Origin: Isoetes taiwanensis
Lineage: Eukaryota; Streptophyta; Lycopodiopsida; Isoetales; Isoetaceae
Reading direction: 5' to 3'
Length of the DNA stretch: 64,000 nt
NCBI GenBank assembly: GCA_021234155.1
Contig: JAJEKV010000114.1
Span: 1,674,476-1,738,475 of the forward strand
Of the stretch, positions 1-64,000 are shown in pieces. Positions within the stretch are counted from its first letter, which is position 1, and each line of letters begins with the position of its first letter. The notes beneath the pieces were generated by a model. The model was not told the DNA's origin and searched no databases. It saw only the letters and a program-made list of their open reading frames with translations. The translations under genes were made by a program, and so were the position numbers.

Positions 1-660
1 ACCAACAAAACCAAGAGGTTAACTGAAATTCTCCTTGTTACGGATTTTAATGGGGTTTTAGGCAAGTTTTATGACTTGAAAGAGGATCCTGCATCGGCCG
101 AGCGAAGTGACCATCCGAAATTGAACCATCAAAAGTTCGCAGTTTCGGGCCCGGATTTCAGGAGTTCTTAGAATGGTGTTTTTCAAAATTTGAGATTGCA
201 TTGTGGTCTAGCATGGCTAAGAGTAATGTTGACTTGTTGGCGAAAAGTTCTTTGCAGGAATATAAGGGCGATTTCTTTGTATTTGGAATCGGGATGATTG
301 CACCAACACAAAATTAAAAGTGGTTAATAAGCCAATTTTCCTTAAGGATCTGTCCAAAGTGTACCAGAAATTTTGGAGATACCGGTGACAAACACATTGT
401 TGATAGATGGCCCGGCAGATATAAGGGTTACGCCAACCCGGTAGAACACAATGATATGTCCAAATAGTTTTGCTCCCAAACATGTTGGATTCCAATTTCC
501 TTTTGGAGCAACTCAAACCATGGTTGGAGGGACTTACGGCTGCGAAAAATGTGCCGGCTTATGTGAAGGAACATCAAATGTGGAACATGTGGGATTACGA
601 AGAGTCGGCATAATTGCATGAAAATGCTTTCGACAAGTATTTTCATAAATGAATCTTGTA
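1..660 (+). pseudogene. FCP1/NLI-interacting-factor-like phosphatase domain, broken
   Basis: Reading the plus strand across frames gives the order of an FCP1-type HAD phosphatase domain. First comes a motif-I-like stretch LLVTDFNGVLG (family usually DLNGLL/DxDxT-like). Next is RPGFQEFLEWCFSKFEIALWS, then a KPIFLKDLSKV stretch, then LLIDGPADIRV (family LLIDDSP), and finally a tail with LKPWLEGLTAA. At least three frameshifts separate these pieces (near 165, 295 and 390), so the copy is dead. FCP1-type enzymes dephosphorylate the RNA polymerase II CTD and related targets; that is family knowledge and not shown for this copy. The 5' end lies outside the window. A second relic of the same domain occurs on the minus strand near 13.25-13.75 kb. 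Confidence 0.6.
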
Positions 661-885
661 AAACTCTTTGAAAGTCAATATAAGTAAAAAAATTTCTATG
701 ATATGTGTTGTACTTTTTCAATTTAAAATATTTGAATGGATTGTGAGCAAATGTTCTCGTGTGTGTTTAGAACTAGAGATGATAGAGCTTCGGCAGTGGC
801 CAAATACACATCTGGAAGTGGTGCTGAGTGGAACTGAAACTGTCGTGATTAGCTCCACCGACATCAAAATTTTGGAAGCTGATAC

Positions 886-1232
886 GGGTAAAAGCATGCT
901 ACGCTGATACGGGTAAAAGCATGCTACGGTGTACCACGTTTGGAACCCTCAAAAGTACCTACACTGGGTACTTTTAAAACTGGTACTTTCTGGTTTTTCT
1001 TTCCATTAAAATCAATCGAAAATTTTTGAATTGAAGGTCAATAACATGTCAATCTATAGTATTAGAGGATAACAATACTATTAGAGATTAATATAAATGA
1101 ATTAACTGTCAAACTTATTATTTATTACAACATTTATGCAAGTTCCCAGTACCCAGTGCTGGGTACTTTTCTGGGTAGTTTCGCACTCCCTAAAAAGTAC
1201 TTTAGATGGTACACCCTAGCATGCTTTCACCC
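886..1232. mobile_element. 322-bp MITE, copy 1
   Basis: The element runs from 911 to 1232. It has near-perfect terminal inverted repeats: GGGTAAAAGCATGCTACGG at the left, and the right end reads as GGGTGAAAGCATGCTAGGG in reverse complement. ATAC flanks both sides as a probable target duplication. The first 25 bp, including the flank, are tandemly duplicated at 886-910. The interior is AT-rich with no ORF. Copies 2 (35989-36310, inverted, same 322-bp length) and 3 (42587-42886, diverged) share the GGTACTTTT-like subterminal motifs. Confidence 0.8.
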
Positions 1233-2260
1233 ATACACAGTGGTTCAATGATCAATTGATCCTCCTCTTCTCAAGGTGATACTTTCATCTGATTTGTGAT
1301 CATCAGGATTGTGCCAGATGATATGCATATGTTTGCAGATACATGGAATACTACTTGATTCTCCAAGGAATGAGCCATCCCTTTCATTTCTTTGACCCTC
1401 TTTTTCACTCGACATTGTCCAAGGACACAAATAGTTACAAAACAATAAGGAAACATGTGAATCACGGATAAGTGCCGGTTACATGTTTTTGCACTGCTTG
1501 TGATGGACATCAACGGACCTGTTTTACGATTGTAAGCCCGCAGCGTGTCTCCGCCTGAGATATAAACCCGGGGATATATCACTTTGATAGCTTCGGGCTT
1601 GCATGGCGAAAGCGGACATATTGAGAGGTTAGTGCTTGCTCATTGCATTTTGCTGTTGTGGCACAATGACAACAAACTTTGAGTCACGAGGTTCACGGAA
1701 TTGCTTGGACACAATAATTTCAGCTTTACAACCTCGGATGTTGTGAAAATTTCGAGCAGCCTCTTTCAAACCGATGGTCATTCATGTGGCCTGCCGTATG
1801 TTCGTTTATGCACAAATTTGTGAGGGGGTACTTAAAAGAGTGAATATATTGTTGCACGATCTAGTAAGTCAACTTAAATCACATGAACAAACCAAACTCT
1901 GTTATTGACAAAGTGTGGTTAAGCTGCGGGGTTGTGGACATTTCAGACCGGGATCTAGTTGATGTTAGAGTGTTCATGCTTGAAGTTTTAAGATTAGAAG
2001 CAACAAAAGCTGGGCCGAGAGGAACATATGTATTGGGAAGTATGTAGGTGCATGAGTCACCTCGTACTTAAATCCTTTATATATCTTTCTTATGTACATA
2101 ATTGTTATTGTAACCTCGATTCATTTCAATGAAAATTCATATTCAATTCATCTCACAAACAAAGGAATCAAGTGTTTGAGAAGAATTCAAATCTTCAAAA
2201 GAAATCAAGACAAACTCATTTTCACGGTGAAGCACAAGACTTCACATGAGTTAAAGAAAA
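1233..2260. other. Intergenic, no gene recognised
   Basis: Only short open frames occur on either strand, and none has recognisable domains or a splice context I trust. The stretch lies between the FCP1 relic with its adjacent MITE and the 3' end of transposase-like copy A. Confidence 0.5.
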
Positions 2261-4228
2261 CTACATAATGGTTTTACATTTCATCATCATCGAAGAACTT
2301 GAATTAAGTGCATGTAAAATTTTCTCCTCATCTAAAGGATCCAGCCTATATCTGATCCTGTTTTGGCGTTTAGTTGGTGGCATGTGAAGTCGATTGCCGG
2401 ATCGTGTTGTGAATACTATGCCTAAAGGCGTCTTTCTTTGCAAAAGATCATAGGCGGCGGTTGATCTTGCGCCCTTCTTGTAATACATACCTTCTATGAC
2501 ACTATCACCGGCGAGGTACCATGTTCCATTGAGTTGGAAGTCTTTCTCCACTATCCATTTTGGTTTTGTGCACATCGAATCCAAAATTGAGAACCCTCAT
2601 CATTCCCTTTGAACAGCAACGACAAAATTATCACCAACTCTAAGTGCCTCTGCTAACATCGTGGGATTGGAGGAGAACAAGGACCTGCTTGGATTCACGG
2701 TCCTCAATGTCGGCATGCACATAATTTGGAGGATGGTACAATAACTTGAAGTTTCCAATCATCAGCGTAGTGCTTGTTCTAACTGTCCCACATGCCATCC
2801 AAGCGTGGCTGCGGAAGCATGAAAGTTACCTCGTGTGCAAGCTGCAAAGGAGATTCGAGGATTGAATGCATGTACACAATGGATCTGCCTAGTGTCCAAA
2901 ATCCTTTCTGCACCCCATGCTTTCTTTCTATCTATATCCTCCACCTTGACTTCCCAAAAGAAACTTACTGGTTTTAGATGTGTTCATCCACTCGGATGTT
3001 CCACAAGTAAACATCTCTTCGGCAACTTCTACCACTTCATGAGCATTACCCAATTTTATCTTTGCTTTGTATTTTAATTGCGGTTGTCTTAACCATCTCT
3101 TCAACTCGGCTTTGCCATCGTGTTCACCTTTCCCGTGGTTAGAACCAAAAAAATTCCACATCATATAGACATCAGTGTCGTTTGTGTACCTAGCCACAAA
3201 GTAAAATGGTCTAGAAGCCTTGAATTGAGATGCTTCTTATCTGAAAACACATAATGTCTGTTTGGAACCCTTCCTTTCTGCTCCAGATATTTGTGGTGCT
3301 TCATGAAGCAGTGTTGCACGAACAAAGTATCGTGTTCCCTATCATCGATACATAGTAATGTGTTTCCTTGATAATCTCATCGCCCTTTGAGTCATCTTGA
3401 TATGTTATTTGAACCAAAATGGTAATCTGGTTATTGATCCGGTAGCATCGGTGCACCTCCTCTTGTTCCTTGAATGTATAGTTCTCTGCAAAATCCACTA
3501 CCGAGAGACATGCATCTGTTGGGAGATTCTCCTAAGCTCCTTAAAAGCTGTTTTTGCACTATTGGTACCTGAAATTATCACGATGGAAAGATTTTTAGAT
3601 GCTCTTTTCGGTTTATCGAAAGCTCCTTGGGTTACGTCTCATTATCTTGATGAGTCGATCTCCTACCCGAACTTCGAGGCGTTGTCTTTTCATAGTCAAT
3701 GTACTCCCATTTCACTTTCCTCTTGCCACTTCCTTCCATGGGGCAGTCTGAAACTTCTTGATTCCACCACGACTCACAATTTCCAAGGATGCCGCTTCTT
3801 GTGAAACTCATCTAATTCACTCTTTGGACACAATATAGATCTCCACAAGCTTCCTGTACTTGCAATTTTATGATGGTGTTCCCTGCATTGACCAAGTTCA
3901 TGTGATCTACAAACATCGCAGGTGCAAGTGCAATTCTTCGAATGTTTGGTTCTAATCCCATTGAGTCCATCCACTAGCATTTGCATCCTCACGTGCTGAA
4001 TGCAACAGCAACTATTGAAGTCCTTCAATTTCACAACAAAGCAGGGTTTTAGCTTCTCAAAAGCTCGAAGACGAATCTTAATTTCTGGATGTTGGTCCAG
4101 AAACCTCTTGAACAATAGCATCTGCATGAAATGAACACTAAACTGTTAGGATGTGTATACCACACCAAACCATGCACCATACCATGCCCCACACTCATCA
4201 TATTCACCAGAACGAGCACCTTGTGTAC

Positions 4229-4915
4229 ATTACCACACACCACACCACACCACACCCCACCACACACCATACCATTCACCACACACCATACACCAAATGG
4301 TGGAGTGTGGAGTGGTGGTGGAGTGTGGTGGTGGTGGAGTGTGGTGGTGGGGGGTGGTGGTGTGTGGTGGAGTGGTGTGTGGTGTGGTGGTGGGGCGTGG
4401 TGGTGGGGGTGGTGGTGGTGGAGTGTGGTGGAATGGTGTGTGGTATAGTGGTGGGGGGTGGTGGTGGTGGTGGTGTGTGTGCTATGATGTGGTGTGGTGG
4501 AGTGTGGTGGTGGGGTGTGGTGGTCGTGGTGGTGTGTGGTGGAGTGTGGTGGTGGTGGAGTGTGGTGGGGGGGTGTAGTGGTGGTGGTGTGGTGTTGTGG
4601 ATTGTGGTGTGATGTGGTGGTGGTGGAGTGTGGTGGTGGTGGTGGTGGAGGGGGTGTGGCATGGGATGTGGTGGGATGTGTGTGCATGTGGTGGTAATGT
4701 GGTGGTCGCAAAAGATGTGGTGGTAGTCTATGGTGGTGGGATAGATGGGGTGTGGTGGGGTGAGGGGGAATAAATAAAATTGAATCCACACATATCATAC
4801 ATTAACATGCACACACCCACATGACACCATGGACATAACGCAACCCACACCACACCACCCACACCACACCACACCACACCACACCACACCACACCACACC
4901 ACACCATCCGACACC
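4229..4915. repeat. CCACA / TGTGG microsatellite block
   Basis: A CA-rich array (ACACC units, 4229-4290) is followed by about 465 bp of TGTGG/GTGGTGG units (4296-4760), then a second CCACA array (about 4845-4905). The outer arrays are complementary to the middle one, so long hairpins are possible. Several long open frames cross this block on both strands (for example His/Thr/Pro-rich on minus), but they are low-complexity read-through. The block lies inside the intron of transposase-like copy A. Confidence 0.9.
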
Positions 4916-6068
4916 ACATATCACATCACATCACTTTTCTCCTATTTAAATGGACATAAAAATCTGCCTAGCTTTGCTCTCATAAACACTTCTGAAATTC
5001 GTACCACGATAATAATTACATTCCTCTTCTAATCATTAGAAAGGATCACGGGTCCTAAATCCACATTCCTAAATGCGATTTTCTGCGTTTCATTCCCAAT
5101 TAGCATGCCAATTCGAACAAGTTCATTCCGGCAACATGGTAGGAGGGATGTTGAGGAGATCACTCGGCTATTGTAGGGTGGCGAGGAGGGCATTGGCACA
5201 TGTTGAGCGGGGCTCGTGATCAATCTCGAAGGTGGATATGCCTAAATCCACCTTCTTTGCTGATTTGAATCAACCTAAAGGCATACAACAATTTGGATCT
5301 TTGGGCCTTCAATGGCTATGCTTGGAGTCAGATTGACAGGAAGAGAGCTCTTAGACAAGGTCCATCAGCTTATGTTACATGCTGCTGCAAGGGCAGCTGG
5401 TATATTTGTTCTCTGTCACTTGTCCGCTATGGCAACAAAATGGGTTTCTTGGAGGTTGTGTACTTACCACTAGGGGATGCGGGAAGCAATCAAACCTCAT
5501 CTGTTAAATTCAGGATGACTGCGAGAAAGCTTAGATGCTTTAGTCGCGAAAAACAATAATTTTGGATGCACCAGTTCTCGAGCCAGTCATACCAGCATTT
5601 CCTGTTGCTTAGGATCATGCACGTAAATTTAGTTCTCGGGTACAGAGCTTTCAATGGAAAGCCAAAATTTGTAAAGCCAAAATTTGTAAGATCCTTTTTT
5701 TAATATATCATACTTTCCAACAGAGCTGTGCTTGAATCTGACAAAAAATTGTCTTTATTCAACAAAAATTTGTATCTCGGGATCGAGTTAGTTATAGCTC
5801 AAATATTTTTTTTGTACACACACCCCGATAAAGGAGTACTCAATTACATCATGTTCTAATAATATTCCAAACATTAAATATTGCATTTTCGGACTAGAGT
5901 CAACTATACACAATTCACATCTTTGCATCTGATACACCACAATCAGCGTACAACACAATAACCACCACATGCACCACCACACTAAGCACCATAACTAAGA
6001 AAACATGAATAACATAAATAAACTAACTTTTTGTGATTCCTCCGGATAGTGGGCGACATGTTCTTCTC
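4916..6068. other. Intron/intergenic remainder, no gene assigned
   Basis: Lies within the long intron inferred for copy A. An 88-codon plus-strand frame at 5293-5559 is the longest, but other frames across the same bases look equally protein-like and I recognise none of them. The rest is AT-rich and featureless. Confidence 0.4.
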
Positions 6069-6320
6069 TTACATTTCTCTCAATCTTCTAGTTCTAACAT
6101 CCTTTGTGTTAGGAGACACTCTGGTGTTCTCAATCCAAAATTTTTGAATCTTTTCTATATGTTCATCTGAAATTGCATCGAATCTTTTAGCCCTCTTGTA
6201 AGAAACCCATTTCCCACCATTGTAATCGATCTCTTCCATCTTTTTCTTTGCCTTTTGCAGGTTTCTTGGGTGAACACCTAATACCTTTCCAAGGGGTCCA
6301 AGCACAATAGGGCGTCTCAT

Positions 6321-6929
6321 TTTTCTTGTCCCCTTTGTCCCCCATTTTAGTACTAAAAACCAATAAAGCCACGTGAGGTTGTTATCTTGGAGGCAATTTC
6401 AAATTCCATAAAAAACAAAAATAGTAAAAATTGAATTGCCGCGATTCTTGGAAAATTTATTTCGGCGTGCATTCAGAAAAGGAAAACTAGAAGATCGAAA
6501 TCTTCATGCTTCTCGTCTACCGATTTGTTCCAGGTTTGAATGGATCAATGTTTATTGTGTTTCCTTTTTCCTATTTGCCAAATTCGTTTTCTAAGTAATT
6601 AGTGTATCCGAATCCTTGCCTCATGAATGGGACATGGAAATAGAATTCCAGCGATATATTTGAGTCCGGACTTCGAAAGTAAATTTGAGTCGGACATGGA
6701 AATAGAATTCCACTTGATATCAATATTTTTTAAACTTGAAAGTACTCTCGATAATTCTACCCTAGTCCTATAATATATGTAGTAATGGCTGTATCTACCT
6801 CGGATATTTGGAGCACTATGCTTTAACTCTTTAAGGTTTTGCACTTCAATATAATATTAATGTTTGACTAAATCTGAGATCTAGCTTTCTAAATTTTTTA
6901 GGTGTGTTTTTGTACATTATTTCTTCAGA
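6321..6929. other. Spacer between transposase-like copies A and B
   Basis: AT-rich sequence between two divergently oriented relics of the same gene family. A short duplication (GTCGGACATGGAAATAGAAT near 6628-6708) is visible. No ORF worth annotating. Confidence 0.4.
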
Positions 6930-9900
6930 TGGAGATTGCGGGGATTAGATGCCACTAGGAATGGAAATCCGGATGATACAAGCATGGAAGATTCTGATGC
7001 GATACAAAAAGCGAAGAAAGGAAGACAAAAATAAAGGCTAGATTAAAAAAAGAGCTCAACGTCAAAGGCGCAAGGAGGAGGCAGCTCAATTGGTTTGTAA
7101 TGATGATAATCGTCAAATTCGGGGCTTCCACTATGGAGATTGAAGTACAAGGCTCTTAAAATTGTAAGATACTATTTGAATACTACCAAAGATCTTAACA
7201 ATGATGGCGTGCAAAAAGTATGGGAGCTTGTTAAGAATAATAGGTCGATCAAATTTGAGCTTGATAAAGAGAGGCAAATTGGCGCTGATATTGTATGCAA
7301 TCTAAAGGATGGTCTGCAACAAGTGAAATCAGCATGTAGCAATGATAAACTTGCAGCTAAAAGGGAGCACTTTCTATGTCAATTGCGCATGCACCTCATG
7401 GCAAGAGAAGGCGTTACGCTAAAGCATTAGGTATCCATCCAAGGAACATATCTTTAGCTAGAAGGCATATGATTTCAGTGCAAAAAGGAGAACGTAAGTT
7501 GGCACTTGAAGGAAAAAAAAAGGACTGATTGTCTCAGTGAAGAAGTTATTGATTGTGTTAAATCTTATTGGGCAAACCACACGAGAGTATCTCCAAATGC
7601 TAAAGATGTTAGATCAGGAAGAGGGAAGTATCCTAAACATCCGACACATTATCTCGAAGTGAGCCAGGTGAGTTTTGTCATGCCATATTTTTTATATTCA
7701 ATTATAAAGCATTGTTAAATTTGCTATATTGCTAGTTGATTAAGTAGCATATTAGTGCTAAATTGCTTATGTGGTTAGGTCTTGTTTGCCTCGTTTGTAG
7801 TCAATAGTACTAAATAGCTTCTTATCTTTTAATACTTGCATGAATACTATGAAAAATGGAATTAGTACTTCCTGCGAAATGGGAATATGTATACTAACTA
7901 GTGACGGGGTTTTTGATATTAGTAATAGTGAACAAAAATTAAAATTTGGGAAGGGCGTAATGCGCTAACTAGTACTATGTTGTTTGAGTTAGTGGATCAC
8001 GGTTTAACAGATGCAATAATTTGTACTAGTATGTTTGTTCTAGTACTATCAAGGGAGGTAGCATCGTTTGCTAACTAGTGCTATGCTATGCAAGGTAGGA
8101 CTACTCATGGATGTAGTGGTGCTTAGCACTAGAATGACTTTTTACATTAGCGAGACCCTAATTTTGTGTTTATGCTTGTGTTCTCACGAGTTTACCATTC
8201 TTTGTTGTAATTGCGGATTGAATTTTTCTTGGGCTTCAAGGCTGAGTTTCCCCATGTTGAAATAAAGCGGAGGAGTTTTGAGAAATTGAAACCCTACTTT
8301 GTGGTGAAGTTGAAGGATTTCAATACACATTGTTGCATGCACCATCGAGGAGGATAACCATGTTCTTGGGGAAGGGATCAACAAAATGAGAAGTTCTTCA
8401 TTGGTGCACCCTTGAGTTACAATTGTACATGTCCGATATGCAATAGCGAACACAGGCCAGTAGGTTGTAAGCGCATCAAAGTGGAAGATGAACTCCAGGT
8501 AGTGAGATGTGGAAGAAGATGGTGTGTCCAGAAAGGCGAGGAAGATGATTGGCACAAAATGATTGTCTCGTAGGTGAGTGCAAAACTTGTGGTATTAAAA
8601 TTTTTCCTATTTGCCCAAAGGAGGAAGTTGATGATAGCAACACCAAAGTTCGATGGGAGTATTTGGACTATGAGGATGTTGGCTTTGATAAGAAGGGCAA
8701 AAAAGAAGACTAGATTACAACACGGTTATCTAGAAACCGAACCAAAAGTTTTGATGGAGACATTTAGGAAGAAGGCAAAAGGAATATGTGGGTCATAATT
8801 TCCGTTACAAGTGGCGGGAATCACAATTTAGAAAAGTCATTACAAAGGTTTCGAGAAGATACCATAGTATCTATTCTTGACTTTCTTTGAAAATTACACT
8901 TTGAAAGAAGCGAGAATGAAGTTCAATCAATGCAGCACAATGAATGGGTTACTATTCTTGTTCATTTGACATATAGAAAGGATTCTAAAAGCATAAGAAA
9001 TTATCAAAGAAGAGCATTTTTACATCTCGGATGATAGGCAACATGATTAAGTTGTTAAATGCAATGCTTGCCTTATGTTACATCACAATTGGTTGATTGA
9101 AAACAACATAAAAGCAAAAATGCATGTGCTTTTCTCGGATGGAGCGACTTCCCAATTCAAATCCAGAGAGGATTCTACTTCATTCGAGATCGAAGGGCTT
9201 GGCGGACATGGACATGATGTGGAACTTTTGGGGTTCAGTCACGGTAAAGGAGAACACGATGGTGCGGTCGCGATAATCAAGAGGGCGTTAAAGGCGGCCA
9301 CAGTTGAGAGGTGTTACATTAAGGAATGCTCAAGATATTGTCGAGTGGCTCTGAAAATACATGGAAACAAAGGCTCAACATCTTATCTTAAACAAAGTGT
9401 GGTCGGGAGGCACTTACGGGAAATTGGAAAGGCGAGGTGGATAGAAAAATGAATGGGCTGCAAAAAAGCAGTTAAAGATACAAGAAGCTTGCATTGCATT
9501 CTTGGATTTTCAACTAATCCAACACATTCTGGTAAGAAAGCTTTCTTGTTTACGTTATGCGAATGCATTACGATGAATTGGGATTTTTTCCCAATAAAAC
9601 ACACACAGGAGAATGGAAATTAGTTGTCATTGAGCCCTCTTGCCAAGTTTAGCGGGGATAGGGGAGAGGAAGGCGGCGATGCAATTTATTTTGCGCGTCG
9701 GATGATCTTAGCACCCAGCTCATACTTGGTGATGTTTTTGAGTTGTTGCACCAACAAACAACTATGAGAATGTTGAATTCTATCTTGTTCTATGTACAAA
9801 GCCAAGATATGTTGTTGAGCAGGAGTTTGTAGATCAGCATGGGCAGAAATTTTCCATTGGGGATGAGGTCATCGAAGGTAATTACTATGAGAAGTTGCAC

Positions 9901-10090
9901 AACTCAAAAAAGGCTACAAATATTGTCGGACAATAAAGCCATTGTGTTTGTGGAGCAAGTTGCGAGAATTAAAATCCATATGTCTATTGCCAAACCACGA
10001 TGTCAAAGGTTGTGATCGGTTTATACTCTCGAAGAAGAAGAAAAACGAATACTTGAGAATCTCCCGGTCTTCTATAAAAGATTCATCATG
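6930..10090 (+). pseudogene. Transposase-like gene, copy B (most complete)
   Basis: Blocks in order: a basic, charged N-terminus (6950-7090, broken); 7140-7430, a charged helical block ending near SACSNDKLAAKREHFLCQL; 7430-7670 with ALGIHPRNISLARR and NHTRVSPNAKDVRS, ending at a CAG/GTGAG donor. An intron of about 560 bp follows. Then FEKLKPYFVVKLKDFNTHCC with a Cys-rich motif (8260-8470), a charged block (8574-8798), and 9075-9452 with LFSDGATSQFK and GFSHGKGEHDGAVAIIKR. The C-terminal module has GDEVIEGNYYEK (about 9850-9900). Stops and frameshifts are numerous (for example before 7140, near 8350, 8795, 8900 and 9450), so it is not functional. Its shared intron position with copy A suggests descent from one spliced gene. 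Mobile origin is inferred from copy number. Confidence 0.6.
7873..8028. repeat. Dispersed ~150-bp direct repeat, unit 1
   Basis: Begins GGGAATATGTATACTAACTA and ends near GCAATAATTTGTACTA. It recurs in the same orientation, about 85-90% alike by eye, at 10625-10772. Unit 1 lies in the intron of copy B and unit 2 just downstream of that gene. Confidence 0.75.
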
Positions 10091-10199
10091 ATGCACATGA
10101 TTAACAATTTGGTTTTGAAAATGGTGCTGGATCCTGCATTCTTTCCTTTTTGTTTAATACATAATTTATCAGTTATGTCCATCAGTTATTATTAGCATA

Positions 10200-10420
10200 A
10201 ACTATCTTAAACTATCATGCATGCTCTTGATGGAATACTCCATGTATGAATTTTTAATGTATCAGTTTATTAGTTTATATTCGGTAGCATAATCTTTATC
10301 AGATTATGTCCATCTTTTAGTATGCTCAATGTCCATCGAGAGAATTCATACATGGAGTATTTGTATAAGATGCATGCTCTTGATGGAATACTCCATGTAT
10401 GAATTCTTTAATTAATCGAT
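10200..10420. repeat. Inverted/direct repeats around ACTCCATGTATGAATT
   Basis: ATACTCCATGTATGAATT at about 10232-10250 recurs directly near 10388-10405, and as its reverse complement (AATTCATACATGGAGTAT) near 10342-10360. It could fold into a hairpin of about 130 bp. No coding content. Confidence 0.6.
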
Positions 10421-10624
10421 ATTATGCTTAAAGCCTCACATAACAAAACAATAAGTGAAAAGCGGTTTAGCTTAACACTTTGCTACTCTTAAGGATTACC
10501 ACAAAATGAATATCTAACTACAAGCTTAATGCTACAACACCATGGGTGAGGAAAATACTTAGCTCAACAAATCATGATCTACAAGAACATGTATGCCTCT
10601 ATGTCGGGTTGATTGTTTCTTTAT

Positions 10625-10772
10625 GCGAAAATGGGAATATGTATACTAACTAGTGACGGGTTTTGATATTAGTACTAGTGAGCGAAATTAAAAAATCTTT
10701 GTCACGCTAACTAATACTATGTTGTTTGAGTTAGTGGATCACACTTTAACAGAATGCAATAATTTGTACTAA
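10625..10772. repeat. Dispersed ~150-bp direct repeat, unit 2
   Basis: Second copy of the repeat at 7873-8028, same orientation, with a few indels (the middle differs around the GCTAACTA segment). Confidence 0.75.
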
Positions 10773-10994
10773 GCGTTAATTAGAACTACATTAAGGTTGC
10801 ATCTTCATTGCTTAAGCGTGTTCAATTTGTGCTAGGGTTTAGAGACAACAACACAATATGTGGTTGATTGATCGAATAAAATCGATAACTTTTAAAAAGA
10901 TGTATATCCATGGATGAGTTAACATAAAACGAATCATCACTAACTCATGAAAAGAGCTTGTACACAAAAAAGTTTAAGTAGTATATATATTCCT

Positions 10995-11066
10995 TTACAT
11001 CAACATTTACACCAAAACTTATCCATATTAGCATCAACATTTACACCAAAACTTATCCATATTAGC
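10995..11066. repeat. Two-copy 32-bp tandem repeat
   Basis: The unit CATTTACACCAAAACTTATC plus flanking bases occurs twice in immediate succession. The surrounding 10.45-11.69 kb is AT-rich and holds no gene I can support. Confidence 0.8.
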
Positions 11067-11695
11067 CAGAAAATAAGAAGATTTCACATATTGGCGAGAT
11101 CCTATGAAGCCACATGTCCTAATTATGAAGTCGCGGGCATCTTCAACGCAACATAAAGGTCATTGCCCTCGGCTACTACCGTCATCTCGGGAAGGCAAAT
11201 CGTCGGTTGCATGCACCACGGTCTATCCATCTTCTTTGGACCTTAGATGAGACTACTGACTCCTTTTCTCGTAACTTATTCACCTCCACACAAGAGAATT
11301 TCGCCACAATCTTGATTTAGTGCCCGGGCTGGCTGGAAGAGGTTGATTCCTCCATGGGGGACTTAGCGGTGAGTTTGAACCTGGCCATGAACCTCGAATA
11401 AGAGTGATCGAAGAAGGAACTTCGTGAATCTTCTCACTCATCAAACTTCTGCATGCATAATTAAATACAGGCCTCGAAAGTCGAGCCCAATAATAAGAAA
11501 CCCTTTTTTAATTGAAAACTAAGGCAAAAATCAATAGAACTAACTAGATAGATGAAATAGTCACTAGTTATAATAGGTATCAAATGTTCTATATGGGGTA
11601 TCAATATGGGGTACCAACCAATAAAAAAAAATCAATAGGTAGATAAAAACTTAGTATGCTAAGATCGAAACTTGCAAAGTAAATATCGGGACGAT

Positions 11696-11838
11696 CATGT
11701 TATAGCCACGGGTATATCAGTGGGATATCCGGGTCTTTGACATGTTATAGCCACATCTTGAGCCACATCACAAAGAAAAATACCGCGCGTTTTTGTGGAC
11801 TTAGCGGATTTTTTGAGATTTATGCTGGCTATAACATG
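11696..11838. mobile_element. Short TIR element, family 2, copy 1
   Basis: About 143 bp bounded by CATGTTATAGCC and its inverse GGCTATAACATG, with a further internal CATGTTATAGCCAC. A related 139-bp element in the opposite orientation is at 51911-52049. No ORF; target duplication not clear. Confidence 0.6.
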
Positions 11839-12123
11839 ACGACGTCAGACATTTACTGGGGGTTGGTGCTAAGATCTTAGACTTCACAAAATGCACAAAG
11901 GTCACTAAGAAAATTCAAACATACATGTTCACTAAACCCTATGGGATTAATTAAAAATTTTACATAAGGCATTGATGTTTATGGAAAGGGGGTGTCTTTT
12001 TCCCATCTTTCCATAAATTGACAAGAAGATCACAAAGGTCACTAAGCAAAATCAACCATACACTCCCACTCCATCATTGAGCAAATGTGGAGATACAATT
12101 TTATGTTCTTTAACATGTTCATT

Positions 12124-12420
12124 AAACCCTATGCATGTTCTTAAACATGTTCATTAAACCATATGCATGTTCTTAATCATGTTCTTCAACATGTTCATTA
12201 AACCTATTGGATAGATTAAAGATTTTACAAAATTAATGGTATTAATTAAAAATTTTACAAAAGTAATGGGATAAACCCTATGCATGTTCTTAAACATGTT
12301 CATTAAACCATATGCATGTTCTTAATCATGTTCTTCAACATGTTCATTAAACCTATGGGATAAATTAAAGATTTTACAAAAGGAATGGGATTAATTAAAA
12401 TTTTTACAAAAGGAATGGAT
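12124..12420. repeat. Two-copy ~149-bp tandem duplication
   Basis: Units starting at 12124 and 12273 both begin AAACCCTATGCATGTTCTTA and contain repeated CATGTTCATTAAACC words. A few substitutions separate them. The flanks at 11.84-12.12 and 12.42-13.2 kb show no gene I can support. Confidence 0.85.
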
Positions 12421-13244
12421 CTTCATGGAGAGCTGGAGTCTTCTTCGCATCTCTCCATAAACATCAATCCCAACCTAGATTTGTGCATAGATTTCCCAAA
12501 CACCCCCACCCTTTAATTACCGAGAAGCATGAAGAAGGCATCCCATGCCCCCCCTCCCACACCCAATATCAATAAACTCAAAAAGCAATAGTGCTTATAT
12601 AACTATGGTTTTTTTTTTTTATGCTTGTGGGATATATGAACCCACGAAAAATTTTGTTTGTTTTAGGGTTCAAAGGATCTTCTTCTGCGATCAATGGCCG
12701 ATCCCACAAGCAAATCTGTCCTCTTGCCACCGTTCGTAGGGTAGCCTCCCTGGCAGAAAGACCAACTGGTTTTGAGTTAAGGACCTCAAAATTCCTTTGG
12801 AGGTCCTTCAGAATGCTTCATTTTGCACTTTGCTTATTCAAGCAAACACATTCGATTAAAACATTTGTCACATAAGCTTGCATACAATTACGCTTTCAAT
12901 GTTTCACTGTAAGAGCTTTCTTGCACTAAATTCATTCAAGCAACTTTGAGTTTAGAAGCCATTCGAACACATTTGCCAACAAATGCTTGCACAAAATTAC
13001 GCCAGCGAATCACTTGATGCGCCTTGTGAACTTTCATACCAATTTAAAGCGACGGGGAATAAATGTTATTATGCTCTGAAATTATTGTTATTATGATCGA
13101 ATAAAATAACATCGAAATGGTTCATACAAATAGATCAAAATAATGTTGATCATAATGGTTTATAAAGATACATCGAATAATATTGATCACGGTTTCATGC
13201 TACTCGGCTCCTTCAAAATCTTGGCACTTTGCTATCATCATATT

Positions 13245-16180
13245 GGTTCCTAATCACGACGGACCTTCCAACATAAGCGTAAGCATTCACTTGAAACCAT
13301 ACCACGCAACCAAGGTTGCAAGGTCTTCAATAAATAATCCCCATCATTTACATGGGATAAATGACCTTGGTGTGATGCATGAATCACTCTTGTTGAGGAA
13401 GTTAGTGAACGTAATGGATCGATCAATAGCGTGGTCCTTAGACTAAACTCCGTATATTTCTTCCAAACTTTTGACAAATCCTTTAAAAACAAAGCTCACG
13501 AGGACTTGAGTAATTTTTCTTGCCTCGGTCTTGCGACCATATGAATAGAAACTTTTCATGCATGCTTGATGGCATGAAGGAACCAGAGTACACGTTTGGG
13601 TTTCTAAATGTGGACCAGATTGCCACTTCAAAATGTTTGAGGCGAAATTCAAAAATGTAATCGCTCCGGGCCGCCCGACAACCAACTCCTTTTTCAAAGT
13701 AACAATTTCAACACCCAATTTCATTTTAAATCTTTGGCGTATCCTTATTGAAAACCTTCACGAGCAGGTCATTGATTTCTAAAATCAAGTTTCTTCCCAA
13801 CCTTTGCACATATAACAATTTAAGAACTTAGCATACATGGAAATAAACATATTAACAGACTCACAAAATACGAACCTATTGCACTTTAAATTTCCAATGA
13901 ATCTTTTTATTTGCTCCTGGAATTTCCTTTATTACTAATAAGCGGCTTCTCGGAGATTAGCCAACCTTTGGACAAGCTTTGCTTTCGTCATTACGAAACT
14001 TCCGCTTCCTCTTATCTACACTACGTGAAGGTGATTTGTCCTTTGTAAAAGTGTTCTCCTTTTGCAAAGAAGTTCCTGAATCTTCAAGTCATTTGGTTTC
14101 AACAAAAAGTACATGGTATATTAAAGCAATGTTTGGACTTGATTTACTTTACCTCTTGCCCGTTCATCCTCTTTGTTGCTAATTGATTTTCCTTCATGTG
14201 TTGCATCGGATATTGCTCTCTGATAGCTTATCTAACATCAAATCAATACTCTTGGACCCTTTTATTGGTGTGGAAGGCATATCACGTTCAAGCTCCATCA
14301 TCTCTTCACCTGCAATTGGAATAGACATCCAAGTGTTAAAACTTTACTGCAGCAGGCTACTACTCCCTCTTTACATTAACATGTGTTGAGCATCGAGCAA
14401 GCACCTAAACTAGCAACAATCTCAATTCACACATGAAACATGAAATTGACAAGATGTCTACCTGCAGAAAGTTCTTGCTGGTTATTGACTGATTTATCTT
14501 CATCTTTACTTTCATCAAGTATAATAATGTCTTTGTGTCCTTCAACCAATGTGATTGAAGCATTATGGTCAAATCCATCCGTACCCATCTTGGACAATTG
14601 AAATTTCCCCACTGCAGACTTTTGAGACATTGCTTTCATATGAGAAGTTTTGCCCTCCGTGCTTGCACTTAGATCCACAAATAGCATGATAATCAGCCAC
14701 AACAACTTTTACAATCCATTACAAGCTGAACATAATGAAATAATAGCTATTACTCACCGTGTGATTACGGCAATTCAACTTTGTTTGGACATCCATGAGA
14801 TAGTTCAGGTGCGAGAAAAAGTTAGTGTTGGGTTTCTTATGCCAAGAGACTTCAGCTATGTATTGGGTACATGTCCGTAAGGCATTACGGACACTTTAAA
14901 TCTTTCGTGAAACAAATATAAGTGCATAAAGGATGGAAAGCATGCAAGCAATGTGAAATAACAAACACACACGCTACTTGGATCAAAACCAAATGTGCAA
15001 TAAGAGCATGTCTTTAATTCCACAAAAGCATCTAATGCGGATGATGGTTGCTCAACGTATGGAAAACCAACTTGTAGGTTAGATAGTCTCTTCAATGAGG
15101 CGTAAATCGAATGCAATTTCTCCACTTTTTGATGCAAGTATTTCTTGGTCTCCTCTTCTGAAAAAAAGAAAATGAGTCATCCAAAATATACCATGAAAAA
15201 GACTAACCATATGCTTACCTTCATGCACATTGTTCAAAAAGCTTTATAGGCCGTTGGCCTTTAAAAGCTCATCTTCTTTAAATTTTATGTTGCTTGATAG
15301 AAAAAGACATGGCATTTTCCATAGATCTCTTATCTATAGCCGATGATGCTTTCTCCATTCTATCTTTGGCATCTTGCATTTGCCCTTCTGCATAAGCCAT
15401 CTCATGAGAACACTTCTTCCAATATTTTTTGCTTTCCTTGCACTTTGCTGTAGCGTCTTGCGATCTCTCAACAACTATACTCAATTAAATGCGCCGAATC
15501 TGATATTACTTGACAAAGTGCCTTTTCACTCAAATCATATTCCCTGTTTATCTAGAGCACCAATAGTAGATGATTGAACATACGCCTTTTCTTTTGGTTT
15601 CTCCCTCTTTTTTAGTTTCTTTACAACAAATGATTTCCAATTGATTTGGCTTTTTTTATTTGCAATGCAAATGCCTTGGCATAAAACTTACCTATCTCCC
15701 CAATACACACATCAAACCTTTGGTAGCATCGCCGATATACATCTAAAAACCGATCCACATATTCTGCATTCATCCTTGAGAATTTATATATTTGCTTCTT
15801 ACCATCACATTTTGGCGCCCCAAAGATTTTGCAGATCTCTTCGTCATCTATTTCTGCTTTTCTCACGTCTGTTTGCGTCAGGCCTTCGCATGATAATTTA
15901 GAAGTGTCCATAATCATTTCTCGCTCTGCGGCTGAGAAGTGTTCCTCTTCTTTCTTCACCTTACACAAGCTCTTTTCATGGGGACATCTTTGTAACATAA
16001 ACATAGCGAAATTTATGGTATTAGTGCTACATATAAACATAAGCGAGAAAAATATGGTATTAGTGCTACATATAAAATTAGTGACAAAGATGCAAGTTTG
16101 GGACTTCCTGCAACTAATTAGTAACCTAATACTAAATAGTACAAATTTAGTAAATAAAATCAAATGCAATGCTAACTAGC
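13245..16180 (-). pseudogene. FCP1-like gene relic with upstream coiled-coil exons
   Basis: The 3' part (13750 down to 13245) shows the FCP1-type order in two frames: VGRPGAITFLNFASN, FLKDLSKVWKKYTEF, TTLLIDPLRSL and LQPWLRGMVSSE. These match the relic at 1-660, with a frameshift near 13470. Upstream on the same strand are basic (near 13.95-14.05 kb, KRKRKFRNDESK) and charged, helix-prone pieces: 14427-14705, 14856-15137, 15278-15484 (KKYWKKCSHEMAYAEGQMQD, coiled-coil-like) and 15621-16030 (with CKIFGAPKCDGKKQIYKFSR). They look like exons of one long gene, but I could not verify joined phases. The linkage of the coiled-coil part to the phosphatase part is inference from strand and spacing. 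Confidence 0.45.
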
Positions 16181-17226
16181 AATTAAATTTGTGATTAGTA
16201 CACAACCACAAACATTAGTACAAGCCAACCCTAATTAAGTGCTATTTAGTTTAGCGGTACTAATATATAACATACATTTTACTATTTAGTGCCTTGGCGT
16301 CAATAGTTATTATTAGCAATATCTAATGCTAATTTGCAGTTAATGCGACCACTAAGAAATATACCTTGATTGATTAGCGTTTACTTAATCCCAAATATGG
16401 CCTCCAATTTCATCATGGCGGATCCTTTTCTCTCTAGTCAAATCGCATCAAAATTTAAATGTTGGAAGCATATTTAGGTGCGCAATAAAGACACATGCTA
16501 TCCGGAGCGCCATCAAGACATTTAGGTAATGCATAGTTACGAACTCCAACTATGGACTGCCATCATTTTCTACAGATCTACATAATGTATAATGCTAACC
16601 AACAAAAACCAATTGCTAACCAGGATCTTGTGGCAGTAAATTTCCTTTTTAATGTATATAAACAGAAAAAAAAAATTACTTAACTACAAACCTAGCCCTG
16701 TATGCAGTGTTCTATTAAGAACCAATGAAATTTATCAAGCAGCCATTATTAACAGAGAATGGAAGCAAATATGTGGAGTACCTCACTCGCCCTAGAAAAC
16801 TCAGATGTGGCATGTCATGCGAAATATTGGACCTACTACTTTCGATATAAAACATATGATGAGAGCAAAAGATTAGGTCGAGTTGCAATTGAACATTTCA
16901 AAGAACAAGTGATATTTCTTTCTGTATACCTTTTGCTAGGAAAAACAAGAAGAACCATGAGCATGAGAGGAAAAAAAATTCAGAGCACAAGCTAGCTATT
17001 TGTGCATTCTTACTTATGTTCATAACAACACTTATAATGTTAATTAAAATGAGTCATTTCAATTTAAGTGGATGCATTTTTATTGTGTACATTCTATGAC
17101 CGCCTCATTTCCAAATTAACATTGAACAGAGACCACCTAATTTCCAAATTAACATTTGGCAGACTCATTTCCAAAACTGAAATGCATAAGCATGAAAATA
17201 ATACCTTCTTTTCATCATATAACTCT
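16181..17226. other. AT-rich spacer, no gene recognised
   Basis: Short open frames only (for example 16759-16995 plus), with no motif recognised. TTAGTGCTA-like words recur near 16.0-16.3 kb. Confidence 0.4.
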
Positions 17227-18360
17227 TCAATGCATTAAATCTCTACAGAAGAACGAAATTTCAACCTTGTTTTGGTTTACAGATCTGCCGAATGCCTGAT
17301 CCAGTTTGCAATTCGAAATGCCACCACCCCCTTGAATGAAATGATTTAAATTCATGCCATATGCTCGCATAAATTTCAAGCAAATGGCGTCCTTTATCTC
17401 GGCTAGATTGCAAGCATCTGGCTCGATAGCAACAGCAAGAAAGCTCTCCATAGTCATCGAAAATGTGGGAAAAACTTTCCCCGAAAATGTTGGGAGGGAA
17501 TCAGGTGAATAATTAGTGCTAACGTAATTCAAAATTATTCGAGAATTAAGGAAACGGTTAGGGCTATTTTTTAGTCCTAATTTGTTTTTATTTGAGCCAC
17601 CCTAATGTGCTTGGACCCCAAGATCTCGCTGGCTGATTTTGTCACTTGTTTCAGAATCTGCACGGCGTGGTACAGACATTGCAAGGCAGCTATTCTTGGC
17701 TGCTAGGCAGTCATTGCTGGTAGAGAGTTTGACAGTCTGCATGGAGTCCCAGAGGCTCCTTATAACGATGCTCTTGGCTTCCAAATCCTTTAATTCTTCA
17801 CCTATGAATTTTTCCAATGTTTTATCCCTCAAAAAATCAAGTAAAATTTCTTTCTTCGTGCTATCCTCCATTCTTTTGGTCTGTTTATGGAAAGACGTTA
17901 GCAAATTAAGGACAATACGCGTTTACTGCTTGCACTTCTTGATGAACCGGATCCTTCTGCCAATTCTGCAAGCTCCAATTTTTCTTCTCTTCTTCTTTTC
18001 CTCTGGCGTCTTTTCTTCAACATTTCTTGTTCCTTGGTTCTTCTTCGTTTTCTCCTGTCTGAAATGCCGGTTTGTGTACAGATTACCTCATTGACATCCA
18101 TATCCACAATGGATTGGAGCTCGCAGCAGGGAGGGAGCCAAAGAACGGACGAAAAAAGAACGTGAAGGGGCCAAAGAATAGGAATTTGAATTTGAATTTT
18201 AGTTTTTGAAATTAGAATTTCCCCCACAGCTGAGCGGGACTCTATTCTTAAATACCGGCAGCTGAGCGGTGCCATAATTATACTTTCATACCACAAAAGT
18301 GGTGGATGCAACGCAACATTTTGGGGGGACAAGGGGGGACCGCCGAATTGGAACACCACA
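17227..18360 (-). pseudogene. Transposase-like gene, copy C (N-terminal part only)
   Basis: Read downwards from 18360, a basic segment (RRKRRRTKEQEMLKKRRQRK, about 17960-18050) precedes a possible short intron with a CAG acceptor. Then 17602-17890 carries LDFLRDKTLEKFIGEE and TSNDCLAAKNSCLAMSVP. The latter lines up with SACSNDKLAAKREHFLCQL in copy B. The piece at 17227-17532 is open and protein-like but unassigned. None of the downstream Cys-rich or HGKGxxDG blocks follow, so the copy is truncated. The FCP1-like relic lies just downstream on the same strand. Confidence 0.5.
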
Positions 18361-20718
18361 GCGTGCTTTAACCCCGGGTTTTTAAGCCCATGCTGATGGA
18401 TGCTATGTTCTTATCTCCTGCATCCCTAAGGCCTATTACTCATATTGCTAGCCTGTGCAAACTTCCTTACAATTCATTTATTGTCCTTAGGGCATATGCA
18501 ACGATGTCTTTGGGGCTTGCAGGTTCTGGAGCGCAGGCAGTGCTATTTGTTTAAGGTACTTTTGGTGTACCTTAGCTGAAATAGTATGCTAGGAATTTGT
18601 TGATGTGCGATAATGGAACGATTAGTGTTACAATTAGTATTACCTGGAACTGATTATTTGAGTTTTGTGCAATTTGGTTTGGATGAAGATATTCATTGTG
18701 ACTTGAGGTGCTAAAATACTGATTGAATTACAGTTCCTAGGCATTAATTGTTTATTGTATGATTTTTTTGGTGTACTTGGATGTCTCGTGATGATCAAAT
18801 GAGTTAGATGTTTATCATAGAAGCCAACCTATCCCTAAGGTTAGGGTAAACCTGGTGCGGTTAGGGTTAGATTGGGCCTGACCTACACACTTAGTCTGGT
18901 GGCTTAGCTATAAAAGTCATACTTTTCTAGCTTATCAGTTCAACTAATGAATTCTTCCCATAAATATGGTATTGCAGGCTCAATAGGCAAGATTTGAATG
19001 CTGTCAGTACCCAGGGAGAGTGGAAATCCACTAAATAAGGCTAGGTATTTGCATGATCGGTTTGTTTCTAGTGCGTATGATATTCCAGCTTCAAGTTTCA
19101 TGCCTTGCTTTATACGATCATGCATATCCATCTAATCAGTAAGGATCATGTTTTCCATTTCTACCTGAATAAAACTTGAATATTTATCCCTTGAAGTGTT
19201 TAAATATCCGAGCATTTTTAAACGTATGGAAGCCCTATGCTTCCTTATATCATCAGCACCAAAAACTTTTAAAATTTGCACTTATTTTCTTTTGAAATTT
19301 GCACTTATTTTCTTTTGTTGGGCGTCTAACTGTGTAATCTTCCAATAGGATCTCAATTTTTATAAATGGCTTTCTAGAGGATGATCTAAGGGGTAATCAT
19401 TCTAGTGGTAGGGAACTGACAGGCAGTAAAGTGGCTCCACATCAAGGGGAAAACAAAAGCACTGGCGTTAGCTCAAGTGTGAATCCATGGTTAGCTCAAG
19501 TGTGAATCTGTGTGAATCCATAGTTAGCTCAAGTGTGAATCCGTGTTGATGGGTCTACCAAAAGGTCTTCAGCTCAACAAGGCATTTAAAAACATAAAAG
19601 TTTGAAAGAGTCACTAAGCAAGGCAATCAACAATATGGAAAAGCAGGAAAAGGGGCAAAATGAAGTTGTTTTTTTGCTAGAGCTAAATAATGTGAAGTCA
19701 AACCTAACTTTTGGATGTTGGTGGTCTGCCAAGAACATTTACATGGTATGACGCAAAATTTGTTGCGATGACACAAACATGTAGAACTAGCTGTAAACTC
19801 TTGGATCATAAAAAAATCCATCTTGAGAGTGCCAAAATTTTGTGACTTCGTAATCTGCATTTGCTTGGGTTTTGCCATAGTCGCATATGGAAGCATCAAT
19901 CTAGGTTTTTTCATAGTTGCATCTCGAAACAAGACTTGGTATACGCCTCCCCTTGATAAATGTTTTTAACCATAGAATTAGGCCACATGAAACACGGCCA
20001 CTGTCATTTCAATCCCAACAACAAATATGCATGTTAATGATCACGGGGTCTATAAAATTTGAGTATGTATATGAAGTTATGCTTTTTACCCAGAATGACA
20101 CTAACAAAGCACCTTCAAAGAACGATGCAGCTTAAGGGCATAGTAATGTTGTTTTTCTTATGAAACCAGATTGAACAAAATTTTGGGCCATTTCAACTAC
20201 CTATCATCATTTTCTATTTTCTGTTATAGTTTAAATTGAAAAATTTCATCTTAAAATACCCTCCATAATAGTTTAAAGAGAAATATTCGCGGCGACCTTG
20301 ACCGCCGCGATAAATTTCTTGTAGAACTAAAGGAAGTGAAAGTAGAGAAGGAATTGGTGAAGTTTTAAAAGTGGAGAAAAAAAAGTAATTGCTGGTGAAG
20401 TTTTAGAAGTGGAGAAGGAAAAGTAATTTCAAGCATAACGTACAATAAATCAGAGGCAAGTATGATTACGTCTCCCAAACCTAAATTTGCTCAAAAAAAT
20501 CAAAAAACGTTTTAATAAAGCCAAAGTCGATTAACCATTAGCTCGACGCATCAAGAAAATGTGCTCTTTATTTAGTGATACAACTCGGTACAAAAACTAC
20601 TAACCACCGTAAGGAGCTTAACATTCTAAAGCCCCTCCCATATACATATATCATATACTATATTTGGAGCTCATGCTCTCGAGCTCCTATTAGAAGAGCA
20701 CACAAACTAAACCCTCTT
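18361..20718. other. Intergenic; short duplicated words only
   Basis: No gene recognised. Near 19470-19545 the phrase GTTAGCTCAAGTGTGAATCC occurs three times in tandem-like fashion. Open frames such as 19627-19932 minus have no recognisable domain. The right end includes the 3' flank of the cupin gene. Confidence 0.4.
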
Positions 20719-22810
20719 CTAGAACAACCTTATGTGCTCCTCGTGTTCCCTTTCCCTCTGCTCAGCAAAAATCACAGCCTCGTCCTGCTCTCTCTGCCTC
20801 AGCAATTTCTCAACATCATCCATGCTCAGGCCAAGTGCACTAGACACTATGCCCCTTGGTAGGCGGTTCAACAGTCCGTTTGCTCCAGCAAAATAGGAAT
20901 TGCGGGGCCTGAAATTGAGCAACAAATTAGCCTAGCCATAACATCGTCAAAAGTAAAGAATTGAGCAATAACCGTCCATCTAGGGTATTTAGCATGAATA
21001 TGCATAGAGCTACCTATTCTATAAGGACATAAATCATATGGTCAAGAAAGCATAAACATGTGTTGCTTTAAAACTGCCTATTTTATAAGAACATGAAGAA
21101 AGAGTAGGTGACTTGTATACCTATCAGTATTCATGGCTGCAAAAGTCTCGTATCCCTCATCTGCAGCCACCTCAACATGTGGGAACCCTCTTGGAATAAA
21201 AGCAAGTTGGCCCTCTTTGAATCTCTGTGCCACAACTCTTTCGCCATTGTTTGAAACGATCTCAAGGTCAGCACTACCTCTCGAAACATAGATAACCTTA
21301 TCACCGTTATGAATGTAGTTGGGTGCATACATTGCTCTCTGTTCCGAACAATAAATCACAAATCATTATTTAATGATATACAGGAGATGCTGAATTAAGC
21401 TAAGATAGACACAGCCTGGAGCAGCAAAAATGTGTTAAAAAAGCCACCTTCCTTAAATTCCCTATTCCTAAACTAGCACACTCAATTTCCTACAGGAACT
21501 TCCTATAGCACTTACTTTGGTAGCCACACAAAGGAGACCTTTAGTTCTACAAAAAAACTTCAAGAAATGTGAATGCTTACTCTCTCAAGCTTCAAAAAAC
21601 GTGCTGACATGCCCATGTCCGCCAAAGCAAACATCTTTTTACTATTGAGCTCGCGAAGCTTTCCACCTTGCCTTGCCTCAGCCTCTGGGAAATCACGACC
21701 AAGCTGATGAATCAAATCCGATGCGCCAAAATTGAGCACAGATCGTTCTTCCTGCCTCATGGACTCCCTAGAGACCTTGATGATTCTTTGTTGCCTTTCT
21801 TGTGTGTTTAACAGCTTCCTCACAGTTTCTTCAGACACATTCCATGCATGAGAAAGAACGCGAGAACTGAAACCAGCTTTGCCACTCAACAGCTGGAACA
21901 TCTGCACGTCAAAGCATTGGTAATGGTATTACGTTTCTGCATATGGCGTGATATCATCATCATGATTCATGATGAATATATGCTAATACAGGACATTATA
22001 TGATATGATATTTCTGCATATAGAATGACACGATCATGCACATATATGGTAAGATAATGCAAAAAGGTCTATGATATACTAACAAGTCAGACATACCTTA
22101 AAACTATCAGCGTCTCTTCCATAATGGTATTAGTATACTAACAGATCAGACATACCTCAAAACGATCAGTGTCTCTTCCATAATTCGCTATGCCAACAAG
22201 GCGAGCAGTTTGCTGTCCATCGTTGTAGAACCAACAAGCCACTCCTCTGGGAACAGCCACAACATCGCCCTTGTTCATCCGGAATTGATTTTTCTGAGCG
22301 GATGAACCATGTTCAGTGACTAGGCCAAAAATTCCAGATCCTGTAAAACAGAAACAATCTTAGGTCAAGAAAATTTCTTACGATTCGGAAAATGCAGAGA
22401 AAATCTCTTCTGATTGGAGAAAACAAGAAGACCAACAAATTTCTTAAGATCAACGAATGTAATACAATGTACATTCCCAAAGTTTGAGAGATGCTAAAGG
22501 AAGTACCTTCCACCATAGCTTTGATGGCATGAGAATTTGAATACATGGGAAGAGCCAATCCGCCGGAGTTGACAGTGATTAGGGCAGCTTCAAAGCCAGC
22601 ACGGCGAAGGGCAGGGAACTGAGAGGCCCATGTCTCGATCTTGCCGGCGTCGGATTCAAACTCTGAAGTGGGTTCACGAGGTTTGAGCCATTCCTCGCTT
22701 TTTTCCTCTTCAGAGCGCTCTTCCCGACCTGAATCTTGAGGCCTTCGGGCATCGGCCGCACAAAGCAGGGCGAAAAGCACAAGCACCCAAAAGGACTTCG
22801 CCATAGCCAT
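20719..22810 (-). CDS. 11S-type (bicupin) storage globulin-like protein, five exons
   Basis: Exons by GT-AG and phase: 22810-22507, 22340-22156, 21901-21581, 21338-21121, 20908-20719. They total 1218 nt for 405 residues, every junction in frame. Residues 1-21 form a hydrophobic signal peptide (MAMAKSFWVLVLFALLCAADA), then an acidic Glu/Arg linker, then cupin 1 (about 60-190) and cupin 2 (about 255-370). The end segment NSYFAGANGLLNRLPRGIVS matches the legumin beta-chain tail. Family members are vacuolar storage proteins of seeds and spores. The Asn-Gly processing site and its partner cysteine of seed legumins are missing, so cleavage into alpha and beta chains is not expected. The second of two close ATGs (22804) could also serve as start. 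A secreted non-storage cupin cannot be excluded. Confidence 0.9.
22086..22184 (-). repeat. Duplicated exon-2 end and splice donor inside the intron
   Basis: About 40 bp spanning the exon 2 end and GTATGTCTGA donor (22144-22184) recur at 22086-22125 inside the downstream intron, with a few mismatches (offset 59 bp). The extra copy carries a second donor-like GTATGTCTGA that could be used as a cryptic site. Confidence 0.75.
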
Positions 22811-22851
22811 AGCAGAAAACAGATGTGTTTTTGCTCCTCCTTGAGGGTCAT

Positions 22852-22858
22852 CTTTATA
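22852..22858 (-). promoter_or_regulatory. TATA box of the cupin gene
   Basis: CTATAAAGA in the minus orientation, about 42 bp upstream of the ATG at 22810. This places a transcription start close to the start codon and implies a short leader. Confidence 0.6.
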
Positions 22859-22865
22859 GCTTCTC

Positions 22866-22874
22866 CATGCATGC
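22866..22874 (-). promoter_or_regulatory. RY (Sph) element CATGCATG
   Basis: A perfect CATGCATG lies 8 bp upstream of the TATA box. In seed plants RY elements recruit B3 factors of the ABI3/FUS3/LEC2 class to storage-protein promoters. The position fits such control here, though function is inferred. Confidence 0.6.
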
Positions 22875-22989
22875 AAATGGTGGTGCCATGTAGCATTTTC
22901 CGACCACCTTATCGTCCTTTTAAATCCTTGGACCATCCAACCCGAATATTCCTTTCACATGTACCTTGGAGGATTCATTTGGTATGTAC

Positions 22990-25583
22990 AACATACATCC
23001 CATGCAAGCAAAATATAAGGGTAGTTCTTAATTGTATTACCCTTAGAATATATATAACAGATGGGGAGCTCGAGATCTGGCTGCTTTGTCAATGATTTTG
23101 CTTGCTTTTTTACCTATGTAGTCAGTGATGAAGAATGAATGATCCAGATCGCATTCCATATTATTGGCTAAAATGCTCTGTTGAAGGGACGAAATTTCAC
23201 TACTGATTCATCAGGGCATTGAAAACCTTAATGGATATCGAATCAACCACCATGCAAAAATTCAACGTGAGCATCATCATTAATCTGTAGTGTTTGAGCC
23301 TCGGGGGATTCACCTTCTAATTGAGGGATATGCCACCTGTATATACAGGGTAGGAGAAAAATTCCCTGCATACATTATTTTTTAGTTAAAAACCCCGTAT
23401 CGTATGGCATTTGAATATTGCTACATATATAACTCCTCCCGACCTTATACATCAATTGCTTATTAGAGAACCCTCCTGTACGCTCTAAATGTACTTCTTC
23501 TCTCTTTTTTTCTTTTTTCTTTTTTTAATTTATAGACAACTGAGTATAAAATCAAATTTGAGTTGAAATGGGACTTTGCAAAAAAATTATTGCTTCTAGA
23601 TACTTTCAAGTGTTCTATCAAAGGAATGTTTTTAAAATTTTGTGAAGCAAATTTTTATATTTAACTAAGCTCGCATTGTAGTAGCATTAACAAGAAAAAA
23701 AGTGGTCATAATTTATCAACGAGTTGTGGTCAACTTATTCCAACGCCACCATCTTTTAACCATGTTCTTACAAAATCATTTTCTTCCCTTATAAGCGCAC
23801 TTAATATTTGATTAATATCATAGGATGTAAGAACCAATGTTTATCGACCTTTTTGTTGATCAGCTACAAAGCTATCAAATAATAATAATAATGTATTATC
23901 ACGCCATTTTAGACCCCCAGGCCCATATGGCGAAAATTACATCGTCAATACTTTAAGGTGCTAATCAAAGGCACCATTCTCATCAAAAGTACCCATATTC
24001 ACAAATAACTCCAATATTTCACTCCTCTCTTTCCAAACTTCCTTCAAATAAGAACTCAGAAGGTTTGGTGGGAGAGATAAAAGTTCTGACAGAGTAGAAC
24101 ACTCTATAGCATACTTATTCCGGATACATTCATAGGCGGGGCTCAAGCTCAAGCTTAAATTTGCATAGTGGATGCTCTAGGGACTAGGATAAAAGTATAG
24201 ACATTTAACATCACTAATTGCTTGTGCATGTTGCTGGAATAATTTGTGAAGTGGACATCCTTTTTCCCTTTAGTCCAAATAGATAATAATTTTTATATTA
24301 TAAAGCTCAAAGCAGAGCAAAGTTTTTGCAATTGTAGATGAGCTTTGGTCCACATCTTCTCAAAAGTATAACAAGAGTTTTAGTTTTAAGGTTTCCTTGA
24401 TGGTAAAAATTTTAGCATGCAAAGCCATGCACTTACATATCTGCCACATTGGTCTGAATATATCTGCCCCTCTTATTCATAATTGCATGTTGCATGTTTA
24501 TCTTGGTTGAGGCAACCTCGAGAGGAAGCATTAAGCATTGTTTATTGCATGGTATAGATAAATATGCACTAATATGTAGTCATTAAGAAGAAATCTACAC
24601 CTCATATTTGCTATTGCATGTAGTTGTGGATATGTGGTGGTTAATTTTAAGGCATGAAATTATAAGTTTTCTGTCATATTAACCCGATTGCATAGTTTAT
24701 TGCTCTGGGTATGGAGCTTTTAACGAATTATATTAGCAAACCCGAAACCTAAATACATTATAATTAGATAATAGCCTAGGGCAAACGTAAATTATTTAAA
24801 GCCCCAAACGTATCATAGATTATTTGAATATGATGCGGCTTGATTTGTCTCGCAGATATAACTTTTTACGTAGTATTCTCGCACCATTGAAGCAATTATA
24901 TGTTGCAAACCTCTATTGAATCTTTGGTGCAGAAAAAATAACTTCCCTAAAATAACTTCCCTAGAACGAAGGAGATTAGAGGCATTCTAGTTGTAGTATG
25001 CCCGGGTTCTTTAGGGAATAGTTTTTACTCTTAGATCCTTGTTTTTATGTTAGTTACAAGCAAGGTGAAGGGTGATAAACTTAAAAGACCTTATGGCCTT
25101 TGCTAGTAGCTTAGGCTTTTACCCATGTTCTTGGCTAACCTGTCCTCTCTAATTCTCTACCGCAAATGTAAGTTGGGTCTTTTACTCCTTGCTATGTTTC
25201 TTGGTGTAAATGCTATGTGTTAAAGATGGATTGCTCGAGAAAGGCAGATGCTACTCGAGGGCCTTCAAAAGGATCATGTGATTGGTGTAAAAATGTAATT
25301 CAGTTATGTTTGTCACTACAAGTTAAACCGGTCTCTCTGTTTGTACTTGTACAATTATTAAGGTAATATCTGGGCATATTCTGGATTGAATTTTGAATAC
25401 ATTTGTAATCTTGCATCAGGTTGATAATAGAATATAATGACTTTTATTTTTGGCAACCATGTCTTTGGCCTAAGTACATTGGCACCTGATTGTACTTAGG
25501 GCTGCAAATTGTATCATGTTTTTGTTCTTGCAAAGGTCAAAATCATGATAGGAAGTCTAAGGTCTTAGGATCTGATGGACTTG

Positions 25584-25587
<4 letters not shown>
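22990..25587. other. Intergenic, no gene recognised
   Basis: AT-rich DNA with only short open frames. The promoter-distal flank of the cupin gene is on the left. I see no tRNA, repeat array or domain. Confidence 0.45.

Positions 25588-25620
<33 letters not shown>
25588..25620. repeat. Poly(T) tract (~30 nt)
   Basis: Uninterrupted T run followed by GGCATCATATATTAAGC. It could be the poly(A) end of a minus-strand retroelement, but no element body was recognised. Confidence 0.9.
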
Positions 25621-26149
25621 GCATCATATATTAAGCGTGGAACAATATTATTGAATCAAGTGAAATAAGTTGATTGTTAGATAAATCATAAATAAATCAT
25701 TGAAGCTCTTCCGCCACGTCCTCATGAACATTATACCAAACATGATTTATTTTCACAGATTATGAAGGCCAATCATCTAAATCAATTGGTTGTCTACTTT
25801 CTTTCCGTGACTTTCCAACTTTTCATCTCATACTCAAAACTCTACCCAAATACCATACAACTCCTGTTTCATTCACGGTTTGCTCCTTGTTTGATGATGG
25901 CTTAGGTTCCATTTGAAGTTCGAAATAGACTGCAGAATCTGATCCAATACCAAGTGTGGTTAAAGCATTTATTTTTTGCCAACCTCGTACACTTGACCTT
26001 AGTCAATCTATATTTTGAGATCCAAGGATTACCATTCAAATAACTCACCAAAGTGGCCTTACAAATCATTTTACCATATATTATCACGTTCTTGTCGACC
26101 CTAATATTCTTTCCAAGTTCCCTTTCATCTAACATATGAATGGATGGGA

Positions 26150-26580
26150 TGCTAGTGGAATTTCTTCAGGAGAAGTGGGATTGGATACAGTCTTATGCAT
26201 ATCAAGCATATCGGGATATCTTTGTAGGCTAATAGGATTGACCATAAGTTAAATACAGTGTATATCACACTAATCCCTAAATTGAAGGAGCCTATTCCTT
26301 TGTTGTTTTCATTTTACAAAATCATTGTAAAAAGATATGCAGAGAGAATAAAGCATATTTAATGGATCACATACCAAGGGTTCAGTCATGTTTTATCCCA
26401 AACATAAGTATCCTCAATATATTGCAACCGCTTTTAAAGGTCTCCATTGGCCTAGGAAGACTACTCAAGAAGTTATATATCTAAAACTTGATTTTAGAAA
26501 GGTGACAGTAGCTAGTCAATTTTGGGGAAGGTGTGGATGGCCTTTGGTTGTAGCTAGAAGTTCAACAATGTTGTAATGAA
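26150..26580 (+). mobile_element. LINE-type reverse transcriptase relic
   Basis: Plus-strand frames give LVEFLQEKWDWIQSYAYQA, then LNTVYITLIPKLKEPIP, FYKIIVKRYAERIKHI and KLDFRKV...GKVWMAFG. These are in the order of plant LINE reverse transcriptases, which carry ITLIPK, YKI..K.LA.R.K and K.DF.KAYD..W blocks. The catalytic YADD region is absent and several frameshifts and stops are present. Confidence 0.5.
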
Positions 26581-28560
26581 GCTGTTATAATGACCCCCAA
26601 AATCCTATACGGTGCTCGCATTGTATAAGATCTGAAGTTTCCCTCATGTCGACCCTGCAGGTCAGCCGTCCACGTGGCATCGGCTACTGGTGGTGCTCCA
26701 GAGTCCATGTGGAAGAAGGATGTGTCTTTCCTGTCTTTCCCGAGGCCGATCTCACTGCTGAAGCGTAACACATAAGCACAAGCATCACTCATATAGCTCA
26801 AATAAATATTCACCATGAAGGGTGAGGCAAATCCTATTGTTAAGCTAGAATTATTAAGACCAACCTGATCCCTCTCCAAAATCACCACTAACTTCTCGAC
26901 TTGGCGATCTTCCACAATCATGGCTAAGGTGTTGGAGCAACGCCTTATATGTGCGAGTCCTACTCGAGCTTTTAGACTCACTTCTATTCTCCAAGCTCAG
27001 AACAACTTCGGGAAGGCCCTCAATCTTGTTATAGACATGGGGCATGATCATTTAAATAAGTTAAGAAAGTTAGCTAAGCTACTGTCTCCACGGCCACGAT
27101 GGAAGAAGCATCTTCTTCCTATGCCGAGAGATTAGTCTTGCATCTATGTAGTTAAATTAATTGTAATTAAATGGGCAGTTTTTGAGGTCAATTAAGGGCC
27201 CTTACTCGATGCCACGTCAAAAAGCTCGCGGCCAATGGGGAGCCGAGCTTGTACAGAGTTTTTTTACCGAGCCTTGGTTTCGCCATTCCAGGTGTCAACT
27301 GCACGTAGCTTCGGTAATATCCGTGCCTCTAGCTTCAGGTGTCAGATTACACACGTAGCAATTATGACCGTTAGCTCCCGCCCTCAATTCCCGCTCAGGT
27401 GTTTTCTTCAACAAAGTTTGCGCGAAGATCGATTGCCCGCGCCAAGGGAACTTCGATTTGCTCGGGAATAGCTTCGACCTGCGCCAAAGTGAGTTTCGAC
27501 CACAAAAAAGCTTCGATCAAGGTAAAATCACCGAGCCTTTCCTAGTATTTCGATTCCGCTTCACATTCTAATTTGAATTCTGTGACTTTAGATGGCTATA
27601 CGCTCTATCACAATCGGAAATGACTTTGAAAGCTTCGTGGTGTCGACCGGGAGCTTTGTTACACTCCAACCTGGAATGCAAGGTGAATAGCGAGTCAAAA
27701 GATGCAGGAGAAGTGATGTTTCTGCACATTGGAAGGCTTTGGTGGTCGGTTTTCGATCAGGCAAAGAGATATTTGTACAAGTGAGTCATGTATACACTCC
27801 AACAAATATGGCAAAAGAAAAAATAAGCAAGCGAAGAACTTTCCCACGGTTAGAAGCAAATTGTAAGTATGTACTTCTATGCAATCCATATCTAAATTAG
27901 TTCAGTTACTTATCCAGTTCATTCCTATTCTCTCAGGTTTGTGTATATCTGATGTGTAGAACACAGTCTCTTCACAGTAGTGTATTCCATTGCTTTCATC
28001 AAGATATGGGCTCCTTGTTGTTCGAAGGTAGCATACCAGTGCAACTCACAGAAAAGGGGTATATGGTTCTGGAGGTATGAATACTCGCCACGAAGATCCA
28101 AGCTTATTGAGCTTCCATTGCCCAGCCTGTCCGAGCTATACTGCAGGCCTCTGGATGCCACGTCTGTCTTACTAGCACGGAGTAAGTTGTCACAGGAAAT
28201 GTTTACGGCATTGAAGGAGAAGGGAGGTTTCTGCGGGTATGTGAAGACAAATTTAGGAATTGATTTGTTCATTGCCTTATTCAAGATGTTTACAGTTCCG
28301 ACAGTCGGTGGATAGTTTTTTAGATAGTCTATTTCTTGAAGGTTGGAGTGCTCGACTTCATGATAGAGCTGAATCTACTGAATGCAGGATAAGTCAAGAT
28401 ATGGTTCGGTTCAGATATTGCATCTGTATATGAATCTATGTAATATAAATATAAGTGACGATTAATTGGAGATCTATTGTATATTGATTGGAAAGGTTTG
28501 CTTTCAGTGTAACATAAAAAATTAAAGTAGCTACGATGCGAAAATATGAATATCATAAAA
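26581..28560. other. Intergenic with overlapping unresolved ORFs
   Basis: Both strands are open around 27.93-28.31 kb (119 codons minus, 111 codons plus), and neither is recognised. An ATG frame at 27593 (MAIRSITIGNDFESFVVSTG) ends within 34 codons. A minus frame at 26562-26981 is also unrecognised. I could not choose a coding strand. Confidence 0.35.
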
Positions 28561-28564
28561 TAAG

Positions 28565-28660
28565 GAAGTGTTGTTTTCGCACCGTAGGCACGGTGCAAAA
28601 TTATGTATAACATAAAATATGGAAGTGTTGTTTTCGCACCGTAGCTACGGTGCGAAATTC
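28565..28660. repeat. Palindromic repeat pair, left flank of the hairpin array
   Basis: Two ~57-bp units, each holding a palindrome of the form CGCACCGTAGCTACGGTGCG (28575-28600, imperfect; 28632-28657, perfect). They are joined by TATAACATAAAATATGGAAG. Three further units of the same type lie at 29641-29800. Confidence 0.85.
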
Positions 28661-28795
28661 ATTAGAGGTTTGATGGGATCACTTAAGGGCCCAACCCCGA
28701 TGCCAGCATGGAAACCCACTAGGGTTGAGGCCTGAGACTCTAGGTTTCTAACGAACAGGTTGTAGATTCAAATCTGTATTTCATTAACAATCTCA

Positions 28796-29358
28796 AGAGC
28801 GTGGTTACAGTGCACATTTGCCATATCCATAACCAATGGTTACATGCATTTCGTACTGTGGCTATTATGCAACACTTTATTTCTTTCTTTTTAGGGCGTG
28901 GCTACGGTGCGAATTTGCTATGTCCACAGCCCAATGAATACATGCATTTCGCATTGTAACCACTGTGCCCTTTTTTTCGTATTTTTTTTTTTTTTTAGGG
29001 CGTAGCTACAGTGCGAATTTGCCATATCCACAGCCCAACGGATACATGCATTTCGCACTGTAACCACGCCCTAAAAAAAAAAAAAAAAAAAATTAGGGCG
29101 TGGTTACAGTGCGAATTTACAGCCCGACGGATACATGCATTTCGCACTGTAACCACGCCCTAAAAAGATTTTTTTATTTTTTTTTTTTTTTAAACGTGGT
29201 TCTGATCTTAATTTGCCATGTCCACATCCCGACGGATACATGCATTTCGCACTGTAACCACGCCCAATTTTTTTTTTTTTTGGTTTTGATTTGCAAATTT
29301 GCCATGTCCACCGATATGCATTTCGCACTGTAACTACTATGTGTTTTTTTTTTTTGTT

Positions 29359-29390
<32 letters not shown>

Positions 29391-29461
29391 TATAGACCGT
29401 GCGAATTTGCCATGTCCACAGCCCAACGGATACATGCATTTCGCATGTAACCACTGTGCCC
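28796..29461. repeat. Array of seven hairpin units separated by poly(T)/poly(A)
   Basis: Units of about 45-78 bp, most opening GGGCGTGGTTACAGTGCGAA and closing with its inverse (TTCGCACTGTAACCACGCCC), with a loop containing CCACAGCCCAACGGATACAT. They start near 28796, 28893, 28997, 29093, 29193, 29295 and 29396. T- or A-runs of 14-25 nt, or a CTTT repeat at 29358-29391, lie between them. The open frames across the block are repeat read-through. Confidence 0.85.
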
Positions 29462-29640
29462 ACTCTTTCATAGTCAATTTGACAATAACTAACGAGAGAC
29501 TACTTTTGAACTCACAAAACACTACTCAAAATTCAATGAAACAAAAGTAGTTGTCATTGCCTAAATATCATTGCTCTAAATTACTGAAAGCATCCTCATC
29601 AACTTCCTCCCTTCAATTGAACCTCTTCTTGTATGGCAGC

Positions 29641-29800
29641 TATAAAATAAGAACGTGTTGTTTTTGCACTGTAGCCACGGTGCGTAAATGTGTATAACAT
29701 AAAATATGGAAACGTTATTTTCGCACCGTAGCCACGGTGCGAAATTGTGTGTAACATAAAATATGGAAACGTTATTTTCGCACCGTAGCTACGGTGTTAG
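29641..29800. repeat. Palindromic repeat triplet, right flank of the hairpin array
   Basis: Three units with GCACCGTAGCCACGGTGC-type palindromes (29661-29685, 29718-29743, 29776-29796) joined by GTATAACATAAAATATGGAA spacers. They are direct repeats of the left flank, about 1.05 kb away. Confidence 0.85.
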
Positions 29801-29875
29801 TCACTCTTACATATCAAGCTGCTACTAAGGCACTCACCTTCAAACTATCACAAATCAAGGTGTTGCTCAACGAGA

Positions 29876-30370
29876 ATGGTAAAGAGTAAATCAGATAAGG
29901 CATGGGAGTTGTTTAGCACATGGTATGATAATATAGTAGAGAAAGAATGGAATTTTCGTCAGAAGCATCCAGAAGAGTTTGAGGAGGAGATAGAGGAGCT
30001 AGTTGATGCAACTATTGTATACAATATTTTTTGCTTGACAGTAGACGTTATGGTAGAGTGTAACAGGTCTAACAATGCATATGGGGGCATTCTTCATAGC
30101 TTCATGGCTAGAGCTGGACCTGACCTGAAACCATGTTATGTGACTGATTTGCCTTTACTGAGCATGCAAGCTTTAATTAAGATATTTCAAGGGCTGATCA
30201 AGACCGAATTAGGAGGTTTTGAGGAGACTACCTGCTTGACCTGTCTTGGGGAAAAAAGGCAAAGAAAGTTTTACAATGTAGATATTATGTTCAACACATA
30301 CATAATTTACAATAAGTCAAACCAAGATGCCTGGTTCTTCTTCAAGTGTGGAAATGGAGGTCGCCGATAG
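29876..30370 (+). CDS. Hypothetical protein, 164 residues
   Basis: Single uninterrupted frame from an ATG. It has an acidic helical N-terminus (about 1-50: WELFSTWYDNIVEKEWNFRQ, then a Glu-rich run), a mixed middle with several cysteines (including CLTCLGEKRQRK), and an aromatic end (DAWFFFKCGNGGRR). No family recognised. It begins about 80 bp after the hairpin-array repeat. The composition is balanced and protein-like, but whether it is a host gene, transposon cargo or chance ORF is open. Confidence 0.35.
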   Translation: MVKSKSDKAWELFSTWYDNIVEKEWNFRQKHPEEFEEEIEELVDATIVYNIFCLTVDVMVECNRSNNAYGGILHSFMARAGPDLKPCYVTDLPLLSMQALIKIFQGLIKTELGGFEETTCLTCLGEKRQRKFYNVDIMFNTYIIYNKSNQDAWFFFKCGNGGRR

Positions 30371-30531
30371 AATGTCTGCCTCACCAAGAGAGGAGCAAAT
30401 AGATCTTGCGTAAAAGAAGCTCCTACTGGAAAACGAGTGAGACAACAAGTAGTTCGCTTGTTAAAGCTGATTAACATCTGATAAAACTTTGCAATTGAAT
30501 CCATACAAGTGGACGCAAATGTGGATCAGTA

Positions 30532-30925
30532 TCAAGCAAATTCAATAAGACCGGATGCAGAGTGGAAGTTTGGATGGGCTCGAGTGAAAGGATCACAAGA
30601 ATACAGTTGGCCTTTAGCCCAGAGGTCTATATTCATAGCTCCAAAAGCTCGCAATGCATCTTCATCTATTGGTTGCTTCCAAGTGCTTATTCCTGTAAGG
30701 CAGACATCCTTTTGGCAATTGCACTCTAAATTGACCATCGGAATTAGTTTGATCCTGAAACAGAAGTATTAGAACCAAGAACGCTCAAAGGAATGCAATG
30801 ACAACTTGGAAACCAAATACCTTTGCCATTGACGTTGCAAAAGACCGAGAACCGGAGCGGAGCTTAGAATTAGGAAGATTCTTGCCAACAAACAGAGCGA
30901 AATTTGCTGGCAAGAATCCGCCATA
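30532..30925 (-). CDS. Candidate two-exon small gene, unrecognised
   Basis: An ATG at 30925 opens 35 codons ending at an AAAG/GTATTTGG donor (exon 30925-30821, phase 0). A TTTCAG acceptor starts the next exon at 30757. Joined in phase the protein ends after about 66 residues. A different, longer frame in the second exon (to 30532, with CQKDVCLTGISTWKQPIDED) is also open. The N-terminus is rich in Ser/Arg/Lys (LRSGSRSFATSMAK), like a transit peptide, which is speculative. Confidence 0.25.
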
Positions 30926-30939
30926 ATTCGAATTCAAAC

Positions 30940-31190
30940 AATGCTTGGGCGCGATGGCAAGGTCGTTGGCGCTCGATGGCGCGATGGCAAGCTCGATGGC
31001 GCTGAAGCTCGATGGCTGAAGCTCGATGGTGGGAAAAGGAAAATCTTAGATGTAATCATTAAATTTTGTGGTCGTTAGGAAATAATGATTGCAAAGTTAG
31101 GTACGAGGTTAGGTTCGGAGGGGGGGAAGTTAGGTTAGGGAGAGTGAAAGTTAGGTATGGAGGGGGGAAAGGTAGGTTCGGGATCCTACG
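30940..31190. repeat. Short imperfect tandem repeats
   Basis: GCTCGATGGCGC-type words repeat between 30940 and 31035. AGGTTAGGT/GGGGGGAAG words repeat at 31090-31185. No gene. Confidence 0.6.
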
Positions 31191-31199
31191 TGGCAGCCC

Positions 31200-32660
31200 C
31201 CCCAATATATTCTTACAAGGCCCTTATTTGACCTCAAAAAAACTCTAATGTCCCTAATAACCATCCTTATGATAAATAAATGTGTATTAACGTAGTGTTG
31301 GTTCAGCAGGCCAATAGAACGATCTAAGGGGCAGAAGGGTCGCACTGCGAAGACTTGCAGCACATATTTTGTCATAATGTGTTGTAAGGAGACGAAACGG
31401 ACCTTTAAATTATAAAATCTTAAAACTCTTTGTGAATATTAAGTGTGGAAATTATAAAAGTTTTGTCAATATTAAGTGTTAAATTATAACAAGTTATGAA
31501 ATAAAGGATGTGATCATAATAATTAACTTAAATATTACCTCGAGGTAATTGTTAAAAATTGCATGTATAGAATGAGTTGCAGGGTTCATGCAGGTTTCCA
31601 AGGTGGGGAGACTCGTGATGCTGAGGACATCATCCGGGGAGATTGTGACGTTCAAGTATAATATACGGTATGAATACATATATTATACTGCCACGCCACT
31701 GGTACATGTCACCTTGATGACATGTACTTGGGAACCGTAGAGGGTTGCACCCTAGGGGGCAACCTCTTATGTTGCACATGTCTATAAACATATGCATTTA
31801 ACCCCTTTGCCTCATGGCAAAACCCTACATGCCCTTTTTAACCCTAACCCTAAAAGGCCATGTAAAAGGAACAAAAGGGAAAACCCTGAACATTTTTTCC
31901 TTTTCGCATTTCGGCTTCCAAGAGCCATTTCGGCCAAGCCAAACTGCTATTTCGCATTGCCAGCGCCATCAAGTTGCCTTTGCACAACAGATCCCCAATA
32001 TTCGGTCGCTTTCGCCTTGAACAGAAGCATGGACGCATTCCGAGGAGTTGGAGCAAGCCAAAGATTCAGGTAAATACAATTCTGTTGTGCAATGTCAACT
32101 TTTAGTCTAGCAATGAGCTTTAGCATGTTAGTTCAGCCTAAGAGGCCTTATAGATTTTGAGACCACAAGCTCTAACAAAGGAACCTAACCATGTATGTTT
32201 AGGTAGATAGATTTGGTGTTATTATATGTTTCAGTTCTATGGATGATGATGCTCTATTCTATGTGCACTCCTGTGTATTGGGAAGGGGAGTAGAGACCCT
32301 GAAAGCCTTAGTAGTTGATGTACCTAGATAGCCTCATTAATTCCCAATTAATGCGGCCTGTGCATAAGAGCCCGCCTGGCTGTGAAAAGCACAATTTCAT
32401 TATAATGGGAAAATTTTTAGTAAACTGGAATTTTTTTATTATGGGGGTTGTATAGACCTTATGCAGGGGTTGTATACACGCGTCTATGCGGTACATAGAC
32501 CTTATCATAGACCTTATCATACATACATGTTGTATACGTCTTGATGCAGGTATCATACCAACTTCCAAACACAATAGAGACCGAAGTATGAACTATGTAT
32601 GTCCCTAATAACCTTCCCCTAGGTTCCTAACCCCTTCCCCTGCGAGGTCTAACCCATGCA
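31200..32660. other. Intergenic, one small hairpin
   Basis: Holds a perfect 10-bp inverted repeat GTACATGTCA...TGACATGTAC at 31702-31727. Two telomere-like CCCTAAC words lie near 31840. A plus-strand frame at 31792-32073 is unrecognised. Nothing else supported. Confidence 0.45.
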
Positions 32661-32669
32661 AAATTTGGG

Positions 32670-33208
32670 TTAGGGAAACCAGAGCTCACGCATATCCCAG
32701 CCTGATTCTTCCCACCATATAGGGTACCTAGTCATTGCAAAAAGTAATTCCACAGGATGATACTCACGGAAGAAGAGCGGACCCAACTCCACAAGGTTGT
32801 TGTACTCATTGTAGTACGTCCTAATAAGGCCATACATCTGTCCCTTACAAATTTCATCAATGAACTCTGATATGTATTGATCCAGAGAGTGTGCTAAATA
32901 TCGATCTGAAGAAGAGGCCTCAATTCTTTGTAGCATCTCGTCGGATAAGGAGGGGGTTCAAGAATTCCCCTCATTGCAAGTCTCCTATAACATTCAGATG
33001 GATTAATTTCCATCAGTGGCTCATGACCACAATCAAATCGCTCCAGAATGAAGTTGATCAACTCCATTGCAAGCTCCTTGGTGGGACTGTGGCGCAACCT
33101 CCACTCCAAGAAATGGTCAAATAGCTCATCGGTTCGGGGGCCGCCTGAGAATGCAGGGCATGCTTGCAGGGCTTCTGGAGTAGCCCAGGGAGGATTGGGT
33201 CCAATCAT
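32670..33208 (-). pseudogene. Unknown ORF with one frameshift
   Basis: From an ATG at 33208 the frame reads IGPNPPWATPEALQACPAF and ELAMELINFILERFDCGHEP to about 32940. It then continues one base out of phase as RIEASSSDRYLAHSLDQYIS and FREYHPVELLFAMTRYPIWW to the stop at 32670, about 179 residues overall. Not recognised. The second part could be a separate ORF starting at the ATG at 32936. It lies divergent to the small ORF at 33739. Confidence 0.35.
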
Positions 33209-33224
33209 TTGCAAAAGCAAGCAA

Positions 33225-33560
33225 GGATCACCGACGAAGCAAGGAACACGGAGCAGAGCAAGGAACAAGATCAAATAGCAAGTAGCACGAAGATCAAGTA
33301 GCAAGGAACAAGGATCAAGATCAAGTAGCAAGTCTCAAGATCAAGGAACAAGGAAGATCAAGGAGCAAGAAGCAAGGAACAAGATCAAGTAGCAAGGAGC
33401 ACGGAAATGAAGTAGCAAGGAACAAACAAGGATCAAGATCAAGTAGCAAGAAGCAATGAACAAGGAAGATCAAGTAGCAAGAAGATCAAGAAACAAGGAA
33501 GATCAAGGAGCAAGAAGCAAGGATCAAGATCAAGTAGCAAGGTGAAAAGTGAGAAGTGAA
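33225..33560. repeat. GCAAGGAACAAGATCAAGTA minisatellite
   Basis: About 330 bp of irregular AAGATCAAGTAGCAAGGA-type units. The strand is purine-biased. Open frames extending through it on minus are repeat read-through. Confidence 0.9.
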
Positions 33561-33589
33561 AGCAAGGTGAAAGAATTTATAGCTACGAA

Positions 33590-33688
33590 TCCAATAATGT
33601 TGAAGTATAATACCAATAATGTTGAAGTATAATACCAATAAAGCTGACGTATAATACCAATAATGCTGAAGTATTATACCAATAATTC
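33590..33688. repeat. Four-copy ~23-bp tandem repeat
   Basis: Units of ACCAATAATGTTGAAGTATA with small changes (AAGCTGACG in the third). The array ends just before a TATA-like CTATAAAAG at 33697. Confidence 0.85.
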
Positions 33689-33738
33689 TACAACGACTAT
33701 AAAAGCAGCTCCATTCGGTGGTAGAAGTCATTCATCTC

Positions 33739-33980
33739 CCATGGCTTATAATATTTATGAAGATCGGTTTGAGACCATTATTTGCTCCATGAGCTACAAT
33801 GATATTGTTCGGTGCCTACATAAAGGTGCTAAGCTGGATCCTTACTTAGAATCCAAAGCACAAGGTCGTGAGTGTCATTGCCCCGGCCTTACTCGTGTTG
33901 TGATCCATCTTCTTTAGCTTCCTGAGCGCCATGCCTACGAGCTGAATGCGATCACGTTAGCAGGGATTGAAGATGGGTGA
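33739..33980 (+). pseudogene. Small unknown ORF with internal stop
   Basis: ATG at 33739, about 40 bp after CTATAAAAG. It reads MAYNIYEDRFETIICSMSYN, then NDIVRCLHKGAKLDPYLESK, to a TAG at 33917. The same frame stays open past that stop (LPERHAYELNAITLAGIEDG) to a TGA near 33978. Unrecognised; it could be the partner of the divergent ORF at 32.7-33.2 kb. Confidence 0.3.
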
Positions 33981-34202
33981 ATCATCGACTCTATAATGCC
34001 ATCAACAATATATATGTGCATCTAAATTATATGTATGCCATCAATAATGTGTGCATCAGATGTAATGATGTGCATTAAACACCTATTATAAAAGATGTAA
34101 GGATGTAGTATAAGCATAATGAATATTATTTGATGTATCGACTATGTATTAATTGTCCAAAATTCTTAAGTATTATAGCAAGAGAAATTACATACATGAT
34201 TA

Positions 34203-37200
34203 TCAAGAACATGACTGAGATTGAGAGCTTTTAGCTAATGCTATGTCCTCCCACATGTCAACAATGTATTTTGGAATCTGAACAGTCTTCGGTCTTTTGC
34301 CATTTGCATCCCATGCATAATGTATGGCATCTAACTTCTCATACTTTGATGGATCGATGGATTGGGTGTAGCGTTTAGTTAAGCAACCTGTATAGTCACG
34401 ACCAACAGGCATCCACCATGATACATAAATGTGACCATAATTAGTAGACTCTGGATCTAGGATGGCATCTTCTTCTGTAAAGCCCAACCACGTTGGAGTT
34501 TCATCGTCTCCAGGTCGGACTAAAACGAACATACCTTTCGTAACATGTGCATGAGGATCGAACTCATCCATAGGTAACACTTTGGGCGCCCATCTGGCGG
34601 CCCACAATGTCGTAGGCAAAGGTCTTACAAGCCAATGTGCCTTCATCGACCTCTGGAGTAAATGCGGCTTGTAGAGGTTCTTGCCTTATGCGCAACAAAA
34701 GTTATCATTTTGAGGAATTAGATCACGGAGATACATCTTCCAAACACAAAAGAATCTCATTCCAGTAATCCATAGTTGCTTTGTACTGTCGTGCAAACAC
34801 ACTATCTTCTTGATTTTTGCAGAAGGAATTCCATAATGCTATGTACTTGCTGATGTTGTCTGCCAGGCCAGGGAGATCTTTCAATGTCTTCCTTGGAGGG
34901 ATATTTTTAGGCACCCCTGTTGGTAACGTTGGCTCACCATTTTCATCCTCCTTCCACATTCTTATTCCTTTTTCTGGAATAATGGGTCATTTTCCATCCA
35001 TTTTAAATCGGAATAGCAATGGGTCGGTATGGCCTATTAGACGTTGGCCTTTATCAGGGATATATCCCTTGACAAAGCCTTTCCAATCTGGAACTTCATC
35101 CACAAAATATGGAACAGGAGACTTTGCATTGCACTTGCTAAACAAGTAAAGCAACTCAGGCAAAGTTAGAGCATCCGATGAACTCATTAACGTCGAAAAG
35201 TTCCCAAACAATGCATCAATATCGTCATGAGTGTGTCTAACCATCATGAAGCCAACCTGAATCTCATCGAATACCTTAAGCCATGTCAAATAAGAGAGGT
35301 AGGAGAACACATATCTATTTTTATTTTGACCCGATGCATTATCCAACTGTAAGTAGAGATTTCGAGGAAGAGGATTGAAGCCTTCTAAGTAGGCACTAGA
35401 AGATGAAGGCATCATCTCTTGTGTCTGCGCTAGCTTATGCTGCACTAGTCGAGTATCTTTTAGGGCTTGCATCAATTTGCAATCTGTAGTTCTGCTTCCA
35501 CACAGATCACCACACTTGTCTTCTTCCGGCAACTCAAGATAGTGTAGGATCCTAGAAAGTGAACCAACATGAAAGTTTGAGTCATCTTTCCAAAGATCTA
35601 GAGAGAAATGGCCATAAGCCCGTCCACCGTGACCATGTGTCAATGCTCCTGTCAAGCTGCTCTTCAAGCGATCTCCTCTCCAAACAGACTTTGCGAGATG
35701 GTGACTTCTTGGTGTGAGTGTTTTGACCTGATCCATCTTATCATGTATTATGCAAAGGTGACTTTCTGGCGAACGATGTGATAATGCACGCCAATGCCAA
35801 TATTGACTCCTACAGGAACGTTGTTCCAACATATGTGCCCGCCGTTGAATTGAAAGATCGCGCCTCTCCCTTGTATCTTTTGTTCTTTCCAATTTCTGCT
35901 TGATGACTACACATATGTTACACTTGGAGAATGCTGTATTTTTGGCTATGCTGACGTCTGGAAACTCTTTCTTCCAAATATTGTAAAAGGGTGAAAGCAT
36001 GCTAGGGTGTACCATCTAAAGTACTTTTTAGGGAGTGCAAAACTACCCAGAAAAGTACCCAGGACTGGGTACTGGGAACTTGCATAAATGTCGCAATAAA
36101 CAATAAATTTGGGAGTTAATTCATTTATTTTAGTCTCTAAGAGTATTGTTATCCTCGAATACTATAGATTGACATGTTATTGACCTTCAATTCAAAAAAT
36201 TTCGATTGATTTTATTGGAAAGAAGAAACAGAAAGTACCAGTTTTAAAAGTACCCAGTGTAGGTACTTTTGAGGGTTCCAAAAGTGGTACACTGTAGCAT
36301 GCTTTTACCCAAAAAGAGGGCAAGGTTACACTCTTTCCTGTCAATTCTTCTACCACGGCATCCACTTCCTTATGTATGCTCTTCTTATTAAGGATGGAAG
36401 GAAGTTTGCGAATATTCTCCATTATATCATCCTTTCCTTTTTTGCTTCTATGTGGAATGCTCTCCGCATTCTCACTAATGAAGGTATCAAGCACACTTTC
36501 TGTAGCTAGTGTCACAGATCTAGGCTTCTTAGAGCCTGTATTACCATGGTCCGCCTGTTTTCCACCTAACTTGAACCTCTTCCTCCAACTATAAAACGTA
36601 GACTGAGCAACTCCTAAAGCCACGCGCCATGCGAATTGACAGCACTCCACTCCAGAGACCACTACTTTCGCCTCCGACTGCCCTGTATAAGTTACACTCA
36701 ACACATCAAAAACAAGCGTAATCCTGGCACTGCTTGATTGAGAATAAAATTCTTTTCTTAAGGCACATACTTGCTCTCGGCTCAGTTTTTTGACACATTC
36801 GTCCTTGCAGCATGTTGATTTTAGAGCACTCTTGATTGACTTGGAAGCGCGCATCCTCTCCTCCTTGCTATCCCCCTTTGGTTCCCTCCTCACATATGTA
36901 TATTTCCTTTTCCTCTTGAATTGCTTCTCAACATCAGCTTCCAAGCACTCAACTTCTAAGTCATCATGTTCGAGAGCAGCTCGAGCTTGTAAATGTTGTG
37001 AAACTGTCCTACCATCATGAAGCAAACTATCATGGGTCTCCCAGGTTACTAGACTGTTAGCCTCTCAGCACAAGCATGACATGACCTGATATGAAAGCCC
37101 GACCTTTGATACACCCAAGAACTCATCGTCTATAGCATCCTGAGGATCACTAAAGAGTATATTCGCCTCCGAATATTTAGATCCAATGCAGGAGTGAAGA

Positions 37201-37589
37201 ATGTAGCATGGCAAACCAAGTAGATCTGTTCTGGAGTAGTAGACTGTCTCATCTCCAGGCTTAAACAACCTGAGACCGAGACGGGCAGCTAGATTTTCAT
37301 GACCTCCAATCTCCTCTACTATCTCGTCTTCTTCATTTGTTGCTGTGTTGCTTGGTTCACCACAGTGAGCAGTGAAACTGATGTCCGGCGGGCTACTGAC
37401 AGATGGTGGACTACTAGATGAATCCTCTTCAGAAGAGGGCAAATTGAGGGATGTCGAAGACGTATCTTCACTTGAGGGGCACTCAACATGTTTTACATCC
37501 CTCTTAGGCCACTGAATGAATGTGCCTACTGCTTCACCAATGTTATCTGCCCCTCCGCAGGGGACTGGAAGCTCCGTCGATGGGATCAC
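34203..37589 (-). pseudogene. DUF7869-type transposon protein, interrupted
   Basis: Read downwards: an acidic Ser/Pro-rich N-terminus (37589-37068), a basic region (KRKRKYTYVRREPKG) and a helix-turn-helix-like WRVALGVAQSTFYSWRKRF stretch. Then come a Cys pair (SKCNICVVIK) and the DUF7869 core with LYLQLDNASGQNKNRYVFSY and VGFMMVRHTHDDIDALFGNF. A C-terminal module (34203-34646) has VSWWMPVGRD. DUF7869 proteins are multi-copy, transposon-borne and probably transposase-related; that role is inference. The frame is broken by single TGA codons at 37067-37065 and 34989-34987, by a 322-bp MITE at 35989-36310, and by a frameshift and stops near 34.66-34.73 kb. Removing the MITE and one TTTT copy rejoins the flanking frame exactly. 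Confidence 0.7.
35989..36310. mobile_element. 322-bp MITE, copy 2, inside the DUF7869 gene
   Basis: Inverted relative to copy 1 and of identical length. Ends are GGGTGAAAGCATGCTAGGG and the inverse of GGGTAAAAGCATGCTACAG. AAAA flanks both sides. It is a clean insertion into coding sequence. Confidence 0.85.
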
Positions 37590-37819
37590 GGACTCCGTGA
37601 CCTCAATTCTACATTTAAAGGATCTATTTCCGTCCCATGAAGAGTGGTTCTATTCAAAATATGGCCCCGGGCAACAACTGTCCTTCCGACGAATAGGTTG
37701 TACAGGGGAAAATTGAACCTGTTTCAATCAAGCAAGGCGACACTTTTTAGAACATATGAATTAGACGAAAAACAAGCAATAAACAAGCAAAAATGGCGCC
37801 ATTTAGTACAAAAGAATAA

Positions 37820-38130
37820 ATTTTGGTGTAAATTTAGAGTCAAATGGAGCCATGGCGCCATTTGGTCGAAATGGTGCACTTGGATCAAATGGTTTGTTCC
37901 AAACATTTGGAACAAACTTGGAACAAATGGCGCCATGGCGCCATTTGTTCTAAGTGCACCATTTCGACCAAATGGCGCCATGGCTCCATTTGGCTCCAAA
38001 TTTACATCATTTCGACCGTGCACCGTTTCTGCCATGGTGCCATTTAGACCAATACACCATTTTTGTGGTGTATTTGGAACAAAATGGCGCCCTGGCGCCA
38101 TTTGATCCAAGTGCACGCCATGGGGCGATT
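37820..38130. repeat. Large inverted repeat built on ATGGCGCCAT palindromes
   Basis: About 190 bp (37820-38010) forms a near-perfect hairpin: AAATTTAGAGTCAAATGGAG on the left pairs with CTCCATTTGGCTCCAAATTT on the right. Each arm carries ATGGCGCCAT and GTGCACCATTTCGACC-like words. More copies of the palindrome follow to 38130. Open frames here are read-through of the repeat. Confidence 0.85.
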
Positions 38131-39370
38131 TGGCTTAGCTGCCTATGTTATGCATTCTTGCTCCCATTGCTGTATATGTGTCAATAAGAGCAGGCATGCA
38201 TAACATGGGCACCCCATGCCAACTTTGCAATTGAAACCAAGGTTCTTAGTGTCCTAGCAGTATGATCATCATCGACATTTGAACCGCGCTATACACATGG
38301 CGACAATAGAACATAATTCCTACGAAAATAGTGGACTTACTTGATATTAGATAGATCCATAGTGGTAGATCTTTGGAGCGATAGATGGAACAGGGAAAAA
38401 CAAAGGCGATCAGCCCAGATGAATTCGCAGAAGAGAAGCGCCAAGAAGAAAAAGCCAAGAATCACACAGGATTTCGTGGCGCCAAGAAGAAAGCGCTGGC
38501 AAAGACGCATCGCCTTACAAAGTTTACGCCTAGGCGCTGAGAAAGCGCGCTTTATCACGGCGGCGGTGAAAAGAAATGGCCCGGATTCAGCGCTGAGCAG
38601 ATACCACCAAAACGTCTGCGCGTCGTGCCATGGTTAAACTTTAAAGCGGGAGAATGGCGACAAAGAGGGAGCTTTAAATGCAAAGTACAATTTTAAAAGA
38701 AGGGGACGATTCAAATTTGGACAGGTGGCAGTCAAATTTCATTTACGGGCGGGAATTTTGAATTTTATGTTAAAATTTGCACAGGTGGCAAGTTTTTAAA
38801 TTACGGGCGGGATTTTTAAATTTTATGTTGAAATTTAGGCGGGCGGGAGGAAGGGTGGGAAATATTCGAATTTGAAAGTTCAAATTTGGGCGGGCATGGG
38901 CGCCTGGACCGCCACGGGCATGGGCGGGCATGGGCAGCTGGGCGGGCATAGGCGCTGGACATACGCAGGCCTAATTGGCGCTTTGTGAGTACAGCCGAGA
39001 CGGCCCGGCGGCCAAAGTTAGTTATGCCTCATTGTTTCTGGAGGACCTCATTTGTTTTTTTCGTTTTTGATTTCAGCTCTCAGCGCCTCGATCTTAGCCG
39101 CCAGCGCCCAGCGCCTAGTGCCCAGCGCCTCGAGCAACCCTTTTTTGGCCTCTGTTCTCAGTGTTTTCTGAGCCATTTCCCTACAGTTTAGCGCCTTACC
39201 CCTTCAAGCTACACACAAGTTTTCGGGCCAAAAATCAAGGCGCACGAAATGGAAATCGACAATTCTGGAGCTCCTTAGAATGTGGAGACAGCGGCTGGCG
39301 CCCCGCAAGGCACAGGTATGTCATCTACTTGCATTGTTTCGTTTGGTCTAAATGGCACCACCACGCCATT
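38131..39370. other. Spacer between the DUF7869 and ParB-like genes
   Basis: Contains a 98-codon plus-strand ORF (38341-38637, very basic, unrecognised). A two-copy repeat of about 60 bp around ACAGGTGGCA...ACGGGCGGGA lies at 38719-38838. A GGCGGGCATGGGC-rich stretch lies at 38885-38955. There are many AGCGCC words to 39130. No gene I can support. Confidence 0.4.
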
Positions 39371-39661
39371 TGGATATCTTAGCTTACTCTTCGGTCTTGT
39401 TGTTGGCAAATGGCGCCATGGCACCATTGGATGCCTATTAGCTTATTTTAGGGTCTTATTGTTGACAAATGGCGCCATAGCGCTTTTTGGATGCCTGAGC
39501 TTACTTTACGGTCTTGTTGCTGGCAAATGGCGCCATGGTGCCATTGGATGCCTATTAGCTTACTTTAGGGTCTTGTTGTTGGCAAATGGCACCATGGCGC
39601 CATTAGGATGCCTATTAGCTTACTTTAGGGTCTTGTTATTAGCAAATGGCGCCATGCCATT
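39371..39661. repeat. Five-copy ~58-61-bp tandem repeat
   Basis: Each unit opens GGATGCCTATTAGCTTACTT (first unit variant) and ends in AAATGGCGCCATGG plus GCCATT. The ORF spanning the array reflects repetition and is not a gene. Confidence 0.9.
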
Positions 39662-39670
39662 TGTATCTGA

Positions 39671-40430
39671 GTCCAGTCCATAAACACTAATGGAAGCATT
39701 CACATATGCATTAGCAATAAGAAGCAATCTACCAAGTAAATGGCGCGATGGAGCCATTTGCTTGGTAGATTGCTTCTTATTGTGTTGCGTTCTCTAGTGC
39801 ATTCTCCTATTACGGGTCGCAGGTGCCTCCACCCAGTCCGAGCTACTCTCCTTCGAACCATCTTCCTCGAATATTGCGAAGGGGAGGGGCTCGGACTTGG
39901 TGAAACCTCTACTGACAAACGAGGAAATGCAATGAGGCTGCTTTCATGTGTTTTACGCGGACTTCTCGGATGTAAATGGCGCATTTGCCTGAGTAAATGC
40001 AGTGCACTTTTAGCTTGTTCAAATCAGACATGTAGTCAAATGGCGCCATTTGCATCAGTCCAGTGATTAAACACAGAAGCATTCACATATGTATTAGCAA
40101 TAAGAACAATCTACCAACCAAATGGCGCCATCGCGCCATTTGCTTGGTAGATTGCTTCTCATTGTGTTGCGTTCTGTAGTGCACTCTCCTACGAGTCGCA
40201 GGTGCCTCTACCCAGTCAGAGCCACTATCCTTCGAACCATCTTCCTCGAATATTGCGAAGGGGAGGGGCTCGGACTGGGTGGAGGCCTCTGCGACCAAAC
40301 GCAGGGAAATGCATTCGAACTGCTTCCATGTGCTTATGCACTGGACTCAGATGCAAATGGCACCATGACGCCATTTGCTTAGTCGTCTGGTCTGCCTGCT
40401 TGTTCAAACCAGAGTTACTGATGCCTCTTT
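39671..40430. repeat. Tandem duplication (~385 bp) with long hairpins
   Basis: Two similar units, about 39671-40057 and 40058-40430. Each has a long inverted repeat: at 39714-39781 CAATAAGAAGCAATCTACCA pairs with its inverse around an ATGGCGC...GCCAT loop, and at 40098-40166 a slightly diverged version. The minus strand of both units is open over an acidic stretch (FAIFEEDGSKDSGSDWVEAP), possibly a duplicated exon fragment. Confidence 0.8.
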
Positions 40431-41089
40431 GTTACTGATGCCTCTTTGTTGCAGCTATATTACGTCCGGAACCACAATTTCAATCCGACCCGGACAATCA
40501 TCTTTGATAGGCGAGGCGGTGCATGGAAATAATGCGGGAGAGCACCTCTGCTCCCACAGGCTCGAAAAAAGAGAGCTCTGCCTGCTTATAAAGGAGACTG
40601 CTGAAGAATCAGCCGGAATTTACCAGCCGGGTATCTTGGTCAGCATGAAGATAGTTACCAAGAGCGGTCGCGATGATTGATCCGGGTGGTCCTTGAGGAT
40701 ACTATGCAGCAGAGAATAATTGTCTATTATGTAGACTGGAAGTTTTATGATCCCAACTGTAATGTCTGCGCTAGTATTGCAAATGTAGCCGGTTCGGCCG
40801 AAGAAGCAAAATTTGGTATTTATACATCATTACAACGACTTTGAAGAAGGCCCGACATCAAAAGTCGGGGAGAAATCTTGAGGGGCTTTATGATTCTTAG
40901 CAATCGTATGAGCGAGTCGAAAACTTCGTCTTCATTCGTTGTCAAGGCATTAGCCAGCCCGAAACTACCCGCATTGTGGACCGCGGCTGGCTAAAATAGT
41001 TAGCAGGAAGAAGACAAGACAAATGAAGGAGGCAGCTGCAGCCGAAAAAGACTCCTCATCTGCTACTGAGGATGTTGGCCAGGAAATTG

Positions 41090-41296
41090 AGGAAGGAAAG
41101 GCGAGCGGGCAAGGGGAAAGTTAAGAGAAATGATCACAAAGATCCTGAGAAGGAAAAGAAAGAAAAGAAGGAAAAGAAAGAGAAGGAAAAGGGACGGGAA
41201 AGGGCGAAGGAAGGAAAGGCGGACCCGGGGAAAAGGAGGGAAAGGAAGGGAGACGGAGGAAATGGAAGGAAAAAGAAGAAGAAGAAGCCGCAGGGC
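41090..41296 (+). repeat. Purine-rich Lys/Glu linker tract
   Basis: About 200 nt of nearly pure A/G (GAAAAGAAAG-type words) encode a Lys/Glu/Arg-rich stretch in two plus frames, with a Pro/Ser/Phe-rich shadow on minus. It probably encodes the disordered linker between the N-terminal region and the ParB-like domain. Confidence 0.7.
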
Positions 41297-42184
41297 TAGA
41301 GACCTCTCGAGAAGGATAGAACACCTAAAAACAAAGAAGACAGACTTCAGACTCCTAGTCCTGGTGGAAGTCCAAAAGCGGACAGAGGAGGCGGCGGCGA
41401 GGCGAAAGTGGTGGTGACATTCACGCAAGCCCATCACATATCCAGGATTCTGCAGGCACACCGGCCAAAAGGGTCACCACCGAGAAGCCCAAGGAGCGCA
41501 GGCTTACATTAAGAATAGCTCAGCACTTGCTCGAGGTGCCTGCAAATCTTAAAGTGGAAAGATCGAGAAGAGGAAAAAGGCGGCGAGAGACAACGTTCTG
41601 AAAGATCTTTGACCACCGCCATCTTTTTCCTCTTGGCATCACATTCATAAAATGGATAAATGTGTTCAGCCTATATCAAGGGCCTGCAAATCTGACATCT
41701 AGGCCAAGAAATATGGAGCACGTGAAAACCTTAGTGGAATCCTTTCAAAGGGACCCACATCCAGTGTTTACTCCCGCGGACGTGATTCCATTCAATCCCC
41801 TCACAAAGAAACTGCACCCTTGGAAAACTGAGGATGACCTCATGGGGATGCACTATTACATAGTGAATGGCAATCATTCTGTTATGGCCGCTCAGCTTGT
41901 ATGTAAAAGACTCGGCACAGCAAAGTCCCAAGAGCAAATGGCAAAGATTTATGAGTATCGGAATTGCCGAGTCTTGTCTGGCACGGTCAACGAGCAAGAA
42001 TGCCTGCAGCTCAGTTGTGAAGTCAATGATATCGCTGCCAAGACTATTTTCAAGGAGCCCTTCATTGATAAAATAGCCCACCTGTGGCACCAATATGCTC
42101 TCTGCGGGAAGCCTGATCCATCGGGACGCGGGCAATCACGCTCAGAACCATACAAGCTACATAGTGTTTTAATTGTTGGCAAGA

Positions 42185-42242
42185 TTAGCAAATGGCGCCA
42201 CGGCGCCATTTCCTCACCAAATGGCGCCACGGCGCCATTTGA
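42185..42242. repeat. ATGGCGCC palindrome pair in an intron
   Basis: Two copies of AAATGGCGCCACGGCGCCAT lie back to back between 42187 and 42241. They sit within the sequence I read as an intron (about 42164-42281) of the ParB-like gene. They match the palindromes at 37.8-38.1 and 39.4-40.4 kb. Confidence 0.8.
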
Positions 42243-42586
42243 TAATCATTTGCATTCAAGACTAACTTCTTGTTGTTTCCAGCGTAATCTAGCTTTGGTT
42301 GAACTTACCATGCGTGGTAAGCAACCGAAAGATTTCAACCAGTGGGTCTTCATGCCAGAGGATATTTTTCAGCTATTCATATCCCTATGGAATTTGTGGA
42401 AATCTTGCAAGCTAAAAGATAATAAGGGACAAACTGTTACCTGTAACTGGGCAAAAGATTCTGACTACTTCAGTTAGACCTACCTGAGGTGCATGAGGGG
42501 TCTCGACTATGAAGACTGTCGGGTTTTGTTCCAGGAAGTGCTGGATGGGAAGACCTACGTGAAGGTCACCAGTGATTATACAGGTA

Positions 42587-42886
42587 GGGTAAAAGCATGT
42601 TAGGGGTCCCTTAAAAGTATTATTTAGTGACTAAAAAGGTACCTAAAAAGGTAGCAGTGGAGTCTTGGAGTATATAATATTCAATATAAGGTATGTTTTA
42701 GAACTTTTTTTATATATATATTGGTCTCAGATAGCATTATCTTTATCTTAACTTTGAATATTACCATGTCCTTGACTTTTATTTTGGATTTTTGTATTAG
42801 TTTTAATGAAAAGAAAAATGAAAAGTACCTTAAAAATACCTAGTGTATGTACTTTTGAAAAAGTGGTACACCCTAACATTTTTACC
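42587..42886. mobile_element. MITE, copy 3, inside the ParB-methyltransferase gene
   Basis: Ends are GGGTAAAAGCATGTTAGGG and the inverse of GGTAAAAATGTTAGGG, with GTA on both sides. It is more diverged and slightly shorter (300 bp) than copies 1 and 2. Removing it with one GTA rejoins the flanking frame. Confidence 0.75.
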
Positions 42887-43286
42887 GTAAGCAATTCTTC
42901 AAGACAAGGGCAAAGACACTACGATCTATATCGTTCTTGAAGAAGGATATTTTTGAATATGTGAAGGATAATTTTTCAGAAGAAGTTGACATCCTTCAGC
43001 GATCTCGATTTGCCGTGGGCGGAGCCGAAGATCTTGACTTGATTTCCATGGCCACCTTGCATAGTAAGTGGGTTGAAGTTGGAGTGACCAAGGAAGGAGT
43101 TTTTGTAGCGTGCCACCTGCCTTGGCAAGATTTATCATAATGTTGTCTTGTAGAGAGGATCTTTGAAGACTTTTCGTTCTGCGAAGTTGAACTAACAGAC
43201 GCAATGAGGGGGCAAGTTGTTTGCACTCTGTATGCCGGTATCCTTGATAGTCACGGACACTAGAGGCATAACTCAATGTGAGACAA

Positions 43287-43356
43287 AACCACACTATCTA
43301 ACTTTTTAATCACGGTAAAAAGAACACCACGGTGATTCTTTCTAGATAGTGTGCTT
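43287..43356. repeat. Short inverted repeat (hairpin)
   Basis: ACACTATCTAACTTTTTAAT with CACGGT pairs with its imperfect inverse ending TAGATAGTGTG; arms are about 26 bp. It lies between two pieces of the methyltransferase region and may be a small insertion or intron. Confidence 0.6.
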
Positions 43357-44132
43357 TACAAAACCGAGCATAATTTTTGATTTCATCGTGTTAGATAATC
43401 ACGGATTCCCGGATCGAGTTTTTATTGGCATGTATGAGGATGAATACAAGAATGCACGCCCGCGGGGAGTTCGAGGAGCCCCATGCACTAGTGTACGCCA
43501 CAAAAATTCAGGCCACTGCTGGTGATCTGTCGATGACATTGACCTCAGATTCTCGTTTTGCCGATCATCCTCAAGAAGCGCCACCCGGTTCCGGTTACCT
43601 AATGAAGAAGACTTGAGGGGGAGGCCAAGCTATGGTAGGGAAGCTCTCACCTTGGCGGTCAATGTACGGTGGCAAGGCTTGCCAAGGGATATAATCATGA
43701 AAAACCAGGTGGGGCCTGCCACATGCTCCTATCTCGTGCAGAAAATGGTACTGCCAGGAACAGGAGTGTTTGATTACTTCTCATATGGTTCGTTTGGCTG
43801 GGCTTCATTGATGAATAAGAGATTTTGCATTGTGTTCGAAAGTGACCCAGTTAAGCAACAGCGCCTACAGGGCATTCTTGGTAGGCTTGACCGCCTCCTG
43901 AATCCTATCATCGCAGCAGTTCCTGTGACAGAGAGACAAGGTGCTGTTGTTGAAGATGCCTGCAGCTCAACTCGATGTGGACTACGATGTGATCAAGAAT
44001 ACACAATTCAATCTGGACATTCTTGATGATCCCAATTTCACTGCCACAGCGTTTGAGAGCTTTCAAGGAGATCCTATGGGTGCTTCTTCTAGCCATGGCA
44101 CTGACGATGCGGAACCTGATCCTGCTGCATAG

Positions 44133-45141
44133 CCTGAATTTTTTTTGTGACTATAATGTAAATTGTACAATAATACTTTTGTAAACAGACTATGTCTTCC
44201 AAGTCCTTGCCTGTTGTGGCAAATTTATGGATATGCAAATCTATGAATTTGGAAATTTTTACTGATTTTGTGATCTCATGTTTCTTTAACTTCATTATAT
44301 CGCGATGTCGATTATTTTTAATGGCCAATAAATGGCACTTTAGATGCATTTTTTTTTTTGCTAAATGGTGCCATAATTGCTCAAAAAATCGTCAAAAAAT
44401 GGACTTAAAAGGATTTTCGTCCCTAATTGGAATCACGAAATTTCTCATTTTAATGAAATTGTGCTTTGAATGGCGGGACTAGACCGGCCGCGGGGTAAAC
44501 CCTCCCCCCTCCCCTAGAAGGGTAGTCGAGAAGGATATGCACCAAGGTCTAGTCGGACATAGCATGGGAGCGGGTTTAGGTGTGCCCTAGCTTCCAAGTC
44601 CGGGCGTTTTGGGCTCATGGAAACCCGGGCCTTAAGGTAGCAGAGAGGAGGCTATTATCAAAAAAAAAAGCCACTTGTGCAATTCAAGGCGATCAATACG
44701 ACCACATCAAATGCCACAACTCATAGTCTAAAATCATACTTCCTACTGGTCGATTTTTATTTTATTTCCTCATTTATTTTCTCAGTAATGTGTGTGTTTT
44801 TCCTTTGAAATAGTCTATATATATTTGAATTAAGATTATCAAATACTCCCTTGAAATAAATTCTTGAGGCCAATACAACTGCCATAGATTTCTGTTATTC
44901 GAGTCTCACTATCATTGTTATCTTGGAAAGAATCATCTTAAATAACCATTTGGAGTCTAATCTCTTTTTTGGAAAAAATAATTGGTTTAGTTATAGTGAG
45001 ATGAGTCTTCAAAGCTCAAGTGACATCGCCTATGGTTCACATGAGTCTTCAAAGCTCAAAGTTCAATGGAACTTTTAGATTTAAGTAATTCTAATGATGC
45101 ATGTCTGGAACACTATTTTCGAAGTATGATTATAAATGTGA
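44133..45141. other. Flank of the ParB-like gene; GC-rich SINE-like patch
   Basis: AT-rich DNA with two decayed AAATGGYRCC words near 44330-44375. A distinct GC-rich patch at 44466-44669 ends in an A-run (44660-44669) and could be a SINE or another retroinserted piece. A duplicated GAGTCTTCAAAGCTCAA word lies at 45003-45060. Confidence 0.4.
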
Positions 45142-47779
45142 CTAGAAAATTGCCCACCTTCGGTGGGCACTACACGTGATTGCAAGAATAATGCAGCAAA
45201 ACTATATAGGATTTACCTCATGTTTCGAGCTTGAATCATTATGGTTTGAAGCTTTGCCATCATTGCTAGTACCAATTGCCATGCATTGATCTCAACGGCA
45301 AAAATCAACTGGAAGTTCCATTTGAAAAGAGAAAATACACATCCTCTTGGTCGAGTACAATTCAAAACTCTAAGTCTTGCAATCCTTCAAATAAACATTT
45401 AACTTATGTGAAGCATTCGTTGTTGTTTGGAGTGCCATATTACATGTAGATTCCAAAATGTCTAGATATAAGGAATTACCAAATTACTTTCTTGTTCACT
45501 TTGTAGGTGATTTTTTTTACCCATCAAAAAAATCTTAGAAATCCTTGTTTTATTTCTTCAATGCAATTTGAAATCTGCCAAGGATATCTCCTACCTGTAG
45601 CTCCATGCCTCTACCTAGTCTACGACCAATTTGAGCCTACTCTAGGCCAATCGTGAAAGTATTAGGCTTAACACTCTATAGTCCTAATCATAATCTATTT
45701 AGAAGGATTAAGCTTATCTCATTCACCGCAAATCCGGCAATAGCAAATTAGGACAATTGATGCAACTTGAGAATATTTTATGTGTTGTAATTAGGACCAT
45801 CGATGCAAGCTGAGGATATTTAATGTGGTTGTGATTATATGCCCTATTGTTCAAAATGCACTTTAACCACATAGATATGACATGCTTCAAAGGTCTTGGA
45901 AAAAATGGCATCTCATTGGAAACAGAAAGCAGTAATACAATTAATACATCTAACAAATATTTGCACAACTACACTAATTCTATCACGCATGTTATGGAAC
46001 CCTGAATTTTGTAAAATGCAAGCAAAAGTTTAGGTATAGCATTATAGAATCCAAAATTACAACAATTAGTGCAGTTAATATGAATAGTTTAAATAAAAAA
46101 TAGAAATTCAGAGCTTCCATAAACATCTGGTGGGCATTCCATGTGCTCATTCCAACTGACAATGTTATTGTTGAATACACATGCAATTAAAAGATTCCAT
46201 TACGCACGTTGGGATACAGAATGTTACCCACATGGTAAAGAGAAGGCAATATGATGTCTATAGAATTGAACCATCTCATTCACTCCATATGTGAACGAAA
46301 TGTAATATGATATCTGCAACAGATAGAGGAAGGAATTTACTAAATAGAAGCGAACCCCTAACTTGACTGGAACAAAGGGTAAACAAAAGGTAATATTATG
46401 TTCGCAACACATGGAGGAAAAAATCACTGAATAAAAGCGGACTCAAGAAATAATATCTTGATCCTCACTTTCAATATATAAGATTAGATGTGTCATAGCT
46501 TGAAGATAATACCTACAAGAGAAGCATATCACCTTGAAGAAATTCTAAGCGCAAGTTTAATCATGCAATTAAAAGATTCCATATGCGCTACTAATAGAGA
46601 ATGCAATTCCTGATCTGCTTCAGCTGTAGCTCTTTGCAGATTCAGTACTATGGCCTTTGTATTTGTCATGTCATGCATGTTTCACTTGGAGCGGCAATGA
46701 TCAATGACATAAAGAATTAGCATTGCGAGCAGAAGCTGGCTAAAGCGATCGTTGATCGACTTTCATAGCAATAAGTATTCATATCACTTGTTTTATTGCC
46801 AACTCAACTGACCTATGCAGAAAAAATTCAACATTCCTCTACCAAATGCAATGGCAAGACCACCAATCTTATTTTGATATTATGCTTGATAAGTGTCTAC
46901 CTACCTGTTTGTTACAAAAAGGCAGGTGTTTACCTTATTTGTAATAAATCTCTTGTTTGATCCATTTCATTATTTTGAGGAATCTTCCATCAAAGGGGAG
47001 GGATAAATTGTGAAGAAGCAAAAATGTGACACTTCTAGTTTTCACATTGATCTGTAGATGCGCCTTATAGACCCAATTTACTGCTATTTCAATTAACAAC
47101 ACTGTAAAAAAACATGTCATTTAGTATATATAAAGGGGTCAAGTTGGACAGACGATATATTTGAAGTTGTGAGCAGGCGTATGATGATTCATGAAGCTAA
47201 AAGCATGGTCATCATATGACCTTATCATGAATGAAATGTTGGATAAAAAAGATCATCAACTCCACCATCAGCGTGAAAATAACAGAAAACTTCTTCAAGC
47301 TCCTTAACCTGTTTAGGTCTTAGACCAGATCGTCTAGCGAAAGATGCCATATCCGGAGATTATCTAACACGCGTGGAATCGCCGGAACTAGCCGGAGTAG
47401 AATTACTCTTTGGCAAAACATAGATCTCAAACTAAAAATATAGATCTCAAATTGGATGCGAATTGTAAAGGCATTCTAAATGAAGAGAAAATTACAAAAC
47501 AATGGCTAGGGTATGACTCCTCTGTACTGCCAGAATAGTGCCTTCGGCCCAAAACCATGCCGCGCTAGAATAATCAACATGCCATGTTCCAAGGATGGAA
47601 AGGTACATTTTTAAGAAAGAGCGTCCCTTCATTTTTTTTAAGGCCTCGAATATGGCACGTGGCATTTTTTGTGCGTGGCACGATCTAGGCCGTCGATAAT
47701 TGCAAAGAGACAACGGGATAATCTGGGCTATGGATAGGGGCGGAGGGGCAGACAGACGCCACAGTTTTATAATATAGGA
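45142..47779 (-). mobile_element. Non-autonomous Helitron (2.64 kb)
   Basis: In the minus orientation the 5' end is A|TCCTATATTATAAAAC (47779 downward). The 3' end is a hairpin TGCCCACC-gaag-GGTGGGCA, then ATTTT, then CTAG|T (45145-45142). A 5' TC, a 3' hairpin followed within a few bases by CTRR, and insertion between A and T are the diagnostic marks of Helitrons. No Rep/helicase coding is visible, so it would depend on an autonomous partner. Only short ORFs lie inside. Confidence 0.65.
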
Positions 47780-48051
47780 TTAAGCATAACCCTGCCGCAA
47801 GTTTCGAAGATGATTCTGAGATTAAGGGTCATGTCCCAAGGAGAAGGATACTCAAGCTATGTATTTGCAAAATTTGTTGGCCTGCTATGTAACGATTCAG
47901 CTTCAAGAAATCATATTCTTTGGTATTTGTTACATTAATTCAGTCCAAGAAGTCCTGTTCTGGTGTGCCTGCGTACACAATTTGCATAGAAGTAGCCTTC
48001 AAGTCAAAAGTTCTGATTTAGAGGCTTTTTGCTACCTTTACAAGAAAATGA
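47780..48051 (-). other. 3' flank / probable 3' UTR of the DRM gene
   Basis: About 270 bp between the DRM stop codon and the 5' terminus of the Helitron. No other feature seen. Confidence 0.4.
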
Positions 48052-50623
48052 TTAGTGCCCTGATATCATCATCTGTCTCACGTCCTTCAAAATGCGGGGA
48101 TATTCATAAAACAGTCTAGAATGCTCCCCCTCTAAGCCTACTCGTGTATGTCTATTGTTTCCACTCAAGTTGTTACAGGGGCTGCCCCCTATAACAAGAT
48201 CAAATCCACTACTTTCTTCTACCAACTTTAGTAAGACTGAAGTAGTCAGCTGAGTTATATCTTCGAATAATAAGTGATGACCCCGTCCTGGTGGCTGAGT
48301 TTTTGACCACCAGGTTCGAAGTATTTGCCTATTGCTTTCTTCTTTCTCAACAGAGACCACGTAAATCAGGGGTATGCCTAGCCTGTACAGGGCTACCTCA
48401 GCTCCTCCTATACCTGAAAACAAGGATAATACTCGTACCCCTTGAGGGAACAAATCCTTCAACACAGAAAGATGAAATGCCACTGTATCTACTTGAAAAG
48501 AATTCCCAAGAGCCTTCAGCCTCTCTGTTCTGCTCAACCCTCTAGTATGATCCACATCAAACCCAAGGCAGGCTTCAACCTCATGGGCTTCAAGAGGAGC
48601 TAACTGATTTGGACCAACCCAAATCAAATTTCGTTTCTTGCATTCATAAAGAACCTGCTTTATCACATTATCTGGTGGTCTCCTTCCAATATACGGTTCT
48701 GATAACCTTGCAGCTCTTCTAGCTGCTGATGATACTGAGCAGGCAATTGTGCTTATTGTATTCAGCTTTTCTCTAGTGTCCCAATCAGGCCAATAGGAAA
48801 TTGATTGTGGAAATACTTGCTTGATAGTCTTGGACTGAGATATTGCTTTTCTACCATTCAGTGGCAGGTTGTGGATATACCCTCGAGGGCGTCGACAAAC
48901 CGAAAAGTATTGTGAGCACACAAATTCTGGTTGTATGCCAAACAAATGCCTAGAAATATTATACCATTCATTTCCAGGCATGCACTGAATATTCTCAAAG
49001 TAAAAATATGGAGGTCCTGCTGCAATTGCTGGCAAGCTTCTATGCATGGGAGTATAACCAGGAAGTCCAAAGCCAGTCAACCGTTGGTGAGCACCATGTT
49101 CAATGTGAGGCTTAAGGTGGCCCAAATTTGAGGGTCTCTTTCTTTTTCCCAGTCTGATTTGTTTAACCATCAAAGAGTCCTCAGTTGACTCATCACTTGA
49201 TGACTCCCAATCAAACTCCATCATGGAATCTGTTTCTTCTTGAACCTGAGCTGCATCCTGCATGATGCAATGGTTAGAATTCTTGAAAAGACAGCGAGAC
49301 TATATCAAACAGAGGTGCTTGCTTACTTGTAAGGCAAAATCTTCGTTTCCAAATGCATCAATCCAGTCAACTAGAGTAGCTTCATCGACATCTCCTGCAG
49401 TTGTTAATGATAAAAATTAGCTTTTGTGTAATCTATAGCTTCTTATAACATACTTACCACAAATTGTGATGGCTTTCTCCACAATAGAGGATTCATATCC
49501 CATGCTCAGAATCCTCGTGAACATGTCTGTCTCACTAGTCTGCAAAACCTAATGGTAGATGTGAAATTATGAACGTAAAATACTAATGGGCTTTGTAGAG
49601 TGTACATCTTCTTCTTCATTTGATCTCCCATTTGTTGAGTCCCTGAATGGATATAACATACACAAACTGGCATTATAAACAGGAGCTGGTGCAAAATTCC
49701 AGTTATTTTATATAACTTAAATCTATATAAAGGATGTTATTCCAAAGAATACAAATTTCTGAGTGCAAGCAGAGCCCAAAGTACCATTGAGTTCTTTTAA
49801 CGCAAATAAATCATCCAGTATCATATCAGGTTCTTGATCACCAAACCGATTAATGGCTTCTTCTATTAGCTGGCGGGAAAAGCCCATCTCTTCCCAATAT
49901 TGCACGCACCTGGATAGATGAAATGGCTGAAAACTTGTAGATTCAACATCCTGTTATCATAGGATCATGCTTAAATTGGCATGCAATGAATACTTTAGAG
50001 AATGTTTATGAAACCATGTTTGAATACCACAACATTAGGTATGATATTTTCTCTTCTACTGTTCTTCCAATGGGCTTGACCTTCTACAGGTATTTTTGTA
50101 AATTCCTGTTGGACTTGACCACTACTATCTTCACGAAGGATCTATTACAGAAGCAGCAAGTGTCAGCAAGGCATAAATGTTACAATTCAGATGATGAGAA
50201 TTTCAAAGGGGGTACCTGAAATTGAAGTATGTGCTCCACCAGCTTATCTTCGCTAGCGGTTCCTGCAAACAAGAGACAAACATGACGTTAATAAAGCTGG
50301 ATTTAACGTATGAAAATTCAGCAGATTAAGGAAGAAGTCATTAAGACCAATAGCTTCTATTGCACCACGAACAGTCTCAGCATCGAAGCCCATTGATGTC
50401 AGATGCCTCTGCATGTAGGATGATATCTCTTGATTCTAGGGCACATTTTCGCCCAAGTTAAAGAAAAAAAAATGTTGGATAGTGGTTATTGAGTTGATAA
50501 TAAGAGCTACCTCATTTTTCCAGACATCAAATTGCTTGCTTGATCTTCATCAGCAATGGGTAGAACTACGGTGAGAATTATTTCACCCTCATCCCCTGAT
50601 GAAGAGCTTGTAGTGTAAGCCAT
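48052..50623 (-). CDS. DRM: DRM-type de novo DNA (cytosine-5) methyltransferase
   Basis: The large last exon (49257-48052) encodes the rearranged catalytic domain. The C-terminal motifs come first (GLSRTERLKALGNSFQVDTV), followed by motif I (RVLSLFSGIGGAEVAL) and motif IV with the catalytic Cys (VIGGSPCNNLSGNNR), ending LFYEYPRILKDVR as in plant DRM2. Upstream exons: 50623-50511 (probable start), 50435-50348, 50262-50216, 49926-49785, 49642-49606, 49539-49458, 49394-49327. They encode three UBA domains (HLTSMGFDAETVRGAIEAIG; YWEEMGFSRQLIEEAINRFG; RILSMGYESSIVEKAITICG) and acidic linkers. DRM enzymes carry out RNA-directed DNA methylation in the nucleus. Phases do not add up at the first junction or at 49785/49642, so those boundaries are provisional. 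The catalytic part is intact. Confidence 0.9.
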
Positions 50624-50805
50624 TTCCTGCAATGCATTACAGAAGAAAGATAAAACTGTGTGCTATTGCTAACGTGAACTAACATCATCCATAAATAGCT
50701 ATTATTGCAGAGCTTTATGGTGACATGACATTACGTACTGCTACATATCATTTCTGGTCTGATAACGGTACCCAATTTTTTACCGGCTAAGTAATACTGT
50801 GTTAA
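50624..50805 (-). promoter_or_regulatory. DRM upstream region
   Basis: About 180 bp separate the DRM start from the Helitron-like terminus at 50806, so promoter or leader sequence must lie here or inside the element. No convincing TATA box was seen (TAAATAG near 50693 is weak). Confidence 0.3.
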
Positions 50806-52429
50806 CTAGAAAATTGCAACGTGTGCATCCTAGAGGTAAGTGATTTATGAGGTACCTGTGTGGTTTTGGTAGACGTAAAGGTCCAGAGCAGGCAATTTTA
50901 TTGTGTTTCATACTGCCATTATAAACCATAATAATGGCCTAGTTTTTTTTACTTAGGTTTGAAAATTAATTTTTTTTTTGAAGTTTTTAAACAATAGAAG
51001 TTTTCCAGCTTAAGTGCAGTACAATACAAAGGAATTTACATCTAAACTTCAATAGTAATACAAGTTTTTAAAATTAATTTTCATTGTATTCAAAAGTTCT
51101 ACAAAGTAAAGATCAGTGATCTTTATTCGAGAAATAAAAAACAATGATCTCCATGGAAACCTGCAAGAAAAAGCAAGTTAAAATTTGCATGCAACAAGTT
51201 TTATCAAGAACATGCAAGAAACCTCTCCACGAGGCGCCAAACTCAGTAATGAAGCGGCTGTTAAGATTAGAATACATGTCGCCCGGAACAAAGAAAGCAA
51301 TGAGCACCATAATGCTGAAACTTCTCAAAACATCTCAAAACTTTTGCCACACTTTGCCAAACTCCATCGGCAAAAGTAAGCGGCCCGGCAAATTGAAACC
51401 TTGGCGCCATCTTGAACTTCGAGAAAAAAATGACCGCCATGTCAGCAGGAGTTAAGACAATACTTGAAAAGAAAAGCTAACATCAAAGAAAAAAGAATTT
51501 ATACCTCCGCCATATCCGCGCATTGCGTGGCGGGGCCGAAATTACTACTTGATAGACCTTTCACGTCGGGTAATGGCGAGAGAAGGCGTTTGACATATAA
51601 TGCTTTGGCAGTAAAATTAGGGGGAACATTTAAGCCATATTTAGGCCCATATTAAAAGCAGGTAATCTCTAGCGGTGGCTTCCCTCTCCTCAGCCCTTCC
51701 TTCCTTTGGTTGATACTTGGATTTTTCAAGTTTGTGGCGTGTGATGATGCCCGCGTGGTAGCGAAAAAGTTCTCCCCAATTTTTACGTTGGGTAATCCCA
51801 GCCTTGACGGCGAGGCCCTTACGAACCCTGCGCCACCTTGCACCTGCGTAAGGGCACACTCTTGTAGATTACCTAACATAAAGCCCATTGCAGTAAATGT
51901 CGGACATGGGCATGTTATAGCCGACCTTAAATGGCAAAAAAATCCGAGGGGGATCCTCAAAAAATGCCGGTGTAATTTTTTTTTTGAGCGTGGCTATAAC
52001 ATGTCAAAGGCCACAAATATACCACGGATATGCCCGTGGCTATAACATGGCGATCCAGATATATATGGGGGAGACATAAAGCTCTGCAATAATACTTGGC
52101 GTCCTTGGGGCCCTTCTAAAGCTGGTGCATTTATGGGCTCCGATTTGGGCTTGGATTCGGGGGGTATTAGACTCATGGAATAGGGGTATTAGACATGGGT
52201 TCGAAAATAGGGGGTTCACGAAAAATTTAGCCATCGGAAAAATTATTCCAATAGTTAAGATCATTTCCGGTCACACGCATAGGGGAAGAAAATAAGTAAT
52301 AGCAAATACAAGGGCAATTTATTAAAAAGGTAGAAAATGAATATCAGGACACAAACTTTGGCGGGATTTTAAAGGGGTTACGTTAGGTTTGTTAAGTTTC
52401 ATTTTAGGGTTTCATTTATATAATATAGA
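50806..52429 (-). mobile_element. Second Helitron-like element (weaker)
   Basis: Minus orientation: 5' TCTATATTATATAAATG (from 52429) resembles the 5' end of the 45-48 kb Helitron. The 3' end TTGCAATTTTCTAG|T (50809-50806) matches its GCAATTTTCTAG|T. The hairpin before the 3' end is weak (TGCA...TGCA) and the base before the 5' TC is T rather than A, so the boundaries are less sure. Inside is a family-2 TIR element (51911-52049). Short ORFs at 51.14-51.66 kb are unrecognised. Confidence 0.35.
51911..52049. mobile_element. Short TIR element, family 2, copy 2
   Basis: 139 bp bounded by CATGTTATAGCC and GGCTATAACATG. Its right half (GTGGCTATAACATGTCAAAG) is the reverse complement of the left half of the element at 11696-11838. 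Confidence 0.6.
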
Positions 52430-52995
52430 AGACTTAATGGTACCGTTTTTTTTTAACATTTGATTTCCTTTCTGCGTTGAACCATGGCGTTAGCATCGGT
52501 GCGCGACAAGTTCTTCAAAAATGATGGCCGAGGCGTGCTTGGTCCTCGCCTCGCTTTCCGATCTTTAACTTGTTTGCCATCTTTCCAGCTCTTTGCTTTT
52601 GATTCTAGGAGCTCTTATTTCAATTAGAGTCTTTAGGCTAGAAGCGGGGAGAGGAAACATTATGATTCATTCTAGCTCTTCAAACAAGCTGGGATGAGCA
52701 GGCACCTAAAGTGCTTGGATCGATTACTCGATGTATGTCTTTATCAGTTGAAAAACTTATCAAAGTGAATCATTTTGTTACATTGCATTTCTATTACCTA
52801 CCAATCTTGATTTCTAGTCACATCTTGCATTTTTTTTCCCTCATATATTTAATCTCCCAGAAAATGTTGGTTCATGACCCTTTAATTTTTCCCTTGGTTA
52901 AATTTGTTTGTGCTTAGTTCTAGTTAAATGCGATATATGGCTTAGGAATATATCGATAGTTGCTTATGTTTGTGTATTTTGGCTTGCAAGTGGTG
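52430..52995. other. Intergenic, nothing recognised
   Basis: Only short open frames; no domain or repeat noted. Confidence 0.4.
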
Positions 52996-53053
52996 AGAAT
53001 AGAATAGAATAGAATAGAATAAATAGAATAGAATAAATAGAATAGAATAGAAT
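52996..53053. repeat. (AGAAT)n microsatellite
   Basis: About eleven AGAAT/AGAATAA units in 58 bp. Confidence 0.95.
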
Positions 53054-56000
53054 GGGAATAGAGTTTTTAAGCGTCCACGAATACTGGTTGGCCTATGGGA
53101 CCCTAAACAAAGGCGACAAAGCGTGTCTTGTGGTTAAAAAGCCACAGCCACAGGAAATGTTTTAGAGGAAAAACTATGCTTGATATGCATTATGCTTGCA
53201 TCTTTAATACAATTGTATAGGGCAGTTCAATACCATCACGAGGACACAGGCGAGGTCTGGTGCATCCATAACCTCACGGAGGTATGACCCCCACAAACCC
53301 AAGCGGCGTGGTATTCACTCATACAGCGGTTGGCCGGGCACTAATGTCGAACATCTGCTCTCGGATATGCGCCAAGGCGAATCCCGGAGGGCGACATTCA
53401 TCCTCAATGGCGCCACGGTGGCAACAGCAAAAGCCTGCGCTCTTGTGCTTCCCAAACCCGTCGTCTTGTCTCAATGCGGGCGATGTGCACCCGTCCAGCC
53501 TAAAGTCTGTGCTTGCTTCTTCATGCAAGCAAATGATATGTTTTGCGGGGCTATAGATATGTCTAAGGATGTGCATCTTGATGAAAAAACATGCATCAGG
53601 CTTAAAATGCATAAGATTTAGCTCTCATTTTTAAGGGGCCAAAGGTTAAGGGACTTCAAATGAGTTGGAGAATGCTCTCTCTATGTTTTGTGAACCTTCT
53701 TAATGATCTATGGTAATGGATAACAATGAAGAAGATGTGTGTTCTGATTGCTTTGATTTTTTGGGCACGTGCAACTTAAGGTACGCAATATGGAAATGAT
53801 AATTATATGGTATGGTTATTCTTAGAGTCTGCTTTAGGTAGGTGCATTTGAGTTAGGATTGCATACTTGCTAGTGTTGATTTATTCTTCCATTTATTTAT
53901 TAGATTTGTTTTAGGAGAGATAAGGCAGCATGCATTATGCTGTGTATGGATGCTTAGCTTTATGTTGTTGCATGGATAATAGCTTAGGTGGTATTTGTCA
54001 AGTTTGTCCTTAGTAGAGGTGCATGCCTATTGTTGGATCAATGTCTCCGGTGGCATATGGTGAAGAGGCTTTACATGGCTGGGTCTAAACAATATTGATA
54101 ATGACGACTTACTAAGAGATATTTCGTGAAAGTAAAGGTTTTGCAATGATATTTCCAACGGGCCAGCCATCGGGTCATGGCTCATTATATGATAACAATG
54201 TACATACGCATCATATGGATCGCCGCCACCAACCACGTCGGTGGCATAAAATGCCGTGCTCACGTTAGCCGGCGATGGACACGGAACGACGCTTAATAAT
54301 AACGCGCATAATGATTAACGACGCCAGTTGTCGCATCGACATCGCCGCTTAACGCGCTTCACGCCGCGAACAAACACTATCCCTGCAGTGACAGGCTTTA
54401 ACGAATGGAACTTTCGACCGCCAATGCGCACCACACATTTCATCGCCATCCATCTACGTGTTCAAATAGCCACCTGAACCTTTACCATTTGTCATTCCAG
54501 CTATTTCAAATACCCAATCCGCCTTCCAAGTAATCTAGACATACGAGCCAAGTACGCCGCAAATAGCAAAACACAACGCATTCGGTCTAAGAAGATCGGT
54601 CATGCACCTACGATTGCCTGGCTTCGCCACACCAGCAGAAGCAGGTAATAAATCTGTATCAACCACGGAGGATGCTCTCACCGCCAAGTTCTACCCTACT
54701 TTAACACATCCTTTTTGATATACTCCCCGCAATCTTGGGACATCGGTGCGAACTATGCACGCTTAGCATGAAGGTAGCCATGCTTAAATGACATGTAACC
54801 TCGTCATCACGCATCACACTAGAAGAAAATCCCTACCTTTTGCGACGTTTTGAAACGTAGCACCTGTAAAATGAATTACAATACAAGCCCAAAACAACGC
54901 CTCAAATCGTATAACGTAAATATGTTGCACTGAGGGTCCTACAACGACATTATCGGAACGCAAAGTGGCGAACTATCAAAAGCGTTAACAACCCAACGTA
55001 CGGTATTTTTTAGTATGCATTTTACCTTAACTCAATATGAATTTTTACTAATTTATTAACGTTTCAAAGCGCTTTGAAAATGGTACCGTATTATTCAACA
55101 TTAAAACATAAAACATGTTTAAGACATGTTGCGTTTTATATGTTCAAAATAGCAAAATGTTACAAAGCTACCAAAGAGTCGTTATTCAAATATCATTGCG
55201 AAATATAGTCGCCTCGCACCACTCACCAACATCGTCATGTACTTGACACTTCAAGAATGTCAATATTTTACATATGGCCTGAATTTATCAAAATTTCTAC
55301 TTGCACATCCAACACGGTATATTGCTTCAACCGTCATGAATGAAGGATATAAATCTCAAAATTAATTGAAAAAGCTAAGAAACTCGTATGCACTTCCTGA
55401 AGAACCGTGATTCCATGTTCAAGTTAAATTGCTTTTGTGAATTTCATGTTTATGTCCCAAAGTTTTTTTCCATGGGTCACATTGAAACTTATAAAATTAA
55501 GTAATTATAAGTAATATTTAGAAGTGAAAGATGATAATTAATTTTAGGGGATATACAACGAAGTTCAAATATTATTCTTCTGTCACTCTGGAGTTCTTTT
55601 TCGAGATCTTTGTTCAAACCCTAAGTAATCGGACTAAAATTAAAATCAAAGTATACTCACATCAGGACATTTTATTTTTGAAGGACTGAGCCTGGCCATT
55701 CTATAAGGAGAGGAATACTACTGTATAAAACTTCACCCCACCCAATACAACATCTAAACAATATAAGAGCAAAAACTGAATCAGATATTACCCCAACACA
55801 CCATGAAGTAATGATTGAGCACCAACGCTGACAATTGGTTAAGCATCAAAAGGATCCGGCCCATCCAAATGCATAAGACCTTTTGAATATGCGAGTATGA
55901 TTCCTTTCCAAACAGACTTAAATGGACCCATGTAAGCCAAACAAATGCCTTTTGCCAAATATCCCACGGATAGACTACACCTGCCATCAACCGGTGTTGA

Positions 56001-59000
56001 AATTTCGAAGCTTACACCACGGTACGCAGTAGCGTTCGAATTGTTCTGCCCCTTCAGGTACATAAGTGGACAAAGTGCGATACTCGACGAAATTTGTGCA
56101 CCGTAATATTAACGCACAACACAACGGTTGCTCATAAAACAAATACTTTGGGATGAGTAATTTATTCCGCATCACCGGCACGCTTGCTGATCCTGTAGAA
56201 ACCACCCCAAAGCGCTTACTTGGACGGCGAGGCGGGGCATCGCCCGCAGCGTAAGACTTTGTATGGAATTACCAACTTATTCATGGACACGCCGCCATGA
56301 ATCACCCGCGCTTGGGCTGACCACCGCAGCCACCGAGAAGGAACATACGCACAGCCCACCATGCAGGAATCTTACTTTAAATCTTCCCTACGCCAAGAAT
56401 CGGCTTTTGATTATTATACCAATCATATCATATACACACTGGGATCTCCATCGACAAAGTGAGGCCATTGGTGGACTAAGATGTCGTGAGGGACTAACAC
56501 CACTCAATGGAATTCACCAATTAACTTAAGGAAGTAAGATGGTGGAAATGAAATAGATTATGGCTGCCTCCTTACTTGTGGCGAAATCTTCGAAACAATA
56601 CATTAGGGTAAGGCTGCCAATGGCCTAGACGTATAGAATTCACACAAAAAGCACTGACGAACTCGGCCCATATTGTACGGCCAGTAAAATGCCCCCGGCA
56701 AACCCTTTTCTTCCAATACAGAACCCGCTACTTTTTATTTAATGTCTACAGAGCACCCAAATCTAAAAGCCTACTGAGAAAAACAAAAAGGCAATTTCAA
56801 AAAAATACATACTACTAAGAGCTACTCTAAAATTCTTTTGAGTGATGTACGTAACTTTTGTTCCATCCTTCTCTCCATGCCATTCACGTAATCTCTCGCT
56901 AAAGACCGCATTACTTAAAACTTGAATTCAACTGTGAAACCTAATAACCATATTTTTAAGAACAATACAAAGCAGGTCACTGCAAAAAAGAAAGAGTAAT
57001 ATCAAGATCAATATGTTATCGCCGATGTCTCATATCCAAAACCACCTCACATCGCCGGACAGCAAATGTAATCAAGGGTTACATTTACATACAATGAAAT
57101 TGTTCAAGAAGAAGTGTAGAGCATGCATAAATAAAAACTCATGGAAACTACAACTAAAAAATGCAATACACACATGAAGTTAAGTAATGTACAGAGCGCA
57201 CGGACACCTCTGTAACAATGTCATTCTCCCGCCACTGCCCCGCTCCCTATTCCCCTTCCGCAGACTGCTAAGTCATTTTGACCAAGAGGGGATGGGAGAT
57301 CCCAGAGAGTATATGACCCTATAGTGACAGTATAGGCAATGAGTAATTTTCTTGCAATGATGTGATTGTGAGGGAGTGTCGTGAAAAGAATAGGACTATG
57401 ATTTGATTGTGAGGGACTGGAATGACACCAAGACAAAGAGGACCATATAGATTAATATACCCAACGTTTGACACTTTTGAATTTCATTTTGTACGCCCTT
57501 CTAATAGTGGCATCACTATCATCAACCATCCCATCAAACGAGGTAATAATAAAGGCCCCGACATACAAAGCGGTCGCGAGGATGGTCAAAAGAGCTCCAC
57601 ACTATGGCAAGATATCCATTTGCTTAGAAGGACTAAGGACCCTCTATCTATCAATCAATCTCCTACACATCCTTTCTTTTGCACTTGTGTAGACCGTGTT
57701 AACGATCCGGCGGGAGTCTAGAAAGACCAAATCTCCAGACGATTTGAAATGAACGAAGATCACATAAATCCAAAACCAATAGCCTCCCATTTAATTTGCG
57801 CTCTAATGATCACCTGATATTTACACACAAAATTTCATGTCTTGGAAGACTAGAATCAAAATCGCGTATAAGCGTGTTAAAGAGAATATAGGTTATTTAA
57901 CGAAGAATGCCAGGATCAGGTTGACTATGTAGATGCAAAGAAACTAAGAAAACTCCATTTCGTGCAACAAAACCTCCAAAGACACTCACAGAATTTAGAA
58001 AGTTTACTTACAATCAAACAAATGAAACAACATCAATTACTACAAAAGCCTTCCTGCTTGATGTGATGTTTATAATGTAACTTCTATTTGCAATGGCGTT
58101 TAGCTTCCATATACGCCAAAATCAGAAAAGACAAATTTCATAGCTTGGTTAAATGAAGAGAGTTATGTATGAGGACCAAAATTTAGAAATAATAGAGTTG
58201 AAGAACAACTCCATGCATTTATAAGAATTGTTCCACTTTTTTTTTAAAGACATTTAAAGGCGTGAGGAGGTTAAAGGAGATACCGCGGCGTGAGGATTCG
58301 CTGGTTTCCACCCTTGCAAACCCCAAACGACGAAGAGTAGGATTTGTAATCAGGAAATGTATGAAGGCACACCTAAAAAAATACAATAATACTAATAAAA
58401 GGGAGGTGGGGACATAAGATGGTAAACACAATAGGACAAGAAAAAACCCCGAGCAACCACACGTGAAGACCTAAGACCCACGCAAGCAAATCTTGGAAGG
58501 ATTCTGAGTGAGTGTGAGCCCAAGTCGAGTCAGAGTGAGAGGAAATCAATCCCTCCCACCCCACCTCCCATTTTTTAACTCCGTGATCTATTATTACAGA
58601 AGTGCCATTAGGCGTAAAGGCCTGGGCCGCTCCGCTAAGCAGCAGATGAGGCTGCAGAGCTTGCATGAGCGCCACAAAATGTTAACGCATTTCGGGAGTG
58701 CAGCAAGGAAAAAGGAGCTGCCTACAAGATTATGGCTACATGGCCTCATCTCCGAGCACATTTGTTTTACATTACATGTGAAGAGCTTAGAATACTGTCA
58801 ATTTAGAGCTTGTAAATGCTAAAAGTTTTATATGTTCTTTGGGACTGTACCTCAAGTGACCAGCTGGACTTTGTGCTATATGATTTTGAGGGTGCAAATG
58901 ACTTTGTGTTGATTTTAAATTGTTAAATTTTAAAATGTTCTCTTTTGTTTTAGATGACATTGTCTTATTGTTGGACATGAGATATAGGTTCATTTTTGTT

Positions 59001-60255
59001 ACACAATTATATTGTAGGATATCTAGTTTAGTGGTGTATTTTGTGGCGCTTAAATGGACAAGAAGTTTTAGTTGTCTTTATCCACAATTCAAAGTTTTGA
59101 TAGTCTTCTGAAGGTGTTATTCGTAATGTAGTAGTGTCAAAAGTGATTAGATATTAACAAAAAGTTGCAGTTGGAGTTTCAAGTGTTTAGGGCATTTTGG
59201 GTGTTATGTGTGTGGTTTTCACTTTTATACACTATTATATATGGTGCATTGAATGTTCATACTTTTGACAAGCGCACGCGCCTACCTCTATCTTTTGATC
59301 TTGTATAAATAATATGGACTATATCCATGACTTGCATTCTATGTGACACGTGAATTTGTTTCCTTATTTGAAAGTGAGGCCATTCAGTTTCTACTGGGTT
59401 TGGCATAAATTTTTCTTTTGTGTTTCAGTTTATTCACGTAATTTTATGTTATCAAAAATCTGATGTGTTTATTTTGCAAAATTTACTGATCTTGTAACGG
59501 CGCCGTGAATTAGAAAATCTCCAAAATTGCACGATGCAGGCGTCACTTTGTAATCGCCTTTTTTTCGTTCTTTAAAATTTTATTAACGCACCAGTTGCCG
59601 CCTTCGGCGTAAGTTTTTCTATCTTTCGACGGATCTCTCGAACTTATTAATTTTGCTTTCGCCGCATTATTACATCTCCGTAATGTGTTGTTTTAGGTCT
59701 TCAATCACTTTTGTTACAATGGAGCTGGATTTCAATGCTCTTTTAAAGGTCGGCCAGATTTGTCAGATCATGATTTTTTCCTTTCGGCGTATGCTCTTCA
59801 AGTCGGATCGATAATCGTATGATCGAAAGCGTAGAAGAGCGGTAGATCAACCATCGTGCCCTTGGCCACATTCATTCTCCGATGAATATCTCAAAAACTG
59901 CTCCCTTTATCTCGTTTTTCTATACCGCGAGTCGCTTTTTGTTGTTGGGTTAAGTCGCACTACAAATACTATATTTCTTTGGCATTATTTACATTTCTTC
60001 AATAGGTGGATCCACTTGCTATATGCTCGATAGGTCATTCAGAAAGGAATGTCCAAAAGTCTCATGCACTCTTTTGTGCCTTCCTTCTTATATGATGAAT
60101 GTCACCAAACCTAAGGAAATCACCCAAGAAGAATTATTTTGGTGTGGATGTGATGATCGGTGTTACATGAACTGCAAATTCTCTTTCCAACCCTTTGATG
60201 TGTTCCGTATGTTGCCGCATACGCTTCCCATTTAAATAGCGCATCTTTTCTCTCT
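53054..60255. other. Long intergenic stretch, weak exon candidates only
   Basis: No gene I can name. The most protein-like pieces are two. One is a basic frame after a TTACAG acceptor at 58602-58820 (RRKGLGRSAKQQMRLQSLHE), possibly a terminal exon. The other is a Cys-rich frame at 60008-60235 (WCGCDDRCYMNCKFSFQPF) after a CAATAG acceptor. The frame at 53284-53556 is unrecognised. GC-richer patches near 54.25-54.45 and 56.2-56.35 kb carry no long ORF. Confidence 0.35.
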
Positions 60256-60690
60256 TCATTTCTGTTTCCTCTTTATACTAAAAAGGCCCAATCTATAATA
60301 TTTTCCTTGACCAAAATAAATGGATTTAAGTACCATCATTGAGTCTTCTGCAGAGCAAATAAGTAAAATCAAGTTAGTAGTCAGCAATTCCCGCCGCGAA
60401 TGCTAAGTATGAATTCGCCAGAAATCAGATATATTTCAGTTACCTATGAGATCGTCTGCTCCGCAGTACAAACCCCAACTTTCCCTACTGGCTTCTCTGC
60501 AAGTGTTAAGGTTTTCTCGCGGGTAGTAGCTGGTAAATGAAGCAGGCGGTTCATTGGTATCAAGAATTTCGCATGAGCACCCGCGATCATTTGTGGCAGA
60601 AGTTAAGAAGACTTGTTGTATTTTTCTTCCATGATGATATCGCTTATCATGGTGATTCATCTTTATGCTATGTGAAACTTGTAGGTTCAC
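60256..60690 (-). CDS. Candidate last two exons of an unknown gene
   Basis: A GGTGCAG acceptor starts exon 60690-60444, open in phase 0 and ending in an ATAG/GTAACTG donor. The next exon, 60347-60256, follows a CTCTGCAG acceptor and closes with TGA; the two join in phase for about 112 residues. The protein has several Cys (CSCEILDTNEPPASFTSYYP, ESWGLYCGADDLI). No family recognised and no upstream exons found, so it may be a fragment. Confidence 0.3.
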
Positions 60691-60699
60691 CTGCACCGG

Positions 60700-63600
60700 C
60701 TTCTACAGATAGAAATATTTCATGTGATATGTTAATATGTGCCTGATTGGCTAAGTATTTATGACAAACATAGGTACAATAGGGAATCATATTTAGGCTT
60801 TTGACAAGACTCAGCTTTAAATTGCACATTAATGCACCGAAATTCAGTTCATCTTTGAATGCCACCATTTAGAGAATTGATAGAGCTCTTAGTTATCAAG
60901 AGATATATTGTTTTGCCATGAGTAGACTCTTCCGTGATTTGATTTTCATGGGCGTAAGGTTTGGTAATAAATATGGATGTGACATTACATTATTGTATCT
61001 CGGGTCCACATATACATATAGGTTCATAGAAATTTGAGTTCCTTTTGTGATTTTCATACATTTAGATACACTTACACGAGAGAGTTACAAAAAGGATATT
61101 CATAAAGAGAAGGGCTTGATTATGGTGGTAATAATAACAGCAACCTAAATCTCTACCTGGTATATTAAAAGATTCTCAAGCCTTCACTCTATAACTTGGA
61201 TATACCAATCATCCACAAGATGGAAAAGCTAGATTGATCCATCGGAAGAATGATTACTGCACGCTTTACGTAAGACGCTGCCACAGTAGTAGAAATATAA
61301 CTTTAGAGCGAAATTATTTTAGGTTACTGCATAGTACGCCAGCATTGTCTCAATTGCCAAGGGATTTGCCATATTGCACATCATTAAAGCCCATGCAATA
61401 GCATTGCAAAAGCCTACGCAGCTAATACTTGCTATCGCGGCATCCGACACTGCTTTAACCGATGTTCCCGCGCAATTTTAGACTTAACCGCTGGATTCGA
61501 TCGCGATTAGCCGTAATTAGTTGTCAGCGCCTAGATAAATATACCGCCTCATGTATTATTATGATAAACAGCAAGAGGTCTTGATAAATGTAGCAGACGC
61601 ATGATAAACAGCAAAGATCAAGAAGCTTTTATGCATTACAAGTTCGCAGAAGACTACAAGCTTCAGCCTAGCTATTTTCATGTAAAGTTTCGCGATGGTG
61701 GTAATCTTTTATAAGTACTCGCACTTGCGTAAGAAAAACATAAACTTTGGGACCTAAGAAGCAAAATGTAGCTTGACACAACTAGAGTAGAATGCCTATT
61801 GATGCAAATAATATATAGCACCCCTCAATGCCCCCCTAATGCACCTAAATAAGGTTCTTTGTGTATGTATAATCATCATTTGAATATAATGCTCGAAATA
61901 TGGCAAACTAACCGGAGATGATGGCAATCTCTGTGAGTAGTAATGTGGATTCCGCTTTAAAACGCATCGAGGATAAACCTTTCTAAAGCTCCATTGATTG
62001 TTCCAGATTATTTTTCTCAGACACTCAGCCCCGAGTTCTCACAAGAGCCGGAGTAGATCATCAAGAAAACATGCAAACAATGCCCAATTATCTTTAAATC
62101 ATATATAAAATGTAGAAATATTATCCCAAATCGCAGTTAGAAATTAGCCGGATTTTGGAACCTATACTGTTTGCACAAGGACTTTGATCATTTCTATCTG
62201 ACTAAGTCCAAAATTATAGAAATGAAAGTTATAGAAGCAATGATGAGTTTAAAGCTCCTATGGTTTTTAGTCGGTTATGGTGCTATATAGCAGAACACCT
62301 CGCCAACTATTATCATCATAAATGCTGCTAATAGTTTGCTAGTTTAGCAAGAGTGCTACTGAATACGAGTGTTACCAATGAAAATGATAGTAGCTCCATT
62401 ATCAGAATGTAACTAAAGATGACTAATAGATCTCATTATCAATTAGTAACCTAAAGATACTCATGAAGCTTGCCCAAAATTTCCATGTGGTCATACCCCA
62501 AATACGTGTAATCAATCCCACGCATGTTTGTCCTTTATCTCACAAATAATTAGAAATAATGATCGCCGGAAGCCACAACGAACCGTGTGAGAAGGTTAAC
62601 CTCGGAGGGCTAATCATGGCAATAATAATCGTTAGAGATGCTTGTGAATATAAGTTGTGTTTGGTCCAGGTCTATATAATATAAAAAGTCTATGTTTTAA
62701 CCGCTTTGAAAAATTGCCAAAATATTTTTGTATAACAACTATTGCAAGATATGCAAGGTATGAAGAGTTATCATGTAAATCGAAGATACATTCTTGAACC
62801 GCCTTGGACAGGTGTTGTGCAAATACGCCGTGTATGTTGGTTGGATATAATTTGAGGCAAGCCAACTCGAGGCTTATTCGTGACGTAATTGAACATGACA
62901 ATCCTCAGCTTCAGACTAAAGTAGAACATGAACTATTGTTGCCTATGCATAAACTTTACTAACCTACTACTCAAAGCTTACCCCATTGTAAAATTGGTCA
63001 AGAGAACTCAAAGAACATTCAAGGATGCAAAATTTTCTAATTTCAGGGCTTATTCAATTAGCATTTCCCAAGGATCTAATGCTTGCTTGTACTTGGGACA
63101 AGACTTCCCCGCAACCATAATTGGCTAGAACTCCAAGGCACAGTGGACTTGCAAACTATAATTGTCAACCTATGTCACACCCGGACACTTGAAAGGTACA
63201 TGGTTACCATTCTTACATCCAATCAAATATACGTTTATATGAAACATCTAGTATGCCTAAACTTGAAGTTTTTCATAATTTCACCCACCCTGCCAAAATC
63301 GCCAAATGGAATTAAACTAAAATTCAAGTGGAGGCATCACAATATATGTTGAGTTTAATGTTAGGTTTTATTTTTGCATTCTGCCCTTTGCGGTGATGTT
63401 ATGCAAGAAATTGAATAGCTTGATCTTGCCATTCTTGAACAATCTATATCTAATGTAAAATATTATCACATTGTACAACCCGGCTACTGTTAGTTTTAAC
63501 AAAAATGGCAGGAAAAATACTAGTTTATAAATTATCATCAAGCGCCATAGGTTCATTTGTAAAACATGAATAAGTAGGAATTGAAAAAGAAAATAAAGGA

Positions 63601-64000
63601 GCTCAATATTTCTAAGTGGGTAATAGGCATTAAGCAACTTAGCTAAGTAAGTGAGTCATTCGTTAGCATATCTGATACCATAGTGATAGCATCTTAATTC
63701 AATGATCTTAAAAGAGACTCACGTGAAAATGGTTTTGTTGATATTTCCATTTAAATTTAAGCTTTTGAAGAAACTAGCGTTTTTCTTCTAAATGTATACA
63801 TCATAGATAATGTAGGAAACAAGAAACTCAAAAGAGAAAGGAAAAAGAGTATGGATGTCGACAATACATATGCTAGGCCGAACGAAGCACAATGCTAGCC
63901 TTCAGCAAGTCGGCCAAGCAGATGAAGACTTCGATCACAGGGCCCGATGACCTCCACAAAGCCTTTGGTAGAGCAATACGTAACCGGAACGAAGCAACAA
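60700..64000. other. Intergenic, no gene recognised
   Basis: AT-rich DNA with short frames on both strands (for example 62632-62901 minus, 63083-63352 plus). None has a domain, repeat or splice context I can support. Confidence 0.4.

Follow-up and report, generated by a model that had tools for sequence, protein, structure and literature searches.

The repeat at positions 32387-44466 of the window (the whole stretch of Isoetes taiwanensis DNA that was analysed, 64,000 nucleotides) is a decayed copy of a 12.1-kb DNA transposon with terminal inverted repeats (TIRs) and two divergent genes, one encoding a DUF7869-type transposase and the other a protein that joins a ParB-like part to a beta-class DNA methyltransferase (MTase) part. 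We consider it reasonably probable that this ParB-MTase gene is the accessory-gene half of the transposon and that its product recognises the element's own palindromes, thereby marking or controlling the element. The initial annotation had proposed a spliced, repeat-embedded gene of this kind in a plant mobile family, and this is borne out. The extent that it gave, 40455-44132, holds for the gene; the mobile unit is really 32387-44466 and includes the transposase on the opposite strand. The features of the element are as follows.

32383-32386, no strand: left target site duplication (TGAA), with the same 4 bp at 44467-44470
32387-32415, plus: left TIR, AAGCACAATTTCATT..., an inverted-repeat pair with the right end
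34203-34685, minus: transposase gene piece (C-terminal part), an open frame assigned by position, with the strand and order of the DUF7869 piece; no Pfam match
34987-36015, minus: DUF7869 domain of the transposase (Pfam PF25273, E 7.5e-40)
36192-37064, minus: HTH-like N-terminal region of the transposase (Pfam HTH_29 at 0.0017, under the cut-off)
37065-37649, minus: N-terminal piece of the transposase, an open frame assigned by position; no relevant Pfam family match
37793-38101, no strand: cluster of 10 palindromes ATGGCGCCAT (at most 1 mismatch), upstream of the transposase gene
39410-40374, no strand: cluster of 15 palindromes ATGGCGCCAT (at most 1 mismatch), partly a 59-bp tandem repeat, upstream of the ParB-MTase gene
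40455-41601, plus: first exon of the ParB-MTase gene, coding for the N-terminal domain and a linker rich in lysine; frame broken (DNA homology to L008; protein rows L003, L008 and L005 of set A2)
41614-42114, plus: ParB-like domain, intact frame, box VNGNHSVMAAQLV (family 1 against family 2 profile)
42157-42282, plus: predicted intron with 4 palindromes at 42192-42238 (boundaries from frame and homology)
42283-42586, plus: first part of exon 2, middle domain (homology to relatives), with a stop at 42475-42477
42587-42886, no strand: insertion of about 300 bp with MITE-like inverted ends (read by eye), not in L008, L009 or L010
42887-43283, plus: exon 2 continued; the frame shifts before 43114, and the region equivalent to motif IV is disrupted near 43271-43283
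43766-43804, plus: MTase motif I VFDYFSYGSFGWA, the SAM-binding loop (A1 against A4 profile; Pfam N6_N4_Mtase on L005)
43805-44132, plus: C-terminal end of the ParB-MTase gene (homology to the L009 and L039 rows)
44438-44466, minus: right TIR, at which the homology of relatives ends
44467-44470, no strand: right target site duplication (TGAA), matching the left 4 bp

An inverted-repeat search of the window returned the TIR pair as arms at 32386-32415 and 44438-44467 (30 nt, 90%). The TIR pattern, with at most 2 mismatches, has 746 + 745 = 1491 matches in the genome, and the control has 0 + 0. We inspected nine elements, in four of which the left end was not found. In all five with both ends located, the TIRs are accompanied by identical flanking 4 bp on both sides, a target duplication of fixed length as in class II elements: TGAA in the window, TGTA in C1036, TAAA in C1078, CCTA in C145 and AGTT in C1010, whose left end reads TAGC. 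Sola elements make 4-bp target site duplications, and the duplications of the Isoetes elements have this same length. Homology to L008-L010 stops at window position 42586 and restarts at 42887, on either side of the MITE-like insertion. A Ty3-like reading frame adjoins the copy L005.

The transposase gene, at 34203-37649 on the minus strand, diverges from the ParB-MTase gene, which lies about 5 kb off. Among the matches listed, DUF7869 occurs at 118 places in the genome, with open frames of up to 1136 aa, and a ParB or MTase piece lies within 20 kb of 48 of these. For this count, two split pairs of DUF7869 rows were joined, taking the rows from 120 to 118, and second fragments of one copy were dropped, which left 134 of the 150 ParB rows and 82 of the 86 MTase rows. 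Since the match lists are truncated, genes that stand unpaired in this count do not indicate that a partner is missing. Two loci of a second family that we read (family 2, L046 and L045; the window belongs to family 1) are arranged head to head in the same way, with a canonical beta-class MTase, and their transposase sides align at 72%. These observations bear on the idea that the association is due to chance, the ParB-MTase gene being that of an unrelated element nested in or lying beside the transposase. Other mobile elements do lie nearby in places, the Ty3-like frame being one example; however, among the matches listed all 48 pairs are divergent and 37 of the 48 are 4.8-6.0 kb apart, a single pair of ends encloses both genes, and the second family repeats the layout. 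A chance association is thus scarcely credible, and we take the gene, whose ParB-like label is based on sequence, to lie opposite the transposase within one element.

The ParB piece is a high-copy repeat, with at least 150 genome match rows, and many relatives of the ParB-MTase gene retain open frames. Intact copies, for which the initial annotation had suggested a search, exist in the same genome, and in them both halves belong to one gene. The two motifs that it had picked out are real: the box VNGNHSVMAAQLV sits in the open frame 41602-42477, motif I lies at 43766-43804, and the regions of both are conserved among relatives. In the window copy, the intron donor reads CT.

The ParB parts of the two families (A7 against A6 profiles) match one another with E 1.3e-4 and a modest probability of 53.5%. 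Against the ParB-like families of PHROG, the family-2 domain scores 0.006 and 0.013 for L046 and 0.19 for L053; ParB-like PHROGs are the best matches of one of two family-2 cores and of neither of two family-1 cores. Comparison with bacterial ParB by hhalign gives 0.041 for family 2, over columns 4-55, covering just the domain's first half, and 0.28 for family 1, with NGNH aligned on the GER box; all of our hhalign E-values are single-pair values, uncorrected for the choice of pair. Three family-2 cores match DUF6551 at 0.0021-0.011, three cores of the window family have no family match, and ParB_N (PF02195) has 0 matches in the genome. At the box itself, family 1 (set A2) reads NGNH or NGNY with S, T or L as the next residue, family 2 (A3) reads GGNHS in 7 of 7 rows, and bacterial ParB (A8) reads GERR in 6 of 7 rows; the pocket arginine of GERRxRA is absent in both plant families. 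A single-sequence AlphaFold model of the window ParB part was uninformative (pLDDT 39.9). Taken together, these comparisons weakly suggest a ParB fold for the ParB-like domain.

The profile search that the initial annotation had recommended gives an MTase match above the cut-off in the sister family. Pfam finds no relevant family in the window gene pieces, and the intact relative L005 matches N6_N4_Mtase (PF01555) at E 0.0017, below cut-off. Matches at E up to 1 occur in 7 of the 16 members of A1 (family 1), the best reaching 18.8 bits against a cut-off of 26.7. Family 2, in contrast, passes this cut-off with 64.2 bits (2.1e-17), carries the motifs VADLPYGF and DAFSGSGTT, and matches MboIIA (1.8e-9) and CcrM (1.4e-8) in the PDB. 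The motif-I parts of the two families (A1 against A4, hhalign) align with E 9.4e-6 and a probability, again modest, of 82.8%, the SAM-binding motif I of family 1, VLDFFSGGAFTRA or VFDYFSCGSFGRA, falling opposite VLDAFSGSGTT. From its sequence, the family-2 MTase seems capable of catalysis, its probable product being N4-methylcytosine or N6-methyladenine.

The HLPW at 43114-43125 that had been taken for motif IV is an artefact, because the window copy has slipped frame: of its three frames, HLPW appears only in one that is out of register, and relatives read EGV(F/H)G(N/H)(V/M)P(P/F) in frame at this point. This in-frame GNVPF/NVPP was itself rejected as motif IV because motif I follows it after 221 residues in L005, compared with 168 in the sister family. 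The catalytic motif IV (D/N/S)PP(Y/F/W) is absent; the sister family has DLPY, and family 1 has a motif-IV-like site, (T/N)-P-(I/M/V)-W, in which the W is replaced by R in one row of A1. In L005 this site stands 167 residues from motif I, compared with 168 from DLPY in family 2; L009 was left out of the spacing since its distance starts at a chance DYFS upstream. The motif-IV exon of family 2 has no significant match to family 1 (0.29). In the window copy, a missing base and a stop, noted by eye around 43271-43283, have destroyed the site. The degenerate motif IV makes it doubtful that the window family retains a capacity to methylate DNA.

Estimates of dN/dS point to purifying selection on relatives of the ParB-MTase gene. 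For family 2, the medians are 0.08 and 0.07 for the MTase exons and 0.03 for the ParB part. For family 1, they are 0.21 and 0.23 for the ParB part and 0.48, 0.30 and 0.62 for exon 2 subgroups, with certain exon 2 pairs reaching 1.44. That the ParB part of family 1 has such values despite the degenerate motif IV would be expected if the window family's protein were a pseudo-methyltransferase, that is, a DNA-binding anti-silencing or regulatory factor that has lost methylation. The want of a conserved D/N/S-P-P-Y/F/W, with (T/N)P(I/M/V)W in its place at the right spacing, fits the same reading. Against it, SPPW-like motifs occur in some N4C enzymes, and motif I is retained in 16 of 16 A1 rows and the W of the motif-IV-like site in 15 of 16. 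According to the passages of PMC5735166 that concern them, VANC proteins cause loss of methylation by binding to motifs, a precedent for such a factor. We rate a pseudo-methyltransferase as a serious contender, a little short of an even chance.

Each family has a palindrome of its own, which occurs in clusters in promoters or introns. The family-1 palindrome, AAATGGCGCC(ATGGCGCC)ATTT, occurs at 2061 places in the genome and that of family 2, AAAGTGTATTCCGGAATACACTTT, at 3557; controls gave 0 for both. The window element holds 30 palindromes, compared with a mean of 0.24 and a maximum of 2 in 100 Markov sequences, and the remaining 52 kb of the window holds 3, compared with a mean of 1.29 and a maximum of 5. 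Subfamily B elements have fewer (10, 3 and 6); for L006, which has 3, the highest count among 100 Markov sequences is likewise 3. Among the matches listed, an exact TIR is found no more than 13 kb from 14 of 17 palindrome clusters, and all 14 are on its inner side. This count used exact matches only, with 100 rows listed for each of the 1491 TIR matches and the 4122 and 7114 palindrome matches (each palindrome place counted on both strands); contig C223, at which the listing for the family-1 palindrome stops, was left out, and family 2 is represented by 45 of 50 listed places.

By analogy with the VANC motifs of VANDAL elements, the palindromes are likely candidate targets of the element's own ParB-MTase. 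We also entertain, as a tentative proposal, that they are parS-like addresses: every family would have a sequence-specific ParB-MTase of its own, with palindromes to match in its promoters and introns, and the protein would coat the control regions of its element or methylate them with 4mC or 6mA. If this is true, a land plant harbors a self-marking system built of prokaryotic components, in which protein and target co-evolve family by family. CACTA elements have subterminal sites that are bound by the transposase, and the reader of the palindromes might similarly be the transposase, or else a host factor, with some other target for the ParB-MTase. Enrichment in both families would suit such binding, and so would three near-TIR stretches that hold 16, 3 and 16 palindromes and whose 2.1-2.6 kb of inspected sequence shows no element gene (visual examination of open frames of at least 90 aa; one TIR end found in each), since sites required in cis would persist in this way. 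The same three stretches also count in favor of recognition by the ParB-MTase. On the other hand, most of the window palindromes are in the promoters of both genes or in the intron and not at the ends: a single one of the 30 comes within 300 bp of the right end, and none within 5 kb of the left end. The switch of palindrome between families accompanies a switch of both proteins and therefore cannot separate binding by the transposase from binding by the ParB-MTase. We regard binding by the transposase or a host factor as rather unlikely.

Shielding of the palindromes from CpG decay, a sign of anti-silencing, is not supported in subfamily A because CpG is kept there at 97 of 175 palindrome positions and 767 of 1507 others, so that both decay about equally fast. 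The corresponding figures lean towards protection in subfamily B (35 of 45 compared with 341 of 652) and in family 2 (137 of 307 compared with 1852 of 5507), but they come from few sites or from pairs that are not independent.

In the mechanism that we favor, the DUF7869 transposase would cut and paste the element, and the ParB-MTase would be a trans-acting factor recognising the family palindromes in the two promoters and the intron. This recognition would mark or control the element, which might thereby escape silencing or control its copy number; the protein of the window family may act mainly by binding since its motif IV is degenerate. One genome offers two families, each pairing a protein with its candidate palindrome, together with over 100 copies for comparison and a canonical catalytic motif in one family and a degenerate one in the other. 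The idea of self-marking is therefore testable, and it bears on the origin of land-plant 4mC/6mA enzymes and on how transposons escape silencing.

For the architecture that the initial annotation called phage-like, outside searches give no sign of a recent phage origin. At the sensitivity used, the ParB part has no relatives in viral contigs or phages, and the family-2 ParB part has none in prokaryote genomes (scanned from short peptide patterns, family 2 only). The MTase parts (A1 and A5) have no relatives in viral contigs; elsewhere the MTase matches are weak or generic, namely 35 phage records at E 4 to 10, 711 phage records from another search at E up to 1e-3, and 7 prokaryote loci, with 26-43% identity among the matches listed for the last two sets, and the phage and bacterial MTase proteins inspected have no recognisable ParB part. 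We therefore rejected a recent phage origin. More broadly, acquisition of the gene by a plant repeat through recent transfer from phages or bacteria has a precedent of sorts in known bacterial ParB-MTase fusions such as Bce_0392 (described in part in PMC5512222), but these search results, the introns, the strong divergence between the two families and the algal relatives in print make it very improbable.

The closest known system is the brown algal transposon Sola1-1_Ec32 of Ectocarpus (PMC12477816, 2025), which, in the sections describing it, has a ParB and N4C/N6A MTase gene opposite the Sola1 transposase. The same sections cite cases from green and red algal transposons (Iyer 2011; Petroll 2025) and propose that such a protein binds and modifies its own element; as far as these accounts of self-marking go, they name no target site for a transposon-borne bacterial-type methyltransferase. 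The Isoetes element resembles Sola1-1_Ec32, so described, in being a large DNA transposon with a ParB-like and N4C/N6A MTase gene on the strand opposite the transposase. It differs in its length (12 kb compared with 21.5 kb), its land plant host, its two diverged families in one genome, its demonstrated 4-bp target site duplication, its family-specific palindrome clusters as candidate targets and the degenerate motif IV of one family. Its transposase matches PF25273 DUF7869.

A second parallel is VANDAL/VANC of Arabidopsis. To our knowledge, VANC lacks an MTase domain and is not a ParB-MTase. As presented in the relevant parts of PMC5735166, VANDAL elements likewise pair an accessory protein with short family-specific motifs multiplied in tandem in noncoding parts and introns; the VANC21 motifs are 9 bp long and in one orientation, whereas those of Isoetes are long palindromes, and binding and hypomethylation were demonstrated for VANC, whereas the Isoetes evidence is motif enrichment. 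Bacterial ParB-methylase fusions (Bce_0392, PMC5512222), in the portion that describes them, share the pairing of ParB-like and amino-methyltransferase parts; the Isoetes gene differs in its introns, its extra N-terminal and middle domains and its location in a TIR transposon, and its ParB part shows no detectable sequence relation to theirs in the searches made. The rotifer N4CMT and the 4mC methyltransferase of Marchantia are also bacterial-type amino-methyltransferases in eukaryotes, but they are host genes, with no ParB part mentioned in the pertinent text of PMC8885841. Because the architecture has been reported from algal transposons, calling the family unrecognised, as the initial annotation did, was too strong. 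What is already known is a ParB-MTase gene in algal transposons; what is new is its land plant host, its two families and its candidate targets.

Inter-copy homology ends at window position 44466/44467, and an inverted copy of this right end lies at 32386-32415. The element so bounded and the features within it are as follows.

32387-44466: the element (family 1), with first bases AAGCAC and TGAA flanking it on both sides
33238-33542: minisatellite of the AGCAAGG type, degenerate, close to the element's left end
Minus strand: fragmented transposase gene, with a DUF7869 match at 7.5e-40 in its central fragment
40455-44132, plus strand: ParB-MTase gene (ParB-like domain and beta-class DNA methyltransferase)
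42587-42886: MITE-like insertion of ~300 bp in the ParB-MTase gene, with inverted ends GGTAAAA...TTTTACC, not in aligned relatives

Both ends were located in 4 of 8 further elements, and the 4-bp flanks are identical in each of these (TGTA in contig C1036, TAAA in C1078, CCTA in C145 and AGTT in C1010); in the remaining four no left end was detected. A 4-bp target site duplication is typical of Sola elements, and that of the window family is consistent with this in its length. Allowing two mismatches, a 26-base pattern of the terminal inverted repeat (TIR) matches the genome 746 and 745 times, and its reversed control 0 times. The transposase piece upstream of the DUF7869 piece gives a weak HTH match, and in relatives the transposase frames are open for up to 1136 codons. 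A ParB or MTase piece lies within 20 kb of DUF7869 in 48 of the 118 places listed; among these matches, the orientation is divergent in all 48 pairs and the distance is 4.8-6.0 kb in 37 of them. The literature searched makes no mention of DUF7869.

The initial annotation had described the stretch 40455-44132 as a repeat, and the ParB piece does return at least 150 match rows, a lower bound, in the window's own 1.66-Gb genome. The ParB-like box sits in a 291-codon open frame, and the proposed methyltransferase motif I, VFDYFSYGSFGWA, keeps its frame and is conserved. The assignment of HLPW to motif IV is ruled out by frame, since HLPW is out of frame in the window and relatives have G(N/H)(V/M)P(P/F) at that site. 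The spacing equivalent of DLPY in the sister family (family 2) is (T/N)P(I/M/V)W, which lies 167 residues before motif I in copy L005; DLPY itself lies 168 residues before motif I in both copies compared. A search for intact copies yielded open relatives in which the ParB-like and MTase halves form one spliced gene. Of the copies scanned, 15 of 24 have exon 2 open over 507-545 codons, motif I included; L005, L007, L027-L034 and L036-L039 belong to these 15, and exon 1 is likewise open in L005 and L031. The gene order in open copies is N-terminal domain, lysine-rich linker, ParB-like domain, intron, middle domain and MTase part. A Ty3-like gag-pol reading frame adjoins copy L005 (reverse complement, 6810-9001). 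The proposed profile search of the window pieces against Pfam gave no relevant match, and neither did a comparison of the window ParB piece with the PDB.

The Pfam N6_N4_Mtase profile, with 1444 first-look candidates, finds at least 150 scored places in the genome above the cut-off, the best at 3.0e-17, and loci L041-L053 belong to a further transposon family, family 2, whose N6_N4 methyltransferase gene is canonical. Locus L046 is laid out like family 1: one strand encodes a DUF7869 transposase (1.5e-51), and a divergent, spliced second gene has an N-terminal domain followed by a ParB-like one (LGGNHSFKARR), VADLPYGF and VLDAFSGSGTT. The order in L045 is the same, and its transposase side aligns at 72% to that of L046. 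Among PDB structures, the last exon resembles beta-class enzymes (MboIIA at 1.8e-9, CcrM at 1.4e-8). Inverted TTGC-ATTAAACG-like sequences, at up to two mismatches, lie at the ends of both elements compared (L046 with L072, L045 with L073), and the flanks of these two elements resemble palindromic AT-rich targets with TTAA or ATAT central. Past the end of a family-2 element, L044 carries more transposase-like open frames (7330-9492, minus strand) that point towards the element; two of these pieces have no Pfam match, and the frames may represent a third such element.

At the level of sequence, profile comparison joins the two families through their ParB parts (1.3e-4, probability 53.5%) and motif-I parts (9.4e-6, probability 82.8%); the same comparison of the motif-IV exon is not significant (0.29). 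The name ParB is attached to the domain by weak profile links. The two top-ranked matches of the L046 domain are ParB-like families of PHROG (0.006 and 0.013), and such a family ranks only third for that of L053 (0.19); two family-1 cores have no ParB-like match in PHROG. Against bacterial ParB, the family-2 domain scores 0.041, aligned over its first half only, and the family-1 domain scores 0.28, with NGNH placed on the GER box. PF02195 has zero matches in the genome, the ParB pocket arginine is missing from the alignments of both families, and a structure model of the ParB part from the single window sequence was uninformative (pLDDT 39.9).

Selection was measured as Nei-Gojobori dN/dS medians over sequence pairs, which are mutually dependent. 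In family 2 the medians are 0.08 (45 pairs, 2 saturated) and 0.07 (28 pairs, 11 saturated) for the MTase exons and 0.03 (10 pairs, 4 saturated) for the ParB part. The ParB part of family 1 gives 0.21 (10 pairs) and 0.23 (15 pairs); its exon 2 gives 0.48, 0.30 and 0.62 inside subgroups (with values as high as 1.44) and 0.11 (3 of 36 pairs saturated) and 0.19 (23 of 39 saturated) between them. These medians argue that the protein has mattered to the element, most clearly for the ParB part and for family 2. The initial annotation was largely right in its observation, which points to something real and under selection.

LEAFY genes mark the host as a land plant or close kin. The same genome contains two strong LEAFY genes (best PDB match the moss LEAFY homolog 4bhk at 2.2e-54, then 2vy1 of Arabidopsis at 5.9e-49) and many short or stop-ridden fragments of the DNA-binding domain, 28 match rows in total, as if LEAFY had been repeatedly copied.

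The family-1 palindrome ATGGCGCCAT occurs 12 times without mismatch in the window element and 0 times in the remaining 52 kb. Allowing one mismatch raises the count in the element to 30 (Markov sequences average 0.24 and never exceed 2): 10 upstream of the transposase, 15 upstream of the ParB-MTase gene, 4 in its intron and 1 near the right end. Subfamily B aligns to the window only in coding parts and one short stretch, its intergenic DNA otherwise giving no alignment; its loci carry 10, 3 and 6 palindromes, in which GGCGCC is near-invariant among matches. For L006, which has 3, the highest count among its 100 Markov sequences is also 3. Family 2 has its own palindrome, AAAGTGTATTCCGGAATACACTTT, whose 10-bp core with one mismatch occurs 9 times in L044 and 15 times each in L045 and L046 (Markov means 0.09-0.24). 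Nine copies in L046 are spaced 41-42 bp between the divergent genes, and the tight arrays of L045 and L044 are intronic. Either palindrome has at most 1 copy in the tested loci of the other family. Genome-wide, with up to one mismatch, ATGGCGCCAT has 2061 places and AAAGTGTATTCCGGAATACACTTT 3557 (controls 0). Among the matches listed, an exact TIR is no more than 13 kb away from 14 of the 17 family-1 clusters on the contigs compared, with all 14 clusters on the inner side of that TIR, and an exact palindrome lies within 5 kb of 6 of 7 family-2 MTase places. L076, L077 and L078, with 16, 3 and 16 palindromes close to a single TIR end and no element gene seen within the 2.1-2.6 kb read, are perhaps deletion derivatives of family 1. 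Subfamily A showed no protection of the CpG inside its palindromes, and subfamily B and family 2 lean towards retention of this CpG.

Our best reading is of a cut-and-paste transposon whose second gene would supply a trans-acting factor for the element's own DNA. Recognition of the family palindrome would fall to either the ParB-like or the middle domain. The family-2 MTase would then write 4mC or 6mA, and the family-1 protein may only bind. The element would gain escape from silencing or control over its own promoters.

In the brown alga Ectocarpus, a Sola1 transposon is reported to carry a ParB and N4C/N6A methyltransferase gene opposite its transposase (PMC12477816). For ParB-MTase proteins of green and red algal transposons, Iyer 2011 and Petroll 2025 are reportedly the sources. 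We recognised no report of a land-plant case in the literature searched, which does not prove its absence. ParB-MTase genes in transposons are already known; the new and testable part of the finding is the family-specific palindromes as candidate targets of the protein. As set out in PMC5735166, VANC of VANDAL elements achieves escape or control via short motifs that are tandemly multiplied in noncoding parts and introns; for the ParB-MTase, binding, methylation and gain are our inferences.
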